DNA of 64,000 nucleotides, from positions 372,001 to 436,000 of the forward strand of contig NZ_PTIR01000002.1 in the NCBI RefSeq assembly GCF_002934455.1, given 5' to 3'. This DNA is from Trinickia symbiotica. GTDB taxonomy: Bacteria > Pseudomonadota > Gammaproteobacteria > Burkholderiales > Burkholderiaceae. Every line of letters starts with the position of its first letter. The stretch's first letter is position 1. Below, piece by piece: positions 1 to 64,000 of the stretch. The translations under genes were made by a program, and so were the position numbers. Below the pieces are notes generated by a model. That model made no database searches and was not told the origin of the DNA. It worked only from the letters and a program-made list of their open reading frames with translations.

Positions 1-1092
1 GCCGATGTTGCGCGGCTCACGCGGCTCAGCATGCAGACGGCGTCGATGATCGTCGAACGGCTCATCGACGATGGCCTGCTCGAAAAGCAGGCGCGCCTGC
101 GCGGACGGATCGGGCAGCCGTCCGTGCCGATCGCGTTGCGGGCCGACGGCGCCTATACAGTCGGCATCAAGGTCGGCCGGCGCAGCCTCGATGTGCTGAC
201 GATGGACTTCGTCGGCCGCGTTCGCAGTCGGGACGTGCTCGAATACGACTACCCGGACCCGCATGTATTGTTTCCGGCGCTCGAGCAGAAACTTGCGCGC
301 GTGCGGGCAACGCTCGGAGAGGAGGCCGCAAAGATCGTCGGCGTCGGTGTCGCCGCGCCGCTGTGGCTCGGCGGATGGCGCGAATTCCTCGGTGCGCCGC
401 CCAACGCGCTGGAAAGCTGGAACGCGATCGACATCCGCGCGCGTATTGAAGCGATGACGGGACTGCCCGTCGAGTTCGCGAAGGATACGACGGCCGCCTG
501 CGCCGCGGAACTCGTGATGGGCCAGGGCCGCAATATCCGCAGTTTTCTTTATCTGTTCGTCGGCACGTTCATCGGCGGCGGGCTCGTCATCGATGGGCGA
601 CTGCACGGCGGGCCGCACGGTAACGCGGGTGCCGTCGGCTCGATCCCGCTGCCAGCCAGCAATGGGAGGACGCCGAAACAGCTGCTGCACGCGGCATCGG
701 GTTTCGTGCTCGAGCAGCGCATGAGCGCGGCCGGCGCGCCCGCCGCCGCTGCACACGATCATCGCGCATTCGACGCGCAACTATGGGCGGTGACGGAGGA
801 ATGGCTCGACGAAGCGTGCGCGGCCATCGCCTCGACGGTGGCAACGTCGACGGCGCTGCTCGACCTCGAGGCCGTCATCATCGATGGCGAAATCGATCGG
901 CAACTCGCGCGTGAAATCATTCGCCGCACGCAGCGTGAGCTCGATCGCATAGAGTGGGAAGGGATGGTCAGACCGCAGCTGCTCGAAGGGACGATCGGCG
1001 CGGACGCGCGCGCCATGGGCGGCGCGATCCTGCCGCTTTACGCGCACTTTGCGCCGATGCACGAGCTGTTTTTGAAGCCCGAAGGCGAATGA
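1..1092 (+). CDS. ROK-family transcriptional regulator (5' end outside window)
   Basis: The frame is open from base 1, so the gene starts before the window. The first ~40 visible residues look like the end of a winged-helix domain (LTRLSMQTASMIVERLIDDG, then a GRIGQPS turn). The rest is the ROK actin-like fold, with a GVGVAAP phosphate-loop-like stretch and KDTTAACAAEL at the catalytic-Asp region. The usual ROK zinc motif (CGxxGCxE) is absent: the matching stretch reads GNAGAVGS. This suggests a sugar-responsive repressor of the NagC/XylR type rather than a kinase. The target operon is not visible; the next gene runs convergently. Confidence 0.75.
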   Translation, partial: ADVARLTRLSMQTASMIVERLIDDGLLEKQARLRGRIGQPSVPIALRADGAYTVGIKVGRRSLDVLTMDFVGRVRSRDVLEYDYPDPHVLFPALEQKLARVRATLGEEAAKIVGVGVAAPLWLGGWREFLGAPPNALESWNAIDIRARIEAMTGLPVEFAKDTTAACAAELVMGQGRNIRSFLYLFVGTFIGGGLVIDGRLHGGPHGNAGAVGSIPLPASNGRTPKQLLHAASGFVLEQRMSAAGAPAAAAHDHRAFDAQLWAVTEEWLDEACAAIASTVATSTALLDLEAVIIDGEIDRQLAREIIRRTQRELDRIEWEGMVRPQLLEGTIGADARAMGGAILPLYAHFAPMHELFLKPEGE

Positions 1093-1197
1093 CATAGTGC
1101 CCGGTACGCACTGCCCGCAACTCGCGGTCACGGGCAGCGCGCTAGGGATTCCGATAGGCTCCAGCAGAGACAGGTTCCTATCTCCAGGCTGCCGTGG

Positions 1198-2730
1198 CTA
1201 CTGCTTGGCGACTTGCTGCGTGCTCGTCGCGCTCGCGGCTCCTGCGCTCACGTCACCCCAGCCACCGCCCAATGCGCGAATGAGCGTCACCGTCGAGACC
1301 GCCTGTGCCCCCGCAAGCTGGCTTGCCTGCCGCTGCGCCGTCAGCACGGACCGCTCGCTGTCGAGCACGTCGAGATAATTGACCTGCCCTTCCCGGTACT
1401 GCGTCTGCGACAAATGCTCGGCACGTTGAGCCGCGGCTACGGCATCGTTCTGCGCGCGGATCTGATCGTCGAGCAAGCGCAAATCGGCCAGACTGTCTTC
1501 GACCTCGCGGAACGCCGTGAGCACCTGCGAGCGGTAGTTCGCGACATCCTCGTCGTACTGCGCGCGGGCCTGTGCAAGCTGCGCCTTGCGGCGTCCGCCG
1601 TCGAAGAGCGGCAGCGTCAGAGCCGTACCGGCGAACGGCCCGAGGAGGAACGAGCGGCTCGACCACATGAAGAGATCGCCGAGCGTCGCCGATTCATAAC
1701 CGAACGCACCCGTGATGTCGAGCTTCGGGAAGAAGGCCGATTTCGCCAATCCGACGCGCGCGTTCGCCGCGGCCATCGCACGCTCGGCGGCCGCGATGTC
1801 GGGACGCCGTTCGAGCAGCGCCGAAGGCAGACCCGGCGGCACGCGCGCGGTGACGGGCACGAGCGGCTGCTGCGCGAAGCTGAACGCAGCCGGCGTCTTG
1901 CCGAGCAGAATGGCAAGGCTATGCTCGGCGGCGGCGCGCTGCCGCTCCACCCCGACCGCTTCGGCGCGCGTGGTCGCCAGCTCGTTCTTCGCCTGCGAGA
2001 GATCGAGCTCGCTCACTTCGCCCTCGTCGAACCGGTGCTGAGTGAGCTTCACCCCCTCCTCGCGCAGCGCAATGGTCTTGCTGTAGAGATCACGCTCCGT
2101 GTCGAGCTCGCGCAGTTGGAAGTAGTTCGACGCGACGTCGGCCTGCAACGCAAGCTGGACCGAACGATAAAGCGCCTCGCTTTGCTGCGAGTCCGCGCGC
2201 GCCGCCGATACGTTCGAGCCCACGCGGCCGAACAAATCGGCCTCGTACGAGACCGTCGTTTGCGCACGCCATAGCGTCGCCGTCGGCATGTTGGTGTTCT
2301 GCGGCAGGAACTGCGAGGCGGGCGAGGGATGTTCGCGCGTCGGCCCGAAACCCGCATCGATCTCCGGGAACCAGGCCGAGCGCGCCGCGGCGAGCGCGGC
2401 ACGCGATTGGCGCACGCGAGCCGCGGCCGCCTTCAGATCCTGATTCGCGGCGAGCGCTTCGTCCTCGAGCTGATTCAGCGTCGCGTCGCCGAAGATCGTC
2501 CACCATTGCCCACGCGGCTCCGCGTCGGAAGGCTGCGCCGGCTTCCACGCGCCCGGGGCGGCCGCCGGCCCTGCTTCCTTGAACGCGGCGGGCACGTCGA
2601 CCTGCGGTCGCTGGTAAGTCGGCTCAACCGAGCAGGCGGTCATGAAGAGCGCGAGCAGGACGCCTCCCGCCACGGCGCGCAAACCGAGCCCCTTGTTCGC
2701 GCCGCCGACCGTTGCATATCGATTATTCAT
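1198..2730 (-). CDS. oprC: RND efflux outer-membrane channel lipoprotein (OprC/OpcM, NodT family)
   Basis: Outer-membrane exit duct of the tripartite pump encoded upstream. The ATG at 2730 is preferred over the in-frame TTG 12 bases upstream because GGGAG lies 6 bases before it. The protein has 510 residues, a lipoprotein signal ending LFMTAC (lipidated Cys33) and two repeats of the OEP alpha-hairpin domain, with the usual SAFFPKLDITGAFGY strand-turn. It starts only 14 bases after the bpeF stop, so it is translated from the same message. In B. pseudomallei and B. cenocepacia the same position holds oprC/opcM, which extrudes chloramphenicol, trimethoprim and fluoroquinolones. Here that role is inferred from gene order and family. 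Confidence 0.9.
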   Translation of the reverse strand: MNNRYATVGGANKGLGLRAVAGGVLLALFMTACSVEPTYQRPQVDVPAAFKEAGPAAAPGAWKPAQPSDAEPRGQWWTIFGDATLNQLEDEALAANQDLKAAAARVRQSRAALAAARSAWFPEIDAGFGPTREHPSPASQFLPQNTNMPTATLWRAQTTVSYEADLFGRVGSNVSAARADSQQSEALYRSVQLALQADVASNYFQLRELDTERDLYSKTIALREEGVKLTQHRFDEGEVSELDLSQAKNELATTRAEAVGVERQRAAAEHSLAILLGKTPAAFSFAQQPLVPVTARVPPGLPSALLERRPDIAAAERAMAAANARVGLAKSAFFPKLDITGAFGYESATLGDLFMWSSRSFLLGPFAGTALTLPLFDGGRRKAQLAQARAQYDEDVANYRSQVLTAFREVEDSLADLRLLDDQIRAQNDAVAAAQRAEHLSQTQYREGQVNYLDVLDSERSVLTAQRQASQLAGAQAVSTVTLIRALGGGWGDVSAGAASATSTQQVAKQ

Positions 2731-2744
2731 TTGTTCTCCCAACC

Positions 2745-5700
2745 TTATGCGTCCGAGACGGACATGGCGCGGACTTTTTCATCCGAATCGGCTTTCGAGT
2801 CCTTGCCCGCGACGTGGATCTTGCCGCCCGCAAGCGTACGCAGCACCACATAGAAGACCGGCGTCAACATGAGCCCGAACAACGTGACGCCGAGCATCCC
2901 GAAGAACACGGCGATACCCATCGCATGGCGCATTTCCGAGCCCGCCCCCGTCGACAGCACGAGTGGCACGACACCCATGATGAATGCGATCGACGTCATG
3001 AGAATCGGACGCAGACGCAGGCGGCTCGCTTCGATTGCCGCCGCGATCGGCGTGCGGCCGTCATGCTCGAGCTCGCGCGCGAACTCGACGATCAGGATCG
3101 CGTTCTTCGAGGCAAGTCCCACGAGCACCATCAAGCCGATCTGCGTGAAGATGTTGTTGTCGCCGCGCAGCAGCCAGACGCCCGTGAGCGCCGAAAGCAC
3201 GCTCATCGGCACGATCAGGATGACGGCGAGCGGCAGCGTCAGGCTCTCGTAGAGCGCCGCCAGCACGAGGAACACGAGCAGCACGCTGATCGGGAAGACC
3301 CAGATCGCCGAGTTGCCGGCCAACACCTGCTGATACGTCAGATCGGTCCACTCGAATTTCACGCCGCGCGGCAGCGTTTCGGCGGCGATGCGCTCGATCG
3401 CGGCTTGCGCCTGTCCCGACGAATAGCCGGGCGCCGGGCCGCCGTTGATATCCGCGGCCGTGAAGCCGTTATAGCGGACGACCATCTCGGGGCCAAACGT
3501 CGGCGTCACCGTAACGAGCGACGAGAGCGGCACCATTTCGCCCGTGGCCGTGCGCGTCTTCAACTGCAAGATGTCGTCGGGCCGCGCACGGAACGGCGCA
3601 TCGGCTTGCACGCGCACCTGATAAACGCGGCCGAAGCGGTTGAAGTCGTTAACGTAGAACGAGCCGAGATAGACCTGCATGGTGTCGAACACATCCGTCA
3701 CCGGAATGCCGAGCTGCTTGGCCTTCACGCGATCGAGATCGACGTTGAGCTGCGGCACGTTGATCTGATAGTTCGTGAAGAGCGGGCCGAGCTCGGGAGC
3801 GCTGCGGGCGCGCTGCATGAACGCCTGAGTGACTTTGTCGAGCTCCGTATAGCCGAGCGCGCCGCGGTCCTCGATCTGCAGCTTGAAGCCGCCGAGCGTG
3901 CCGAGCCCCAGAACCGGCGGCGGCGGGAACACGGCGACGAACGCTTCCTTGATGCCCGCATACTTCTGGTTCAGCGCACCCGCGATCGCGCCGGCCGACA
4001 GGGCGCGCGAGCCGCGCTCCTTGAACGGCTTCAGCGCCACGAATACGATGCCCGCGCTCGAGCTGTTGGTGAAGCCGTTCACGGACAAGCCCGGAAACGC
4101 CACGGCGTGCTCGACGCCCGGCTGCTTCATCGCGATGTCGTTCATTTCGCGAATCACCTGCTCCGTGCGATCGAGCGTCGCGCCGTTGGGCAGCTGCGCG
4201 AAGGCGACGAGATACTCCTTGTCCTGCGCGGGCACGAACCCGCCCGGCACGACGCGCGTCACGAGCACGGTCGCGCCGACGAGCACCGCATAGACCACGA
4301 GCATCACCGTCTTGCGACCGAGCACGCCCTTCACGCCGCGCCCATAAGCAACCGAGCCGTTCTTGAAGACCTTGTTGAAGGCCCGGAAGAACCCGCCGAA
4401 GATGCGGTTCATGACGCGCGTGAGCCAATCTTCGGGGGCGTCGTGGCCGCGCAGGAGGATCGCGCAAAGCGCCGGGGAAAGCGTGAGCGAATTGAACGCG
4501 GAAATGACCGTCGAAATCGCGATCGTCATCGCGAACTGCTTGTAGAACTGGCCGGTGAGACCGCTCATGAACGCGAGCGGCACGAACACGGCGACGAGCG
4601 TCAACGCAATAGCGATAATCGGCCCGCTCACCTCGCGCATCGCCCGATAGGTCGCGGCGCGCGCGGAAAGGCCTTCCGCGATGTTGCGCTCGACGTTTTC
4701 CACGACGACGATCGCATCGTCGACCACGATCCCGATCGCCAGCACCATGCCGAACAGCGACAAGGCGTTGATCGAGAATCCGAACGCGAGCAGCAGCGAG
4801 AACGTACCGATGATCGACACCGGCACGGCGACGAGCGGAATGATCGAGGCGCGCCAGGTCTGCAGAAAGACGATCACGACGATGACGACGAGCGCAATCG
4901 CTTCGAGCAGCGTATGAATGACGGCTTCGATGCTGGCGCGCACGAACTGCGTCGGGTCATAGACGATCGAATAATCGACGCCTGCCGGGAAGTCCTTCTT
5001 CAGCTCGGCCATATCGCGCCGAACCTGATCCGAGATTGCAAGCGAGTTGGCACCGGGCTGCTGATTGATGGCGAGCGCGACGGCCTGCTGGTTGTCCAGC
5101 AGCGAGCGCAAGCCATACTCGGACGCCGCGAGCTCGATGCGCGCGACGTCGCGCAGATACGTCACGCCGCCCGTCGGCGATGTCTTCAGGACGATCGCGC
5201 CGAATTGCCCTTCCGTCTGCAAACGCCCGCGTGCGTTGACCGACAATTGCAGCGGAACGCCGGGCAACGAAGGCGATTCGCCGATCACGCCGGCCGCGAC
5301 TTGGACGTTCTGCTCGCGGATCGCATTGATGACGTCGTTCGCGGTGAGACCGCGTTCGGCCACCTTCTGCGGATCGAGCCAGATCCGCATGGCGTAATCG
5401 CCCGCACCCCAGAGCTGCACTTCGCCGACGCCCTGGATACGCTCGAGCCGATCCTTGACGTTGAGCACCGCGTAGTTGCGCAGGTACGTCATGTCATAGC
5501 GATTGTTCGGCGAGATGAGGTGGACGACCATCGTCAACGTCGGCGAGCTCTTGATCGTCGTGACGCCGAGACGCTGCACGTCTTCGGGCAGACGCGGCAA
5601 CGCCTGGTTCACGCGGTTTTGCACGAGCTGAGTCGCGAGATCAGGATTCGTGCCGAGCTTGAACGTCACCGTGAGCGTCATGTTGCCGTCGCTGTTGGCC

Positions 5701-5948
5701 TGCGACTGCATGTAAAGCATATTCTCGACGCCGTTGATCTGCTCTTCGAGCGGCGACGCCACGGTTTCCGCGATCACCTTCGGGTTCGCGCCGGGATACT
5801 GCGCGTGCACGACGACCGATGGCGGGACGACTTCGGGGTACTCCGAAATCGGCAGCTGAAAGAGCGCGATGACGCCTCCCAGCAGGATCAGGACCGATAG
5901 CACCCCTGCGAAGATCGGCCGATCGATAAAAAATTTGGAGATGTTCAT
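2745..5948 (-). CDS. bpeF: RND multidrug efflux permease, HAE1 family (BpeF/CeoB/MexF-like)
   Basis: Inner-membrane proton/drug antiporter of 1067 residues, the normal size for AcrB/MexF proteins. It begins MNISKFFIDRPIFAGVLS, which is characteristic of the family. The paired transmembrane-4 aspartates of the proton relay sit in GIVVDDAIVVVENVER near residue 408. The two large periplasmic loops and the second six-helix bundle (LVLAALYESLTLPLAVI, later GLASKNAILIVEFARE) are intact. It lies between the adaptor gene (33 bases upstream) and the outer-membrane channel gene (14 bases downstream). Among RND classes the sequence and gene order fit MexEF-OprN/BpeEF-OprC best. A very long open frame lies antisense to it and is an artefact of GC-rich codon usage. 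Confidence 0.93.
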   Translation of the reverse strand: MNISKFFIDRPIFAGVLSVLILLGGVIALFQLPISEYPEVVPPSVVVHAQYPGANPKVIAETVASPLEEQINGVENMLYMQSQANSDGNMTLTVTFKLGTNPDLATQLVQNRVNQALPRLPEDVQRLGVTTIKSSPTLTMVVHLISPNNRYDMTYLRNYAVLNVKDRLERIQGVGEVQLWGAGDYAMRIWLDPQKVAERGLTANDVINAIREQNVQVAAGVIGESPSLPGVPLQLSVNARGRLQTEGQFGAIVLKTSPTGGVTYLRDVARIELAASEYGLRSLLDNQQAVALAINQQPGANSLAISDQVRRDMAELKKDFPAGVDYSIVYDPTQFVRASIEAVIHTLLEAIALVVIVVIVFLQTWRASIIPLVAVPVSIIGTFSLLLAFGFSINALSLFGMVLAIGIVVDDAIVVVENVERNIAEGLSARAATYRAMREVSGPIIAIALTLVAVFVPLAFMSGLTGQFYKQFAMTIAISTVISAFNSLTLSPALCAILLRGHDAPEDWLTRVMNRIFGGFFRAFNKVFKNGSVAYGRGVKGVLGRKTVMLVVYAVLVGATVLVTRVVPGGFVPAQDKEYLVAFAQLPNGATLDRTEQVIREMNDIAMKQPGVEHAVAFPGLSVNGFTNSSSAGIVFVALKPFKERGSRALSAGAIAGALNQKYAGIKEAFVAVFPPPPVLGLGTLGGFKLQIEDRGALGYTELDKVTQAFMQRARSAPELGPLFTNYQINVPQLNVDLDRVKAKQLGIPVTDVFDTMQVYLGSFYVNDFNRFGRVYQVRVQADAPFRARPDDILQLKTRTATGEMVPLSSLVTVTPTFGPEMVVRYNGFTAADINGGPAPGYSSGQAQAAIERIAAETLPRGVKFEWTDLTYQQVLAGNSAIWVFPISVLLVFLVLAALYESLTLPLAVILIVPMSVLSALTGVWLLRGDNNIFTQIGLMVLVGLASKNAILIVEFARELEHDGRTPIAAAIEASRLRLRPILMTSIAFIMGVVPLVLSTGAGSEMRHAMGIAVFFGMLGVTLFGLMLTPVFYVVLRTLAGGKIHVAGKDSKADSDEKVRAMSVSDA

Positions 5949-5981
5949 GTCACGTTCTGGTAAAAGGCCGTCTTACGAGAC

Positions 5982-7193
5982 TCACGAATTCGACGAATCG
6001 GCCGAAGCCGCCTTCGCGTCGGCCTGATCGCCGCTCGCGGCGCCGCCGTCCATCGCGATCATGTGAGGACGCACGCTGTCGCCGGGCCGCGCGCGCTGGA
6101 TGCCGTGCACGATGATCCGCTCGCCCGCGTTCAGGCCCGCGGTGATCACGCGCAGATTGCCGTGCAGCTGGCCCAGCGAGACGTTCCGGTAACCTACGCG
6201 CCCTTGGGCGTCGACCACCAACACGAATTTCTTGTCCTGGTCGGTACCGATCGCGGCTTCGTCGACGAGCAGTGCCCGATGCGGCGCCCCGCCGCCCACC
6301 TTGATTCGCGCGTAGAGGCCCGGTACCAGCGTGCCGTCCGGGTTGTCGAAGCGCGCGCGCACGCGGATCGTGCTCGACGAAACATCGAGCCGGTTGTCGA
6401 CGGACGCGATCGTGCCCGAGCGCGAATAGCCCGATTCGTCCGCAAGCCCGAGCTCGACAGGCACACTGGTGCCCGTGCGCGCGCGGCCGATGTATTTCAG
6501 GTAAGTCTGTTCGTCGACGTCGAACGAAGCGTAGATCGGCGACACGGAAACGAGCGTCGTGAGCGGCGCCGAGCTGGCTCCGGCCGACACGACGTTGCCG
6601 AGCGTCACCTCGGCGCGCGATACCCGGCCCGACACCGGCGCGACAATCTTTGTATAGCCGAGGTTGATGCGCGCCGTTTCGAGCGCGGCTTCAGCCGCCT
6701 TCACGTTCGCCGCCGCCGAAGCCGCGGCGTTCTTCTTCTCGTCGAAGTCGCGCTTCGCGATCGCGTTGTCCTCGATGAGTCGCTGCGCGCGCTGCCAGTC
6801 GGCCGCCGCGTAGCCCTCCTGCGCCTTGGCGGCGGCGAGCTGCGCCTCGGCGCGATCGACCTCGGCGGCATAGGGGCGCGGATCGATGACGAACAAGACG
6901 TCGCCCTTCTTCACGAGCGAGCCGTCCTTGAAGTTGACCGAGACGATCGTGCCCGACACTTGCGGACGTATGTCCACTTTGTCGATCGCTTCGAGGCGGC
7001 CCGAATACTCCTGCCAATCGGTCACCGTCTTCTCGAGCACCGTCGCGACGTCGACCTCGGGCAACATCGGCGCGGACGCCGGCGGCGGATTGCTGGCGTC
7101 GACGCGCACGGCGGTCACGACGCCGACGCCGGCCAGCACGATGACCGCGGCAATCGCATAGGCAATGCGTGTACGAAAGAATGGCTTGGACAT
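5982..7193 (-). CDS. bpeE: RND periplasmic adaptor (membrane fusion protein, BpeE/CeoA-like)
   Basis: Links the permease to the outer-membrane channel. The protein has 403 residues. An N-terminal membrane anchor or signal (about residues 10-29) is followed by the biotinyl-lipoyl half motif VDIRPQVSGTIVSVNFKDG, an alanine-rich coiled-coil hairpin (about 105-185), the second half-lipoyl stretch YTKIVAPVSGRVSRAEV, and a beta-barrel/MP domain. There is no lipobox Cys, so it is anchored by the N-terminal helix or processed. It is the second gene of the llpE-bpeE-bpeF-oprC unit, 67 bases after llpE. Expression is presumably controlled by the divergent LysR gene. Confidence 0.9.
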   Translation of the reverse strand: MSKPFFRTRIAYAIAAVIVLAGVGVVTAVRVDASNPPPASAPMLPEVDVATVLEKTVTDWQEYSGRLEAIDKVDIRPQVSGTIVSVNFKDGSLVKKGDVLFVIDPRPYAAEVDRAEAQLAAAKAQEGYAAADWQRAQRLIEDNAIAKRDFDEKKNAAASAAANVKAAEAALETARINLGYTKIVAPVSGRVSRAEVTLGNVVSAGASSAPLTTLVSVSPIYASFDVDEQTYLKYIGRARTGTSVPVELGLADESGYSRSGTIASVDNRLDVSSSTIRVRARFDNPDGTLVPGLYARIKVGGGAPHRALLVDEAAIGTDQDKKFVLVVDAQGRVGYRNVSLGQLHGNLRVITAGLNAGERIIVHGIQRARPGDSVRPHMIAMDGGAASGDQADAKAASADSSNS

Positions 7194-7260
7194 ACGAGGC
7201 TCCGGTTAGTGATTTTCGATTGTTGGTTATTGGTTGTTCGTCGTTGTATGACGTTTCGGA

Positions 7261-8106
7261 TCAGCGGCCTGTGACGGTCGGCTGGTCGAGGCGGCTTCGA
7301 AAGAAGCAAACCGCGTCGTGCAAGGCCTGCCGTTCGCGCGCGACATGCTCGTGCGAAGCGCTTGCATAGCGGACTACTTGCGTCGGCACGCCGGCGCTGA
7401 TGAGCCGCGCCGCGTATTTCTCCGCCTCGAGATGCAGGAGGTCGTTCTCGGCCGTGGCGATGAAAGTCGGCGGCAAGCCGGCGAGCCTTGCCGATTCGAG
7501 CGGCGCCGCATACGGATGCATGCGCTGCAAGGCTTGCGGCAGATAGGCTCGGTAGCTTGCCGCGCATTGGCTCGCCGAAATGTCCGACACAACACGGCTT
7601 TCGTCGGCAAGACAGGTCATGCTCGGATCCAGCATCGGGCTGAAGAGCGCCTGCGCATCGATGTGCACCTCGCCGCGGTCGCGCGCGACGAACGACAGCC
7701 CGTTCGCGATGTGGCCGCCGGCGCAATGGCCGACCACGAACAGCTTCTTGCCGCCCGCGCCGAAGACACGGCCGACGGCATCGACCCAGCGCGCGGCACG
7801 GTAGGCGTCCTCGAGCGCCGCGGGAAACGGATGTTTCGGCGCGAGCGAGTAATCCACCGATATGACCAGTGCGGACAAATGTTCCGCGAAATGGCGCGCC
7901 GCCGCGTCGGCATCGTCTAGACAGCCGCGCACGAATCCGCCGCCGTGCAGGTAAAGCACTACGGGCAAGCCGCGTGTGCCGGCGCGGCGATAGAGCCGCA
8001 AGCCGATCGTGGACTGATAGCCGGCAATCTGGATTTCGTTGACGTCGAGCGCCGGCTCGCCTGACGAGGAGCCCGCAACCATGCCGCGGGAAGGGGTGGA
8101 ACGCAT
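7261..8106 (-). CDS. llpE: Alpha/beta-hydrolase of the HSL/acetyl-esterase type (LlpE-like) with Cys at the nucleophile position
   Basis: First gene of the efflux operon, matching llpE (lipase-like protein) found in the same place in B. cenocepacia and B. pseudomallei. The oxyanion-hole motif is intact (YLHGGGFVRG). The nucleophile elbow, normally GDSAGG, reads GHCAGG, so a cysteine replaces the catalytic serine. A candidate Asp (ATAENDLLHLE) and His (ASASHEHVARE) follow at the expected distances. Start choice is uncertain: an ATG at 8106 is used here, with a GTG at 8136 and an ATG at 8082 also in frame, and none has a clear ribosome site. No pump function is known for this gene; it may detoxify a co-exported ligand. 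Confidence 0.82.
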   Translation of the reverse strand: MRSTPSRGMVAGSSSGEPALDVNEIQIAGYQSTIGLRLYRRAGTRGLPVVLYLHGGGFVRGCLDDADAAARHFAEHLSALVISVDYSLAPKHPFPAALEDAYRAARWVDAVGRVFGAGGKKLFVVGHCAGGHIANGLSFVARDRGEVHIDAQALFSPMLDPSMTCLADESRVVSDISASQCAASYRAYLPQALQRMHPYAAPLESARLAGLPPTFIATAENDLLHLEAEKYAARLISAGVPTQVVRYASASHEHVARERQALHDAVCFFRSRLDQPTVTGR

Positions 8107-8133
8107 GATCGGACGCGCAAAGCGCGATAGTTT

Positions 8134-8152
8134 CACAATGACCCGAATTGTG
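8134..8152. promoter_or_regulatory. Inverted repeat CACAAT-N7-ATTGTG upstream of llpE
   Basis: Perfect 6-bp arms in the divergent llpE-bpeT intergenic region, close to the llpE start. It does not fit the T-N11-A spacing of LysR boxes. It could be a second contact site or part of the same regulatory region; the half-site ACAAT recurs at 8194-8221. Confidence 0.4.
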
Positions 8153-8166
8153 GGTTCAGCAAAACT

Positions 8167-8189
8167 CCGGATAAATGCCTATAATCCGG
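8167..8189. promoter_or_regulatory. LysR-type operator CCGGAT-N11-ATCCGG between llpE and bpeT
   Basis: A perfect 6-bp inverted repeat whose inner bases give the canonical T-N11-A (T8172, A8184). It contains a TATAAT hexamer (8180-8185) on the plus strand, so a regulator bound here could block or position polymerase at the bpeT promoter while activating the llpE operon on the other strand. It is the best candidate binding site for the adjacent LysR protein. Confidence 0.6.
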
Positions 8190-8193
8190 CAAC

Positions 8194-8221
8194 ACAATTC
8201 ACCACCTCTGAACAATTCACC
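8194..8221. repeat. Direct repeat of ACAATTCACC, 18-bp period, in the bpeT leader
   Basis: Two exact 10-bp copies begin at 8194 and 8212, between the LysR palindrome and the bpeT start. The period is close to two helical turns, so both copies would face the same side of the DNA. A possible operator for an additional factor or for regulator oligomerisation. Confidence 0.4.
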
Positions 8222-8281
8222 GCATTCGTGCAGGCACGCGCGCACGGACGCGGCGATTTCTATTTCTTCGGAGAAACCAAG

Positions 8282-9286
8282 ATGGATCGGCTTCAGGCCA
8301 TGCAGGTGTTCACGCGTGTGGTCGACACGAACAGCTTCACGAAAGCCGCGGAAACGCTCGATCTGCCGCGCGCTTCAGTGACGACCATCATCCAAAATCT
8401 GGAGGCTCACCTCGGCGTGAGGCTCATGCACCGGACGACGCGCCGCTTGAGCCTCACGCCGGACGGCGCGGCGTATTACGAACGGTGCGTCCGCATTCTC
8501 GCGGACATCGACGAGACGGAGAGCAGTCTGCAGAACGGCAACAAGAAGCCGAACGGCAAGCTGCGGGTCGACATGCCGGGATCGATAGGACGAACGATCG
8601 TAATTCCGTCGCTGTGCGAATTCCACAAACAATATCCGGATATCGATCTGCAACTCGGCTTTTCCGATCGCCCCGTCGATTTATTGCAAGAAGGCGTCGA
8701 TTGCGTGATTCGCGTCGGCGCGCTGCAGGATTCCTCGCTCGTCGCGCGCCGTATCGGCCTCTTCGAAGGCGTGACATGCGCATCGCCCGATTACCTCGCG
8801 CGCGCCGGCGTGCCGCAGACGCTCGAGGACTTGAGCCGGTTCAAGGCGGTCAACTATTTCTCGAGCCGAACGGGGCGCATCCTCGACTGGGCGTTCCTCG
8901 TCGACGGCAAGGAAGTCGAGGTGAAGATGGCGGGCGCTGTCTCGGTCAACGACGCGGACGCCTACGTCACCTGCGCACTCGAAGGGTTCGGCCTGATCCA
9001 GATGGCGCGCTTCATGGTGCTGCCGCACTTGCGCTCGGGCGCGCTCCAAGAGGTGCTGCCCGAGTGGAAGCCGCTGCCGATGCCCATTTCGGCCGTCTAC
9101 CCGCACAGTCGGCACCTCTCGCCGAAGGTGCGCGTTTTCGTCGACTGGATAGCGGAAATATTCGACCGCTGCCCGCTTCTGAGCGGCCGCCAAAGCCTCG
9201 AGGCGACCTGCAGCAAGCGGACGATCGAAGAACTCGAAAGGGCGCCGCGCCTCGATACGCCGGTCGTGAACGAATGGATGGCCTGA
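8282..9286 (+). CDS. bpeT: LysR-type regulator of the efflux operon (BpeT/CeoR-like)
   Basis: A 334-residue LysR protein divergent from llpE-bpeEF-oprC, in the position of bpeT/ceoR in other Burkholderia. The helix-turn-helix is at the N-terminus (FTKAAETLDLPRASVTTIIQ, then RLMHRTTRRLSLT), followed by a LysR substrate-binding fold. The ATG at 8282 is chosen because it begins the standard MDRLQAMQVFTRV motif and is preceded by GGAGA; the frame stays open further upstream. In relatives the protein activates efflux on exposure to co-inducers such as salicylate or substrate drugs, and mutations in it cause multidrug resistance. That role is inferred here. Confidence 0.88.
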   Translation: MDRLQAMQVFTRVVDTNSFTKAAETLDLPRASVTTIIQNLEAHLGVRLMHRTTRRLSLTPDGAAYYERCVRILADIDETESSLQNGNKKPNGKLRVDMPGSIGRTIVIPSLCEFHKQYPDIDLQLGFSDRPVDLLQEGVDCVIRVGALQDSSLVARRIGLFEGVTCASPDYLARAGVPQTLEDLSRFKAVNYFSSRTGRILDWAFLVDGKEVEVKMAGAVSVNDADAYVTCALEGFGLIQMARFMVLPHLRSGALQEVLPEWKPLPMPISAVYPHSRHLSPKVRVFVDWIAEIFDRCPLLSGRQSLEATCSKRTIEELERAPRLDTPVVNEWMA

Positions 9287-9287
9287 G

Positions 9288-9309
9288 ATTGTTCTTGCTG
9301 GAGAACAAT
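9288..9309 (+). terminator. Hairpin directly after bpeT
   Basis: An 8-bp perfect inverted repeat (ATTGTTCT/AGAACAAT, 6-base loop) overlapping the bpeT stop region. No T-tract follows, so it is only a weak terminator or mRNA-stability candidate. Confidence 0.3.
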
Positions 9310-9414
9310 TCATTTCGGAGTACTCGTATTTATCCTGATTGCCGAGGCGCCTAAATTTGCACCTGTCGCGGTACCGATCTTCGGTGCCGCCCCTCAATCG
9401 ACAGGAGCATCATC

Positions 9415-9711
9415 ATGAAGCGCATCGTCACCACCGCCCTTTTCGCCTCCCTCCTTGCCAGCACGGCTGCTTTCGCCGACGGCGGCATCGGTCACAACGG
9501 CACGTACAACGATCAATCGTGGATCGGCGCCGGTACGAAGACGCGCGCGGAAGTTGTCGCTGAACGCGACGCCGCCTGGCGCGACGGCACGCTGGCCTCG
9601 CTCAACAAGACGACGTACCCGAACCTGAGCCTGCAAGGCCATACCCAAGCTGAGCGCCTTGCCCTGCAAGAAGGCAACAACGGCGTCGCCGTGGCGCGTG
9701 CCGGCGAATAA
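9415..9711 (+). CDS. Small secreted protein, DUF4148-like
   Basis: A 98-residue protein with a clear signal peptide (MKRIVTTALFASLLASTAAFAD) and a short charged helix-forming body containing KTRAEVVAERDAAW and HTQAERLALQEG. The layout, signal plus TRAEV/TRAQV helix, is that of the DUF4148 proteins abundant in Burkholderiales; the match is weaker than for the second copy at 32369. A good ribosome site (AGGAG) precedes the ATG. It probably resides in the periplasm; function unknown. Confidence 0.7.
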   Translation: MKRIVTTALFASLLASTAAFADGGIGHNGTYNDQSWIGAGTKTRAEVVAERDAAWRDGTLASLNKTTYPNLSLQGHTQAERLALQEGNNGVAVARAGE

Positions 9712-9824
9712 GCTGGAGGCGAACATGTTCGATGCCGATTCGTCACTGCTCGACCATTGGAACAGCGACGCGCCGGTTTGGACGCCGTTCCCGCCGCGGC
9801 AACGCGCCGCGGCGGCCGGAGCGA

Positions 9825-10886
9825 TCAGCGCGGTGGAACGCCGTGGCGCCATTCGCTCCAATGCGTCGCGATATCCTGAACGAGCGGATTCCCCGCTAGA
9901 AACAGGTTCGCGACAGCGGGTTGGAAGCCGCCCTGAGCGGCATAATTGAGCAAGTTGTCGGCACTGGTCTGGCCCGGGTACGGCCGATCGAAATCCGATC
10001 CCGAGCGAAGCACGGCCACGCGGCTCAAGTCCACACGATGCGCATTGGCAGCACGCGAAAGCGCTTCGTACGTCGCGTTGTCTTCCTGCTGCGTCGTGCA
10101 ATACACGCCCTTGCCGTCGGTGAGAATTTTCGTCCACTGGCGTGCGCGTTCGCCGAGCAGCGTGCCCGACCACCAGGTATCGCCCGCCAGCGTATCGCAT
10201 TGAATGACGGTAGGCGGAAGATCCGCGGGCGCATAACCATATTTGGCGCGCGCCGCCTTTGCCTCATCACTGTCGGAAAGCTGAACGTTGCGCGATAGCA
10301 CGAATGCCGCGTCGGCCAGCGCCGTATTCAACTGGAAGACTTCCGTCCGATAGTCGAGCGGCGGCTTTTGCGTCGGATCCTTCGTGTTGATGCCGAGATA
10401 GCCGGTATTCCATCCGGGCGGAATTTCACGGCCGTCGAGTTCCCATTGGATGCCGAAGTCGACGAGATATTTCGCCCATGCCGCCGAGCCGAGCGTGCCT
10501 TGCTGCGGATCGATGCCCGCGATGCCTGCCACGAGGAAGTAGGTATGGCGCAAATCGAACCGCGGGGAGAACGTGAGCGCCATCGTCGAGGCCGCGGCGT
10601 TCGCGTGACCCATGCCCGTCGTCATCACGCAGATGTCCTGCTTGTTGCAGTGGACGTCCGGATAGTCGGGAGACAGTCCGGCGACGGGTGTCGATTCCCA
10701 GGGCCCGAGATGATCGAGCCAGACCTGCCCTTCCGGCGCGAACATCGAAACGATCATGACTTTGACCGGGCGGCCGTGCGACGCGGACTCCGCGAAATTA
10801 TCGTCGTTGTCTTGTGCGTTCGAGGCCGTGGCGGCACAGGCGGCCAGCGTGATGGCCGCGATCGATGAAATGGTACGGGTGAGCAT
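9825..10886 (-). CDS. Purine nucleoside permease-like protein (NUP family), periplasmic
   Basis: A 353-residue protein with a signal peptide (MLTRTISSIAAITLAACAAT, cleaved after SNAQ). The body carries NUP-family hallmarks: VKVMIVSMFAPEGQVW, CVMTTGMGHANAA and FLVAGIAGIDPQQGTLGSAA, a fold related to nucleoside phosphorylases. Fungal members are described as nucleoside permeases, but a secreted soluble protein without membrane helices is more likely a periplasmic nucleoside-binding or cleaving protein. It starts at 10886 with AGGAA upstream. It runs convergent to the DUF4148 gene and no transporter partner is nearby. Confidence 0.8.
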   Translation of the reverse strand: MLTRTISSIAAITLAACAATASNAQDNDDNFAESASHGRPVKVMIVSMFAPEGQVWLDHLGPWESTPVAGLSPDYPDVHCNKQDICVMTTGMGHANAAASTMALTFSPRFDLRHTYFLVAGIAGIDPQQGTLGSAAWAKYLVDFGIQWELDGREIPPGWNTGYLGINTKDPTQKPPLDYRTEVFQLNTALADAAFVLSRNVQLSDSDEAKAARAKYGYAPADLPPTVIQCDTLAGDTWWSGTLLGERARQWTKILTDGKGVYCTTQQEDNATYEALSRAANAHRVDLSRVAVLRSGSDFDRPYPGQTSADNLLNYAAQGGFQPAVANLFLAGNPLVQDIATHWSEWRHGVPPR

Positions 10887-11075
10887 AGGCGTTCCTTTTT
10901 GTTAATGATTTCTTTAACGAGAACTGCTCGCTGCTGTCAGCCGAATGAGTATAGAGAAGCGGCCCGCGAAAGGCATCCGTAGCAAAAAAAAACGGATTTG
11001 CACGCCACCCCGCTACGCGCAAACAGCCTGCGCACTCACCGTCTTACCCCGGGCAAGTGCGCATTCACCCTCACC

Positions 11076-13670
11076 TCATGCCTTTCGTCTCTCGATGCTT
11101 CCGGTGCGTGCCTCACGCGGTGCGTTGGATTGCGCTTCTGATTCTGTTTTTGAATTTTTTGGATCCCTATTTGGTTCGGCATTGCCTTCCGCATTGGGTT
11201 CCTCTTTGCGTTCTGCGTCGGCTACCGTGCCCGATGCGTCGCTTTCAGGCCCTGCAGCCGACGATCCTGCAGGAGGCGGCACCATAGTCGTGCGCAAAGG
11301 ATTCGCAATCTCGATGCCGCGCTCTCGGAAGGTTTCGAGAATACGCTTGTTGAATTCGCGCTGAACGGGCCAGCGCGCCGAATCGCGGCATTGTATCTGG
11401 CCCGCCAGCGTGACCATCGCACCGTCGACTTGATCGACGCCCCAGAAGCTGAAATCGGACACGATGCCGTCCTTGAATTGCGGATCTTCACGCAACGATG
11501 CGCCGATTTCCTGCAGTGTCTTGGCGGCCAGCTCGACGTCCTGCCCATACGCAATGCTGACGCGCACCGCCGCGTTGCCGAGGCCGCGATTCGTATTGTT
11601 GACCGTCGTCACAGAGCTGAACGGTACCGTATAGAGCGAACCATCGCCACCGCGCAATCGAACGGTCCGTATCGACAAATACTCGACCGTGCCGGAGACA
11701 CCGGCGACCGTCACCCAGTCCCCGACCTGCATGGCATTCTCCATCAGCAGGAACATCCCCGTGATGAAATCCTGCACGAGCTTTTGCGAGCCGAAGCCGA
11801 GCGCGACACCGAATATGCTCGCGCCCGCGAGCAAGGGCGCGACGTTCACGCCGATCTCGGAGAGCCCTGTCAAGCCGATCACGAGCGCGATGCAGACGAA
11901 GAGCGTCGTACGGAACATCGGCAGCAACGTGCGCAACCGCGCGGCGCGCAGCAGATCGCCCCTCGCCATCCACCGCTTGAGCCGCCGCTCGATCGCGCCG
12001 TTGATCGTCTCCCAGACGACGATCGCAAGACATGCGGCCACCGCCACGGTGACGAAGGCCGAGAGCAGCCGGCTGCCGATGTCCGAAGCAAAAAGAGACT
12101 GCCACGGATGGATGTCCCATGCCGACAAGACGAACGTGAGCGCCACGACCAGAATCACGAACGACGCGAGCCGACGCAGCAACGCGTAGTAACGGTGCGC
12201 CCGCTGCAGCGCGATCGAGCCCGATTCGCCGTTTGAGGACCTGAAGATTCGGCCGAGCACGCCCGATGTGACGATCGCGACGATCCGCGCGCCGACCAGG
12301 ATCGCGACCGATATGCCGCCGCGATCGAGCAGCACGCGGTAGCCGTTTTGCACATCGAGCGCCCACACGAACCAGAGGGCCATCACCGCGAAGGCGGCGA
12401 TATAGGCCCATACGTCCGCGAGCCAATGCCCGAGGAATGCGAACACGTGCGCACGCTCGCTCCACGCCCGGATCCACTGCGCCACGGGCTTGCGCAACTG
12501 GAGTATCAGCAGCGCGAGCATGATATGCCCGATCAGCGTCACCGCTTTCACGATGCCCTCGTGCGCATCGGGCGTGAGGCCGAGCGGAACGGGCGCCTCC
12601 GCGCATGCAATGCCGAGCGCGAGAACGGCGGTCAGCCGCACGAGCCAACGTTCCACGAAGGTCGCCGTCGTGTCGGACATCGGCAGCAATCGAAGCTTCG
12701 GCGCATCCGCCGCGAACAGCAGCTCGCAGCCGAGCGAGACGAGACGCGCAATAGCGAAGATCTGGATCAGCGTATCGATGACGCGCTCTTCGGCCGTGCC
12801 GTCATCCGTCAATATCGATGCCGCGAAGACCGCGATCAACACGGAGACCACGAGCGGCAACGCTTTCAGCAGCGTCTGCAGCAGTGCGAAAGGCAGGCGT
12901 TGGAGCAACGACCACTGGCGCGTGGCATGCGCGGTGTTGCGTTGAGTACGGGCTGCCTGCTCCGCATCGACATCGGTCCCATACGTGCTGGGTTGCTTCG
13001 ACACGTCGTCCAGCGCGGCCGCGGCTTCGCCGGCTGAATCGACGCCTCCGGTCGACGCGGCATCGCTGCGTTCGATCTTTCCGCCGAGCGCGTTGATGCG
13101 CCTTCTTAGCGCGCGAGCCAGGAGCGCGCCGATGAGCCAGGCCGGCAATAGCGCGGCGCACAGTGTGCTTGCGAGCTCGCGCAGTTGCGTGCGGCCTTGC
13201 GGGCTGGCGATTTCATAGCGCCACCACGAGCCGACCGAGTGCACGTCGAGCAATGCCGCTGCCGACCGCCGGACCGCATCCCCCGCGCTGCGCAGGCTGA
13301 CCGCCGCCTGCCTCGACAACTGCGAAACGAGGCCATTTTTCACCGCGATGGCCGCCAATACAGCCGACGCTGCACTCGCCGGCGACGCGGCCGGCGCGGC
13401 GGGCGCGCTCGCCGCCGCGGGCGGAGCGCTCAACGCCCCGGCCGCCGCGATGGCCCGCAGCGTATCGGCGAGCTTCGCGCGCGCCTTTGGATCGTCGAGC
13501 ACCTCGAGCGCATGCTTTGCCTGGTCGGGCGTCAGGACGACCGGAGACGGGTTCGAAGCGGCAGCCGCCGCCGATGCGGGCGCGGACGCGGTTGCCGGCG
13601 CCGGCGCCGCTGCGCAGGCGATCGAGCAAATGAACGAAAAGAGCAACGCAATAAAAAAGGATTTGCGCAT
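11076..13670 (-). CDS. Large MscS-family mechanosensitive ion channel
   Basis: About 864 residues with a signal peptide (MRKSFFIALLFSFICSIACA) and an Ala/Pro-rich periplasmic N-terminal part. About 10 membrane segments follow, then the MscS pore and beta-domain: LAGASIFGVALGFGSQKLVQ is the pore-lining TM3, followed by VGDWVTVAGVSGTVEYLSIRT. The C-terminal tail is charged. The protein resembles the YbiO/MscM size class and should open on hypo-osmotic shock in the inner membrane. Starts at 13688 and 13727 are also in frame and none has a strong ribosome site; 13670 gives the cleanest signal peptide. Confidence 0.85.
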   Translation of the reverse strand: MRKSFFIALLFSFICSIACAAAPAPATASAPASAAAAASNPSPVVLTPDQAKHALEVLDDPKARAKLADTLRAIAAAGALSAPPAAASAPAAPAASPASAASAVLAAIAVKNGLVSQLSRQAAVSLRSAGDAVRRSAAALLDVHSVGSWWRYEIASPQGRTQLRELASTLCAALLPAWLIGALLARALRRRINALGGKIERSDAASTGGVDSAGEAAAALDDVSKQPSTYGTDVDAEQAARTQRNTAHATRQWSLLQRLPFALLQTLLKALPLVVSVLIAVFAASILTDDGTAEERVIDTLIQIFAIARLVSLGCELLFAADAPKLRLLPMSDTTATFVERWLVRLTAVLALGIACAEAPVPLGLTPDAHEGIVKAVTLIGHIMLALLILQLRKPVAQWIRAWSERAHVFAFLGHWLADVWAYIAAFAVMALWFVWALDVQNGYRVLLDRGGISVAILVGARIVAIVTSGVLGRIFRSSNGESGSIALQRAHRYYALLRRLASFVILVVALTFVLSAWDIHPWQSLFASDIGSRLLSAFVTVAVAACLAIVVWETINGAIERRLKRWMARGDLLRAARLRTLLPMFRTTLFVCIALVIGLTGLSEIGVNVAPLLAGASIFGVALGFGSQKLVQDFITGMFLLMENAMQVGDWVTVAGVSGTVEYLSIRTVRLRGGDGSLYTVPFSSVTTVNNTNRGLGNAAVRVSIAYGQDVELAAKTLQEIGASLREDPQFKDGIVSDFSFWGVDQVDGAMVTLAGQIQCRDSARWPVQREFNKRILETFRERGIEIANPLRTTMVPPPAGSSAAGPESDASGTVADAERKEEPNAEGNAEPNRDPKNSKTESEAQSNAPREARTGSIERRKA

Positions 13671-13781
13671 AGAAGAACGAAAGTTCATGAATGGCGGCGC
13701 ACTGGCGCACGCTTCTCGCCCGCGCATCGCCCGCAGATTGTTTGTCGATTGGCGTTACGACCGTCCGTGCCGGCCGACAGT

Positions 13782-16700
13782 TCACGCCTGTTCGAGTGCG
13801 GCCATCTCGCGCACGAGCACGAGCAGCATCGATAGGCTCGCACCTCCCGAGCCACGCTGCTCGGCGATCAGCCGTTCATAGCGCTCGAGCGAGGCCGCGC
13901 GCTTGTCACGCCAGTCTTGCGCGATGGCGTCGGCCGTGGCGCGGCTGCCTGCCTCGGCGAGCGCGCTGGCCGTCAGCGCGCGCTTGAGCCGCGCGAATTC
14001 CGCGAGCGCCGCGGCGCGTGCGAGCACGTCCCAATGCGTATGCGTCGGCAGCGCGTTCGCGCGCTCGGCAATGAACCCATGGTTGAGGGCGGTGCCCAGC
14101 GCAAAATAAACACCCGCGACGAGCTCGAGCGGCTTGCCGGTCGTCGATGCGATATCGGCAATATCGAGCATCGCCGCCGAGATTTCGCCGCTTGCCACGC
14201 GCGTCGCGAGCTCGCCATCGACGCCGGCCTCTTCGAGCGAACGGCGCCGCTCGGCAAGCCGCTCCAGATCGTCGGCCGGCAGCAACTGATCGAGCTGAGG
14301 CGCAAGCCGATGCACGGCTTCGCGGCAGCGATCGATCACGGCCGCCACGCTCGCCGCATCGGCGCGCGCAAGACCCGGCGCCTGAAAATGCCTCAAGAAC
14401 CAAAGCGCCGCATTCTCCATCAGGCGCACGACTTCAACGAACATGCGCGCCTGAATATCGTCCGCGACACGATTGTCGAGTGAATCGATGCGACCCCAAA
14501 GACGGCCGATGTCGAACACGTCACGCGCAATGATACAGGCGCGGACAATCTCGCTCGCGTTAGCATCTGTTTCCTCCTGTAACCGATGGACGAATGCGCA
14601 GCCGACGCGGTTGACGAGTGCGTTCGTCAAATGCGTTGCAAGAATCTCGCGTCTCAACGGATGGCGCTCGCTCGCATCGGCGAAGCGCGCCTGCAACGGC
14701 TTCGGGAAATAATCGCGCAGCATGTCGGCGACGAGCGGATCTTCGGGAAGATTCGATTCGAGCAGCTCGTCGTAGAGCCACATCTTGCTGTAGGCGAGCA
14801 GCACGGCGCGTTCCGGCGAGGTAAGGCCGCCCTTCGCCGCCTGCCGTTCTGCGATGTCCTCGTCGGTCGGCAGGAATTCGATCACGCGGTTCAAGCGCCC
14901 CAACCGCTCGAGCGCGCGCATGAACCGTACCTCGGCCTCGAACGAATCGGCCGAATATCGCCTTGCGATCGAGAGCGCCTGCGTTTGCTGATAGTTGTCG
15001 CGCAAGACGAGATGGGCTACTTCATCCGTCATTTCGGCGAGCAGCTCGTTGCGTTGTTTCTCGGTCATCTCGCCGTCCGCCACGACGAGCCCGAGCAGGA
15101 TCTTGATGTTGACCTCGTGATCCGAACAATCGACGCCGGCTGAATTGTCGATCGCATCGGTGTTGATGCGGCCGCCCTTCAAGGCATATTCAATGCGCCC
15201 GAGCTGCGTCAGGCCGAGGTTGCCGCCCTCCGCGACGACCTTGGCGCGCAGCTCCCCGGCATTGACGCGCACGCCGTCGTTGGTTCGATCGCCGACCTGC
15301 GCATGCGTTTCGTGAGTCGCCTTCACGTAGGTGCCGATGCCGCCGTTGTAAAGCAGGTCGACGGGTGCGAGCAGAATCGCGCGGATGAGCTCGTTCGGTG
15401 CCAGCGCGTGCGCGCGCACACCGAGCGAGGCCTGAACGGCAGGCGAAAGCACGATCGTCTTCGCCGTGCGCGGATAGACTCCGCCGCCGGCCGAGATACG
15501 GGCCGTATCATAGTCGGCCCAGCTCGACCGTTCGAGCGCAAAAAGACGTTCCCGCTCGACGAAGCTCGCCTCCGGGTCCGGATCGGGATCGAGGAAGATG
15601 TGCCGATGGTCGAAGGCCGCGACGAGCCGGATATGGCGCGACAGCAGCATGCCGTTGCCGAACACGTCGCCCGACATATCGCCGATGCCGACGGCCGTGA
15701 AGTCCGTTGTCTGGGTATCCACGCCCATTTCGCGGAAATGGCGTTTGACCGACTCCCAGGCGCCGCGCGCCGTGATGGCCATCTTTTTGTGGTCGTAGCC
15801 GACTGAGCCGCCCGATGCGAACGCATCGTCGAGCCAGAAACCGTACTCGCGGGCAATCGCGTTCGCGTAGTCCGAAAATGTCGCCGTGCCCTTATCGGCC
15901 GCGACGACGAGATAGGGATCGTCGCTGTCGTGCCGCGTCACATCGGGAGGCGGCACGATGGCCCCGCCGACGCGATTGTCGGTCACGTCGAGCAGCCCGC
16001 GCAGAAAGGTCTGGTAGCAGGCGATTCCTTCACGCATGACGGCTTCACGATCGATGGCGGGCGGCGGGTTTTTGACGACGAACCCGCCCTTCGAGCCCAC
16101 CGGTACGATCACCGTGTTCTTTACCATCTGCGCCTTCATGAGGCCCAGCACTTCCGTGCGGAAATCCTCGCGCCGATCGGACCAGCGCAATCCTCCGCGC
16201 GCCACGCGCCCGCCGCGCAGATGCACGCCCTCGACGCGCGGCGAGTAGACCCATATTTCGAACATCGGCTTCGGCTCGGGCAAACCCGGAACCTGTTTGG
16301 GATCGAGCTTGAACGAAAGATAAGGCAGCGGCCGGCCATTCGCATCGCGCCGGAAGTAATTCGTACGTAGCGTCGCCGTCATGATGCCGAGGAGCTGACG
16401 CAAAATGCGATCCTCGTCGAGATTGGGGACCTGATCGAGTGCGCTTTCGATTTCGTGCAGCAGCTCCTCAGTCCGTGCCGCCCGTGCCGGCCCGACCGTC
16501 GGCGCGAAACGGGCGACAAAGAGCTCGACGAGCTTGCGCGCGATGGCCGGATTCCCGGTCACCGCCCGCTCGATGTACGCATCGCTGAACGTCGAGCCCA
16601 CCTGCCGCAGATACTTCGCGTACGCACGCAGAATCGACACCTCGCGCGCCCCGAGTTCCGCCAGCAGCACGAGCCGATTGAAGTTGTCGTTCTCGATCTC

Positions 16701-18644
16701 GCCGTTCCAGACGCCGGCGAACGCCTCTTCGAAGAGCGCCTTCACGCGCTCGATGTCGAATTCCGCATCATGGGCAAGCTCGAGGCCGAAGTCGTGCACC
16801 CATGCCGGCGTCGAGCCTCGAGGCTCGATCAGATACGGACGCTCCTCTTCGACGCGCACACCGAGGTGCTCGAGCATCGGCAAGCTGCGCGAGAGCGCGA
16901 TCGATTGGCCGACGCGATAGACCTTGAACCGAAAGGCGCGCGCGGAGGCTTCGATCGGCCGATAGAGGTTCATCGAAAGCACGTTGTGCTCACGCGCCGC
17001 TTCGATGAGCTCGATGTCGCGCACGGCGGTGCGCGCCGCATAGTCCTCGCGATAGCCGGCGGGAAACGATTCGCCGTAGCGCTGCAACAGCAGATTGCCC
17101 TCTTCCTCGCCGAATCGTTCAAGCAGTGCGGCCGCCAGATCGTCCTGCCAGCGCCGCGTCACATGGACGAGCCGGGACTCGAGCTCATGCGTGTCGACCT
17201 GCGGCAACGCGCCCGCCGCCGTCCGCACGACGATATGGATGCGCGCGAGCGGCGATTCGGACAGCAACGGCGTGAACTCGACGCTCGTGCCGTTGAATGC
17301 ATCGGCGAGCAGCTTGGCGATGCGGCGGCGCAGGTCGGTGTTGTACTTTTCCCGTGCGACGAAGACCAGACACGAAACGAAACGCTCGAAGCGATCGCGC
17401 CGCACGAAAAGGCGCGTGCGCTGATGCTCCTGCAGCCGCAGAATGCCGAGCGCGATGTCGTAGAGCTCGTCCTCATTGGCTTGAAAAAGCTCGTCGCGCG
17501 GATACTGCTCCAATACTGTCACGAGCGACTTGTAAAGGTGGCCCTTCGCGAGAAAGCCCGCCTTCTGTACGATGTTCGCGCACTTGCGGCGCACGATCGG
17601 GATATCGGCGATCGGCAGCGTGTAAGCCGTCGACGTATAGAGCCCGAGAAAGCGCCGTTCGCCGGCCAGCTTGCCCGACTCGTCGAAGAGTTTGACGCCC
17701 ACGTAGTCGAGGTAGCCGGGACGATGGACCGTCGCGCGCGAGTTCGCCTTGGTCAGAAAGACCGGCGACGTTTCGTCGACGAGACTCAACGCGGCTTGAG
17801 GCAGCGGCGTGGTATCGGAAGCGCCGGGCGCACGCAGGCTTTCTCGCAGAATGCCGGCCCCCGTTCCCTCGATGCCGCGCAAAGCGAGACCGTCGCCGTG
17901 CGAAACGAGCTCATAGTCACGCACGCCGAGGAACGTGAAATGGTCGGCCACCATCCACTCGAGGAACGCGCGCGCTTCCGCGGTTTCCATGCCCGCGTCT
18001 TGCGTGGAGAGGCGCTTGATGGTCTGCTTCGCGCCGTCCATCATGCGCGGCCAATCCTCCACGGCGGCGCGCACGTCGCCGAGCACGCGCGCGATATCGG
18101 CGCGCAGTTGAGCGAGCCGCGCAGCATCGCCGCATCGGTCGACCTCGAAGTGAATGAACGACTCGAGATGCGACGATGCGGCCGTCGCGTCGTCGGCGCG
18201 CGCTGCACCGCCGGGCTCGATCCGCTCAATGGCGCTGTTCGCGCCGCGCCAGACGCGAAAGACCGGATGCATGCCCGAATGAAGCGTGAGCCCAGACCGA
18301 TTGACCTCCATCGTCACCGAGTCGACGAGAAACGGCATGTCGTCGTTGACGATTTCGATGATCGTATGGTCGGAATGCCAGCCGTGCTCGTCGACGACCG
18401 GGTTATAGACGCGCAGCACCTGGGCGCCCGAGACGAATTTCTGCGCGAGCTGCCAGTGTGCCATCGCCGCGCCGTAGAGATCGGCGAGCGAGCGGCTTTG
18501 CATGTCCTGCGAGTCGACGAGCTCGTAATAGGAGCGCAGGAACGATTCGATCGGTCCGAAAGCCTCTCGGGGCCATCTTCCTCTTGCATGCTCGACGACA
18601 TCGTCCAGCAGATGCGTAACCGATTCCTCGTTCTTCGTCAGCAT
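13782..18644 (-). CDS. gdhB: NAD-specific glutamate dehydrogenase, large (180-kDa) class
   Basis: Converts glutamate to 2-oxoglutarate and ammonia using NAD. At 1620 residues it is the size typical of the GDH-180 class, which has long N- and C-terminal regulatory extensions. The catalytic core is recognisable by RGGRVARGGLRWSDRREDF and the substrate loop VIVPVGSKGGFVVKNPP near residue 850, followed by the NAD-binding domain (VVAEGGNLGLTQLGRIEYA). The ATG at 18644 is chosen because GGAGG lies 7 bases upstream; an in-frame ATG at 18668 is less likely. Single-gene unit; the next upstream gene also lies on the minus strand, 130 bases away. Confidence 0.95.
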   Translation of the reverse strand: MLTKNEESVTHLLDDVVEHARGRWPREAFGPIESFLRSYYELVDSQDMQSRSLADLYGAAMAHWQLAQKFVSGAQVLRVYNPVVDEHGWHSDHTIIEIVNDDMPFLVDSVTMEVNRSGLTLHSGMHPVFRVWRGANSAIERIEPGGAARADDATAASSHLESFIHFEVDRCGDAARLAQLRADIARVLGDVRAAVEDWPRMMDGAKQTIKRLSTQDAGMETAEARAFLEWMVADHFTFLGVRDYELVSHGDGLALRGIEGTGAGILRESLRAPGASDTTPLPQAALSLVDETSPVFLTKANSRATVHRPGYLDYVGVKLFDESGKLAGERRFLGLYTSTAYTLPIADIPIVRRKCANIVQKAGFLAKGHLYKSLVTVLEQYPRDELFQANEDELYDIALGILRLQEHQRTRLFVRRDRFERFVSCLVFVAREKYNTDLRRRIAKLLADAFNGTSVEFTPLLSESPLARIHIVVRTAAGALPQVDTHELESRLVHVTRRWQDDLAAALLERFGEEEGNLLLQRYGESFPAGYREDYAARTAVRDIELIEAAREHNVLSMNLYRPIEASARAFRFKVYRVGQSIALSRSLPMLEHLGVRVEEERPYLIEPRGSTPAWVHDFGLELAHDAEFDIERVKALFEEAFAGVWNGEIENDNFNRLVLLAELGAREVSILRAYAKYLRQVGSTFSDAYIERAVTGNPAIARKLVELFVARFAPTVGPARAARTEELLHEIESALDQVPNLDEDRILRQLLGIMTATLRTNYFRRDANGRPLPYLSFKLDPKQVPGLPEPKPMFEIWVYSPRVEGVHLRGGRVARGGLRWSDRREDFRTEVLGLMKAQMVKNTVIVPVGSKGGFVVKNPPPAIDREAVMREGIACYQTFLRGLLDVTDNRVGGAIVPPPDVTRHDSDDPYLVVAADKGTATFSDYANAIAREYGFWLDDAFASGGSVGYDHKKMAITARGAWESVKRHFREMGVDTQTTDFTAVGIGDMSGDVFGNGMLLSRHIRLVAAFDHRHIFLDPDPDPEASFVERERLFALERSSWADYDTARISAGGGVYPRTAKTIVLSPAVQASLGVRAHALAPNELIRAILLAPVDLLYNGGIGTYVKATHETHAQVGDRTNDGVRVNAGELRAKVVAEGGNLGLTQLGRIEYALKGGRINTDAIDNSAGVDCSDHEVNIKILLGLVVADGEMTEKQRNELLAEMTDEVAHLVLRDNYQQTQALSIARRYSADSFEAEVRFMRALERLGRLNRVIEFLPTDEDIAERQAAKGGLTSPERAVLLAYSKMWLYDELLESNLPEDPLVADMLRDYFPKPLQARFADASERHPLRREILATHLTNALVNRVGCAFVHRLQEETDANASEIVRACIIARDVFDIGRLWGRIDSLDNRVADDIQARMFVEVVRLMENAALWFLRHFQAPGLARADAASVAAVIDRCREAVHRLAPQLDQLLPADDLERLAERRRSLEEAGVDGELATRVASGEISAAMLDIADIASTTGKPLELVAGVYFALGTALNHGFIAERANALPTHTHWDVLARAAALAEFARLKRALTASALAEAGSRATADAIAQDWRDKRAASLERYERLIAEQRGSGGASLSMLLVLVREMAALEQA

Positions 18645-18774
18645 GATGTCCTCCGCGGCGGGCGACAACGCGTTCGACGGGCAGATTTCGGGCCTGCTCT
18701 TGCTCGCAACCGCGATTATGCGCCGGTCGCGGTACCGCAGCTACCGGCAAATGCCGGCGTCTCCGCCTGCCTGG

Positions 18775-19554
18775 TCAGCCGCGGCTGGCCGCATTTTCTC
18801 CGGTCAGCGCGGCGGCCCAGCCCGCGATCGAACTCGCAAGCCATACCGGGTCGTCGTGGGGCAGGTCGTGCCCGGCCCACGGGTGCTGCCGGTGCTCCGC
18901 ATGCCAGACGTCCGCGATCGCCGAAGAGCAGGCCGGATGCACGAGCGCGTCGCGCGCCGACGACAGCACGAGGACAGGACATTGCGGCGGTGCGGCATTC
19001 GCCTTGAAGCGCGCCGCCGCCCAAAGCTGGCGCGATGCATTTGCGCGGCTGACAGGCGCGCTTCGATAGATCGCGATCCATTTGGCCAGATCGGTATCGC
19101 GCATGTCGCGCCGGTTGCAAGTCAGGTTGTGGATCGCCGTTTCGGCATCCCGCCGGCTGCGCCAGTTCACCGCCGCGCACAGCAGTTCCGGGAGCGCGCG
19201 CGGCTGCAGGCGCATGAAAGGCCGATTGAACGGCCGCATGCTCGTATTGATCACGACGAGGCGCTCGATCTCGCTCGGCTCGCGTTGCGCCCATGCCAGC
19301 GCGACCATCGCTCCGAGCGAAAGCGCGATCACGCGAAACGGCGGCACATAGCCGCGCGAACGCAGATCGGTGCGAACGAAGTCCACGAACGCCGGCACAT
19401 TCGCGGGCGAACGAACCTGCCAATGCACGCCGGTCCCGGGCAGATCGGCGCTAGCGATGTCGCCTTCGAGACCGCTTGCGCGCAGTTGCTCGGCCATGTC
19501 GGCCCAATGCCGCGCCTCGCGAGTCAAACCGCGCAGCAAGACCCATGTCGTCAC
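18775..19554 (-). CDS. Alpha/beta-hydrolase, translationally coupled to the upstream peptidase
   Basis: A 259-residue single-domain hydrolase. The nucleophile elbow is ALSLGAM (G-x-S-x-G type, as LSLGA), a late Asp lies in LVLSSARDALVHP and a His in PWAGHDLPHDDP. The start is the GTG at 19554, which overlaps the TGA stop of the peptidase gene as GTGA, a standard coupling arrangement. An upstream ATG at 19776 would put 74 residues of non-hydrolase sequence in front and is rejected. Substrate unknown; the coupling suggests it works on a product of, or is co-required with, the M14-like peptidase. Confidence 0.8.
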   Translation of the reverse strand: MTTWVLLRGLTREARHWADMAEQLRASGLEGDIASADLPGTGVHWQVRSPANVPAFVDFVRTDLRSRGYVPPFRVIALSLGAMVALAWAQREPSEIERLVVINTSMRPFNRPFMRLQPRALPELLCAAVNWRSRRDAETAIHNLTCNRRDMRDTDLAKWIAIYRSAPVSRANASRQLWAAARFKANAAPPQCPVLVLSSARDALVHPACSSAIADVWHAEHRQHPWAGHDLPHDDPVWLASSIAGWAAALTGENAASRG

Positions 19555-20591
19555 TGCCTGTGCCTCCGGTACCAGTGCTCGATCGCTCGCGTCATCAACT
19601 GCTGCCGGCCGACACCTTGCGGTAACCAGCGCTCGCCCGCATACGCCGCGCGCGCAAGGAAATCGAACAGCGTCGCATGCCGCCGCAAGACGCGCTCCGT
19701 GCGGTGCGCTTTGATCGGATTGAAGATGCCCTCGCGCTTCAGGATTTGCACTGGGTTCTCCTTGATCCAGAGCCATGAGCCGAGCTCGAGTGTAAGCGGC
19801 AAGAAAACCGACGGGGCGCGAACACGGTCATAAGCGTAGTCCCAAAGGTCTCCATGAGCGAGGTATTGCAGACTCTGCGGCTCGAAAAGATAGCCGTGAT
19901 GTGGGTAAGCGCCTTCGAGCATCGCCTTCAGCGCGAACATCTCGGGCAGATGCGCGATGTGCCTCGTCGACTTCGCATAGGGAAACCAGATGCTGTCGCG
20001 AAAGCCGTAACCGGAATGGCAGTCGAGCGCGAAGCTGAGCGGCCGCGACATCAACTCCTCTTCGACGACGCGTATCATCAACGCCGCCTCCACTTCCATT
20101 GGTGCGCCGCGCCTGCCGCGATACCAGGGAAGCCAGGGGCCGATGCGTTGCCCGCCAGCGAGAAACGGAACGCGGCCTTCCGCGCTTTGCGGCGCGTTTC
20201 TCATCAAATCAACCCCGTTCGGATTCGAACGTGTCATAGCCCACATACCGCCCGGATTGACGATCGGCATAAAGACGAGCCGGACCGACTGAAGCTGTTG
20301 CAGCAGCAGCTGGTCCCATTCGAGACGACACAACAGCACACGCATATAGTCCAGCAGTAACTGCGTGCCGATTCGCTCGAGGCCATGAATGCCGGCGAAA
20401 AAACCGATCGCGGGCGCGCGCGGATCGGACGAGCCGAGCGTGGCCACGTAGACGGCGAACGAGCGCTCGCCGGCTTTCACTTCGCCGACGACATTGATGG
20501 TCATGCGCGGGCTTGCCGCTTCGAGAATCGCCTTGAGGTTTTCGTATTCGACGAAGGAGGCTTCGGGCAGAGGCGTGAGGATGGCGGTCAT
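19551..20591 (-). CDS. M14-family zinc carboxypeptidase-like protein
   Basis: A 346-residue cytoplasmic protein. The zinc ligands H..E appear in FFAGIHGLERIG and a third His probably in LDCHSGYG, with the usual asparagine-rich loop (MPIVNPGGMWAMTRSNPNGVDL) and a C-terminal LELGSW that may supply the catalytic Glu. This is the succinylglutamate-desuccinylase/carboxypeptidase fold. The start at 20591 (MTAILTPL) is preferred over an upstream ATG at 20645. No signal peptide. It forms a two-gene operon with the hydrolase that follows. Confidence 0.82.
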   Translation of the reverse strand: MTAILTPLPEASFVEYENLKAILEAASPRMTINVVGEVKAGERSFAVYVATLGSSDPRAPAIGFFAGIHGLERIGTQLLLDYMRVLLCRLEWDQLLLQQLQSVRLVFMPIVNPGGMWAMTRSNPNGVDLMRNAPQSAEGRVPFLAGGQRIGPWLPWYRGRRGAPMEVEAALMIRVVEEELMSRPLSFALDCHSGYGFRDSIWFPYAKSTRHIAHLPEMFALKAMLEGAYPHHGYLFEPQSLQYLAHGDLWDYAYDRVRAPSVFLPLTLELGSWLWIKENPVQILKREGIFNPIKAHRTERVLRRHATLFDFLARAAYAGERWLPQGVGRQQLMTRAIEHWYRRHRQ

Positions 20592-20657
20592 CTTCGAAGA
20601 CCCGCGAGAAAGAGCGAAATGCGGCTGGCGCCACGGATGATGCAATCAATATAGGTG

Positions 20658-20933
20658 CTATTGATAGTTGGAAGACGCCGATTTTTCGATTTTTGCGCGG
20701 CTTAGGTGCGGCATGAGAGCCAGGCCGGCGTCGCGCCGCTTCGATTTCGTATGAGTTTCCGCAGCGGCGCGCGGGAAATGGGGTTGCCGTGGTCGATAAG
20801 GTGGCGGCCGCTTGCCGCCGCGCGCCGGCATGTCCACCGAGGCGTCAATCGTGAACTTGCCGGCCTTCCGGTTCATGACCTTCGATAAGCGAGGCCGAGA
20901 GACGTGCAGTATCCTGGCTGCTTCGACTCGCTC
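20658..20933 (-). pseudogene. C-terminal fragment of a HigA/XRE-type antitoxin gene
   Basis: The frame reads VEAARILHVSRPRLSKVMNR then KFTIDASVDMPARGGKR. This is the second half of an HTH_37-class XRE antitoxin (normally ..QAEAARLLGVTQPRVSDLxxGKxxKFSLDxLVDMLxxAG). There is no plausible start, and the homology begins exactly at the stop codon of the neighbouring DUF799 gene. The missing first half is found at 23241-23390 on the same strand, 2.3 kb away. The tail beyond GGKR is not antitoxin-like, so the 3' end is also altered. Confidence 0.7.
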
Positions 20934-21597
20934 AATCGGTCCCGTACTTGGGCGAGCGAGGGCCATACAACAGCCCGTTGGGCGGCCCTGCATGCAGCAG
21001 GCGGTAACTCGTGACCCCGGCGATATCGTGGCTCTTGTCTGTCAGCGAGTTCGCGATCTGCTTGATCGCCGCCGTCACCAACATAGCGATCAGGCCACCG
21101 CCACTGTTGCTGTTGCCCTCGTTGCTGCTCGCGCTCGCGCGCCCCTCCCAGAGCACATCGCCTGTCTTCAAGTCGATCAGTTTGGCCGAGGCAGTGACGA
21201 CCGTCGCGCTGTCGATCAAGTGGTACACCGTGCCGTACTGAGTCACCTTCGAATATAGCGCCGCATCGGCGCCAAAAATCTCACGCAGTTTGGCGGGTGA
21301 CGTGGCCTGAATCTCGGCAGCCATCGTCAGTCCGTTCTGCTTGAATGTCTCATCCATCACCGCGACCGGGACCACGTAGTAACCGGATTCTGCAAGCGGC
21401 AGCGTCATCTGTGAGAGCATGCTGTTCGTAGCCGTTACATCGGCCGTTTCGTTTTCGGGCGGCAGGACTAGAATCGAACGCGGGCGGCTGCTTTTGAATG
21501 CCGTGTAGTCGACATGCTTCACCGGCTGGGCGCACGCAGCGAGCAAGCCCAGAGTCGACAAAGCAAGCCAAAGCTTGAAAGAAAGGAACTTGAACAT
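20932..21597 (-). CDS. GNA1162/DUF799 lipoprotein
   Basis: Third gene of a lipoprotein operon. 221 residues with lipobox LLAAC (Cys22), then the DUF799 fold: SRPRSILVLPPENETADV, YYVVPVAVMDETFKQNGL and the terminal PRSPKYGTD, close to the usual HPLYGKD ending of the family. GNA1162 proteins are outer-membrane-associated lipoproteins with a TolB-N/CsgG-like fold that occur with CsgG and DUF4810 partners. Its stop codon overlaps the start of the antitoxin remnant, which marks the edge of the inserted operon. Confidence 0.88.
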   Translation of the reverse strand: MFKFLSFKLWLALSTLGLLAACAQPVKHVDYTAFKSSRPRSILVLPPENETADVTATNSMLSQMTLPLAESGYYVVPVAVMDETFKQNGLTMAAEIQATSPAKLREIFGADAALYSKVTQYGTVYHLIDSATVVTASAKLIDLKTGDVLWEGRASASSNEGNSNSGGGLIAMLVTAAIKQIANSLTDKSHDIAGVTSYRLLHAGPPNGLLYGPRSPKYGTD

Positions 21598-21608
21598 GTT
21601 GGGCTCGC

Positions 21609-21968
21609 TCAGGGTTGTTTCGACTTCTTCGTCAGGAAGTCCATATACGTCGACGATTCCGGGAAAAGCTGCTTCTCGGCCGTGAACTCCTGCATGGCTT
21701 GCGTGTCGTTACCGACGCTCGCGTACAACATACCCAGTTGGGCATGAAAGCCGGGGGGCGGCATGTTGCCCTTTGCCCGGATTTCCTGAAGAGCCTTTTC
21801 GAGCGAGTCGATCTGCTCTTGCGGAGATTTTTCCCCCTTGAGGTAGTCGTAGACGGCCGGCTGATAGCCGGTCCACTGATAAAGCGGCGGGTTGTTCGCC
21901 GCGCATCCCGCGAGCAGCATGGCCGCGGCAGGCAGGCAAAGGCCCCGCATGGCACCGATGTGTCTCAT
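21609..21968 (-). CDS. DUF4810 lipoprotein
   Basis: A 119-residue protein with a lipobox ending MLLAGC (Cys22) followed by PLYQWTGYQPAVYDYLKG, the DUF4810 signature, and a short helical repeat region (EKALQEIRAKGN, LGMLYASVGNDTQAMQEF) resembling a TPR. It is the middle gene of the CsgG-DUF4810-DUF799 triad, 11 bases before the DUF799 gene. It probably sits in the outer membrane facing the periplasm. An internal ATG 18 bases downstream would also keep the lipobox. Confidence 0.88.
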   Translation of the reverse strand: MRHIGAMRGLCLPAAAMLLAGCAANNPPLYQWTGYQPAVYDYLKGEKSPQEQIDSLEKALQEIRAKGNMPPPGFHAQLGMLYASVGNDTQAMQEFTAEKQLFPESSTYMDFLTKKSKQP

Positions 21969-22031
21969 CTTGACCCCGTAGTCGTGGTTGATTGCTGTTT
22001 GATCGTGAGTGAAACGGTGGGCTAGCTGTTT

Positions 22032-22706
22032 TTACTTCGCAGCCTTGAGTGCGCCGGCATCAACTTGGTCGACCAGGTGATTGACCGCCTCCTGGATCGC
22101 GAGGTCCAACACCTTGCCGTTAAGCGTCGAATCGTAGCTGGCCGTTCCGCCGAAGCCGATGATTTCGCGGTTCGACAGGCTGAACTCGCCCGCACCCTGA
22201 CTCGAGGCCACGACTTCCGATGTCGTGGTGTCGACCACGTTGATGCTCACTTTCGCGTATGCGACCTGGTTCTTGCCGCGGCCCAGGATGCCGAACAACT
22301 CGTGATCGCCCACTTCCTTGCGGCCGAACTCGGTCACATCGCCCGTGATCACGAAGTTGGCGCCCTTGATCGCCTGCCCCTTCTTCATGAAGCCGGCCTC
22401 CTGGCGGATTTCATCAAGGTTGTCGCGATCGAGCACGTTGAAGCGCCCACTCTGCTGCAAAGCCGTGATCAGAATCGTCTTGGCCTGACCGCCCAAGCGA
22501 TCGATGCCATCCGAGAAGATGCCTCGCATGTAACTGGAGCGGTTGTCGAACTTTCCAACCGAAATGCCGATCGGCTTGCCGGCGAACGGCTTTTGCGCAC
22601 TGGCAACCGGCGGCACCGCCAATGAGCGCGATGACTCCGTTGCACATCCGCCCAACGCGACGACAGCGGCGGCGAGCACGGCCCCATAGGCTTTCGTGAA
22701 ATTCAT
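22032..22706 (-). CDS. CsgG/HfaB-family outer-membrane lipoprotein
   Basis: A 224-residue lipoprotein (ALGGC, Cys21) with the CsgG domain: ISVGKFDNRSSYMRG, LITALQQSGRFNVLDRDNLDEI and ANFVITGDVTEFG. CsgG forms the curli secretion pore and HfaB anchors the Caulobacter holdfast, but standalone members with DUF4810 and DUF799 lack known substrates. The start at 22706 has a GAGGAAAA ribosome site directly before it. It heads the triad and lies 78 bases downstream of a 55-codon frame that follows a sigma-28-like promoter, so it may be expressed with motility genes. No curli-type subunit gene is visible. Confidence 0.85.
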   Translation of the reverse strand: MNFTKAYGAVLAAAVVALGGCATESSRSLAVPPVASAQKPFAGKPIGISVGKFDNRSSYMRGIFSDGIDRLGGQAKTILITALQQSGRFNVLDRDNLDEIRQEAGFMKKGQAIKGANFVITGDVTEFGRKEVGDHELFGILGRGKNQVAYAKVSINVVDTTTSEVVASSQGAGEFSLSNREIIGFGGTASYDSTLNGKVLDLAIQEAVNHLVDQVDAGALKAAK

Positions 22707-22784
22707 TTTTTCCTCTTCTAAATAAAATAACGTCAATCAATGCAAATGGCTGGTGTTTTATTGCTGCTCGCGTCCTTATTGTGG

Positions 22785-22952
22785 CTAGCAGGCTGGCGCG
22801 ACCCCGTGCCCAGCCGGCACCGCACTAGGTGCGCTCGAATTCGATGCGATGAGCAACGCTTTGTATGCTTCTCTCGCGTTGCCATCAAGAAGGATGGTTT
22901 CGCCGAAATCTCTCGTCATCGGCAGTTCAACAATCGCACTGGCTTGCTGCAT
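22785..22952 (-). CDS. Small open frame A (55 codons) between the sigma-28-like promoter and csgG-like gene
   Basis: Reads MQQASAIVELPMTRDFGETI and continues to a Cys just before TAG. It begins at the same position relative to the promoter element as small frame B (26120-26266), and the first ~15 residues can be aligned (MxQA..IV...xTR). It has no recognised domain, no strong ribosome site and no signal peptide. It could be a real leader peptide or small protein, or a decayed copy of one. Conservation of the start context between the two copies is the main support. Confidence 0.35.
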   Translation of the reverse strand: MQQASAIVELPMTRDFGETILLDGNAREAYKALLIASNSSAPSAVPAGHGVAPAC

Positions 22953-23125
22953 GTTCACTTCAACCCCGGAGCTCCAAATTTCTAATCGTTATAGACACGT
23001 CGCCTCGAAAATCGACTGGCTTCGCTTGCGCCTCTCTCCGCCGCTGGCGATGCCGGTCGTTTCGACCATATACCCGCCGAATATCGGAATGTTTCAGCAA
23101 ATCTTTAGAAATTTTTTGTAACAGG
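22951..23125 (-). repeat. Copy A of a ~175-bp promoter-leader element
   Basis: Diverged direct copy of 26264-26433. Bases 23101-23125 are identical over 25 bp to 26409-26433, the next ~55 bp are highly similar, the middle is diverged, and the last ~35 bp up to the small-frame ATG are again similar. The pattern of conserved ends and a variable middle points to functional sites rather than recent duplication. Confidence 0.7.
23081..23125 (-). promoter_or_regulatory. Sigma-28 (FliA)-like promoter A
   Basis: On the minus strand TAAAGATT (23107-23100), 11 bases, then TCCGATAT (23088-23081). The FliA consensus is TAAAGTTT-N11-GCCGATAA, so spacing is exact and 12 of 16 bases match. An AT-rich UP-like tract (to 23125) lies upstream. 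The inferred start point is about 120 bases before small frame A and about 370 bases before the CsgG-like gene. Confidence 0.65.
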
Positions 23126-23240
23126 CTGCACGCGCCGTTTCGCCACTTGCCCGGGGATTCGCGATGGTCGCCGGCGGAATGGGCAAATAGGCCTGCGGGC
23201 CGCGCGAACCTTCTTCGTCAGAGCTTAGCGCCGCATGGCC

Positions 23241-23390
23241 CGCGAGTTGCTCCTCTGCAAGCACTTGACTAATGACAGCCGCCATCTGCTCTTGATACAG
23301 CAGCGCCTCCGCGGGAGCGAAGCCCAGTTCGGCAAACCAGTTCGCGCCGGGCCTCGTCACACGGCGGACGCGCGTATCTAGTTTGTTCAC
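23241..23390 (-). pseudogene. N-terminal fragment of the split HigA/XRE-type antitoxin
   Basis: Starts at GTG 23390 with a purine-rich ribosome site. It reads VRRVTRPGANWFAELGFAPA then EALLYQEQMAAVISQVLAEEQL, the first half of an HTH_37-class antitoxin (GxNxFxDLGFxxAEExxxKAxLxxxI). Homology stops near 23241. Joined to 20658-20933 on the same strand the two pieces would make one continuous antitoxin, interrupted by 2.3 kb holding the CsgG operon. The frame itself continues to 23094 into unrelated residues. Confidence 0.65.
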
Positions 23391-23528
23391 CTTTGCTTTT
23401 TCCTTTCTCTTTTGCTTTTTCCTTTCTCGCACGACGGCACAATAGCGGCTCGCAGCAATGTCCTTGTCCGGCTTGGACGTAGCCTGTGTCTGCGCCCCCT
23501 CCGTGTTGGCAGCGCGATTAGCGGGCAC
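23391..23528 (-). pseudogene. C-terminal remnant of the cognate Gp49/HigB-like toxin
   Basis: Directly upstream of the antitoxin fragment the frame reads TQATSKPDKDIAASRYCAVV then RERKKQKRK. This resembles the C-terminal tail of Gp49-like HigB toxins (..KKTQxTPxxDIxxAxxRYxxxxxR). The rest of the toxin and the stop codon before the antitoxin are missing, so both pieces now form one frame. Short match, hence modest confidence. Confidence 0.5.
23392..23428. repeat. Tandem 18-bp purine/pyrimidine-tract repeat
   Basis: Two copies of TTTGCTTTTTCCTTTCTC (plus strand), at 23392-23409 and 23411-23428, separated by one base. On the minus strand this is GA-rich and supplies the ribosome site just before the GTG at 23390. 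Likely slippage-generated. Confidence 0.6.
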
Positions 23529-23608
23529 TGCCTCGCGCAGGTCCTCCTAGCCCGACGCCAGTGCCCTCTAGCCGATCTTCACATACGGCGTTTCACGCTC
23601 TCGCCCAG

Positions 23609-23899
23609 TTACGCGTGGGCAACCCTCGTCGTCAGCTCAAGGCCCAACGCTTTGAGTACCGCCAGCATCGTCTTCAATGTCGGGTTGCCTTGATCGCTGA
23701 AGGAACGATACAGCTGCTCGCGCGAGAGTCCCGTTTGCCCCGCAATCTGTGCGATTCCCTTGGCACGGGCTACCACACCCAGTGCATGAGCGATGTAGGC
23801 TGCATCGTTCGTCTGGAACGCCTCAGCCATGAACACCGCCATCGCTTCCTCACTGCCTAAGTCCTCAGCAGGGTCATAGGTCGTTAGCTTTTCGGTCAT
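23609..23899 (-). CDS. HigA-like antitoxin (addiction-module antidote, XRE family)
   Basis: A 96-residue protein beginning MTEKLTTYDPAEDLGSEEAM, the usual opening of the COG3636 antidote family. It carries a helix-turn-helix IAQIAGQTGLSREQLYRSFS and the family-typical PTLKTMLAVLKALGLEL. The ATG follows the toxin stop by one base, with GGAGAG as ribosome site, so the pair is translated together in toxin-first order. It should bind the toxin and repress the shared promoter. Intact, unlike the second HigBA locus next to it. Confidence 0.88.
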   Translation of the reverse strand: MTEKLTTYDPAEDLGSEEAMAVFMAEAFQTNDAAYIAHALGVVARAKGIAQIAGQTGLSREQLYRSFSDQGNPTLKTMLAVLKALGLELTTRVAHA

Positions 23900-23900
23900 C

Positions 23901-24212
23901 TCACTCTCCCAACTCATTTGCCAGGCGCTTTGCCGCCTCAATGTCTCTCGCTTGCCCGCTCTTCGTTCCACCGCACAGCAACAAGACGATCGTATCGCCC
24001 CGCCTCTGGAAGTAGATGCGATACCCCGGCCCATAGTGGATACGCAACTCGCTGATCCCTTGCCCGACCGGCTCGGCATCACCCACATGCCCAAAGGCCA
24101 GGCGATCAAGCCTCGATGCGATCAGCGCTCGGGCTCGCTCGTCCTTCAGTCCCGCTCGCCATTTTTGGAACGTCTCAGTTTGCTTCAGCTCCATCGCCAT
24201 TGTGAAATACAT
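23901..24212 (-). CDS. RelE/HigB-like toxin (COG3657 addiction-module killer family)
   Basis: Up to 103 residues; internal ATGs at 24200 and 24194 are equally plausible, the latter giving the typical family start MELKQTETFQKW. Family motifs are present: RIDRL-like SRLDRLAFGHVGDAEPVG, then GISELRIHYGPGYRIYFQRR and the end LLCGGTKSGQARDIEAAKRL. These proteins are ribosome-dependent mRNA interferases held in check by the antidote encoded one base downstream. No disruption is visible, so this module is probably functional. Confidence 0.88.
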   Translation of the reverse strand: MYFTMAMELKQTETFQKWRAGLKDERARALIASRLDRLAFGHVGDAEPVGQGISELRIHYGPGYRIYFQRRGDTIVLLLCGGTKSGQARDIEAAKRLANELGE

Positions 24213-24239
24213 TGTAATTTATAAACTACTCTCTGGGAA

Positions 24240-24483
24240 GGTTCGTATCGCTCGCGCGGCGAGCATGCTTCCTTCACGGCACTGAACACGTGCCGAGGCA
24301 GACGCTTTTCCACCCGCAGCATGTCGATATCGGCGTCGGGGTTTGACAGAATCCGGTGACTGCGCACCAACCAACCGAAGCACACCTTCACCGGGACCAG
24401 CCGCGTATGTTGGCTGCCCCCCTCAGCGCCTCGCCGTTTTTCTTGCGATATCGGAACAAGTAACCCTGATAGCGGCCCAGGCC
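24240..24483 (-). pseudogene. Fragment of a tyrosine recombinase/integrase, frameshifted
   Basis: Minus-strand frame 1 gives LGRYQGYLFRYRKKNGEAL; after a run of six G residues near 24418 a second frame continues GSQHTRLVPVKVCFGWLVRS and HRILSNPDADIDMLRVEKRL. Together these match the N-terminal core-binding part of XerC/D-like recombinases (..RYQxYLFxYRKKNGxPL...QHxRLxPVKxxFxWL...NPAxDIxLxRxEKRLP). The catalytic domain is gone. It is the only sign of a mobile-element enzyme in the island. Confidence 0.6.
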
Positions 24484-24817
24484 CGGGCCCGACGAGCACC
24501 TGCGACACAGTTCGAGGGCGTCTCAGGCTCGATCCGAAGGAACGCGAAGGCATCGAAACGTCATCGCCAGCGTCTTTCTTAAGCACGACGCCAAGCGTTG
24601 CACGCAGGCCGTCTCCGCTAATCGCGCCGACGACAGAAAGCAAGGGACACGGCGGCTAAGAAGGAGAGATTTATCGATACAAAAGTGCGGGCCGCATCCG
24701 CTGCCACCAATGAGGCCCGCTCCCCGCGATCCACTCCGAACGGGGGAGGTGACCATCGCTCACGCCGGTCTTAAACCATCAACCCAACTCGCCGAACGCA
24801 CGAGCAGCTACCTAAGG
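24484..24817. other. Gap without recognisable gene
   Basis: About 330 bases between the recombinase fragment and the haemagglutinin-like fragment. No frame with a credible start or protein motif was found; probably decayed sequence of either neighbour. Confidence 0.5.
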
Positions 24818-25012
24818 CTAATCAGCACTGCCTATGATCCGCAATCCGCTCCCCAATAAAAGTTCAAGAGCCTGATCCGGCGTAATCGATTGCCCGGTCT
24901 TGTCAGCGTAGAACTTGGCGAACGCGGCCGCGTTGTCCTTCGCCCACTGCCGTTCATCCGGATGGAGTTGCCGATTGTAAAGATCCTTTCTATGCCGACG
25001 GAGTCGGCGGCC
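24818..25012 (-). pseudogene. C-terminal fragment of a filamentous-haemagglutinin/CdiA-like protein
   Basis: A startless 64-codon stretch, preceded in frame by TAG, reading YNRQLHPDERQWAKDNAAAF and AKFYADKTGQSITPDQALEL. The YNRQLHxxE..A...A...G.(S/T).(E/D).A motif is common near the end of large TpsA/CdiA-type exoproteins, before the toxin domain. The rest of the huge gene is missing. An FhaC-like partner fragment lies upstream on the same strand. Confidence 0.5.
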
Positions 25013-25058
25013 CTACCTATCGACTACCTGCATGTCTTGATTGTGGTAGCGTTGTACC

Positions 25059-25304
25059 TCATGGATATGAGCACAGTTGGCTATTCTTGTATTCCCCAAC
25101 ATTTTCCTGAATCTCCGCAAGCACACCCTGTTTACAGAAAGAAGCCGGATTGAGCGAGAACTGCTGCCAGCCCAGATCAACCAGGGTTTTGATGTCCCGA
25201 TTCCGAAGCTGCTGCGACCATGAGTCCGCACGAATTAGAGCCGACAACAATGCTCCGCCGAACTTCGCGGTTGCAAGGTTTCCCGAATCTCCAATATCGT
25301 TTGC
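25059..25304 (-). pseudogene. Unrecognised coding-like fragment
   Basis: Open frame of 81 codons without a start codon (preceded by TGA), reading GDSGNLATAKFGGALLSALI and DIKTLVDLGWQQFSLNPASF. Its amino-acid composition is protein-like and unlike the shadow frames around it, but no family was recognised. It lies between the two secretion remnants and may be a piece of the lost exoprotein or of an immunity gene. Confidence 0.3.
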
Positions 25305-25326
25305 GAATACTCAGGAGTCATCTGAG

Positions 25327-25755
25327 TTACCTCTTAATCATAGCGGAAGTAGCACTGTCGTCCGGCGAGAGCGCGCGGACGCCGGTGGCGCGAACCGGCT
25401 CGCTGAGCCCTTCCGGAATCCGCAGCGTCAGTTCCTCGACCTTGAAGCACGGCGACTCTTCGGGCACGCGTCCGTCGTCGACTGGCTCGGCGCGGTGCTG
25501 CGGCTCGAGCTCCACCCTGGGCGCGTTCAATGCGCGCTCGCGCTCGATCGCCTGCTGCTGCGCACGCCGCCGCTGCTCTTGTTCGTCGAGCGTGCTCGTT
25601 TCTTGCGCGTGCGACGTGCATGACCAGCTCATTGCGGCAAGCGCGCCGCAGAGCGGCAGGACCGCGCGCAAGCGGGCGCTCCAGGGGACACGCTTCGTTG
25701 TCGTCGGCCAACCCGAGAGCCTGTCGATTGCAGACTTGCTACCTCGTTTTTTCAT
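25327..25755 (-). pseudogene. Truncated FhaC/ShlB-type two-partner secretion transporter (N-terminus only)
   Basis: 142 codons: a signal-like N-terminus ending TSHAQ, a Gln/Arg-rich helix (EQEQRRRAQQQAIERERALN), a proline-poor linker and ESPCFKVEELTLRIPEGL, which corresponds to the ESPCFxIxxIxLxG start of the POTRA domain in TpsB proteins. Full-length relatives have about 550-600 residues, so POTRA and the 16-strand barrel are missing. With the haemagglutinin-like tail downstream this marks a deleted two-partner or CDI-type locus. Confidence 0.6.
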
Positions 25756-25961
25756 TCTCTCTATGGCTTCTTCTTATCAGTCGCTCGCCGGCACGATCGA
25801 ATGCCAATGCGAGCGACGTGCTTCAAGCAAAAGCAAAGCAAAAGCGGGCAACACGGCTGTCAGACTTCACGATGACCAGATGCCGTCGCTCTCAGATAGA
25901 TCGACAAAGGAAATCCCGCGACGGGTACCGCAGTCGCTTTAAAGCCAAACGATTGCCCGCT

Positions 25962-25981
25962 CACGCTTCGATAGAAGCGTG
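25962..25981. other. Perfect hairpin in the 25756-26119 gap
   Basis: CACGCTTC-GATA-GAAGCGTG, 8-bp stem with a tetraloop, no T-tract. It is the only structured signal seen in the ~365-base gap between small frame B and the truncated transporter gene; no gene was recognised in that gap. It may be a terminator remnant or mRNA structure. Confidence 0.4.
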
Positions 25982-26119
25982 AAACAACGCGTTGGGACCG
26001 ATCTATGCGGCCCGCTTGGAGCGGGTATCCAACGAAGGCAAATGCGAAGCTTCGGTATCGCCGTCGTCAAACGAAACGGCGTTCGAGAAAACCTTGTCGA
26101 GAAAGCAGTGCGAAAGCAG

Positions 26120-26266
26120 CTAGCTCAATCGGCGCGCGCCTGAAGCGCCCGAAACTCGATAGAAGGGCAACGTCGTGATTGCTTCTGTGACGTTGTTGCA
26201 CATATAGTCAGCATGGTCGACGCCTCTCGTCGTCGACTGCCCAATGACCCCGAATGCTTGTGACAT
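26120..26266 (-). CDS. Small open frame B (48 codons) after the second sigma-28-like promoter
   Basis: Reads MSQAFGVIGQSTTRGVDHAD and ends GARRLS-TAG. The ATG lies in the same GAACATG context and at nearly the same distance from the promoter as small frame A. The first 15 codons align with frame A, then the two diverge. No recognised domain and no strong ribosome site; it may be a small protein, a leader peptide or a relic. Confidence 0.35.
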   Translation of the reverse strand: MSQAFGVIGQSTTRGVDHADYMCNNVTEAITTLPFYRVSGASGARRLS

Positions 26267-26433
26267 GTTCAGCCCCGGAACTCGAAATTTTTAATCTTGA
26301 TGAATGGCATCGCCGCAAAAAACGGCGGCGTTTCCCGTCTCTATGTACGGATAGCGGTGCCGATAGTTTCCGACCACACACCTGCCGAATATCGGCATGT
26401 CGAAGCCGATCTTTAGAAATTTTTTGTAACAGG
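26264..26433 (-). repeat. Copy B of the ~175-bp promoter-leader element
   Basis: Same orientation as copy A (22951-23125). The leader holds an additional GC stem with a T-rich loop (CGCCGCCGTTTTTTGCGGCG on the minus strand) not present in copy A. Confidence 0.7.
26389..26433 (-). promoter_or_regulatory. Sigma-28 (FliA)-like promoter B
   Basis: Minus-strand TAAAGATC (26415-26408), 11 bases, then GCCGATAT (26396-26389). This matches 13 of 16 bases of the FliA consensus TAAAGTTT-N11-GCCGATAA with exact spacing, and is preceded by the same AT-rich tract as promoter A. It is the better of the two matches. The expected start is about 115 bases before small frame B. Confidence 0.7.
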
Positions 26434-26579
26434 AGCCGCCGCGTTCCGCTGTCGGGCACAGTCATCATTTTGACTTGGTATGATGTGCGCCGCGCCGCCG
26501 GCCAACGCCGTCGGCCTCAATAACGCGCCCCCCGCGGCACAACCGTGAGGGGTTCGACGAACCGCTTCGAGGAGTCAAC

Positions 26580-27353
26580 GTGAAGAAACTATTTGCCGCA
26601 GTAGCCATTGCTGCATTCGCTTGTGCCGGCACTGCGCAAGCAAAAGAATGGAAGGAGATTCGCATCGGCGTCGACGCGAGCTACGCTCCGTTCGAATCGA
26701 AAGCGCCGGACGGCAAGCTCGTCGGCTTCGACATCGACCTCGGCAACGAAATTTGCAAGCGTGTGCACGCGAAATGCGTCTGGGTCGAGAATGACTTCGA
26801 CGGCTTGATTCCGGGCTTGAAGGCGCGCAAGTTCGACGGCGTTCTGTCGTCGATGACGATTACGCCGGAGCGTGAGCAGCAGATCGCATTCTCGAAGCCT
26901 CTGTTCGACACGCCGACGGCGCTCGTCGCAAAGAAGGGCTCGGGCCTGCTGCCCACGGCCGCTTCGCTGAAGGGCAAGTCGGTCGGCGTCGAGCAAGGCA
27001 CGACGCAGGAAGCCTACGCGAAGAAGAATTGGGAGCCGGCCGGCGTGAAGGTCGTCCCCTATCAAAACCAGGACCAGGTCTATCAAGACCTGCTGTCGGG
27101 CCGGCTCGACGCCGCCTTGCAAGACAAGGTGCAAGCAGACCTCGGCTTTCTGAAGCAATCGCGCGGCGCTGGATTCGCGGAAGCGGGAGAGCCGATCCCG
27201 AGCGGCGCAGCCGCCATGGGTATGCGTAAGGAAGACGCGGACCTCAAGGCCGCGGTCGACAAAGCCATCGACGGCATGATGAAGGACGGTACCTACAAGA
27301 AGCTCGAGAGCAAGTATTTCGACTTCGACGTGGCACCGAAGTCCGCTAGCTGA
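26580..27353 (+). CDS. Periplasmic lysine/arginine/ornithine-type binding protein of an ABC transporter
   Basis: A 257-residue family-3 solute-binding protein starting at GTG 26580 (GGAG 8 bases upstream). Signal peptide MKKLFAAVAIAAFACAGTAQA. Ligand-site motifs: IGVDASYAPFESKAPDG, ENDFDGLIPGLKARKFDGVL and MTITPEREQQIAFSKPLF, as in HisJ/ArgT. No permease or ATPase gene lies beside it and two terminators follow, so it is a monocistronic binding protein that presumably feeds a transporter elsewhere. Exact ligand not determinable. Confidence 0.9.
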   Translation: MKKLFAAVAIAAFACAGTAQAKEWKEIRIGVDASYAPFESKAPDGKLVGFDIDLGNEICKRVHAKCVWVENDFDGLIPGLKARKFDGVLSSMTITPEREQQIAFSKPLFDTPTALVAKKGSGLLPTAASLKGKSVGVEQGTTQEAYAKKNWEPAGVKVVPYQNQDQVYQDLLSGRLDAALQDKVQADLGFLKQSRGAGFAEAGEPIPSGAAAMGMRKEDADLKAAVDKAIDGMMKDGTYKKLESKYFDFDVAPKSAS

Positions 27354-27365
27354 TCAACGTGAACG

Positions 27366-27389
27366 CGCCGCCGCAAGGCGGCGTTTCTC
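27366..27389 (+). terminator. Rho-independent terminator 1 after the binding-protein gene
   Basis: Perfect 7-bp stem CGCCGCC/GGCGGCG with GCAA tetraloop, followed by TTTCTCT, 12 bases after the stop codon. Confidence 0.75.
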
Positions 27390-27398
27390 TCGATGAAG

Positions 27399-27425
27399 GG
27401 CTCCGCCATACGCGGAGCCTTTTTG
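27399..27425 (+). terminator. Rho-independent terminator 2 after the binding-protein gene
   Basis: Perfect 8-bp stem GGCTCCGC/GCGGAGCC with a 5-base loop followed by TTTTT. The second of two tandem terminators; this one is the stronger. Confidence 0.85.
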
Positions 27426-27599
27426 TTTATCTGTAAGAGTCGCGATGGTCCTCTTAAGTTTGGCTTAATTGTTGGCTGTCACGATGGCAGCCATACCACC
27501 CCTGTTGAGCCGCCGGAGCATCGGCGGCATCTTTTTGCCTATGGGTTCTCTCTTTCTCCGGCGTCCTCATCGCGTAGCGACGCGGGAAACGGAAAGGCG

Positions 27600-27854
27600 A
27601 TGATCGAAGATACCGTCTTCAAGGATCTGCAGAGCATACTAAAGCGCGACCACGCGCTCCCCGTCCAGAGTTGCCGGGTATCGGCGCCGGTGCAACGCCC
27701 CTGGGGCCGGACTTATCGGCTCGTCGAATGGACGATGGCCAATGACGCTCCCTCACACCGTTGCGTGGTGCCGGCTGAACTCAGCGATACGGAAATCGCA
27801 CGCTACGTCGCTTCTCACGTACCCGGCCGCATCTTTGTCGACGAAGTGCGCTGA
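27600..27854 (+). CDS. Hypothetical small protein
   Basis: 84 residues starting MIEDTVFKDLQSILKRDHAL, with GGAAAGG upstream of the ATG at 27600. It is predicted soluble and ends VASHVPGRIFVDEVR. No domain recognised. The frame stays open further upstream, but no start there has a ribosome site and it would run through the terminator. Confidence 0.55.
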   Translation: MIEDTVFKDLQSILKRDHALPVQSCRVSAPVQRPWGRTYRLVEWTMANDAPSHRCVVPAELSDTEIARYVASHVPGRIFVDEVR

Positions 27855-28007
27855 AACTCACTCAGTCACGAAGGGCGCCGCCCTCACACGGTCGCTCGAC
27901 CGAACCCCTCGAGCCGCGCGGCGTTTCGCCCCGCCCGATTTGCGCTGCGAGCGTTCTCTGCTACGCTTGCGAACCTTCATCGTGCAACGCGCACCGATTC
28001 CTTTTCG

Positions 28008-28436
28008 ATGGAAAACACGTTCAACGAACGCGGTGTCATGATCACGCGCAATACGCTCAGCGCGGGCGGCCAGGTATTCTCGCTGCGCGAGATCGAAGAT
28101 GTTCGCGTCGTCGAGACGCGCAAGAACAAGGTATTTCCGCTTGCGATCTCGATCATCGGCGTCGCTCTCGCGGCCGCGGGCGCCCCGATCTATCGATCGG
28201 GTGCCGCGCTCGCGCTCGGCGTAATGCTCGTCGTCGTCGGCGCGCTGGCCTGGCTTTGGCAGGACGTGATACACCGGCTCGTCGTCAAGACGGCCAACGG
28301 CGAGCGAGAGGCTGTCTCGAGCCCGGACCTCGAATTCCTCGCGCGCGTCGAGCAAGCGGTGCGCGGTGCCTTGGCGAATGCGAGCGCTGCCTCTGCGCAG
28401 CGCTCGCCGTCATCGCGCAAGAATGAATCACCCTGA
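28008..28436 (+). CDS. DUF6232-like membrane protein
   Basis: 142 residues. The N-terminus NERGVMITRNTLSAGGQVFS followed by LREIEDVRVVE is the start of the DUF6232 fold. Two closely spaced hydrophobic segments follow (about 45-63 and 66-84), then HRLVVKTANGEREAV and a helical, Ala-rich tail. It is probably a small inner-membrane protein with cytoplasmic ends; function unknown. It runs convergent to the phosphorylase gene. Confidence 0.7.
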   Translation: MENTFNERGVMITRNTLSAGGQVFSLREIEDVRVVETRKNKVFPLAISIIGVALAAAGAPIYRSGAALALGVMLVVVGALAWLWQDVIHRLVVKTANGEREAVSSPDLEFLARVEQAVRGALANASAASAQRSPSSRKNESP

Positions 28437-28469
28437 CGCCCGAACCCCGCGCATCGAGACCCCGCCGCA

Positions 28470-30923
28470 TTACTCCGTTTCGAGCGCCTTCACGCGCCAG
28501 ATCTCGCGCGCGTATTCGGCAATGGTCCGATCCGACGAGAATTGCCCCATTCCCGCCACGTTCTCGATCGCACTCGCCGTCCAGGCACGCGGGTCGCGAA
28601 AGCGTGCGTCCACCGCATCCTGCGCGGCCGCGAAGGCCGCGAAGTCGGCCAGCACCATGTAGTGATCGCCCCAATCGACGAGCGTGTGAAAGATGTCGGA
28701 AAAGCGATGCGAGTCGCCATCGGAGAAGAAGCCTGTGCGGATCTGGTCGAGGGCCTGGCGCAGTTCGGCATTCTCCTCGTATATCTGGCGGGGCCGGTAG
28801 CCTGACGAGCGCATCTCCGTCACTTCATTTGCCGCGAGCCCGAAGATGAACATGTTCTCTCGGCCCACGGCCTCGCAAATCTCGATGTTGGCACCATCCA
28901 TGGTCCCGACGGTCAGCGCGCCATTCAGCGCGAGCTTCATATTGCCGGTACCCGACGCTTCTGTTCCCGCCATCGAAATCTGCTCGGAAAGATCCGCCGC
29001 TGGAATCAGCAACTCGGCGACGCTTACGCCGTAGTTCGGCACGAAGACAACCTTGAGTCGATCGCCGACGAGCGGATCGTTGTTGACGATCGCGGACACA
29101 TCGCCGATCAGCTTGATGATCGTCTTCGCCATCTTGTACGCCGACGCCGCTTTCCCCGCGAAGATGACCGCGCGCGGTACCCAGTCGTGGTTGGGATTCG
29201 CGCGAATGCGGTTGTAGCGGACGATCACGTGCAACACGTTCAACAACTGCCGCTTGTACTCGTGAATGCGCTTCACCTGCATATCGAAGAGCGCATCAGG
29301 ATGGATCGAAGCGCCCATGTCGTGCAACAGCCGGTTCGCGAGCCGAATCTTGCTGCGGCGTTTCGCGGAGCGAAATTCGGCCGCGAACGTGGGATCGTCC
29401 TTCAATGCGCGCAGCTTGCCGAGTTCGAAAAGGTCGGTACGCCAACCCATGCCGATATGCGAGTCGATCAGCGACGACAAAGGCCGGCTCGCCTGCGCCA
29501 GCCATCGGCGCGGCGTGATGCCGTTCGTCACGTTGGTGAACCTATCGGGAAACATGCGCGCGAAGTCGCTGAAGAATTCGCGCTCCATCAATTGCGAGTG
29601 GAGCTTCGATACGCCGTTGACCTTCTGGCTTGTCACGATCGCGAGATGCGCCATTCTCACGCGGCGTTGGCCGAACTCGTCCACGAGCGAGATTCGCCGG
29701 ATAACGTCGACGTCGTGTCCGAAGCGCTCGCTTGCCTCCTTCAGAAAACCCGCATTGATTTCAAAAATGATCTCGAGGTGCCGCGGGAGCAGCCGCGCGA
29801 GCATATCGACGTCCCATGTCTCGAGCGCCTCGGGCATCAGCGTATGGTTCGTATACGAGAACACTTGCTGAACCATCTTCCACGCGCGGTCCCACGGAAC
29901 ATGGTGAACGTCGACGAGCAGCCGAATCAGCTCGGGAATCGCGAGCACCGGGTGTGTATCGTTGAGATGGACCGCGACTTTCTCGGCAAAGCGACCGAAC
30001 GTGCTGTGCGTGCGCTGATAGCGGCGAATGAGATCCTGCATCGTCGCGGAGACGAAGAAGTACTCCTGGCGCAAGCGCAGCTCGCGGCCCGCCTGCGTCG
30101 AATCGTCGGGGTAGAGCAGCCGCGAAACGTTTTCCGAATGTTCCTTTGCCTCCACGGCGCGACGATAGTCGCCTTGGTTGAACGCGGACAGATCGAGTTC
30201 CTCTGTCGCGCGCGCCGACCATAGCCGCAGCGTATTCGTCGCGCTCGTGCCATATCCCGGTATCACCGTGTCGTACGCCATCGCGTTGACGTGCTCGGTC
30301 TCGACCCATTCGACCCCACTGTCGCGCTGAATCGTATGACCGCCGAAATGGACGATGTACTGAACCTCCGGACGCGGGAACTCCCACGAATTGCCGCCAC
30401 GCAGCCAATAGTCGGGCGTTTCGATCTGCGCCCCATCGACGATCTGTTGGCGGAACATGCCGTAGTCGTAACGGATGCCATAGCCGAAGCCCGGGATCGC
30501 GAGCGTCGCCATCGAGTCGAGGAAACAGGCGGCGAGCCGCCCCAAGCCGCCATTGCCGAGCGCGGCGTCAGGCTCGAGCTCGGCGATGGACGTCAAATCG
30601 ACGCCGAGGCTCGAAAGGGCTTCGTTCATCTGGTCATAGATGCCGAGCGCGAGCAGCGCGTTCGTGAACGTCCGGCCGATGAGAAACTCCATCGAAAGGT
30701 AGTAGACGCGTTTCACGTCCTGCTCGTACTGCTGGCGCGTCGTCTTCATCCAGCGTGCGACGAGCCTGTCGCGCACGGCCAGCGCCGCCGCATGGAGCCA
30801 GTCCTGCGGCCGCGCGGCGACGGCATCCTTGCCGACGCCGTATATCAGACGGTTCGAGATGGAGCGCCGCAACGCATCGGCGGTGCTGTTCAGCTGATCG
30901 AACTCGAGATCGACGGCTGTCAT
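28470..30923 (-). CDS. glgP: Glycogen/alpha-glucan phosphorylase
   Basis: An 817-residue PLP enzyme releasing glucose-1-phosphate from storage glucan. N-terminal half: GNGGLGRLAACFLDSMATL and YGMFRQ. C-terminal half: the PLP-binding region GTEASGTGNMKLALNGALTV followed by GTMDGANIEI. Its length is normal for the family. It is monocistronic; the 225-base region upstream separates it from a divergent small gene. No glycogen-synthesis genes are nearby. Confidence 0.95.
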   Translation of the reverse strand: MTAVDLEFDQLNSTADALRRSISNRLIYGVGKDAVAARPQDWLHAAALAVRDRLVARWMKTTRQQYEQDVKRVYYLSMEFLIGRTFTNALLALGIYDQMNEALSSLGVDLTSIAELEPDAALGNGGLGRLAACFLDSMATLAIPGFGYGIRYDYGMFRQQIVDGAQIETPDYWLRGGNSWEFPRPEVQYIVHFGGHTIQRDSGVEWVETEHVNAMAYDTVIPGYGTSATNTLRLWSARATEELDLSAFNQGDYRRAVEAKEHSENVSRLLYPDDSTQAGRELRLRQEYFFVSATMQDLIRRYQRTHSTFGRFAEKVAVHLNDTHPVLAIPELIRLLVDVHHVPWDRAWKMVQQVFSYTNHTLMPEALETWDVDMLARLLPRHLEIIFEINAGFLKEASERFGHDVDVIRRISLVDEFGQRRVRMAHLAIVTSQKVNGVSKLHSQLMEREFFSDFARMFPDRFTNVTNGITPRRWLAQASRPLSSLIDSHIGMGWRTDLFELGKLRALKDDPTFAAEFRSAKRRSKIRLANRLLHDMGASIHPDALFDMQVKRIHEYKRQLLNVLHVIVRYNRIRANPNHDWVPRAVIFAGKAASAYKMAKTIIKLIGDVSAIVNNDPLVGDRLKVVFVPNYGVSVAELLIPAADLSEQISMAGTEASGTGNMKLALNGALTVGTMDGANIEICEAVGRENMFIFGLAANEVTEMRSSGYRPRQIYEENAELRQALDQIRTGFFSDGDSHRFSDIFHTLVDWGDHYMVLADFAAFAAAQDAVDARFRDPRAWTASAIENVAGMGQFSSDRTIAEYAREIWRVKALETE

Positions 30924-31149
30924 GAATCCTCCTGGTTAGCGCAGCGGCACACGCTTTGCTATCGCCCGGGCGGATCGCGAGAAACGCGGGTGCCGCGAAG
31001 CGCACAGGTTACGCCTTTTTGCCGCGCCGCGGGACCACCCCGTCCGACTTAACGCATCCGTGCCGCGATGGCTGCGTGGGCCTCGGGATTGGCGGATCAA
31101 TGCGCGCCGCCTACTATGGAAACCGTCGGCAGTCCTAACGGAGTTCGAC

Positions 31150-31389
31150 ATGGCCTCGCACGTGACGATGCACTCGGTCCTCGGGATGATCCACGCCCAG
31201 GAACTGTTGACCGTTTCGCTGATCCGAGCCCTTCCGCCTGATATGAGGCGGCAAATCGTGGATGAGTTCCAAGCACAGGCGGAACTCGCCGAGTTACCGC
31301 ATTTGAGCGCGGACAGCGAGCGCGAGACGATCGAAGCGTACAAGATGCACATCAGGAAGCTGTCGATTCGGCTCGCCTCGCTGCGCTAG
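31150..31389 (+). CDS. Hypothetical small protein
   Basis: 79 residues beginning MASHVTMHSVLGMIHAQELL and containing RALPPDMRRQIVDEFQAQAE, largely helical and soluble. No domain recognised. It is divergent from glgP and convergent with the M23-family lipoprotein gene. The start at 31150 is chosen because the earlier in-frame ATG would add basic, low-complexity residues typical of shadow frames. Confidence 0.55.
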   Translation: MASHVTMHSVLGMIHAQELLTVSLIRALPPDMRRQIVDEFQAQAELAELPHLSADSERETIEAYKMHIRKLSIRLASLR

Positions 31390-31419
31390 CCGCGAGCCCG
31401 TTCGCAGCGGTCAGCAGCG

Positions 31420-32139
31420 CTACCGCGGCAAATAGGCGAGCGGGTCGATCGGCGCGCCCTCGCGGCGAACCTCGAACTCGAGTGTGCTTCGCCCGCTCTT
31501 GTCGATGCCCATCGTCGCGAGCGGCTGGCCTTTCCTGACCACATCGCCTTCCTTGACGGAGACGGGGCCGCTCACGGAGTAGCCGGTCACGAGCGCGTCG
31601 CTGTGCTTCACGACGATGAGCGACGCGTACTGGTCGCCCTCGGTCGGGCTGCCGATATAGATGACTTGGCCATCGGCCGCCGCCTTGACGGGTTCGTCGG
31701 CCTGCCCGGCGATCGTGATTCCCTTGGCCTTCGTGGTCGACTGCGACCTCAGTACTTGGCCATAAGCAGGCCAAGCCAGGCGAATCGTAGGGGCGCCGGC
31801 CACGTTCGCGTTCGCCGCCGCGGGCGGAACGACGCGCAACACCTGCCCGGGTGCGAGTGCGGCGTTGAGGGGCAGCCGGTTCCATTCCGCGATGTCCTGC
31901 GGGCGTTGGCCGAACCCGGCCGCGACGCTGGCGAGCGTGTCGCCGAGGTTCACTCGGTAGTAGCCGGGCTGGACGCCGGCCTGTTGCGCGTAGGGGCGCG
32001 CTTCCGTCGTTGCCGTCGGCCCGTTCAACCACCGGTCCGTCGTCTCGCAGCCGCTCACGAGTAGAGCGCACAGAGCGAACAACGCCGCGTGCGAGAGCAC
32101 GCGCTGTCGATAAGCAGGAGTCGAAATTGTTTTCGTCAA
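31420..32139 (-). CDS. NlpD-like LysM/M23 peptidase-domain lipoprotein
   Basis: 239 residues. The start is taken as TTG 32139 (MTKTISTPAY) with GAGGG 7 bases upstream. Lipobox LLVSGC (Cys31); LysM domain YYRVNLGDTLASVAAGFGQR (about 60-105); C-terminal M23 lysostaphin-like domain with VYIG-type start VIYIGSPTEG, VVKHSDALVTGYSV and LEFEVRREGAPIDP. The zinc-ligand HxxxD and HxH sites are degenerate (KHSDAL is kept, the final HxH is EFEV), so it is probably an amidase activator like NlpD/EnvC rather than an active hydrolase. Confidence 0.85.
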   Translation of the reverse strand: MTKTISTPAYRQRVLSHAALFALCALLVSGCETTDRWLNGPTATTEARPYAQQAGVQPGYYRVNLGDTLASVAAGFGQRPQDIAEWNRLPLNAALAPGQVLRVVPPAAANANVAGAPTIRLAWPAYGQVLRSQSTTKAKGITIAGQADEPVKAAADGQVIYIGSPTEGDQYASLIVVKHSDALVTGYSVSGPVSVKEGDVVRKGQPLATMGIDKSGRSTLEFEVRREGAPIDPLAYLPR

Positions 32140-32368
32140 GATGGCCCTCGATCGAATGCAATGAAACGAGTGTCTTACATGATGGCGATATCGATTCACG
32201 GTTTCGCGGCACGAGGATCGCACATCTTGCCATCCGAGGGCAAAAACGAAACTGGCCCGCGCCCCGTTTGCACGGTGGCAGCGAGCCAGCCTTTCGGAAT
32301 GCTTACCATCGCGCGCCGCTTCTTTCGATATATTGACTCCGCCGAAAGAACGGTGCGCGTTCGTCCGA

Positions 32369-32710
32369 TCAGCGACCGAAGAAGAGCGGGTGCACGCCGT
32401 CGACGTTCGTCGGCCGGCTATCCACAGGCGCACCCGATTGGACCGAACCGTTTGCGGCGCCGCCGACGCCGGTCGTCTCGGCAACGGGCGCGCCTTGTTG
32501 TTGCCCAACGCGCGCTTCAGCCGCTTGAATATCGGCCGGGTAATACGGGTCGGTGCCTACCGCCGGGTTGTAGCCCGCCTGCTCCACGCGGACCAGGTCA
32601 GCCTTCACCTGAGCGCGGGTCAAGGGTTGGTTCGATTGGACTTGAGCAAACGACGCGAGCGGCAACGAGAGAGCGGAAGCTGCGGCAACTGCAAAAATGA
32701 GCGATTTCAT
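32369..32710 (-). CDS. DUF4148 small secreted protein
   Basis: 113 residues. Signal peptide MKSLIFAVAAASALSLPLAS then the DUF4148 core LTRAQVKADLVRVEQAGYNP followed by YYPADIQAAEARV. GGAGG lies 7 bases before the ATG at 32710; an in-frame ATG at 32746 is rejected. A typical Burkholderiales protein of unknown role, often stress- or host-induced. The 229 bases between it and the M23 lipoprotein gene hold no gene. Confidence 0.85.
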   Translation of the reverse strand: MKSLIFAVAAASALSLPLASFAQVQSNQPLTRAQVKADLVRVEQAGYNPAVGTDPYYPADIQAAEARVGQQQGAPVAETTGVGGAANGSVQSGAPVDSRPTNVDGVHPLFFGR

Positions 32711-32906
32711 GACATGACCTCCGGTGTTTGTGTTCGCCTCAAACACCTCTTGTTTGAAGCGTTAATCACAGTCTAACGACCGGAGCACCTAGGGAAAACC
32801 ATTAAATTGATGAAAGAGTGTTTCCCAATCAGCAATAATCCGGTTGTCTCGTGCTACCGTTGGCTATGAAACCGACCACAATTGACTTTCGCCGACGTTC
32901 CCCGCC

Positions 32907-34316
<1,410 letters not shown>

Positions 34317-34435
34317 TGCTGAATTCTCCTAGAAGTGCTGCCGCGACGCGGAGTATGAATCAGATGATTTTCGACGCGGCGCGAGAATGAAAGCCGCCGA
34401 TGCGGCCGCGCGGGACGACGCAAGCGCCGTCACCA

Positions 34436-35332
34436 CTATGAAAAATGTCCGGCCAGTGCGGCCAATGCATCGCCGCACGGCAGTTCCACTTTGAGTGACA
34501 GCAACGAGTCGGCCCGGGTTCGCCCGATGTTCAGCGCGGCGATCGGCATGCCCGCACGCGACGCCCATAGACAGAAGCGGTAGCCCGAGTAGACCATCAG
34601 TGACGAACCGACGACGAGCATCGCATCGGCCGCTTCGAGCGCATGCGTTGCGGCGTCCACACGCTCGCGCGGCACGCTCTCACCGAAAAAGACGACGGAA
34701 GGCTTCAGAAAACCGCCGCAGCGCGGGCAGGCCGGTACACGAAACGCATCGAGTCCGTCCCATTCGAGGTGCGCATCGCCATCGGCGGAAGGCGCCGCCA
34801 CGGCGTCGGCGAGCCCTGGGTTCTCGCGCGCGAGTATGTCCTGAATATCGTCGCGCGGATGCTCGACGCCGCAATTGAGACACGCGACTTGGCGAATGCT
34901 GCCGTGGAGCTCGATGACGTCCGTGCTGCCGGCGCATTGATGCAGACCGTCGACGTTTTGCGTGACGAGTCGCGCGACGCGGTCCGCCGCGCCGAGCCGA
35001 GCGAGCGCCCGATGCGCCGCGTTCGGCTGCGCCCCGGCGAGAAGCGGCCAGCCCACCATGCTGCGAGCCCAGTAGCGGCGCCGTGCGTGCTCGGAATCGA
35101 GAAAAGCTTGCAGCTGAATTGGTTGCGCGCGCATCCATTCGCCGTTCGCATCGCGATAGCCAGGAATGCCTGACGCGGTACTCGCGCCAGCGCCCGTCAG
35201 CACGAAGAGACGTCGGTGCCGCTCCATGAATTCGCGGAGCGCGTCGAGACCGCCCTCGTTCGGGGCAGCCGGCTGGATGGCGAGGGACGGAGACGATGCA
35301 AACGACAATGATGAGGCGACGGATTCGCTCAT
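34436..35332 (-). CDS. NAD-dependent protein deacetylase (Sir2 family)
   Basis: 298 residues. NAD site GAGASTASGIPGYRD (about 47-61), TQNVDGLHQCAG, catalytic His in ELHGSIRQ, the two zinc Cys pairs CLNC and CPRC, and the late VVGSSLMVYSGYR. All residues needed for deacylation are present. The ATG at 35332 is assumed; it lacks a clear ribosome site and a start at 35374 is possible. Cytoplasmic; probably deacetylates metabolic enzymes such as acetyl-CoA synthetase. Confidence 0.92.
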   Translation of the reverse strand: MSESVASSLSFASSPSLAIQPAAPNEGGLDALREFMERHRRLFVLTGAGASTASGIPGYRDANGEWMRAQPIQLQAFLDSEHARRRYWARSMVGWPLLAGAQPNAAHRALARLGAADRVARLVTQNVDGLHQCAGSTDVIELHGSIRQVACLNCGVEHPRDDIQDILARENPGLADAVAAPSADGDAHLEWDGLDAFRVPACPRCGGFLKPSVVFFGESVPRERVDAATHALEAADAMLVVGSSLMVYSGYRFCLWASRAGMPIAALNIGRTRADSLLSLKVELPCGDALAALAGHFS

Positions 35333-35434
35333 GACACGGGAGGCTACGACGGCGCAATGCGCGACGAGGCGCATTCTACGCCGTTCGTCCCGCGCTTGCC
35401 GAGCGCTTGGCCGAGCGTGCCGCGTCTTCGGCGT

Positions 35435-36151
35435 TCAGCGTGATCGCGGCGCGGCGCGCCGCGCCTCTCTTGCGCCGAGCACGCTCTGGATCATGCCGTC
35501 CATCTCCTTGACGATTTCGGCGAGCAACGATGTCACGACCGCGAACTCACGGCCATAAGGGCCGGCGCGGCCCGCGGAAATGCGAGCGTTGATCGCGACG
35601 ATGTTGGCCTGCATCGAGATGTGACTGAGCCTTTCCGCCAGTTCGGCATTACGTTTCGAGGCGGCCTGCTCGACGCCTCGCATCTCGTTCTGGTAGGCAA
35701 GCGTGATCTGCTGGAGCAGCTCGAGCAGCGGAGTCGCCTGTGCGATCAGTGTATCGACGGCACGATGGCGGTTGCCGGAGGGCGATTGAGGCGATTGACT
35801 GCCTGCCGCTGCGTCGCCCGCTGCAATCGATTGGATCGCCGCGCCCGCATCGCCGATGAAACGGCGGATACGCTCGTCCGCCTTGTGCGTGCCGAAATAA
35901 AGCGAGCGCAACGCCTCGGAGAAGGCACCCGGCAACCGCGCATTGCCGTCGACCAGGTCCGTGTGCGCGCCGGCGAACGTCGCGACGCTCTCACGTGCAA
36001 TTGCGAGCGCCGACGCATCGCCTTGGCCGGCAAGCAGGACATGCAGAACGATGCGCTGCGACAACATGCGCTGGCGCCCCGCGACATTGATCAGCTCGCC
36101 GATGATTTGGCCCGAGACGGCATTGTTCTTCTTGTCTAGCTGTTCTTTCAT
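35435..36151 (-). CDS. Soluble chemoreceptor-like protein (PilJ-N/type IV pilus MCP N-domain plus short signalling tip)
   Basis: 238 residues without membrane segments. The first part contains NVAGRQRMLSQRIVLHVLLA, the conserved helix of the PilJ N-terminal/nitrate-sensor-like domain (NxAGRQRMLSQRxxK). The end, AERLSHISMQANIVAINARI then SAGRAGPYGREFAVV, is a shortened MCP signalling hairpin (consensus ..IAxQTNLLALNAAIEAARAGExGRGFAVV), with the glutamate of EAARAGE replaced. Full receptors have over 500 residues and two membrane helices, so this is a reduced cytoplasmic form that might titrate CheA/CheW-type partners. Confidence 0.7.
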   Translation of the reverse strand: MKEQLDKKNNAVSGQIIGELINVAGRQRMLSQRIVLHVLLAGQGDASALAIARESVATFAGAHTDLVDGNARLPGAFSEALRSLYFGTHKADERIRRFIGDAGAAIQSIAAGDAAAGSQSPQSPSGNRHRAVDTLIAQATPLLELLQQITLAYQNEMRGVEQAASKRNAELAERLSHISMQANIVAINARISAGRAGPYGREFAVVTSLLAEIVKEMDGMIQSVLGAREARRAAPRSR

Positions 36152-36496
36152 ATCCGTAACGCTCGACCGGTCGCCCGATCGGCGCGAGATCGATGAAGGA
36201 CCCCGTTGTCCTTTCGGCCGCGGTCGTCGCCGCGGCAAGCATCGTTTTCGTACCTCCGGCGAAGCCCCCGTTGACCTGGCCGTGGCAAGGGCGACGCAAT
36301 ACCCATGCCACGCATCGGCCGGCATCCACGGCGAGGGTGCCCTTCATGATTCGTGCGATCTTTTCGGACGGGGTCGACCAAACGCCCGTCGCATGAGCGT
36401 CGAGAGTCAGTTTGGTGCAAAGAGGCAGGTCGAGCGCACCGTCGAGGGGCCGGCCGGCGGCCAGCACGGTGCCCCATTCCGGCGACGGGCGGAGCT
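36152..36496. other. Gap without recognised gene
   Basis: About 345 bases between the MCP-like gene and the dehydrogenase gene. Several GC-rich frames are open on both strands but none shows a motif or start site. The MCP-like gene's promoter is expected near its right-hand neighbour bases; no sigma-28 match was found here. Confidence 0.4.
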
Positions 36497-37729
36497 TCAG
36501 AAGCGATCGACGCGAAACGGAGCGGGATCGACGAAAGGCGCAACGCCCGCCATCATCTCGCCGACGAGCCGGCCCGTCACCGGCCCCAGCGTGAAGCCGT
36601 GATGCGCATGGCCGAAAGCGAACCAGAGATCGCTGTGATGTGTGGCGGGCCCGATGATCGGCAACATGTCTCCCGTGCAAGGGCGCTGCCCCATCCATGG
36701 CTCGGCATCGACTCTGGGCCCGAGCGGAAAGAGCTCGCGTGCGATCGGCTCGACAGCATCGAGCTGATCCGGGGTTTTCGGCTGATCGAGCAAGGCGAGT
36801 TCGGCGCCCGTCGTGAGCCGAATGCCGCGATCCATCGGCGTAATCAGATAGCCCTTTTCCGCGTCGAGCACGGGATAGGTCAGGGGCGCGTCGGGCTGCG
36901 GCCGATAATGCATGTGATATCCACGCTTGATCCCGAGCGATAGGCGATAGCCGAGCCTCGATGCGATGCGCTCGGACCACGGACCGAGCGCGACGACGGC
37001 CGAGCGCGCTTCGACTCGACCTTCGTCCGTCTCGACTTGCCATTGTCCGGAAAGCGTATCGGCGTCGCCGATCAGGAAACGCCCGCCTAGCCGCTCAAAG
37101 TAGCGCGCGTAAGCCGTCACGAGCGCGTTCGGATTGCCGACCGAATACGTCTGCGTGAACCAGACGCCGCCTACGAGCGAGGCGGCGAGATTGGGCTGCA
37201 TCTCGTGGAGCCGAGCCGCGTCGAGCGCCTCGAATTCGACGCCGTACTCTTTTCGCCAACGCTCGGCAGTCCTGAATTCCTCGTCGCGCTTTGCCGCCGT
37301 GCGGAATGCCTTGATCCAGCCTGTCGGCCGCATGAGCCCGCTCGCGCCCGCCGCGTCGGCCAGCACGCGGTGTTCGCTGACGCAATGGCCGATCAGCGTC
37401 GCATAGGAGCGGGCGATCGCCGCGTGGCGCTCGGGATGAGAGTTGCGCCAGTAGCGCAGTAGGAACGACGCGAGCTTCGGCATCGCCGCCGGATGGTAGC
37501 GTACGTCGAGCGCCTCGTTGCGCGCGTATTCGAGGAGTTTGCCCAGCTCGCGCGGAAAGGCGTAGGGGTAGACGCCCTCGCGCTGGATCAGCCCCGCATT
37601 GCCGAACGAGGTCTCGTTGCCGGGTTGCTTGCGATCGATCAGCGCCACGGCGCAACCGCGCTTTTGCAGATGCGTGGCGATGCAGACGCCGACCATGCCG
37701 GCGCCGAGCACAATTGTGTCGAATTTCAT
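36497..37729 (-). CDS. dadA: D-amino-acid dehydrogenase-like FAD oxidoreductase
   Basis: A 410-residue DAO-family flavoprotein. FAD-binding GAGMVGVCIATHLQKRG at residues 8-24, LIDRKQPGNETSFGNAGLIQ (DadA signature), and the C-terminal FAHAHHG-like FGHAHHGFTLGPVTGRLVGE. It oxidises D-amino acids to keto acids and passes electrons to quinone at the inner membrane. No alanine racemase or Lrp gene is adjacent, so the substrate may differ from D-alanine. Start at 37729 chosen for the standard MKFDTIVLGAG opening. Confidence 0.85.
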   Translation of the reverse strand: MKFDTIVLGAGMVGVCIATHLQKRGCAVALIDRKQPGNETSFGNAGLIQREGVYPYAFPRELGKLLEYARNEALDVRYHPAAMPKLASFLLRYWRNSHPERHAAIARSYATLIGHCVSEHRVLADAAGASGLMRPTGWIKAFRTAAKRDEEFRTAERWRKEYGVEFEALDAARLHEMQPNLAASLVGGVWFTQTYSVGNPNALVTAYARYFERLGGRFLIGDADTLSGQWQVETDEGRVEARSAVVALGPWSERIASRLGYRLSLGIKRGYHMHYRPQPDAPLTYPVLDAEKGYLITPMDRGIRLTTGAELALLDQPKTPDQLDAVEPIARELFPLGPRVDAEPWMGQRPCTGDMLPIIGPATHHSDLWFAFGHAHHGFTLGPVTGRLVGEMMAGVAPFVDPAPFRVDRF

Positions 37730-38158
37730 GGAGTGGCTATCGAAGGTAGATGCCAACGACGCCGCTGGCGAGATCGGCGGCCATTGTGCAATGCGCAAAC
37801 GTGCGCGGAGCGGTCGGCTTGTTTTTTCATTCGAGCGTGCTTGGAGCTCAATAGCGAGTCATAGCGAGTGGTCGCGGCAATGATACAGGCTGACAGGGTG
37901 CGTCCCGCCCGCGATTCGACGATTCGGCGGCTTGCCGGACGTTCCCCTCGTGAGCCCCAGCCGACGAACGGCAAGCGGAAAACGCAGCGCCTGCCGTCAA
38001 ATTGTGCTTTACTTGCCGATGCATCTCGAATAACGAAGCACGGCTGGCTAATCGTCAAGATCAGCGGCACGGTCAAAGCGACGGTTGGCGGCGCGAGCGG
38101 CACCGAGCGCACTCGACTCGACTAGAAGTGCCGGTCTCGATCCCCAAGGAGACGATTC
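37730..38158. other. Intergenic region upstream of the cox-type operon
   Basis: About 430 bases separating divergent genes. No coding frame with recognised motifs. It must hold the promoters of dadA and of the seven-gene molybdenum-hydroxylase operon; a strong ribosome site (AAGGAG) precedes coxS at 38159. No convincing operator was found. Confidence 0.5.
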
Positions 38159-38647
38159 ATGGCAATCAGCATCAGCCTGACGGTCAACGGTAAGCCGGTA
38201 ACCGAGGAAGTCGAACCCTGCACCCTCCTCGTCCATTTCATCCGCGACGGCCTGCGCCTCACCGGCACACATATCGGTTGCGATACGGCGCAATGCGGCG
38301 CCTGCACCGTGCATCTGAACGGCCGCGCCGTGAAGGCGTGCAACGTGCTGGCCGTGCAGGCCGACGGCGCCGAGATCACGACGATAGAAGGCCTCGCGCG
38401 AGACAGAGAACTTCATCCGATGCAAGCGGCGTTTCGCGACTGCCACGGGCTTCAGTGCGGCTTTTGCACACCGGGCATGGTCATGAGCGCGGCCGCGCTC
38501 GCGGCGCAACGGCCTGAGCTCAGCGCGGATGAAGTGCGCCATCAGCTCGAGGGCAATCTTTGTCGCTGCACGGGCTACCACAACATCGTGAAGGCCGTGC
38601 TCGAAGGCGCCGCGGCGATGAAGAGCAGCGCGGGACAAGTCCGTTAA
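38159..38647 (+). CDS. coxS: Molybdenum hydroxylase [2Fe-2S] subunit (CoxS-like)
   Basis: 162 residues carrying two iron-sulfur clusters. Plant-ferredoxin-type site [16 protein letters not shown] plus the later Cys of the same cluster, then the four-helix cluster [10 protein letters not shown] and [12 protein letters not shown]. It transfers electrons from the molybdopterin subunit to the FAD subunit. First gene of coxS-L-M-D-E-G-I, 13 bases before coxL. Confidence 0.93.
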
Positions 38648-38660
38648 GGAGACCTGAACG

Positions 38661-41048
38661 ATGAACGCACCCGAACAGCCAGGCTTGATCGGTGCTTCCG
38701 TCAAGCGCAAGGAAGACTATCGGTTCCTCACCGGAAGCGGACAATACACCGACGACGTTCTGCTTCCGCAGCAATCCTATGGCGTGTTTCTGCGCTCGCC
38801 GCACGCACACGCGCGCCTCGGCAACATCGATATCGAGGACGCGAAGCGCTCGCCGGGCGTGATCGCCATCTTCACCGGCGCGGACCTCGCGGCCGAGCGC
38901 GTCGGCGGCTTGCCGTGCGGATGGCTCATTCACAGCATCGACGGCACGCCGATGCACGAGCCGCCCCATCCCGTTCTCGCGGTCGACAAGGTGCGCCACG
39001 TCGGCGATCCCGTCGCGCTCGTCATTGCCGAGTCGGCAAAAGAGGCCAAGGACGCGGCCGAGCTCATCGAAGTCGAGTACGACGTGCTGCCCGCCGTGAC
39101 CGACACGGCCCATGCGGCCGATTCGAGCCAGCCGCTCGTGCATGACAGCGTGCCCGGCAATGTCTGCTACACATGGGGCCACGGCGACAAAGCCGCAACC
39201 GATGCCGCGTTCGCGAAGGCCGCGCATGTGACGACGCTCGATATCGTCAACAACCGGCTCGTGCCGAATGCGATCGAGCCGCGCGCCGTCAACGCCAGCT
39301 ATTCGAAGCAGGACGACAGCTACACGGTCTATGTCGCGAATCAGAATCCGCACGTCGAGCGGCTGCTGATGGCGGCGTTCGTGCTGTCACTGCCTGAATC
39401 GAAGCTGCGCATCGTGGCACCCGATGTCGGCGGCGGCTTCGGATCGAAGATCTTCCTCTATGGCGAGGATGTCGCGCTCACCTGGGCGGCTAAACGTGTC
39501 GGCCGCCCTGTCAAGTGGACGGCGGAGCGCTCGGAATCCTTCGTCTCCGACGCACACGGCCGAGATCATGTGACCAAAGCCGAGCTCGCGCTCGACGGCG
39601 ACGGCCGGTTCCTCGCCATGCGCGTGCATACGATCGCGAACATGGGCGCGTATCTGTCGACGTTCGCGTCGTCGATACCGACGATCCTCTATGCGACACT
39701 GCTCGCCGGCCAATACGCGACGCCCGCGATCTATGCGGAAGTCAAGGCCGTCTTCACGAACACCGTGCCCGTCGATGCCTACCGCGGCGCAGGCCGCCCC
39801 GAAGCGACCTACGTCGTCGAACGCCTCGTCGAAACGGCCGCGCGCGAAATCGGTATGGATCCGGCCGAAATCCGCCGCCGCAATTTCATTCGCGAATTCC
39901 CTTACACGACGCCCGTGGGCCTCACGTACGACACCGGCGACTACGAAGCCTGCCTCGCCAGGGCGATCGAGCGCGCGGACGTGGCCGGTTTTGCGGCACG
40001 CAGGGACGCGTCGAAGCAAAACGGTAAACTGCGCGGCCTCGGTTATTCGTGCTACATCGAGGCGTGCGGCCTCGCGCCTTCGAGGCTCGCCGGCGCGCTG
40101 GGCGCACGCGCGGGGCTCTTCGAAGCCGGCGAAGTGCGCGTGCATCCAACGGGGACGGTCACCGTCTTCACCGGCTCGCACAGCCACGGTCAAGGGCACG
40201 AGACGACGTTCGCGCAAGTCGTGGCCGACCGGCTCGGCGTATCGATCGAAAACGTCGAGATCGTGCACGGCGACACGGGCCGCATTCCGTTCGGCATGGG
40301 CACCTACGGTTCGCGCTCGATCGCCGTCGGCGGCTCCGCGATCATGCGAGCACTCGACAAGATCGAGGCGAAGGCGAAGAAAATCGCCGCGCATCTGCTC
40401 GAAGCATCGGCAAGCGACATCGAGTTCAAGAACGGCGTCTTCCGCGTGGCTGGCACCGATCGCACGAAATCGTTCGCTGATGTCGCGCTCGCCGCCTATG
40501 TCCCGCACAACTATCCGCTCGAAGAGCTCGAGCCGGGCCTCGACGAGAATGCGTTCTACGATCCCACCAATTTCACTTATCCGGCGGGCGCCTACATCTG
40601 CGAGGTGGAAGTGGATCCGGACACGGGGGAAACACGTGTCGATCGATTCACGGCCGTCGACGACTTCGGCAACGTGATCAATCCGATGATCGTCGAGGGC
40701 CAGGTGCACGGCGGACTCGGCCAGGGGATCGGGCAGGCACTGCTCGAGCACTGCGAGTACGACAATGATACGGGGCAGTTGCTGTCGGGCTCTTATATGG
40801 ATTACGCCATGCCGCGCGCATCGGATCTGCCCGACTTCACGGTGGAGACGATGAAGGGCACGCCGTGCACGCACAATCCGCTCGGCGTGAAGGGTTGCGG
40901 CGAAGCCGGCGCGATCGGCTCGCCGCCCGCCGTCATCAACGCCATCCTCGATGCGCTCGCGCCGCTCGGCGTCAAGGATATCCAGATGCCGGCCACCCCG
41001 CACCGGGTCTGGTCCGCCATCGCGGCGGCACGGCGATCGGCTCACTAA
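38661..41048 (+). CDS. coxL: Molybdopterin-binding large subunit (form II CoxL / xanthine-dehydrogenase family)
   Basis: 795 residues; binds the Mo-pyranopterin cofactor and the substrate. The active-site loop is AYRGAGRPE near residue 373. This is the form II signature; true CO dehydrogenases have AYxCSFR, so this enzyme is unlikely to oxidise [17 protein letters not shown] and [16 protein letters not shown], including the catalytic Glu near the end, are intact. The substrate is probably an aldehyde, purine or N-heterocycle; the neighbours do not settle it. Confidence 0.92.
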
Positions 41049-41063
41049 GCGAAGGAGTCCTCA

Positions 41064-41864
41064 ATGTATTCGTATTCATTCGACTACGAGCGCGCCTCCG
41101 ACGCGCAGGCAGCCGTCGCTTCGCTGACGGCCGACGGCGAAGCGAAGTACCTCGCGGGCGGTCAGAGCCTGTTGCCGACGATGCGGCTGCGGCTTGCTCA
41201 ACCGGCCAAGCTCATCGACGTGACGCGCATCGCCGCGCTGAAGGAGATTCGCGTGGACGCGGCGATGGTTACGATCGGCGCGGCGGTCTGCCATGCGGAC
41301 GTCGCCGAACATTTCGACATCCGGCGGGTATTGCCGGGGCTCGCCGAGCTTGCGGGCAACATCGGCGATCGACAGGTGCGCGCGCGCGGCACACTGGGCG
41401 GATCGCTCGCCAACGACGATCCGGCCGCCGATTATCCGGCTGCCGTGCTCGGGCTCGCGGCAACGATCGTGACCGACAGGCGACGAATCGCGGCCGACGA
41501 CTTTTTCGTCGACATGTACGAGACCGCGCTCGAGCCCAGCGAGCTGATCGTGGCCGTGGAGTTCCCCGTGCCGCAAACGTGCGCCTACGAAAAATTCCGC
41601 AATCCCGCTTCGCAGTTCGCGCTCGTCGGCGTATTCGTCGCCCGGCATGCGGATGGCGTGCGCGTCGCCGTCACGGGCGCCGCTTCTTCGGTCTTTCGCT
41701 CGACGGAGCTCGAGAAGGCGCTCACCGCCGACTTCACGAGCGCGGCCGCGCGCTCCGTGACGATCGCACCCGACGGCCTCAACACCGATCTGCACGCGAG
41801 CGCCGATTACCGCGCGCATCTGATCCCCGTGCTCGCCGCGCGCGCGGTCGAGCGGGCACGCTAA
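41064..41864 (+). CDS. coxM: FAD-binding medium subunit (CoxM-like)
   Basis: 266 residues. FAD motif AGGQSLLPTMRLRLAQP and the second site GNIGDRQVRARGTLGGSLAN, typical of xanthine-dehydrogenase/CoxM FAD subunits. It accepts electrons from CoxS and passes them to an acceptor. It follows coxL by 15 bases with GAAGGAG as ribosome site. Confidence 0.93.
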   Translation: MYSYSFDYERASDAQAAVASLTADGEAKYLAGGQSLLPTMRLRLAQPAKLIDVTRIAALKEIRVDAAMVTIGAAVCHADVAEHFDIRRVLPGLAELAGNIGDRQVRARGTLGGSLANDDPAADYPAAVLGLAATIVTDRRRIAADDFFVDMYETALEPSELIVAVEFPVPQTCAYEKFRNPASQFALVGVFVARHADGVRVAVTGAASSVFRSTELEKALTADFTSAAARSVTIAPDGLNTDLHASADYRAHLIPVLAARAVERAR

Positions 41865-41964
41865 ATCGGAAGCGATGCACAATCGAACAATGCTAAGGAC
41901 TTCGAAGTAATCACGGAGCACGGAATCGCGCCCTCACCGGGGCGCGGCTTCGGCCCAGGCGACG

Positions 41965-42852
41965 ATGCAACCGACGACGATCGATGAGACGCTCGCTCAG
42001 CTCTCGGCAGAGGGTTACTTCGCGAGCCGCGAGTTGGCGACGGCGCTTTTTCTCGCGCTGCGCATGGATAGGCCGCTCTTTTTGGAGGGAGAACCCGGCG
42101 TCGGCAAGACGGAGCTCGCAAAAGCCGCGGCCGGCATGCTCGGCACGGCGTTGTTGCGCCTTCAATGCTATGAAGGTCTCGACACGGCAAGCGCGCTCTA
42201 CGAGTGGGACTACCCGCGCCAGATCATGGCATTGCGTCTTGCGGAAGCGGCCGGCGAGCATCCGACCAACGACACGCTCTATCGCGGCGAATTCCTGCTC
42301 AAGCGCCCCCTGCTGCAGGCGCTGTTGCCCGACGAACAGCATCCGGGCGCGCAGCGTGTATTGCTGATAGACGAGATCGACCGCGCCGACGAGCCGTTCG
42401 AGGCGTTTTTGCTCGAGCTGCTTTCGGATTTCCAGGTCTCGATCCCCGAGTACGGCACGGTGCGCGCCGAGCGCGCCCCGCTCATCGTCATGACGTCGAA
42501 TCGTACGCGCGAAGTGCACGATGCGTTGAAGCGCCGTTGTCTTTACCAATGGATCGACTATCCCGAGCGCGAGCGCGAGCTCGCCATCGTCGCCGCACGA
42601 GCCCCCGAAGCGGGCGCCGAGCTGCAGCGGCGCGCGGTCGGTTTCGTTCATCGTCTTCGCGCGATGGACCTATTCAAGGCGCCCGGTATCGCCGAGACGA
42701 TCGACTGGTGCCGCGCGCTCGCCGCGTTGAGTGTCACTGAGCTCGATCCGCAATCGGTGCGGGACACGCTTGGCGTGCTGCTCAAGTATCAAGACGATCT
42801 GGCCCGCCTCGATGCCGAGCGCATCGCTCAATGTCTCGTTGCGCCGGAGTGA
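41965..42852 (+). CDS. coxD: MoxR-type AAA ATPase (CoxD-like maturation factor)
   Basis: 295 residues. Walker A GEPGVGKTE, Walker B VLLIDEIDRADEPFEAF and sensor region MTSNRTREVHDALKRRCLY. CoxD is the chaperone needed to assemble the sulfurated Mo-Cu centre of CO dehydrogenase; relatives with form II CoxL are thought to act likewise in cofactor maturation with the VWA partner encoded 3 bases downstream. A 100-base gap precedes the gene. Confidence 0.9.
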   Translation: MQPTTIDETLAQLSAEGYFASRELATALFLALRMDRPLFLEGEPGVGKTELAKAAAGMLGTALLRLQCYEGLDTASALYEWDYPRQIMALRLAEAAGEHPTNDTLYRGEFLLKRPLLQALLPDEQHPGAQRVLLIDEIDRADEPFEAFLLELLSDFQVSIPEYGTVRAERAPLIVMTSNRTREVHDALKRRCLYQWIDYPERERELAIVAARAPEAGAELQRRAVGFVHRLRAMDLFKAPGIAETIDWCRALAALSVTELDPQSVRDTLGVLLKYQDDLARLDAERIAQCLVAPE

Positions 42853-42855
42853 ACG

Positions 42856-44106
42856 ATGCCAGGCATCGAGCAGAACGCAGGAACCGGCGACGCACCGATG
42901 TTCGCGCGCAACGTCGTCCATTTCGTGCGGCTCTTGCGCGCGGCAGGACTGCCGATGTCGCCCGCGCATGCGGTCGATGCGCTGGAAGCGTTGCGTCTCA
43001 TCGACGTAGGGCGTCGCGACGACGTGCAGGCCGCGCTCGCCGCGGTGCTCGTCTCGGCCCCGGACGAACGCGCGCTTTTCGATGCGGCGTTCGACGTGTT
43101 CTGGCGCGATCCCGATTGGGAAGGCCGCCTTCGCGCGCTGATGCTGCCGAAGGCAAAATCGGGCGTACCGCCTGCCCCGCGCAACAACCGGCTCGCGGAT
43201 GCGCTCGCCAGTCGCGCTCGAGACGCTTCGCCCGATCATGTCGGCGAGGCAACGCAACACGAGTTGCACGCGCATGTGTCGTTCAGCGCCGAGGAACGGC
43301 TGCGTCGGCGCGACTTCGATACGCTGAGCGCCGACGAGTGGCGCATGCTGCGCCATCTGATCCGCAGCCGGCGCGTTTCGCTCGCGACCGAACCCACACG
43401 CCGTTTGCACGCTGCCTCGCATGGCACGCACGCCGATTTGCGCGCGAGCGCTCGCCAGGCCGTGCGTGAAGGCGGCGACTGGGTCGTCTGGAAATACCGC
43501 GCTGCGCGCGAGCGCAAGCCGCCGCTCGTCCTGCTGCTCGACATCTCCGGATCGATGAGCAGCTACTCGCGCGCGGTACTTTATTTTTGCCATGCGCTGC
43601 TGCACTCTCGCGAGCGCCTCCAGGTCTTTCTGTTCGGCACCCGCCTCACGAATGCGACGCGTGCGCTGCGCGAGCGCGATCCGGACATTGCAATCGCGGC
43701 GCTCGCCGAACACGTAGCCGACTGGTCCGGCGGCACGCGCATCGGCGCCGCGCTCGCCGAGTTCAATCGACGTTGGGCCAGGCGGGTTCTCTCGGGCCGC
43801 GCGACAGTCCTCCTCGTCACGGACGGACTCGATCACGAGGCCATCGATCTGCTCGAGACAGAAATGGCGCGGCTCGCGCGCTTCGCGCATCGCATCGTCT
43901 GGCTGAACCCCCTGTTGCGATATGCGCAGTTCACACCGCGTGCGCGCGGCATTCAGGCTATCCTCCCTCATGTCGACGCACACCGTCCCGTTCACAACCT
44001 GGACAGCCTGATCGCATTCGGGCACGACTTCGCTACGCTCGCGCGCGTCCCGCGCTTCCGAGCGGTCGCGTCGTCATCATCGGAAGGAGCGATGTCATGG
44101 AACTGA
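42856..44106 (+). CDS. coxE: VWA-domain protein (CoxE-like)
   Basis: 416 residues; N-terminal helical region and C-terminal von Willebrand A domain with MIDAS motif LDISGSMSSYSRAV (about residue 228-241) and LLVTDGLDHEA. It works with the MoxR ATPase CoxD in maturation of the large subunit. Its end overlaps the start of coxG by 10 bases. Confidence 0.9.
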   Translation: MPGIEQNAGTGDAPMFARNVVHFVRLLRAAGLPMSPAHAVDALEALRLIDVGRRDDVQAALAAVLVSAPDERALFDAAFDVFWRDPDWEGRLRALMLPKAKSGVPPAPRNNRLADALASRARDASPDHVGEATQHELHAHVSFSAEERLRRRDFDTLSADEWRMLRHLIRSRRVSLATEPTRRLHAASHGTHADLRASARQAVREGGDWVVWKYRAARERKPPLVLLLDISGSMSSYSRAVLYFCHALLHSRERLQVFLFGTRLTNATRALRERDPDIAIAALAEHVADWSGGTRIGAALAEFNRRWARRVLSGRATVLLVTDGLDHEAIDLLETEMARLARFAHRIVWLNPLLRYAQFTPRARGIQAILPHVDAHRPVHNLDSLIAFGHDFATLARVPRFRAVASSSSEGAMSWN

Positions 44107-44705
44107 CCGAGCAGCACATCCTGCCCGTTCCGCAACAGCGTGCGTGGGAGGCGTTGAACGACACAGCCGTCCTGCGCGCGACGATTCCTGGCTGCGAAAG
44201 CTTCGAGGCGGACGGCGAAAACGGCTACGCGGTCGCGATGCGCGCGGCGGTAGGGCCGGTCAAGGCGAATTTCAAGGGACGCATGTCGCTGACGGATATC
44301 AATGCGCCGCACAGTTATACCGTCGTCTTCGAAGGGCAAGGCGGCGTGGCCGGCTTCGCGAAGGGCACGGCCCAGGTCGTGCTGGAAGCCGAGAGTGAAA
44401 CGTCGACAAAGCTTTCGTATACGGCGAAAGCGCAAGTCGGAGGAAAGCTCGCGCAAATCGGCTCGCGACTCGTCGATGGCGCTGCGCGTAAGATTGCGGG
44501 TGAATTCTTCAAACGTTTCTCGGCGTATCTGACGGGCGAGGCTGAGCCGGACGCGCAGGCGGCCGAGTCCGAAAGCCCCGACGGCGCCGGCGACAATACC
44601 AGTGCGCAAGCGGCCGATCCGTCGGAACGCGCGGCCGAAGCCGCCGAGCATGCGCCTGGAGGAAAGGGACATAAATCATGGAAAGCGTGGATCTCGAAGT
44701 TCTGA
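44097..44705 (+). CDS. coxG: CoxG-like SRPBCC-domain protein
   Basis: 202 residues. The first ~150 form a lipid/hydrophobic-ligand SRPBCC fold (VPQQRAWEALNDTAVLRATI, PGCESFEADGENGYAV), the CoxG domain that recruits the hydroxylase to the membrane. The tail after ~155 is acidic and Ala-rich and ends in a basic-aromatic stretch HKSWKAWISKF, which may anchor to the membrane. AAGGAG precedes the ATG at 44097, inside the end of coxE. Confidence 0.88.
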   Translation: MELTEQHILPVPQQRAWEALNDTAVLRATIPGCESFEADGENGYAVAMRAAVGPVKANFKGRMSLTDINAPHSYTVVFEGQGGVAGFAKGTAQVVLEAESETSTKLSYTAKAQVGGKLAQIGSRLVDGAARKIAGEFFKRFSAYLTGEAEPDAQAAESESPDGAGDNTSAQAADPSERAAEAAEHAPGGKGHKSWKAWISKF

Positions 44706-45700
44706 GGTCGAGCGTGCGATGGCTCGAGGACGGCCATCGCGTATTGCTCGTGACGGTGGTGAAGACGTGGGGCTCGTCGCCGCGCCCGCAGGGCGCGATG
44801 CTCGCCGTGCGCGACGACGGCCTCGTGGTCGGCTCGGTTTCGGGCGGATGCATCGAAGACGATCTGATCGACCGTGTGCGCCGCGCGGGCATCGAGCAAA
44901 CGCGGCCGGAGGCGGTCAAGTACGGCATTTCCGCCGAGGAAGCCCATCGCTTCGGGCTGCCCTGCGGCGGCACGATCGAGCTCGTGCTCGAGCCGCTGAC
45001 GCAGGCAAGCCGTATCGAAGAACTCTGCCATGACGTCGAGGCGGGGCGGCTCGTCGCTCGGACGCTCGATTTGGAGACGGGTATCGCCACGCTCGCGGCG
45101 GCGCAAGCGACGGACGGCCTCGAGTTCGACGGTAAGCGGCTCTTGACGATTCATGGGCCGCGCTATCGGATGCTCGTGATCGGCGCGGGGCAGTTATCGC
45201 GCTATCTCGCCAGCATCGCAGTGGGGCTCGACTATCAGGTCACCATTTGCGATCCGCGCGAAGAGTACACCGACGAGTGGGACGTGCCCGGCACGACTGT
45301 CGTGCGGACGATGCCCGACGATACCGTCCTCGATATGCGGCTCGACGAGCGCTCGGCCGTCATCGCGCTGACGCACGATCCGAAACTCGACGACCTTGCC
45401 CTGATGGAAGCGCTGAAGACACCCGCGTTTTACGTCGGCGCCCTTGGCTCGCGCCGCAATAATGCCGCGCGACGCGAACGCCTGAAAGAGTTCGATCTGA
45501 CCGACGCGGAGCTTGCGCGGCTGCACGGGCCTGTGGGGATCTACATCGGCAGCCGGACGCCGCCCGAAATCGCCATTTCGATTTTGGCTGAAGTCACCGC
45601 GGCAAAGAACGGCGTATCGTTGCCGACACTGCTGCAGGTGGAAGGCGCCAAGGCCGCCCGGGAACAGGCGGCGAGCGAAGGCTCCTCTTGCAAGGTCTGA
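44678..45700 (+). CDS. XdhC/CoxI-family Mo-cofactor insertion protein
   Basis: 340 residues. The N-terminal XdhC_CoxI domain has VVKTWGSSPRPQGAM and GSVSGGCIEDDLI, and the C-terminal Rossmann domain has LVIGAGQLSRYLA, IALTHDPKLDDLAL and VGALGSRRNNAARRERL. XdhC binds the molybdenum cofactor and promotes its sulfuration before insertion. Its start overlaps coxG by 28 bases; GGAGGAAAGGG lies upstream. Last gene of the cox-type operon. Confidence 0.92.
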   Translation: MESVDLEVLRSSVRWLEDGHRVLLVTVVKTWGSSPRPQGAMLAVRDDGLVVGSVSGGCIEDDLIDRVRRAGIEQTRPEAVKYGISAEEAHRFGLPCGGTIELVLEPLTQASRIEELCHDVEAGRLVARTLDLETGIATLAAAQATDGLEFDGKRLLTIHGPRYRMLVIGAGQLSRYLASIAVGLDYQVTICDPREEYTDEWDVPGTTVVRTMPDDTVLDMRLDERSAVIALTHDPKLDDLALMEALKTPAFYVGALGSRRNNAARRERLKEFDLTDAELARLHGPVGIYIGSRTPPEIAISILAEVTAAKNGVSLPTLLQVEGAKAAREQAASEGSSCKV

Positions 45701-45829
45701 GTGGCGCGGCCATAAGGTGCCCCGTTTCCTGAGTGGACGCCAGCCTCCCGGGGCAACCGCGCACGCAGAGATCGATGGATCGTAAGACAATCGCTCAGTA
45801 GTCCCAATCAAACACTCGCCGAAAATCGC

Positions 45830-47239
45830 ATGAGCCAATCGTCGCCGTTCCGCCCTGCCCTCGAACACGCCCTCGATCACGCGCTGGCTCATCTCGACAA
45901 CCTCTCACGCCATTCCGTCGCAGCGAACGCCACGCTCGAATCGTTGCGTGCTCGCCTCGGGAAGCCGCTCGGCGAAGAGGGCGTGGCCGCGGATCGGGTC
46001 ATCGACGAGCTGGTTGCCGACACGGCGGGCGGCATCGTCGGCAGCGCGGGCGGTCGTTTCTTCGGCTGGGTGATAGGCGGAGCGCTGCCGGCGGCGCTCG
46101 GCGCCGATTGGCTCACGAGCGCCTGGGATCAAAACGCGGCGTCATACGCTTGCGCGCCTGCGGAAGCGGTCGTCGAGGAGGTGTGCGGTGCGTGGCTGAA
46201 GGATCTGCTGCGGCTCCCGCACGATGCGAGCTTTGCGTTGACGAGCGGTTGCCAGATGGCGCACCTGACCGCCCTCGCCGCCGCACGGCATGCGCTGCTG
46301 GAGCGGCGCGGCTGGCAAGTCGAGAGCGATGGTCTCTTCGGCGCGCCAAAAATTCGCGTGCTCAGCAGCGACCAGTTTCACGGCAGCGTGACGCAGGCGC
46401 TGCGCCTTCTCGGAATGGGGACGAGCGCCATCCAGCCGTTGCCGTCGAATGAGGCGGGTCAACTCGAAGCGGTCACGCTCGAAGCCGCGCTGCGAGAATC
46501 GCCCGATACGCCGACGGTCGTGCTGCTGCAGGCGGGCGATCTCAACATCGGTGCATTCGATGCGTATCTCCAACTGATTCCGCTCGCGCATCGATATGGC
46601 GCCTGGGTTCATATCGATGGAGCGTTCGGGCTCTGGGTCAATGCCAGCGCGCGGTACCGCCATCTGCTCGAAGGCGTCGAGCAGGCGGACTCATGGGCCA
46701 CCGACGGGCACAAATGGCTCAATGTTCCTTACGATAGCGGCTTCGCGTTCGTCGCGCATCCCGACGCTCATCGCAATGCAATGTCGCATCATGCGAGCTA
46801 TGTCTCGTACAACGAGCAGGTGCGGGAGCAAAAGGACTGGACGCCCGTCTGGTCCCGCCGAGGCCGCGGTTTCGCCGCCTACGCGGCGCTGCGGGAACTC
46901 GGCCGCAACGGCGTCGCCTCGCTCATCGAGCGGAACTGCGACGCGGCGCGAGCGTTGGCGTACGGAATCTCGGCGCTGCCGGGCGTGGTGGTCGTCCGAG
47001 AACCGCAGATCAATCAAGGGCTCGTTCGCTTCCTCGATCCGCGTCCGGGCGCGACCGAGCAGGATCACGACGCGCGGACCGATGCCGTCACGCAGTCCGT
47101 GCTCCAAACGGGCGAAGCGCTTTTCAGCAATACGACGTGGCGCGGGAAGCGGTATATGCGGATTTCGGTTTGCAACTGGCAAACGAATGACGATGACGTC
47201 GCTCGGGCGATCGCGGCGGTGGCGAGCGTTGTCCGATAA
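45830..47239 (+). CDS. PLP-dependent group II decarboxylase/aminotransferase-like protein
   Basis: 469 residues of the aromatic-amino-acid/glutamate decarboxylase superfamily. PLP lysine in ADSWATDGHKWLNVPYD (about residue 294), upstream LTSGCQMAHLTALAAARHAL and GAWVHIDGAFGLWVNAS carrying the PLP-contacting Asp. The C-terminal domain is complete. Bacterial members act on aromatic or acidic amino acids, or on other PLP substrates; the cox-type operon just upstream does not clearly relate. The 3' end runs against the broken toxin gene on the other strand. Confidence 0.82.
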   Translation: MSQSSPFRPALEHALDHALAHLDNLSRHSVAANATLESLRARLGKPLGEEGVAADRVIDELVADTAGGIVGSAGGRFFGWVIGGALPAALGADWLTSAWDQNAASYACAPAEAVVEEVCGAWLKDLLRLPHDASFALTSGCQMAHLTALAAARHALLERRGWQVESDGLFGAPKIRVLSSDQFHGSVTQALRLLGMGTSAIQPLPSNEAGQLEAVTLEAALRESPDTPTVVLLQAGDLNIGAFDAYLQLIPLAHRYGAWVHIDGAFGLWVNASARYRHLLEGVEQADSWATDGHKWLNVPYDSGFAFVAHPDAHRNAMSHHASYVSYNEQVREQKDWTPVWSRRGRGFAAYAALRELGRNGVASLIERNCDAARALAYGISALPGVVVVREPQINQGLVRFLDPRPGATEQDHDARTDAVTQSVLQTGEALFSNTTWRGKRYMRISVCNWQTNDDDVARAIAAVASVVR

Positions 47240-47700
47240 TCAACAACTGGATCGAGCAATCGCTGCTCTTAGGGAAGTCGTCCACCTCTACGGCGTCTGG
47301 AATGCCGTAGCGCAAGATCGTGACCTCACCGCATTCGTCCTCGACCACTTCGAGAGCCTGGTTGACGAGGTCGTCCAGCGTCGCCACTTCTTGTAGAGCG
47401 TAGCCAAATAGCTCGGTCTGGCGGTCAGGGCTCATCGTAAATGCCGAAGCCAGACAGATTAGCCCGGCATGAATCGCTTCCCGGGCGTAAAGCCCTCCCG
47501 GCGGACTTGCGTCCGGCCCGCGGAAATCGACTGCGTTATGCCGTGTAGTCGCCATCAATCGCAAAGCGGACCAACCGATGATCCTTCATCCCCGATAGAC
47601 CGCGATCACACCCGCATGTGGATTCCCAATGTCCTGCGGCCCGCGCCACTTTGACGAGGCCCGGCCACAAACATTCATCGATCAGAAAGCGGTACCTCAC
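47240..47700 (-). pseudogene. DUF5615 PIN-like toxin gene, frameshifted
   Basis: Starts at GTG 47700, overlapping the antitoxin stop as GTGA. It reads VRYRFLIDECLWPGLVKVAR and LVRFAIDGDYTA then TAA near 47540. In another frame the family sequence resumes as HNAVDFRGPDASPPGGLYAR, EAIHAGLICLASAF and LDDLVNQALEVVEDE. DUF5615 toxins read RFLIDECL...GDYTxVTxNxxDFRG...HAGLI without a break. The reading frame is lost in the middle of the PIN-like active site, so the toxin should be inactive. The C-terminal frame runs into the decarboxylase gene antisense. Confidence 0.78.
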
Positions 47701-48371
47701 TCGCCGCTCTTTGCTCGACGAACCACCTTTTTACTAATCAACCGCAGTTGAGCATTTGTTTCGTCGAGCCGCCGCGGGCGCCCAGGGCGAGGATGCGCCT
47801 TCATGTATATCTCCGCGTCGACCAATAACTGCTCGGTCAAAAACGGATAGGCGGCCCGCAGCTCTTCGAGCGGTATGCCGCTTTCACGCGCGGCAAGCAC
47901 GTTGGCGACGGGCACGCGCGTCCCTGCGAAGCAAGGAGCACCGCTCAATACGTCCGGGTCTTCCACGATGTGCAGCGAAGCATCAGAGACTTGCGACGCG
48001 CGTCGCGATGCCTCCTCGACGAAGCGAGCTAAGAACACGGTAAACGTTTCGCTCGCGACGCTCCAATCGAAGCCGGCTCGTAGCACCCACTCGCTTAGCG
48101 CAAGAAAATCATCGAAATCCGGCCGTACCGATAGCCTCTCGATCAGCGTTTGGATGACTTTCACTCGCGCAGCACGCGTCAAGTCTTCGCTCGCCCTGAA
48201 GTAGAAGAGGGCGATCGGCGCCGTAAGCGGCGCAAAGCGACGCCCCTCGCCACGAAAGAAGAGAACCGCCGGCAAAACGTTTTCGTCGACCAGCCGGTTC
48301 ACCTCTTTGTCCGTCAAGCCGGCTATGAAGGCGATCTCGGCAGCCGACACTCCGTTTTTAGCGCTCAGCAT
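47697..48371 (-). CDS. DUF433-domain antitoxin
   Basis: 224 residues. The N-terminal region AEIAFIAGLTDKEVNRLVDE is helix-turn-helix-like, and the C-terminal DUF433 domain (HIVEDPDVLSGAPCFAGTRV, then PLEELRAAYPFLTEQLLVDA) is the VapB/COG2442-type fold. The start at 48371 has GGAG 8 bases upstream. It is the antitoxin of a DUF433/DUF5615 pair whose toxin is frameshifted. The antitoxin frame is intact, as expected when the toxin is lost first. Probable autorepression at the palindrome in its promoter. Confidence 0.85.
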   Translation of the reverse strand: MLSAKNGVSAAEIAFIAGLTDKEVNRLVDENVLPAVLFFRGEGRRFAPLTAPIALFYFRASEDLTRAARVKVIQTLIERLSVRPDFDDFLALSEWVLRAGFDWSVASETFTVFLARFVEEASRRASQVSDASLHIVEDPDVLSGAPCFAGTRVPVANVLAARESGIPLEELRAAYPFLTEQLLVDAEIYMKAHPRPGRPRRLDETNAQLRLISKKVVRRAKSGE

Positions 48372-48408
48372 GGTGGTGCTCCAGGTTCTGGTCCGACGGG
48401 GCAAAATA

Positions 48409-48433
48409 TTTCCGACCTATCGGAAACATTATA
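48409..48433 (-). promoter_or_regulatory. DUF433 promoter with overlapping palindromic operator
   Basis: A perfect -10 hexamer TATAAT (minus strand, 48433-48428) lies next to a perfect inverted repeat TTTCCGA-CCTA-TCGGAAA (48409-48426) covering the likely start of transcription. A TTGTCA (-35-like) is 16 bases upstream. The arrangement is typical of an autorepressed toxin-antitoxin promoter. Confidence 0.65.
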
Positions 48434-48570
48434 ACCGATCCGCGAATCTTGACAACGGTAGGCCCAGCCCTAAGCGACCCAGCCGCCACAGCTTCGTGGT
48501 TGGTTGCGGCACCCGGCACGGATGTCTATCCTCTTTGTGCCGGAGTCATATCTCGATGCAGGGAGGTCGA

Positions 48571-48972
48571 ATGGGCACCATATCCGCGACCGCGTTCAGA
48601 TTGCCGCCGTCCGTCAGCTCTCTACTATTTGGCTTGTTCGCCATGTCGGGCATCGCCGCCACGGCGGCCGGCTCCGATGCCCCGGCTGCGCAAAGCATCG
48701 AGGTCTTGTCCGGCACCTATGGCTCGAATTGTGGCCTGCCCCGCGGCAACGTAAGCCGTGATCTCACGCGCCGATGCGACGGGAGCGAAACTTGTTCATA
48801 CGAATTGGGGGATCGGTTCGCGAGCGAGCCTATGAAACAGTGTCGCCCTGATTTCCTGGCCGAATGGCGCTGCGGAAATGTCGAGCTTCATACCGCCGCG
48901 TTGGCTCCTGGAGCAAAGCCTGGCGACACCCTCGTGCTGAGCTGCGCGCGGGTAACAGGCGCTGGCAAGTGA
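48571..48972 (+). CDS. Secreted small protein with SUEL-lectin-like cysteine pattern
   Basis: 133 residues. A signal peptide ends ATAAGSDA; the body begins IEVLSGTYGSNCGLPRGNVS, continues RRCDGSETCSYEL and ends FLAEWRCGNVELH. The spacing of YG..C...N...C.G...C....C...F...Y/W.C resembles galactose/rhamnose-binding (SUEL) lectin domains. GGGAGG precedes the ATG at 48571. Probably periplasmic or extracellular. The L-rhamnose transport genes start 100 bases downstream on the other strand, which may be chance. Confidence 0.6.
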   Translation: MGTISATAFRLPPSVSSLLFGLFAMSGIAATAAGSDAPAAQSIEVLSGTYGSNCGLPRGNVSRDLTRRCDGSETCSYELGDRFASEPMKQCRPDFLAEWRCGNVELHTAALAPGAKPGDTLVLSCARVTGAGK

Positions 48973-49080
48973 CGACCATTGGCGCGGTCGAGGGAGGGCC
49001 GTCCCGTATCGATCAAGACCGGCTAACGCCCGGTGTCGTCATCGCAATCGGATGGCAATGCGCCGGGCGTTGCGAGAGAC

Positions 49081-50088
49081 TTAGAAATTGAAGTTGTCGA
49101 TATTCGACGCGTCGAACGTCGTCGGCGGCCCCAGGATGATTTCGCCGTCCTTGCCGATGGTCCGCTTGCCGAGCTTGCCCGCATCGAACGATTCGCCTTC
49201 CTTGCCCGTGATCGCGCCCGAAGCGAGATTTGCCGCGGCATAAGCGGCGAGGTAGCCGAGCTGGCCCGGATCCCAGAGCTGGAACGCCTTGACGGTGCCA
49301 TCCTTCACGAACGCGCGCATTTGATTCGGCGTACCGAGCCCCGTCACCGCCACCTTGCCTTTGTAGGGCGACGAAGCGATATAGCGTGCGGCGGCGGCAA
49401 TGCCCACCGAGGTCGGCGCGACGATCGCCTTCAGATTCGGATACGCTTGCAGCAAGCCCTGGGTCTCGACGAAGGACTTCTGATCGTCGTCGTTGCCGTA
49501 GGCGATCTTCACGAGCTTCATCTTCGAGTACTCGGGCTTCTTGAGCTCCTCCTGCATCCACTTGATCCAGGTGTTCTGATTCGTCGCATTCGGCGTTGCG
49601 GACAGAATCGCGAATTCACCCTCGCCGCCCATCAGTTTCGAAACGAGCTGAATCTGCCCGCGGCCGATGCTCTCGGCATTAGCCTGATTGACGAACAGTT
49701 GTCGACCCGCCGGCGCCGTATCGGAATCGAACGTCACCACCTTGATGCCCTGCGCCATCGCTCTCTTCAGGTACGGAACGAGAGCGTTCGCATCGTTGGC
49801 GGCAATGACGATCGCATTCTGTCGTTGCGTGGTGAGTGTGTTGATGTACGAAACTTGCGACGACGCACCCGCATCCGAAGGGCCAACGACCTTGCCGTCG
49901 CCCTTGAACTCCTTGATAGCCTCCATTCCTCCATTGTCGGCGATGACTTCATAGGGATTGTTGATCTGCTTCGGAACGAAAGCGATCTTGAGCCCTTCCT
50001 TGATGCTGGCCGCGGATGCCGTTGTGCCGATCGCAAAAAGCATCGCACAAAGCACCGCGGATGCGGCACGGCCTGACAGCTTCAACAT
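49081..50088 (-). CDS. rhaS: Rhamnose ABC transporter, periplasmic binding protein
   Basis: 335 residues, with a signal peptide ending TTASA. A CUT2-class periplasmic binding protein: LKIAFVPKQINNPYEVIADN at the N-terminus, VVTFDSDTAPAGRQLFVNQA and VTGLGTPNQMRAFVKDGTVK. The sequence fits RhaS of the Rhizobium-type L-rhamnose importer. Last gene of lactonase-rhaT-rhaP-rhaQ-rhaS, separated from rhaQ by 117 bases that contain a palindrome, so it may also be transcribed separately. Confidence 0.9.
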   Translation of the reverse strand: MLKLSGRAASAVLCAMLFAIGTTASAASIKEGLKIAFVPKQINNPYEVIADNGGMEAIKEFKGDGKVVGPSDAGASSQVSYINTLTTQRQNAIVIAANDANALVPYLKRAMAQGIKVVTFDSDTAPAGRQLFVNQANAESIGRGQIQLVSKLMGGEGEFAILSATPNATNQNTWIKWMQEELKKPEYSKMKLVKIAYGNDDDQKSFVETQGLLQAYPNLKAIVAPTSVGIAAAARYIASSPYKGKVAVTGLGTPNQMRAFVKDGTVKAFQLWDPGQLGYLAAYAAANLASGAITGKEGESFDAGKLGKRTIGKDGEIILGPPTTFDASNIDNFNF

Positions 50089-50110
50089 GAATCGTCTCCT
50101 CTTCGAATAA

Positions 50111-50126
50111 TCGGACGCGCGTCCGA
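50111..50126. promoter_or_regulatory. 16-bp perfect palindrome upstream of rhaS
   Basis: TCGGACGCGCGTCCGA, 22 bases before the rhaS start, in the only long gap of the transport operon. No T-tract follows, so it is more likely an operator or an mRNA stabiliser that raises rhaS expression than a terminator. Confidence 0.5.
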
Positions 50127-50205
50127 GTCATTGCCACACAATCGAACTGCACGATGATGAAGACCCGCTTTCATCGAATGCCCGTCGCCGGCGATGCTTC
50201 ACGCA

Positions 50206-51207
50206 TCACTCCGCAACGAGCCGCTTGTCCCGCCCCGCGCGCCACCGGGCGGCCAGATTCGGAATCAGCACCGAGGCGAGCAGCAATGCACCGGTGACGA
50301 TCGTGAGTGTTTCGCTCGATACGTCGACGAGCGTCAAACCATTCTTCAGCACGCCGACGATCAGCAGCGACAGCATCACGCCGTACATCGAACCCCGTCC
50401 GCCGAAGATGCTGACGCCGCCGAACAGCACCGCCGCGATGACGGACAGCTCGAAGCCTTCGCCGTTATCGCCGCGCGCGCTCGTAAAGCGCAGCGTGTAA
50501 AGGATGCCGGCGAGCGCGCTCATCGCTCCCGACAGCACGAAGAGGCGCAGCTTGATCTTGCCGACTTCGATTCCCGAAAAAGCGGCTGCCGATGCATTCG
50601 CTCCGATCGCATAGAGACTCCGCCCGAACGCCGTTGCCTGAAGCAGCACCGTGAAGGCCACGGCCGCCACGATGACGATCGTGAACGGCAAAGGAATGAA
50701 CGTGGAGCCGAGCGTATTCATGCCGAAGAGCGTATATCCGGGCGGAAAATCGGCGACAGCCTGATCGCCAAGCAGCACGTATGCAACGCCGCGAAAAAGC
50801 GCGAGCGTGCCGATCGTCACGGCAAGGGACGGCAGTCCGAGCTTCACGACGATAAGCCCATTGAGAAGTCCGGCCAACGCACCGGCCAGGAGCACGAGCA
50901 GCATGACGACAGGCATGGGCAGTCCCGCATGCCAGAGCACGCCCATCAAGGCGCTAGAGGCACCGAGGACGGACGCCACGGAAAGATCGATCTCGGCCGC
51001 GACGATGATGAGCGTCATCGGCAATGCCATCAGCGCGATTTCGGTGAGCTCGGCAAGCGCGTTGGCGAGATTGGCCGAACTCATAAAAACCGGCGACAGC
51101 ACGCGTCCAAGAATGAGCGATGCGAGCAGGATGACGACGAGCAGCGCCTCCCACTGCAACGGGATGCCGGACGTGCGCGTGCGCGCCGCCGAATCGGGCT
51201 TAGCCAT
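50206..51207 (-). CDS. rhaQ: Rhamnose ABC transporter permease
   Basis: 333 residues, about 8-10 membrane helices, BPD_transp_2 family (as RbsC): GLLNGLIVVKLGLPSLAVTI-like core and ANASAAAFSGIEVGKIKL coupling region. Together with RhaP it forms the membrane channel of the CUT2 importer. Its start overlaps the rhaP end by 8 bases. Confidence 0.9.
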   Translation of the reverse strand: MAKPDSAARTRTSGIPLQWEALLVVILLASLILGRVLSPVFMSSANLANALAELTEIALMALPMTLIIVAAEIDLSVASVLGASSALMGVLWHAGLPMPVVMLLVLLAGALAGLLNGLIVVKLGLPSLAVTIGTLALFRGVAYVLLGDQAVADFPPGYTLFGMNTLGSTFIPLPFTIVIVAAVAFTVLLQATAFGRSLYAIGANASAAAFSGIEVGKIKLRLFVLSGAMSALAGILYTLRFTSARGDNGEGFELSVIAAVLFGGVSIFGGRGSMYGVMLSLLIVGVLKNGLTLVDVSSETLTIVTGALLLASVLIPNLAARWRAGRDKRLVAE

Positions 51208-52264
51208 GTTCGCGTTTCCTCATCATGCGCTTGGCCACCGAGCGGGCAAGCAACGTATCGGTTGCGATCGCCGCGACAATGAGCGCGCCTTCGATCGCCT
51301 GTTCCCAGAACGGTGAGACATGCAGCACCACGAGCGCAATGCTGATCACGCCGAGCACGAGCGCGCCCAGCGTGGCGCCGAGAATCGTGCCGACGCCGCC
51401 CGTGATCGCCACGCTGCCGACGACGGCCGCCGCGACGACTTGGAGCTCGATGCCCTTGGCCGTTCCGGCCTCGACGGTGCCGAAACGTGCAAGCCAGAGC
51501 GCGCCGGCAAGACCGGCTATCGCGCCGGAAATCAGAAAGCCCGCCATCACGCGCCGCTCGACATTGATCCCCGCGAGCCGGGCCGCTTCGAGGTTCGATC
51601 CAATCGCGTAGTGCTCGCGGCCGGGGCGAAACTGTTTCAGATAAACCGAGAGCGCAACGAGCAGCGCGGCGGCAATGAGGACGAGCGACGGCACGCCGAA
51701 CACCGAGCCTGTCGCAAGGCGGGAAAACGCTTCGGGCAGGCTTGTCGCGTTGATCTGGCCGCCGTGCACCCACGCATAGTCCGCCCCGCGGAATATATAG
51801 AGCGTGGACAACGTCGCGACGAGCGATGGCACGCGGCCGACTGCGACGAGCAACCCGTTGATCGCGCCGGCAACGAGCCCGATCGCGATGCCCGAAGCCA
51901 ACGCCACGACGACGGGCATGTGAGGAAACGTCACATAAAGACTGCCGACCGCATAAGCGCTGATGCCGACCGTCGACCCGATCGAAAGATCGATATGGCG
52001 CATCAGGATGACGATCGTCATTCCGGCCGTCAGCAGGCTGATGATCGAGACGTTGAGCAGCACGTCCCGCAAGTTCTGCAGATTGAGAAACTGCGGCTCG
52101 GCGAGGGCCGTTGCGCCGATCAGCAACAGCAAGACGACAAAGAGTGTGCTTTCCCTGCTCTGCAAAAGCTTCTCGACGAAGCGCCGGCTGCCGTCGCGAC
52201 GGCCGGCCGCGTCGGCCTTCTGATGCCGCAAAGTCTCGGCGTGAGTGGTCGAATGGCGCATCAT
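51200..52264 (-). CDS. rhaP: Rhamnose ABC transporter permease
   Basis: 354 residues with the same fold as Rha[21 protein letters not shown] is the typical RbsC-family segment and [17 protein letters not shown] the EAA-like coupling motif. The N-terminal ~35 residues are soluble and charged. Its start overlaps the rhaT stop by 4 bases. Confidence 0.9.
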
Positions 52265-53811
52265 GCCGCGTGCCCAAGATGAATGTTCGATTGCCCGACC
52301 GCCGCCGCCATGATTCGCTCCTCCGTCGCCTCGGCGCGCGAAAGCTCGGCGCTGATTTTTCCCTCGTGCATGACGAGAACGCGATCGGCCATGCCGATCA
52401 CTTCGGGCAATTCGCTCGAGATCATCAGTACGGCGAGGCCCTCGCGCACGAGGCCCGCGAGCGTGCCGTACACTTCCGCCTTCGCGCCGACGTCGATGCC
52501 GCGCGTCGGCTCATCGATGATCAATACCTTCGGGCCCGTGGCCAGCCACTTGCCGAGCACGACTTTTTGCTGATTGCCGCCCGACAATGTGCCGACGGGC
52601 GCGAGCAAATCGCTCGCCTTCAGTTGCAATTGCTTGCCCCATCGACTCGCGAGGGCGACTTCGCGCGCGGTCGATAGGAGTCCGAAGCGAGTCAGCCGGC
52701 CGAGGACCGTCATCGACGCATTGCGTGCGATGCTGAGCTCGAGCGCCAGGCCCTGTTGCCGGCGATCTTCGGGGACGAGCGCAAGGCCGGCCCGGATCGA
52801 TGCCGCCGGTTGCCCCATCGCGAGCCGCTTGCCCGCGACATGCACGTGTCCGCTGTCGCTGGGATCGATGCCGAAGATCGCGCGCGCCACCTCGCTGCGT
52901 CCCGCGCCGACGAGCCCCGCGAGCGCAGCGATCTCGCCCGCGCGAACATCGAACGAAATGTCATGAAAAACGCCGGTACGCGTGAGCCCGCGCACGGAGA
53001 GCAATACTTCGCCGGGCTGCACGTCCGCTTTAGGATAGAACGTCTCCAAATCGCGGCCGACCATCTTCGCGACGATCGTTGCCGTGTTTAGCTCGCTCAC
53101 GGGTGCGTCGGAAACCTTTGCACCGTCCCGCATGATCGTGACGTGCTGCGCGAGCGCAAACACCTCCTCCAGGCGATGCGTGATGAAGAGAATCGCGACG
53201 CCGCGCTCGCGCAGCTTGCGCACGATCGCGAAGAGCCGTTCGACCTCGGGCAGCGAGAGCGCCGCTGTCGGCTCGTCCATGATCAGCACGTTCGCGTTGA
53301 GCGAAAGCGCCTTTGCGATTTCGATCACCTGCTGATCGGCGATCGAGAGGCCCCGCACCGGCTGCTCGGCTCGCAGCTCGACGCCGAGCGAAACGAGCAA
53401 CGCATCGACTTCGCGGCACATCGTGCCGTATTCGATGCGCCCAAGGCGATCGACAGGCTGACGACCCATATAGATGTTTTCGGCGATAGAGAGATCGAAG
53501 AACAGCGTCGGCTCTTGATAGATCACCGCGATTCCCGCATCGCGCGCCTGGGCCGGCGAGGACAATTGCCGCTCGATGCCGTCGATGCGCAGCGTTCCAC
53601 TATCGGGCTGGTGAACACCCGCCAGGATTTTGACGAGCGTCGATTTGCCGGCACCGTTCTCGCCCAGCAGCGCATGGACCTCGCCCGGCCAAAGCGTCAG
53701 GTTGCCCTCCGCGAGCGCAAGCACACGGCCGAACGATTTGCGCGCGTGGCGCAACTCGAGGCGCGGCACACGTGCGCTCTCCGTATTCGTCTCCAAGCTC
53801 GTCTCCTTCAT
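52261..53811 (-). CDS. rhaT: Rhamnose ABC transporter, duplicated ATPase
   Basis: 516 residues with two ABC domains, as in all CUT2 importers. Domain 1 has Walker [10 protein letters not shown] and Walker [12 protein letters not shown]. In domain 2 the Walker A position is degenerate (GLVGAGRSE), with signature [14 protein letters not shown] and [12 protein letters not shown]. The start at 53811 (MKETSLETN) is chosen 35 bases after the lactonase stop; the frame extends upstream across the lactonase gene as a shadow. The name follows Rhizobium rhaT, not the E. coli proton symporter. Confidence 0.92.
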
Positions 53812-53846
53812 CGTCGGCGAACGGCGCGAACCGCCGCGCCCGCCGA

Positions 53847-54755
53847 TCAGATTCTGTAAATACGTTCCGCGTTCGTGCGAAAAAGCGCCGCCTTCTCGTC
53901 GTCGCTGGCTCCGCTCACGATCTCCGCATACGCATGCCAAAGATCGGAATAGGACGCGAAGAGCCTGTCGACCGGAAAGTTCGACGCGAACATCGCGCGC
54001 TCGACGCCGAACGTATCGATCGTCTGCAATACGTATGGCCTGAAGCTCTCGATCGTCCACCTGTGATCGAACATGGCAAGCCCGCTGATCTTGACCGTGA
54101 CGTTCGGCAAGGCGGCGAGCGCACGGAGCCCGTCGCGCCACTCGCGATAACCGGCGACGCTATGTCGATCGACGAACATGCCCGCGTGATTGACGATGAT
54201 TTGAATGCCCGGATGCGCGCGGGCGACCGCCGCCGCCTCTTCCATCTGCGACGGATAGAGCTGCATGTCGAACGACAGCGCGAATCGCTCGAGCAGCGCG
54301 AAGTTCGCGCGCCAAGTTTCATCGCGCAGATAGTGACGCTGGACGTAGTTGTAGAGCGGATTCGGATGGACGTTCAGAATCTGCCGGATCCCTCGCATGT
54401 TGGCGAAAACGGCATGCGCCGCGAGCGTATCCGCCGCGTCGGGAGCCGATAGGTCGGCCGCCGCCACGATGGCCTCGGGAAGACGGTGCTTTGCGTTGCC
54501 TCGCTGCTGACCGGCATCCGCCAGCGACTGCAGCCAACGCGTCTCTTCCACTGGATCGGCCGGATCGTGATTCGCTTCGACGTGCACCACCTTCAACACG
54601 TCGATGTCGCCCGAATCGGCGAGGAAGTCTGAAGGCAGATAGTTATGCTTGAGACGGCGTGCGTCCCCCACGAACGACGTGCCAGGATCGTCGAGCCACG
54701 GGTAACGGTGGCTATCGAGATCCCAGAAGTGGACATGCGGATCGACGACTTGCAT
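53847..54755 (-). CDS. Amidohydrolase-type lactonase, probable L-rhamnono-lactonase
   Basis: 302 residues, amidohydrolase-2 TIM barrel: metal motif [10 protein letters not shown] at the N-terminus, IIVNHAGMF and the late [10 protein letters not shown] carrying the catalytic Asp. Related proteins hydrolyse L-rhamnono- and L-fucono-lactones to the free acid (LRA2 step). It is the first gene of the transport operon, divergent from the LysR gene, and fits between the L-rhamnose dehydrogenase and L-rhamnonate dehydratase encoded in the sister operon. Confidence 0.8.
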
Positions 54756-54809
54756 GACGCGTTGCTCCTATGTCTCCGTCTTTATCGTTTTCCCGCTTCT
54801 GGGCGGGAC

Positions 54810-54844
54810 TTTGCTGCGACTATAATCCGTGCATCGATAGCAAA
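54810..54844. promoter_or_regulatory. Divergent rhamnose regulatory region: inverted repeat and -10 element
   Basis: An inverted repeat TTTGCT-N23-AGCAAA brackets a TATAAT (54821-54826) and a shorter repeat CTAT-N13-ATAG (54820-54840), between the lactonase and LysR starts. Spacing does not give a standard T-N11-A box. Candidate site for autoregulation and operon control by the LysR protein. Confidence 0.4.
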
Positions 54845-54903
54845 CCAATCCGTAGTTGGGATCGGGCGATCGACAAACCGAATCGCAGGAGCCCACGAGA
54901 ACC

Positions 54904-55896
54904 ATGAACCGTCAGGCCGCCACTGTTGCACTCGTCAACCGGCTCAAGTTCAAACATCTAGCACTCCTCGTCGCGCTCGACGACGCACGCAACGTTCATC
55001 AAGCCGCCGAAACGATCAACGTCGCGCAGCCGAGCGCGAGCCGCATGCTCAGCGATATCGAAGAAGCCTTCGGCTTCCGTCTTTTCGAGCGCAACGCGCG
55101 CGGCATGCAGCCGACGGCCCTCGGCGTCGTCACGCTGGCTTACGCGCGCCGCGCGCTGGCCGAGCTCACGCGCTTCGCGGAAGACCTCGACGTAAAGCGC
55201 AAGGGCGGGCACGGCCAGCTCACCGTCGGCGCCATCATGGGTGCCGCGCCCGACCTGCTCGCCACGGCCGTCGCGACGCTCAAGACCGAGCGCCCGCTGC
55301 TCAACGTCCGCGTGCTCGGCGAAACGAGCGATCAGGTCGTGCAACTGCTGCATCGCCGCGAAGTCGACCTCGCGCTCGGCCGCTTGACCACACCGCTGCA
55401 ACACAACGATTTCGACTTCGAGCCGCTTGCGCGCGAAACGCTGATGCTCATCGTGCGGACGCGGCATCCGCTCGCCGGCACGGCGAGCATCACCTTGCGC
55501 GAGCTCATGGACTGGCCTTGGGTCGCGCAGCCTGTCACGAGTCCCGCCCGCGTCCTGTTCGAAGAGGAACTTGCGCGTGCGGGGCTTGCGACGCCCGTCA
55601 ATCTGACCGAGTGCGCATCGATCTTTGCCACGCTGCAATTGCTCGAGAAATACGACGCCATTGCGATGCTGCCCGAATCCGTCGTGCGCGATCACGTGCG
55701 CGGCAAGCTGCTCGTGCCTTTGCCGCTGGAAATCGGCAAGAGCTTGCCGGGATTCGGCATTCTCACACGCAAGGAAGAGCCGCTCGCGGAGCCGGCCGAG
55801 CATTTTGTCGGGCTGTTGCGCCGCTTCTCGCAACCGCTCACCACCGATCATGCGACATCCGGCCGTCATGTCTCGTCCTCGCTGCCAATCTATTGA
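54904..55896 (+). CDS. LysR-family regulator of the rhamnose cluster
   Basis: 330 residues. Helix-turn-helix NVHQAAETINVAQPSASRML, then FGFRLFERNARGMQPTALG, then a LysR effector domain; the sequence resembles GbpR/GalR-type LysR regulators of sugar uptake. It sits between the two rhamnose operons, divergent from the transport operon and convergent with the dehydrogenase operon (7-base 3' overlap). GGAG lies before the ATG at 54904. The effector is probably L-rhamnose or a pathway intermediate. Confidence 0.85.
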   Translation: MNRQAATVALVNRLKFKHLALLVALDDARNVHQAAETINVAQPSASRMLSDIEEAFGFRLFERNARGMQPTALGVVTLAYARRALAELTRFAEDLDVKRKGGHGQLTVGAIMGAAPDLLATAVATLKTERPLLNVRVLGETSDQVVQLLHRREVDLALGRLTTPLQHNDFDFEPLARETLMLIVRTRHPLAGTASITLRELMDWPWVAQPVTSPARVLFEEELARAGLATPVNLTECASIFATLQLLEKYDAIAMLPESVVRDHVRGKLLVPLPLEIGKSLPGFGILTRKEEPLAEPAEHFVGLLRRFSQPLTTDHATSGRHVSSSLPIY

Positions 55897-56672
55897 AGAT
55901 TGACGAAAAGCCCGCCATCGACGAGCAGCGCGGCACCCGTCACATAGCGGGCACGATCCGACGCCAGAAAGACGACGCACTCGGCGACGTCCTCGGGGGC
56001 GCCGAGCCTGCCGAGTGGAATCCGCTTTTCGAAGTAGGCACGCTTGCTTTCGTCCGCGAGATCGTCCGCATTGAGATCGGTGGCAATCGTGCCCGGCATG
56101 ACCGAATTGCAGCGAATGCCGTAGGGTCCCAATGCGATCGCGCACGACTGCATCAGCGAGTGGACGCCGGCTTTCGTCGGCGTGTAGTGCGCCTGCATGC
56201 CGCCGCCGACGAGTGCGCTGATCGAGCTCGTCGCCACGATCGCGCCACCCGTTCCCTGCTCTTTCATCTGGCGCGCCGCGGCTTGCGTTACGTAGAACGC
56301 GCCGTTCAAATTGACGCCGACCGTGCGCTCGAGCACCGAGGGCGGCATGTCGAGGAAGGCATGAAACGGGCAAATGCCCGCGTTGCTGGCCAGCACGTCG
56401 ACCTTGCCGAACGCCTCGACGGTCTGCCGCACGAGATCGACGCCCGTTTGCGGCGCCGCGACGTTGCCTTCGACAGCGATTGCGCGGCGGCCAAGGTTCT
56501 CGATTTCCGCGAGCACTTCCGATATCGCCGAGCGGCGTCCGTACGAGGCGTCGTTATCGCTCCAATAGTTGATCGCGACATCGGCGCCTTCGCGCGCGGA
56601 TGCGATGGCAATCGCCCGGCCGATGCCGCGCGATCCGCCCGTGACGATCACGACTTTATCCTTGAGCAGCAC
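55890..56672 (-). CDS. L-rhamnose 1-dehydrogenase (SDR family)
   Basis: 260 residues. Oxidises L-rhamnose to L-rhamnono-lactone (LRA1 step). NAD(P) motif VTGGSRGIGRA, catalytic Ser in SSISALVGGG, Tyr and Lys in HYTPTKAGVHSLMQS. Stretches such as NAGICPFHAFLDMP, HYTPTKAG, CAIALGPYGIRCNSVMPGTI and the ending LLVDGGLFVNLQ are characteristic of characterised bacterial L-rhamnose dehydrogenases. Last gene of the minus-strand catabolic operon, 37 bases after the dehydratase gene. Confidence 0.88.
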   Translation of the reverse strand: MLLKDKVVIVTGGSRGIGRAIAIASAREGADVAINYWSDNDASYGRRSAISEVLAEIENLGRRAIAVEGNVAAPQTGVDLVRQTVEAFGKVDVLASNAGICPFHAFLDMPPSVLERTVGVNLNGAFYVTQAAARQMKEQGTGGAIVATSSISALVGGGMQAHYTPTKAGVHSLMQSCAIALGPYGIRCNSVMPGTIATDLNADDLADESKRAYFEKRIPLGRLGAPEDVAECVVFLASDRARYVTGAALLVDGGLFVNLQ

Positions 56673-56709
56673 GTGTCTCTCCTTTCAGCCATGCTTCGTG
56701 ATCGACGCG

Positions 56710-57888
56710 TCAATGCGAGTAAGGCCGCACGAGCGCGCATTCGGGATTGAGCCGCACGCCGAAGCCCGGCGTATCCGGCACCTTCATGCGTCCGTTGACG
56801 GGAACGGGCTCGTCGAGCAAGAGCGGCGTGAACATCGGCACGACCTGATCGGCTTTCGGCGCCATCATCAGGAACTCCGCGAACGGCGAGTTATGCCGCG
56901 TCACGACGAAGTGATAGCTATAGACCGACGAACCGTGCGGCACGACCAAGACATTGTGGGCATCCGCGAGCGCCGAGATCTTGATGAGTTCGGTGATGCC
57001 GCCGCACCAGCCGACGTCCGGCTGAATCAAGTCGCAGCAGCCCATTTCGAGCAGCATGCGAAAGCCCCAACGCGTCGCCTCGTGCTCACCCGTCGAAACC
57101 ATCATGCCGCGCGGCACGTTGCGGCGCAGTTCCGCGTATCCCCAATAGTCGTCGGGCGGCAGGCATTCCTCGACCCATTTGAGCCCATACTCGTGCGCCG
57201 CCTTGGCGAGCCGCGTCGCGTAGGGCAGATCGAGGCTCATCCAGCAATCGAACATCAGCCAGAAATCGTCGCCGACGCGCTGGCGCATGTCGGCAAGCTG
57301 CTCGATGTTCTTTCTGAGACCGTCTTCGCCTTCGGCAGGGCCATGCTGTAGCGGAAGCTTGCCGCCGATGAATCCCATTTGTTTCGCCAGGTCGGGGCGC
57401 GCGCCCGTGGCATAGAACGTGAGCTCATCCCGCACCGGGCCGCCGAGCAGTTGATAGACAGGCTCCTGCCGGACCTTTCCGAGCAGATCCCAAAGCGCGA
57501 GATCGACGCCGGAGATCGTATTGAGCACGATGCCCTTGCGACCGTAATAAAGCGTCGCATAGTACATCTGGTCCCACATCTTCTCGATGTCGGTCACGCG
57601 CTGGCCTTCGAGAAAGCGCGCAAGATGTTTCTCGACGATGAATGCACCGATCTCCCCGCCCGTCGTGACGGCGAACCCGACCGTACCGTCGCTGGCCTCG
57701 ATTTCGACGACGAGCGTGCCCAGCACATTGATGCCGAACGACCGGCGGCTTTGCCGATACTCAGGGTAGCGTGCCATCGGCGTCGCGATATGGTCGTCGA
57801 TCCAATGTCCGTCCGATTGATCGTGATAGTCCGCGCCGCCGCCGCGAACGACGAACGCGCGCACCGCTTTGATGGTTGGCATGGCCAT
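56710..57888 (-). CDS. rhmD: L-rhamnonate dehydratase (enolase superfamily)
   Basis: 392 residues. Dehydrates L-rhamnonate to 2-keto-3-deoxy-L-rhamnonate (LRA3 step). The N-terminal capping region has [20 protein letters not shown] with its substrate-binding His. Metal ligands are found in [24 protein letters not shown] and [11 protein letters not shown]; the catalytic His lies in [14 protein letters not shown]. These match the rhamnonate-dehydratase subgroup rather than mandelate racemases in general. Confidence 0.93.
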
Positions 57889-57924
57889 GTAGGTAGCTCC
57901 GTTGTTTCGTAGAGTCTTGATCGA

Positions 57925-59250
57925 TTACCGGGCGCGCGGGACCGAGCCGGCCGCAAGCGCATCCCGTGACGACAGGCGGGGAACGACGAGCGCGATCAGC
58001 AGCGCAGCGGCGATGCTCGCGGCGCCGAGCGCGATCAGTCCCGCCGCGCTCGATGCAAAAACACGCTCCGCCATGCCGCGCAATGATGGCGCGACGAAAC
58101 CGCCAAGGCTGCCCAGCGAATTGATCAGCGCGATGCCGCCGGCCGCCGCCGCCCCTGCCAAACGACGCGTGGGGAACGTCCAGAAAAGCGGCTGAGCCGC
58201 GATGAAACCGCTCGCCGCGCAGCAAAGCGCGATCAGCGCAATCATAGGACTATGCGTCAGGCCTGAAGCCGCAATGCCGAACCCGGCCAGCACGAGCAGC
58301 CGCATCGCCCAGGCACGGTGGCTATGCGATCGATCGGCGCGCCGCGGCACGATCCAGGTCGTGGCGACCGCGCAAATCCAGGGCACCGCGGTGACGAGAC
58401 CGACTTCGAGGCCGACCTTCTTGCCAAGCAACGAAGCCACCTGCTGCGGAAGAAAGAAGATGACGCCGTAGACGCTGATCTGGATGAGCGCATAAATGAG
58501 CGCGTAGGAGAGCACGCGCCGATCCATGAGTGCCGCCATGACATTGTGCGGACCGGCCGCCGCCGCGTCGCGCGCATCGTGCTCGATCGCGCGTGCGAGC
58601 GCGCTGCGCTCGTCGGCGCTCAGCCAACGCGCGTGAACTGGCTTGTCGTCGAGAAACCAGAAGGCCCAGACGCCGACGATCGATGCGAGCCCACCCTCGA
58701 CGAGAAAGAGCCAGCGCCAGCCGGCCACACCGAGGAGCCCGTCGAGATCGAGCAAGAGGCCCGACAGCGGACTGCCGAAGATGAATGCGAGCGGCGCACC
58801 GAAATAGAACACGCCGACGGCCCGTGCGCGGGCGGACTGCGGAAACCAATGCGTCAGGTAATAGATGACACCGGGAAAGAAGCCCGCCTCGGCCACGCCG
58901 AGCGCGAAACGCATCACATAAAACGATGTAGGCGTATTCGCTGCCGCCATCGCGGCGGAAACGAGCCCCCAGGTCACCATGATGCGGCACATCCAGATGC
59001 GTGCGCCGACGCGATGCAACAGTAAGTTGCTCGGCACCTCGAACAATGCGTAGCCGACGAAAAAGACACCGGCGCCGAAAGCGAATGCGGCGTTCGAAAG
59101 TCCGGTGTCTTGCTGCAGTGCCTTTTGCGCGAAGCCTATGTTCGCCCGATCGAGAAACGCGAGGACGTACATCAGTAAAAGGAACGGCAGCAGGCGGCGC
59201 ATCGTCTTGTTGACCGCACCGTCGGCGGAAACAGCAAGCGTGTCGGGCAT
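57925..59250 (-). CDS. MFS transporter, anion:cation symporter type (probable L-rhamnonate/sugar-acid carrier)
   Basis: 441 residues with 12 predicted helices. MRRLLPFLLLMYVLAFLDRA and NIGFAQKAL are the ACS-family helix-1 signature, and GVAEAGFFPGVIYYLTHWFP is the helix-4 motif of the phthalate/tartrate/hexuronate group. Encoded just upstream of rhmD, so it likely imports L-rhamnonate or a related acid, complementing the sugar ABC importer. Gene name not assigned because specificity is inferred from position. Confidence 0.85.
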   Translation of the reverse strand: MPDTLAVSADGAVNKTMRRLLPFLLLMYVLAFLDRANIGFAQKALQQDTGLSNAAFAFGAGVFFVGYALFEVPSNLLLHRVGARIWMCRIMVTWGLVSAAMAAANTPTSFYVMRFALGVAEAGFFPGVIYYLTHWFPQSARARAVGVFYFGAPLAFIFGSPLSGLLLDLDGLLGVAGWRWLFLVEGGLASIVGVWAFWFLDDKPVHARWLSADERSALARAIEHDARDAAAAGPHNVMAALMDRRVLSYALIYALIQISVYGVIFFLPQQVASLLGKKVGLEVGLVTAVPWICAVATTWIVPRRADRSHSHRAWAMRLLVLAGFGIAASGLTHSPMIALIALCCAASGFIAAQPLFWTFPTRRLAGAAAAGGIALINSLGSLGGFVAPSLRGMAERVFASSAAGLIALGAASIAAALLIALVVPRLSSRDALAAGSVPRAR

Positions 59251-59432
59251 ATCGATCGTCTCCTGAAACGGCCGGCTTCGTTCGCCGGCTTCCTATTTCG
59301 ATGTTTCTTGTTCGTTCGCCGCCGCAAGTCCGGCTTCGATGCCGCTCGCGAAAAGGATCCTCGCTGATCCTTCCGATGGCAGACATGTACCGATCGGGCC
59401 GGCTGGCGGCGGCCCCTCAGGTTCACTCAGGT

Positions 59433-60185
59433 TCAATATGTGGCGCGGCCGCCCGACAAATCGAATACGGCGCCTGTGCTGAAAGCGCAGTCTTCTGATG
59501 ACAGCCAGACGATCAGCGATGCCGCCTCCTCGGGCAGGAGGAAGCGATTCATCGGGATCTTGGAGAGCATGTAGTCGATGTGCTGCTGCGACATCGAATC
59601 GAAAATCTCGGTTCGAGCCGCGGCGGGCGTCACCGCATTGACGAGAATGTTCTTGGTCGCCAGCTCCTTGCCGAGCGACTTCGTCAACCCGATCAACCCG
59701 GCCTTCGACGCGCTGTAGTGCGATGCGTTGGGGTTGCCCTCTTTGGCCGCGACGGAGGCGATATTGACGATCCGTCCGTAGCCTTGCCGAAGCATTTGCG
59801 GCACGATGGCCCGGCACGTCAGATACGGCCCGATGAGATTGACGTCGATGACGCGGCGCCAGACCTCGGGAGAGAGCTCCCACGTCGCGCCATTGCCGCC
59901 CGTGATGCCGGCGCAGTTGATCAGGATATGGATGGCACCGTGCACATCGATGGTTCGCTGCGTGGCGGCCGAGACAGATTGCTCGTCGGTGAGCTCGACG
60001 ACATTCGTCGACACGGTGCCCAGCTCGGCGAGCTTCGCCCGGCTTTGCTCGAGCCGTTGGTCATCGATATCCCAAAGAGCGACTGCGGCGCCCGATCGCA
60101 ACGCGCGCTCGGCAATCGCATAGCCGATCCCGCGCGCCCCTCCCGTCACAACCATCACGCGACCATTCAAGTCGATTTGATTCAT
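59433..60185 (-). CDS. SDR dehydrogenase, probable 2-keto-3-deoxy-L-rhamnonate dehydrogenase
   Basis: 250 residues. VTGGARGIGYAIAERALRSG, NCAGITGG, catalytic HYSASKAGLIGLTKSLGKEL and the C-terminal end FDLSGGRATY. In the non-phosphorylative pathway II this LRA5 enzyme oxidises 2-keto-3-deoxy-L-rhamnonate to the 2,4-diketo acid. Assignment rests on position as first gene of the rhamnose catabolic operon and on overall SDR resemblance. The start at 60185 has AAAGGAG upstream; the 182-base gap to the MFS gene holds nothing recognised. Confidence 0.75.
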   Translation of the reverse strand: MNQIDLNGRVMVVTGGARGIGYAIAERALRSGAAVALWDIDDQRLEQSRAKLAELGTVSTNVVELTDEQSVSAATQRTIDVHGAIHILINCAGITGGNGATWELSPEVWRRVIDVNLIGPYLTCRAIVPQMLRQGYGRIVNIASVAAKEGNPNASHYSASKAGLIGLTKSLGKELATKNILVNAVTPAAARTEIFDSMSQQHIDYMLSKIPMNRFLLPEEAASLIVWLSSEDCAFSTGAVFDLSGGRATY

Positions 60186-60459
60186 GTCTCCTTTGTCTCC
60201 GTTTGTCTGCCCATAGCGGGCACTATAGGTCGCTGCACGATAGCGGGACAATCCGGATGAAGCATGAGGCGATAGCGAAAGTGCATCGACTCACGTCGAA
60301 AGGAGTGAATTGAAAGCGGTTTGTCAGATAACTTTCTGGTGTTACACCCCATTACAAAAGCGACGAGGCCGTTTCACCTCGGCCGCCGGGCCGCGGCTAG
60401 TATCGGCGCAAGCTCGATGGGCAAAACGAAATCCTAAGAAACTCGCTGTGGGGTGAAAC

Positions 60460-60741
60460 ATGAAACGCGCTGTGATCCTGGCTGCCGCCGCGGCAGCCAC
60501 CGCATTGGCCTCTGTCGGCGCGCAAGCGCATGCTGATATCGGCGTCTACCTCGGTGTCCCGGGGCCGGTCGTCGAGGAGCCGCCCCCTGTCGTGTATCAG
60601 GCACCGCCTGTTGTCTACGCGCCGGCGCCTGTCTACGGATATCCGTATCAAGGCGGATACTGGGACGACCGCGAATGGCACGACAGAGGCTGGCATCGCG
60701 GATGGCATCACCATCATCATCACGATCGCGACGACGATTGA
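60460..60741 (+). CDS. PXPV-repeat small secreted protein with His-rich tail
   Basis: 93 residues: a signal peptide ending GAQAHA, a Pro/Val/Tyr-rich middle with three PxPV-like repeats (PPPVVYQAPPVVYAPAPVYG), and a C-terminal HRGWHHHHHHDRDDD. Burkholderiales carry many such PXPV proteins of unknown role. The six consecutive histidines followed by acidic residues could bind Zn, Ni or Cu. It has a good ribosome site (GGGG) and its own upstream region. Confidence 0.75.
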   Translation: MKRAVILAAAAAATALASVGAQAHADIGVYLGVPGPVVEEPPPVVYQAPPVVYAPAPVYGYPYQGGYWDDREWHDRGWHRGWHHHHHHDRDDD

Positions 60742-60991
60742 TTGGCCGGTCGCCAGGCTGCGCCTCGATGACTTCGACGGCTGTGGGTGCCCCAACCTCG
60801 AAAAAAATTCAAGCTTCGCTGCAAAAACGCCGATAGACGTTTGAGGCGCGGGCTGGCAACGGCGCCGGCCCGCGCCAACGCGGCCGCCCTGTGACACGGG
60901 CGGCCCAAAAACTCGGCCCCCAGGAACAACGAGCTCGTATTCTCGCGCCAACGACGCGCGCGGCTTTTGCAACGAAGATGGGAATCAACGA

Positions 60992-62092
60992 TTGAGCCTT
61001 GATGAGTACTACGAACGATTAGGCTTGCCGAGCGCAGCATCGCCTGCCGAGGTCAAGCGAGCCTACCGCCGTCTCAGGGCGAAGTACCATCCGGACCTCA
61101 ACAAGGGCGACGAGTCGTCTGTCGAACCGGCTTTCAAGCGCGTCCAGGAAGCGTTCGAGATTCTGACGGGCAAACGCGACGCACCGCAGCGGCCGCAGTC
61201 CGCATCGCATGGCGCGGGCAGCCGCGCTGCTGAGACGACACCACGGAAGGGCCACGCTCGCGAAGACGCCTCGCGGCCGAAAAGCCGCGCCCACGGCGAC
61301 GGCGCGCGCACCGATCGCGACCGTCCTGCTTCGGATCCCTGGCGCGGCTTCGCCTCGCCAGGCGGTCCACTTCCCGTGCGCGGGGCGAATCGCCACACAC
61401 AGCTCTACGTGCCGCTGGAAGTCGCCATGAACGGCGGCGACGTGCCCGCCAGTTATCAAGTGACGGCGACATGCCGGCAATGCAACGGCGCGAGCGCGCC
61501 GCATATGGCCAAACCGTGCCCGACATGCGACGGGCGAGCCCGGCTGCACGACGGCACGGTGTGCGAGGCATGCTCCGGGCGTGGCCGTATTCGAACGAGC
61601 CTATGGTGCGCGGCCTGCCAGAACAAAGGCATCGAGTTGCTGCCGAAATCCGATGCGATCGCGGTGCCCCCCGGCGCATGGGATGGCCAGCGGCTCGTCG
61701 TGACGGGCGGCGGCGCCCCCGGCTTGCACGGCGGCCCGCCCGGCGACGCGATCTTCACGATCGCGATTCTCTGCGGCGCCGGCGTTCAGCGCGAGGGCCT
61801 CGACCTGACGGTGGACATCGAAATCGACTTCGTCACGGCAACAGTGGGAGGTCCTTTCGACGCCAACGTGCTCGGGCGCGACTTGTCGATCATGGTTGCG
61901 CCGAACGCACAGCATGGAAGCGTGATCCGGCTGCCGACTCAGGGGCTTTCGGACAACAGCGGCAATCGTGGCGAACTGAAGCTGCGCGTCGTCCTCACGA
62001 TGCCGCGGGCCGCCTCGCAACTGACGGACGAAGAGCGGCGCACGCTGCAGGAAATGTTCGCTGATGCTGCGCGCCGCAGCTCGTCGAATTGA
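60992..62092 (+). CDS. DnaJ-like chaperone with divergent zinc-finger region
   Basis: 366 residues from TTG 60992 (no ATG in frame upstream). N-terminal J domain with HPD in AKYHPDLNKG, a basic low-complexity linker (about 65-125), then four CxxC pairs CRQC, CPTC, CEAC and CAAC with irregular spacing and incomplete CxxCxGxG motifs, and two C-terminal peptide-binding domains. It should stimulate a DnaK ATPase. It differs from canonical DnaJ and from CbpA; probably a second, specialised J-protein. Confidence 0.8.
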   Translation: MSLDEYYERLGLPSAASPAEVKRAYRRLRAKYHPDLNKGDESSVEPAFKRVQEAFEILTGKRDAPQRPQSASHGAGSRAAETTPRKGHAREDASRPKSRAHGDGARTDRDRPASDPWRGFASPGGPLPVRGANRHTQLYVPLEVAMNGGDVPASYQVTATCRQCNGASAPHMAKPCPTCDGRARLHDGTVCEACSGRGRIRTSLWCAACQNKGIELLPKSDAIAVPPGAWDGQRLVVTGGGAPGLHGGPPGDAIFTIAILCGAGVQREGLDLTVDIEIDFVTATVGGPFDANVLGRDLSIMVAPNAQHGSVIRLPTQGLSDNSGNRGELKLRVVLTMPRAASQLTDEERRTLQEMFADAARRSSSN

Positions 62093-62105
62093 GGCGCGTC
62101 CAAAA

Positions 62106-63278
62106 CTAGACGACGTTCTTCTCCACGATGGGACGATTTTCCAGAACGCGGTCCCAGCTCAGGGAGGACAGATCGAGCGTCGTGTACTTTCCATCGAGAA
62201 TCAACTCGCTCACGCCCCGGCCCGTCGCGGGGCCTTGCTGCAAGCCATGGCCGCTGTATCCATTCGCAAACACGCAGTTCGCGATGTCGGGGTGGTAACC
62301 GATGATGGCGTTATGGTCGAATACGTTGTACTCGTAGTACCCGGACCAACAGTTTTCTACGCGAAGGGCTTCGAACTCCGGGACGCGATGCGCGAGCGTC
62401 GGCCAAATGACCTCGTCGAAGAGATCGTGATCGACTTCGTCCAGCGGCAGATCGTCCGGATCGTTGTCCGCGCTCGGCGACGTACCGGTGATATAAGTCT
62501 TGCCTTCAGGACGGAAGTAGACGCCCGTCGGGTCGATCAACAACGGGCTGTTCGTCAGACGCGCCGGTGACGAGACGTTGAAAATGCTGCGACGTCGCGC
62601 ATAGACAGGGATATCGATGCCCATCATCTCCGAGATCTTGCGCGCCCATGCGCCCGCCGCATTGACGAGCGTGTCGCATGGATACCGTTCGCCGTTGCCG
62701 GCGACGACGTGGGTGACCTTTCGACCGTCACGGACCAGGCCCGTCACCTCCGCTGCGACATAACGCGCGCCGAGCGATTGCGCCTTTTTACGCAGCGCCT
62801 GAACCAGGCCATAGCCGTCGAACCAGCCCTCCCCGCTGACGCCGTATGCCCCCGCAGCGATGTCTTCGACGTTGAGCCAGGGGAACTTTGCCTTCAGCGC
62901 GTCTTGCGATAGCAGATCGATATCGGCCCCGAGCCGCCTTTGCAGCGCGTGGTTCTCACGCAGCGTCGTTTCTCCCGACGGCGTAGCCAGAAACAGGTAG
63001 CCGCCTTCGTGCAAGTCGATCGAGGGCTGGCTTCCGTCCACCTCGAGCAGCTCGCCGATGCGACGCAGGAAGTCAATGCCAAAGAGCGACATCTGAATCG
63101 ACAGCGGCGTAGAGAACTGCTGACGGATCGATGCGGCCGATAGCGCGGAAGACGACCTCGCATAGCTCGGATCACGCTCGATGACGGTCACCGACACCGT
63201 CGGATCCGACGCACGCAGAAAGTAAGCGATCGAACTGCCGATTACGCCGCCGCCCACGATAACGACTTGAGAACTCAC
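62106..63278 (-). CDS. FAD-dependent amino-acid oxidoreductase (DAO family)
   Basis: 390 residues starting at GTG 63278 (AGGAG 7 bases upstream). FAD site VVIVGGGVIGSSIAYFLRAS and ERDPSYARSSSALSAASIRQ. The C-terminal FANGYSGHGLQQGPATGRGV closes the FAD site. The protein resembles the sarcosine/D-amino-acid oxidase-like proteins that accompany the piperideine-6-carboxylate dehydrogenase gene. With the ALDH7 gene directly upstream it probably oxidises a lysine-pathway intermediate such as pipecolate; this is inferred from position. Confidence 0.8.
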   Translation of the reverse strand: MSSQVVIVGGGVIGSSIAYFLRASDPTVSVTVIERDPSYARSSSALSAASIRQQFSTPLSIQMSLFGIDFLRRIGELLEVDGSQPSIDLHEGGYLFLATPSGETTLRENHALQRRLGADIDLLSQDALKAKFPWLNVEDIAAGAYGVSGEGWFDGYGLVQALRKKAQSLGARYVAAEVTGLVRDGRKVTHVVAGNGERYPCDTLVNAAGAWARKISEMMGIDIPVYARRRSIFNVSSPARLTNSPLLIDPTGVYFRPEGKTYITGTSPSADNDPDDLPLDEVDHDLFDEVIWPTLAHRVPEFEALRVENCWSGYYEYNVFDHNAIIGYHPDIANCVFANGYSGHGLQQGPATGRGVSELILDGKYTTLDLSSLSWDRVLENRPIVEKNVV

Positions 63279-63391
63279 GACTTGCTCCTGCTTGCAGAAG
63301 TTCGGGCGCTCCATGAGAGCGCCCTCACGAACCGAGGCGCCAATATGCCCTCCGCCGAAAGGCACAACGGCTAATCCGGAAGACCCCGCGC

Positions 63392-64000
63392 TTATTCGAT
63401 GTTGAAGTCGATACCTTGCGCCAGCGGCAACGCCGATGAGAAGTTGACCGTGTTCGTGGCGCGGCGCATATAAGCCTTCCAAGCATCCGAGCCCGACTCG
63501 CGTCCCCCGCCCGTCTCTTTCTCACCGCCGAACGCGCCGCCGATTTCCGCGCCGCTCGGGCCGATGTTGACGTTCGCGATGCCGCAATCGCTGCCCGAGG
63601 CCGACAGGAAGCGCTCGCTCTCACGCATGTCCGTCGTGAATACGCAGGACGAGAGCCCATGCGCCGCGGCGTTGTTCGCTTCGATCGCTTCGTTGAAGTC
63701 GCTGTACTTGAGAACGTAGAGAATCGGCGCGAACGTCTCCTTCAGCACGATTTCCGTCTGCGACGGCATTTCGACGATGGCCGGGCGCACGTAGAAGCCG
63801 TTTTCATTGCCGGCAACGACATGGCGCTCACCGCCGAACACCTTGCCGCCTTCGCGCTTTGCCTGCTCCAAAGCCGCCTGCATGCGATTGAACGCGGATT
63901 CGTCGATGAGCGGGCCCATCAGCGTGCCCTGCTCGAGCGGATTGCCAATCGCGACCTTGCCGTACAAGGTCTTCAGACGCTCGACTGTTTTGTCGTAGAC
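63392..64000 (-). CDS. amaB: Alpha-aminoadipate semialdehyde dehydrogenase (ALDH7 family), C-terminal part
   Basis: The gene enters the window at its right edge; 202 codons are visible and the catalytic Cys lies outside. Visible family motifs are [40 protein letters not shown]-like [20 protein letters not shown] and [20 protein letters not shown]. The last is diagnostic of antiquitin/AmaB-type enzymes, which oxidise aminoadipate semialdehyde (piperideine-6-carboxylate) in lysine breakdown. It is followed 113 bases later by the FAD oxidoreductase gene. Confidence 0.88.

Follow-up and report, generated by a model that had tools for sequence, protein, structure and literature searches.

The genome of the source bacterium, a soil-dwelling member of the genus Trinickia, carries two minus-strand copies, A and B, of one module within the window, i.e. 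the whole 64-kb stretch of DNA that was analysed. In each copy, a common 25-bp core and the element TAAAG-N14-[T/G]CCGATATT are followed by a leader, similar in the two, that opens into a short reading frame. Judged from their sequences, the copies are probably class III promoters of sigma-28 (FliA) with a 5' leader, which would ancestrally have belonged to a two-partner secretion (TPS) locus, while copy A would now serve a csgG operon.

Predicted promoter elements of the two copies

The AT-rich core (CCTGTTACAAAAAATTTCTAAAGAT), similar versions of which are found in the genomes G008 and G009, occupies positions 23101-23125 in copy A, where it overlaps the -35 box, and 26409-26433 in copy B, on the minus strand and with no difference between the two. 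A 23-nt part of the core, searched with at most three mismatches, was found at two places in the window against a mean of 0.00 in 100 shuffles, and BLAST aligned 166 nt of copy B with copy A at 73% identity (E 1.5e-19). The coordinates, the alignment and the shuffles thus bear out the pair of copies with identical core and similar leader described in the first-pass annotation. In the whole genome (6.7 Mb, 61 contigs), a 21-nt core with at most three mismatches recovered only copies A and B.

The sigma-28-type promoter element of copy A, TAAAG-N14-TCCGATATT, is located at 23080-23107, and that of copy B, TAAAG-N14-GCCGATATT, at 26388-26415, both on the minus strand. Among 127,946 window positions scored with a weight matrix built on 25 FliA sites mapped by ChIP in E. 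coli (PMC4183435), copy A ranked first (27.6 bits) and copy B second (25.4 bits), the third-best position reaching 14.1 bits. Copy B is a perfect site, matching 12 of the 12 letters of the consensus TAAAG-N14-GCCGATA, and copy A matches 11; letter scores refer to this consensus throughout and bit scores to the published FliA sites. A sigma-70 scan, itself not above chance, placed no site at either copy.

The FliA_WhiG model scored above its cut-off in all 11 Trinickia genomes, and six perfect TAAAG-N14-GCCGATA sites, copy B among them, are present in the own genome. One lies 34 nt 5' of the GTG of a frame which, from its translation and without database support, we take to be flgM, followed by a presumed flgN. 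Three are upstream of frames read in the same way as genes for a GGDEF sensor, a PAS-GGDEF-EAL protein and an OmpA-like lipoprotein, while the sixth has a position unlike a promoter. The genome therefore encodes the cognate sigma factor and carries the same consensus at a canonical target, the presumed flgM. With two mismatches allowed, the pattern is noise genome-wide, showing no enrichment (459 matches against 729 for the reversed pattern). The FliA sites proven in E. coli (PMC4183435) include TAAAC with GCCGATATT (motAB-cheAW) and GCCGACATA (aer).

Genes and leaders downstream of the copies

Copy A precedes an intact operon of three genes, found by Pfam in order on the minus strand: a csgG-like lipoprotein gene (22032-22706; PF03783, E 2.3e-26), a DUF4810 gene (21609-21968; PF16068, E 2.1e-32) and a GNA1162-like lipoprotein gene (20932-21597; PF05643, E 1.2e-87). 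This agrees with the CsgG/DUF4810/DUF799 operon annotated earlier, DUF799 being PF05643. The same three-gene order is known elsewhere, in some genomes of genus g21 directly 3' of fhaC; here it stands behind a sigma-28-type promoter.

Copy B stands before the FhaC-like remnant that had been proposed there. This FhaC/TpsB relic (25327-25755, minus strand), which has no Pfam match, aligns at 62% to residues 1-143 of the intact G009 ortholog (E 9e-39) and then runs into an unrelated end. A remnant of the far end of a tpsA locus (24824-24985, minus strand) resembles DNA of G008 and G009: its 50 nt at 24936-24985 are 94% identical to G008 DNA about 360 nt past tpsA (E 2.3e-15), 33 nt match within the G009 tpsA end at 91% identity, and tblastx aligned 54 aa at 59% to G008. 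A TpsB with POTRA and ShlB barrel domains and a TpsA with a TPS domain, which characterise TPS loci, are represented in the window by these two remnants only. The G009 counterpart is intact and follows the layout of FHA-type loci (FhaC/TpsB and TpsA with ESPR), with fhaC (ShlB, E 4.6e-94) preceding a gene for a 3632-aa TpsA with ESPR (E 2.5e-13). Long tpsA frames are present in both G009 and G008, and each of these genomes has a single copy of the module, 5' of fhaC. Unlike FHA-type loci, there is an additional small frame between promoter and fhaC, and the window copy is a relic. The ancestral unit was probably a promoter and leader driving TpsB/FhaC and a TpsA adhesin. At the window locus, fhaC beyond its first part and almost the whole of tpsA have disappeared, so that copy B looks active but is aimed at a relic, and copy A would be a second copy, now at the head of the intact csgG-DUF4810-GNA1162-like operon.

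The putative transcript leader of copy A (22953-23079, minus strand), delimited by alignments like that of copy B (26267-26387, minus strand), contains an A-rich stretch and CGGGG and has GAACATG at its end, where copy B has TTAAAAATTTCGAGTTCCGGGGCTGAAC; the leader ends read CTCCGGGGTTGAAGTGAACATG in copy A and TTCCGGGGCTGAACATG in copy B. The bare pattern of A-run, CGGGG and ATG occurs 43 times in the own genome and 11 times in the reversed control, which was not counted as evidence. The leaders open into small frames of 55 codons from ATG in copy A (22785-22952, minus strand) and 48 codons in copy B (26120-26266, minus strand), both without a Pfam match. These frames keep their position and start region, not their peptide sequence, and in other species the same place is taken by an ESPR-like or TPS-domain frame. 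The conserved small protein suggested in the first-pass annotation is therefore unsupported. An ESPR (PF13018) origin of the Trinickia frames was rejected, neither window frame giving a match in a scan controlled with the G009 TpsA start (E 2.5e-13); of seven other leader frames L097 alone matched, at E 0.018, below the cut-off. The small frame is probably a leftover of a tpsA start and would serve, if at all, by the act of its translation and not by the peptide made, within a leader composed of an A-rich stretch, a Shine-Dalgarno-like GGGG run and the short frame.

A regulatory leader peptide controlling fhaC or csgG by stalling or attenuation is an unlikely role for the small frame, for which several regularities nevertheless speak. 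The signature [AT]AAAA-N4-17-CGGGG occurs in 9 of the 22 fhaC-group regions and 9 of the 29 csgG regions defined below (shuffle means 0.46 and 0.12; antisense 0), 13 of the 14 leaders upstream of csgG in genus g12 (perhaps Burkholderia) contain a frame of 41-53 codons, and an upstream frame runs up to the start of fhaC at 6 of 16 fhaC loci. However, this signature was written post hoc, is present in 1 of 19 paralogs and absent from copy A, and a single genus accounts for all nine of the csgG regions that have it. Besides the lack of peptide conservation, coding character is weak in the 13 csgG leader frames of g12 analysed (L052, whose frame continues into csgG, was left out): codon-position differences were 0.31/0.34/0.42 with a GC3 of 0.62, figures which stand without csgG as positive control, its matches beginning at different residues and thus out of register, and Trinickia copies are few. 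Nor was a common fold or terminator found: the leaders of the two copies do not fold unusually for the window (z -0.19 and -0.38), folding across leaders revealed no shared structure, with G009 alone significant (z -4.97, 20 shuffles), the terminator scan was not above chance, and Rfam gave one match of chance level on the four module loci.

The predicted promoter in related genomes

A 501-nt DNA query around copy A was found in 1 of 41 genomes, its own; it missed G008 and G009, and such searches are therefore insensitive here. Searching the core with at most three mismatches gave ten places in 8 of 61 genomes, of which four are the module (two in the own genome, one each in G008 and G009) and six fall in G011, G015, G029, G031 and G033.

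The fhaC-group set comprised 22 upstream regions (the window relic, G009, G008, G083, G206, G194 and L083-L098), L099 (47% identity) and L100 (a fragment) being excluded. The regions span 900 nt, so that in tpsA-first loci the promoter, many kb 5' of fhaC, falls outside. At least 10 of 12 letters were matched in 9 of the 22, copy B included, compared with 15 of 440 dinucleotide shuffles, 1 of 22 antisense regions and none of 19 paralogous fhaC regions; the matrix gave at least 15 bits in 7 of 22 (antisense 1/22, paralogs 0/19). The antisense site of L094 is the stronger one, at 27.6 bits. The site is by no means general in the group: the other 13 regions, including those of G009, T. fusca and T. 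diaoshuihuensis, are below 10/12, although two of these 13, L087 and L092, have a site with N15. A degenerate pattern, CTAAA[GC]-N14/15-[GT][CT]CG[AT][TC]A, matched 13 regions in sense and none in antisense in a separately selected subset of 22; it was written after viewing these chosen regions, and its shuffle comparison is therefore optimistic.

In the Paraburkholderia genome G159 (locus L134) the same promoter stands directly before tpsA, with a tpsA-type start 118 nt downstream. In a family-wide search the number of matches did not exceed the control, the Paraburkholderia-type pattern with at most one mismatch occurring six times in 200 genomes and its reverse also six times. The six are the exact match in G159, one-mismatch sites in G129, G022, G151 and G005, and copy B. 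For csgG, present in 108 of 249 family genomes (E <= 1e-20), 30 upstream regions were taken and 29 counted, L057 ending at a contig edge; those of L050 (213 nt) and of L048 and L049 (about 755 nt) are short. Only three, copy A itself one of them, match at least 11 of 12 letters (shuffles 1/580). The csgG of G145 has a perfect upstream site, those of G138 and G212 a site with N15, and those of G008 and G004, both sister species, no FliA site.

The sigma-28 reading is thus well supported at the sequence level, by the matrix ranks, the flgMN-type site, the orthologous promoters and the L134 tpsA promoter, and so is the predicted link of such promoters to surface-secretion genes. The term cassette, used in the first-pass annotation, is too strong, since promoter and leader were found apart in relatives and the own genome has two copies only.

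It is improbable that the core is instead an operator, a TGTTAC-A-rich box, of another regulator that works with some other sigma factor, and that the resemblance to sigma-28 sites is a by-product. In favour of this, TGTTACAAAAAA is retained in G009 although the FliA boxes there are lost (CAAAA, shorter spacing), and similar TTAC-A-rich boxes without a FliA site precede fhaC (L022, L090) and csgG (L046, L047). Conservation in the A-rich half of the core also goes further than sigma-28 requires, so that another factor may bind. The Paraburkholderia loci, on the other hand, keep the -35 and -10 boxes and the N14/15 spacing while the upstream part varies, and the boxes agree with proven FliA variants (PMC4183435). 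A small mobile or repeat (MITE-like) element, suggested by two similar copies 3.3 kb apart, is highly improbable, given two copies only in the genome, single copies before fhaC in G008 and G009, and a search of 72,556 plasmid records in which copy A had no match.

A proposed link with motility

With the copies read as FliA promoters, timing would follow the general FliA-FlgM mechanism: on completion of the hook, FlgM is exported and FliA is freed. Free FliA would then transcribe the lipoprotein operon, or fhaC and tpsA in relatives, alongside the chemotaxis and filament genes, and outer-membrane export parts would therefore be made by motile cells. Some relatives keep the promoter before an intact adhesin-secretion locus, a hint that cells turn on the export of surface adhesins when they become motile. 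It is doubtful that the link goes further, with a mini-frame derived from tpsA that has a ribosome site of its own, is controlled by the flagellar sigma factor and is coupled to the fhaC or csgG genes, so that motile cells would make the export machinery only during translation of tpsA-type starts.

Motility and adhesion are usually viewed as opposing programmes. If the proposal is true, motile Trinickia and Paraburkholderia cells prepare a surface for attachment or competition in advance, and the CsgG/DUF4810/GNA1162-like operon gains a testable expression condition. Searches of the open-access literature brought up no description of FliA promoters upstream of TPS or CsgG-type operons in Burkholderiaceae. 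The E. coli promoters of flagellar class III (PMC4183435) are alike in TAAAG-N14-GCCGATA, spacing and -10 variants; they differ from the copies described here, which precede TPS or lipoprotein genes instead of flagellar ones and have an extended AT-rich core upstream. In B. pseudomallei, a FliA-like motif is present in a cluster of chemotaxis genes (PMC3772027). A TPS locus expressed with flagella is known in Xenorhabdus, where the XhlBA two-partner hemolysin belongs to the flagellar regulon through direct activation by FliZ rather than through a FliA promoter (PMC3814329).

Promoter modules and FliA in T. symbiotica

Two minus-strand modules, copy A (22951-23125) and copy B (26264-26433), are present in the window at the positions proposed by the first-pass annotation. 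They share an identical 25-bp core, a TAAAG-N14-[T/G]CCGATATT element spaced as FliA sites are, and the start context GAACATG, and their leaders are 73% identical across 166 nt (E 1.5e-19). No chance occurrence of the core was found in shuffled windows, and its only copies in the T. symbiotica genome are A and B. A and B are more alike (pairwise identity 0.73) than either is to its counterparts in two sister species (0.54-0.63), which suggests that they were probably duplicated within this lineage, or else kept alike.

A weight matrix was built from the 25 E. coli FliA sites that score above 4 in the tables of PMC4183435. Under this matrix copy A reaches 27.6 bits and copy B 25.4 bits, while none of the other 127,946 window positions exceeds 14.1; the range for the E. 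coli sites themselves is 11-32 bits. The FliA model cut-off was exceeded in 11/11 genomes of the genus Trinickia. The earlier assignment of both elements to the sigma-28 class is strong for a case made from sequence. The T. symbiotica genome contains six perfect TAAAG-N14-GCCGATA sites, copy B among them. One is located 34 nt upstream of a frame read as flgM and followed by flgN (names as read from the translations). Perfect sites also precede genes whose translations read as a GGDEF sensor, a PAS-GGDEF-EAL protein and an OmpA-like lipoprotein (L105, contig 23), and one of the six has a position unlike that of a promoter. With two mismatches allowed, the pattern is rarer in this genome than its reversed control (459 vs 729), and therefore weight can be placed only on near-perfect sites.

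Downstream genes and predicted transcription

A search for the core in 61 genomes gave matches in eight; of these, the matches in two further Trinickia, G008 and G009, represent the module. Each of these modules precedes a complete fhaC gene, with ShlB and POTRA domains recognised by Pfam in G009, and a giant tpsA frame of 3280 aa in G008 and 3632 aa, with an ESPR, in G009. Copy B of the window precedes only fhaC residues 1-143. A 50-nt stretch about 375 nt beyond this fragment matches, at 94% identity, DNA that lies about 360 nt past the tpsA gene of G008, and 33 nt of it also occur inside the tpsA end of G009. The fhaC start and the tpsA-end stretch together suggest that the window keeps both ends of a two-partner secretion (TPS) locus, the middle of which has been lost. 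Between copies A and B, in the space that the missing TPS genes left, are a Gp49-like toxin-type gene (below cut-off) and an HI1420-type antidote gene (23609-24212, minus strand).

Copy A precedes csgG, DUF4810 and GNA1162-like genes, as identified by domain search. Such a promoter is absent upstream of csgG in G008 and in T. fusca (G004), suggesting the TPS locus as the source from which copy A was acquired. The csgG-DUF4810-GNA1162-like genes directly follow fhaC in G030, G087 and G096 (loci L075, L076 and L077; fhaC is a fragment in G096), and thus the lipoprotein operon and TPS loci are physically linked elsewhere too. A 144-aa frame upstream of copy A (23097-23528, minus strand), the 3' end of which overlaps the promoter core, has no Pfam match; its middle presumably resembles the starts of Xre-type antitoxins.

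In the general FliA-FlgM mechanism, FliA is released after FlgM export. Taken with the sequence, this mechanism suggests that, once FlgM has been exported, FliA-RNA polymerase would most likely start transcripts of both copies, so that the csgG operon, and fhaC/tpsA in relatives, would belong to the late flagellar class. Copy B, if still firing, would yield just the leader and a fragment of the defunct fhaC. Flagellar control of a TPS locus, xhlBA of Xenorhabdus, is described in PMC3814329, where it is exerted by FliZ, and FliA-like motifs are reported in a Burkholderia chemotaxis cluster in PMC3772027; PMC5131962 cites a Xenorhabdus FliAZ paper. Our literature searches found no report of TPS or CsgG-type operons headed directly by a FliA promoter. 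The putative regulatory link from a motility promoter to these genes appears new within the literature searched, yet of a known kind.

Promoter conservation in relatives

The fhaC group comprised 22 upstream regions of 900 nt each, copy B included. Sense-strand sites that fit 10 or more of the 12 consensus letters occur in 9/22 regions, compared with 15/440 shuffled sequences, 1/22 on the antisense strand and 0/19 paralogous fhaC genes; 13/22 regions, including those of G009, T. fusca and T. diaoshuihuensis, score below 10. With a threshold of 15 bits on the E. coli matrix, the counts were 7/22 sense, 1/22 antisense and 0/19 paralogs. When selected Trinickia and Paraburkholderia regions were aligned on their boxes, CTAAA[GC]-N14/15-[GT][CT]CG[AT][TC]A, a pattern written after the fact, fitted 13/22, often with TTCG after it. 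Eleven letters were reached by only 3/29 csgG regions (those of copy A and G145, and that of G228, where the site is placed differently; 1/580 in shuffles), and csgG sites with a 15-nt spacer were found in G138 and G212. A family-wide pattern search of 200 genomes gave six matches vs six for the control. The sole exact match (L134 in G159, probably P. gardini) is nevertheless informative, as it lies 118 nt before the start of a genuine tpsA; this tpsA is of the TPS type as read by eye, resembling the L087 frame called TPS by Pfam. In P. rhynchosiae (L094, near 2277, minus strand) the fhaC upstream region also carries an antisense FliA-like site of 27.6 bits, which perhaps serves a divergent gene.

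Leader and small frame

The leader is retained in T. fusca, where the FliA site is lost. The pattern [AT]AAAA-N4-17-CGGGG, devised after viewing the sequences, occurs in 9/22 fhaC-group and 9/29 csgG upstream regions (0.46 and 0.12 in shuffles, none antisense, 1/19 paralogs); the nine csgG cases belong to one genus (g12), and copy A fails to match. In Paraburkholderia fhaC loci the position of the small frame is taken by frames whose starts are ESPR-like, as judged by eye, in L086, L089, L090, L022 and L097; in a scan of L086, L090 and L097 only L097 touches the Pfam ESPR, below cut-off (E 0.018). The frame before fhaC in L087 is a truncated TPS domain (PF05860, E 8.6e-18). In 6/16 loci an upstream frame ends at most 10 nt from the fhaC start or overlaps fhaC. 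The small frame probably represents a vestige of the start of a tpsA gene.

In 13/14 csgG leaders of g12 the frame spans 41-53 codons, and the gaps look like multiples of three. Differences by codon position are only 0.31/0.34/0.42 and GC3 is 0.62, modest values despite the kept frame length; we therefore read the small frame as translated or recently translated, its peptide sequence being immaterial. The conserved small protein proposed earlier is not supported. The scanned Trinickia small-frame peptides have no Pfam match. In L052 the csgG leader frame continues in frame into csgG (292 codons): either the leader frame is fused to csgG or the reading frame was shifted by a sequencing error. 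FhaC of Burkholderia sp. L091 begins MKKYSYRLAFRKLRGT, by eye an ESPR-like start fused to TpsB.
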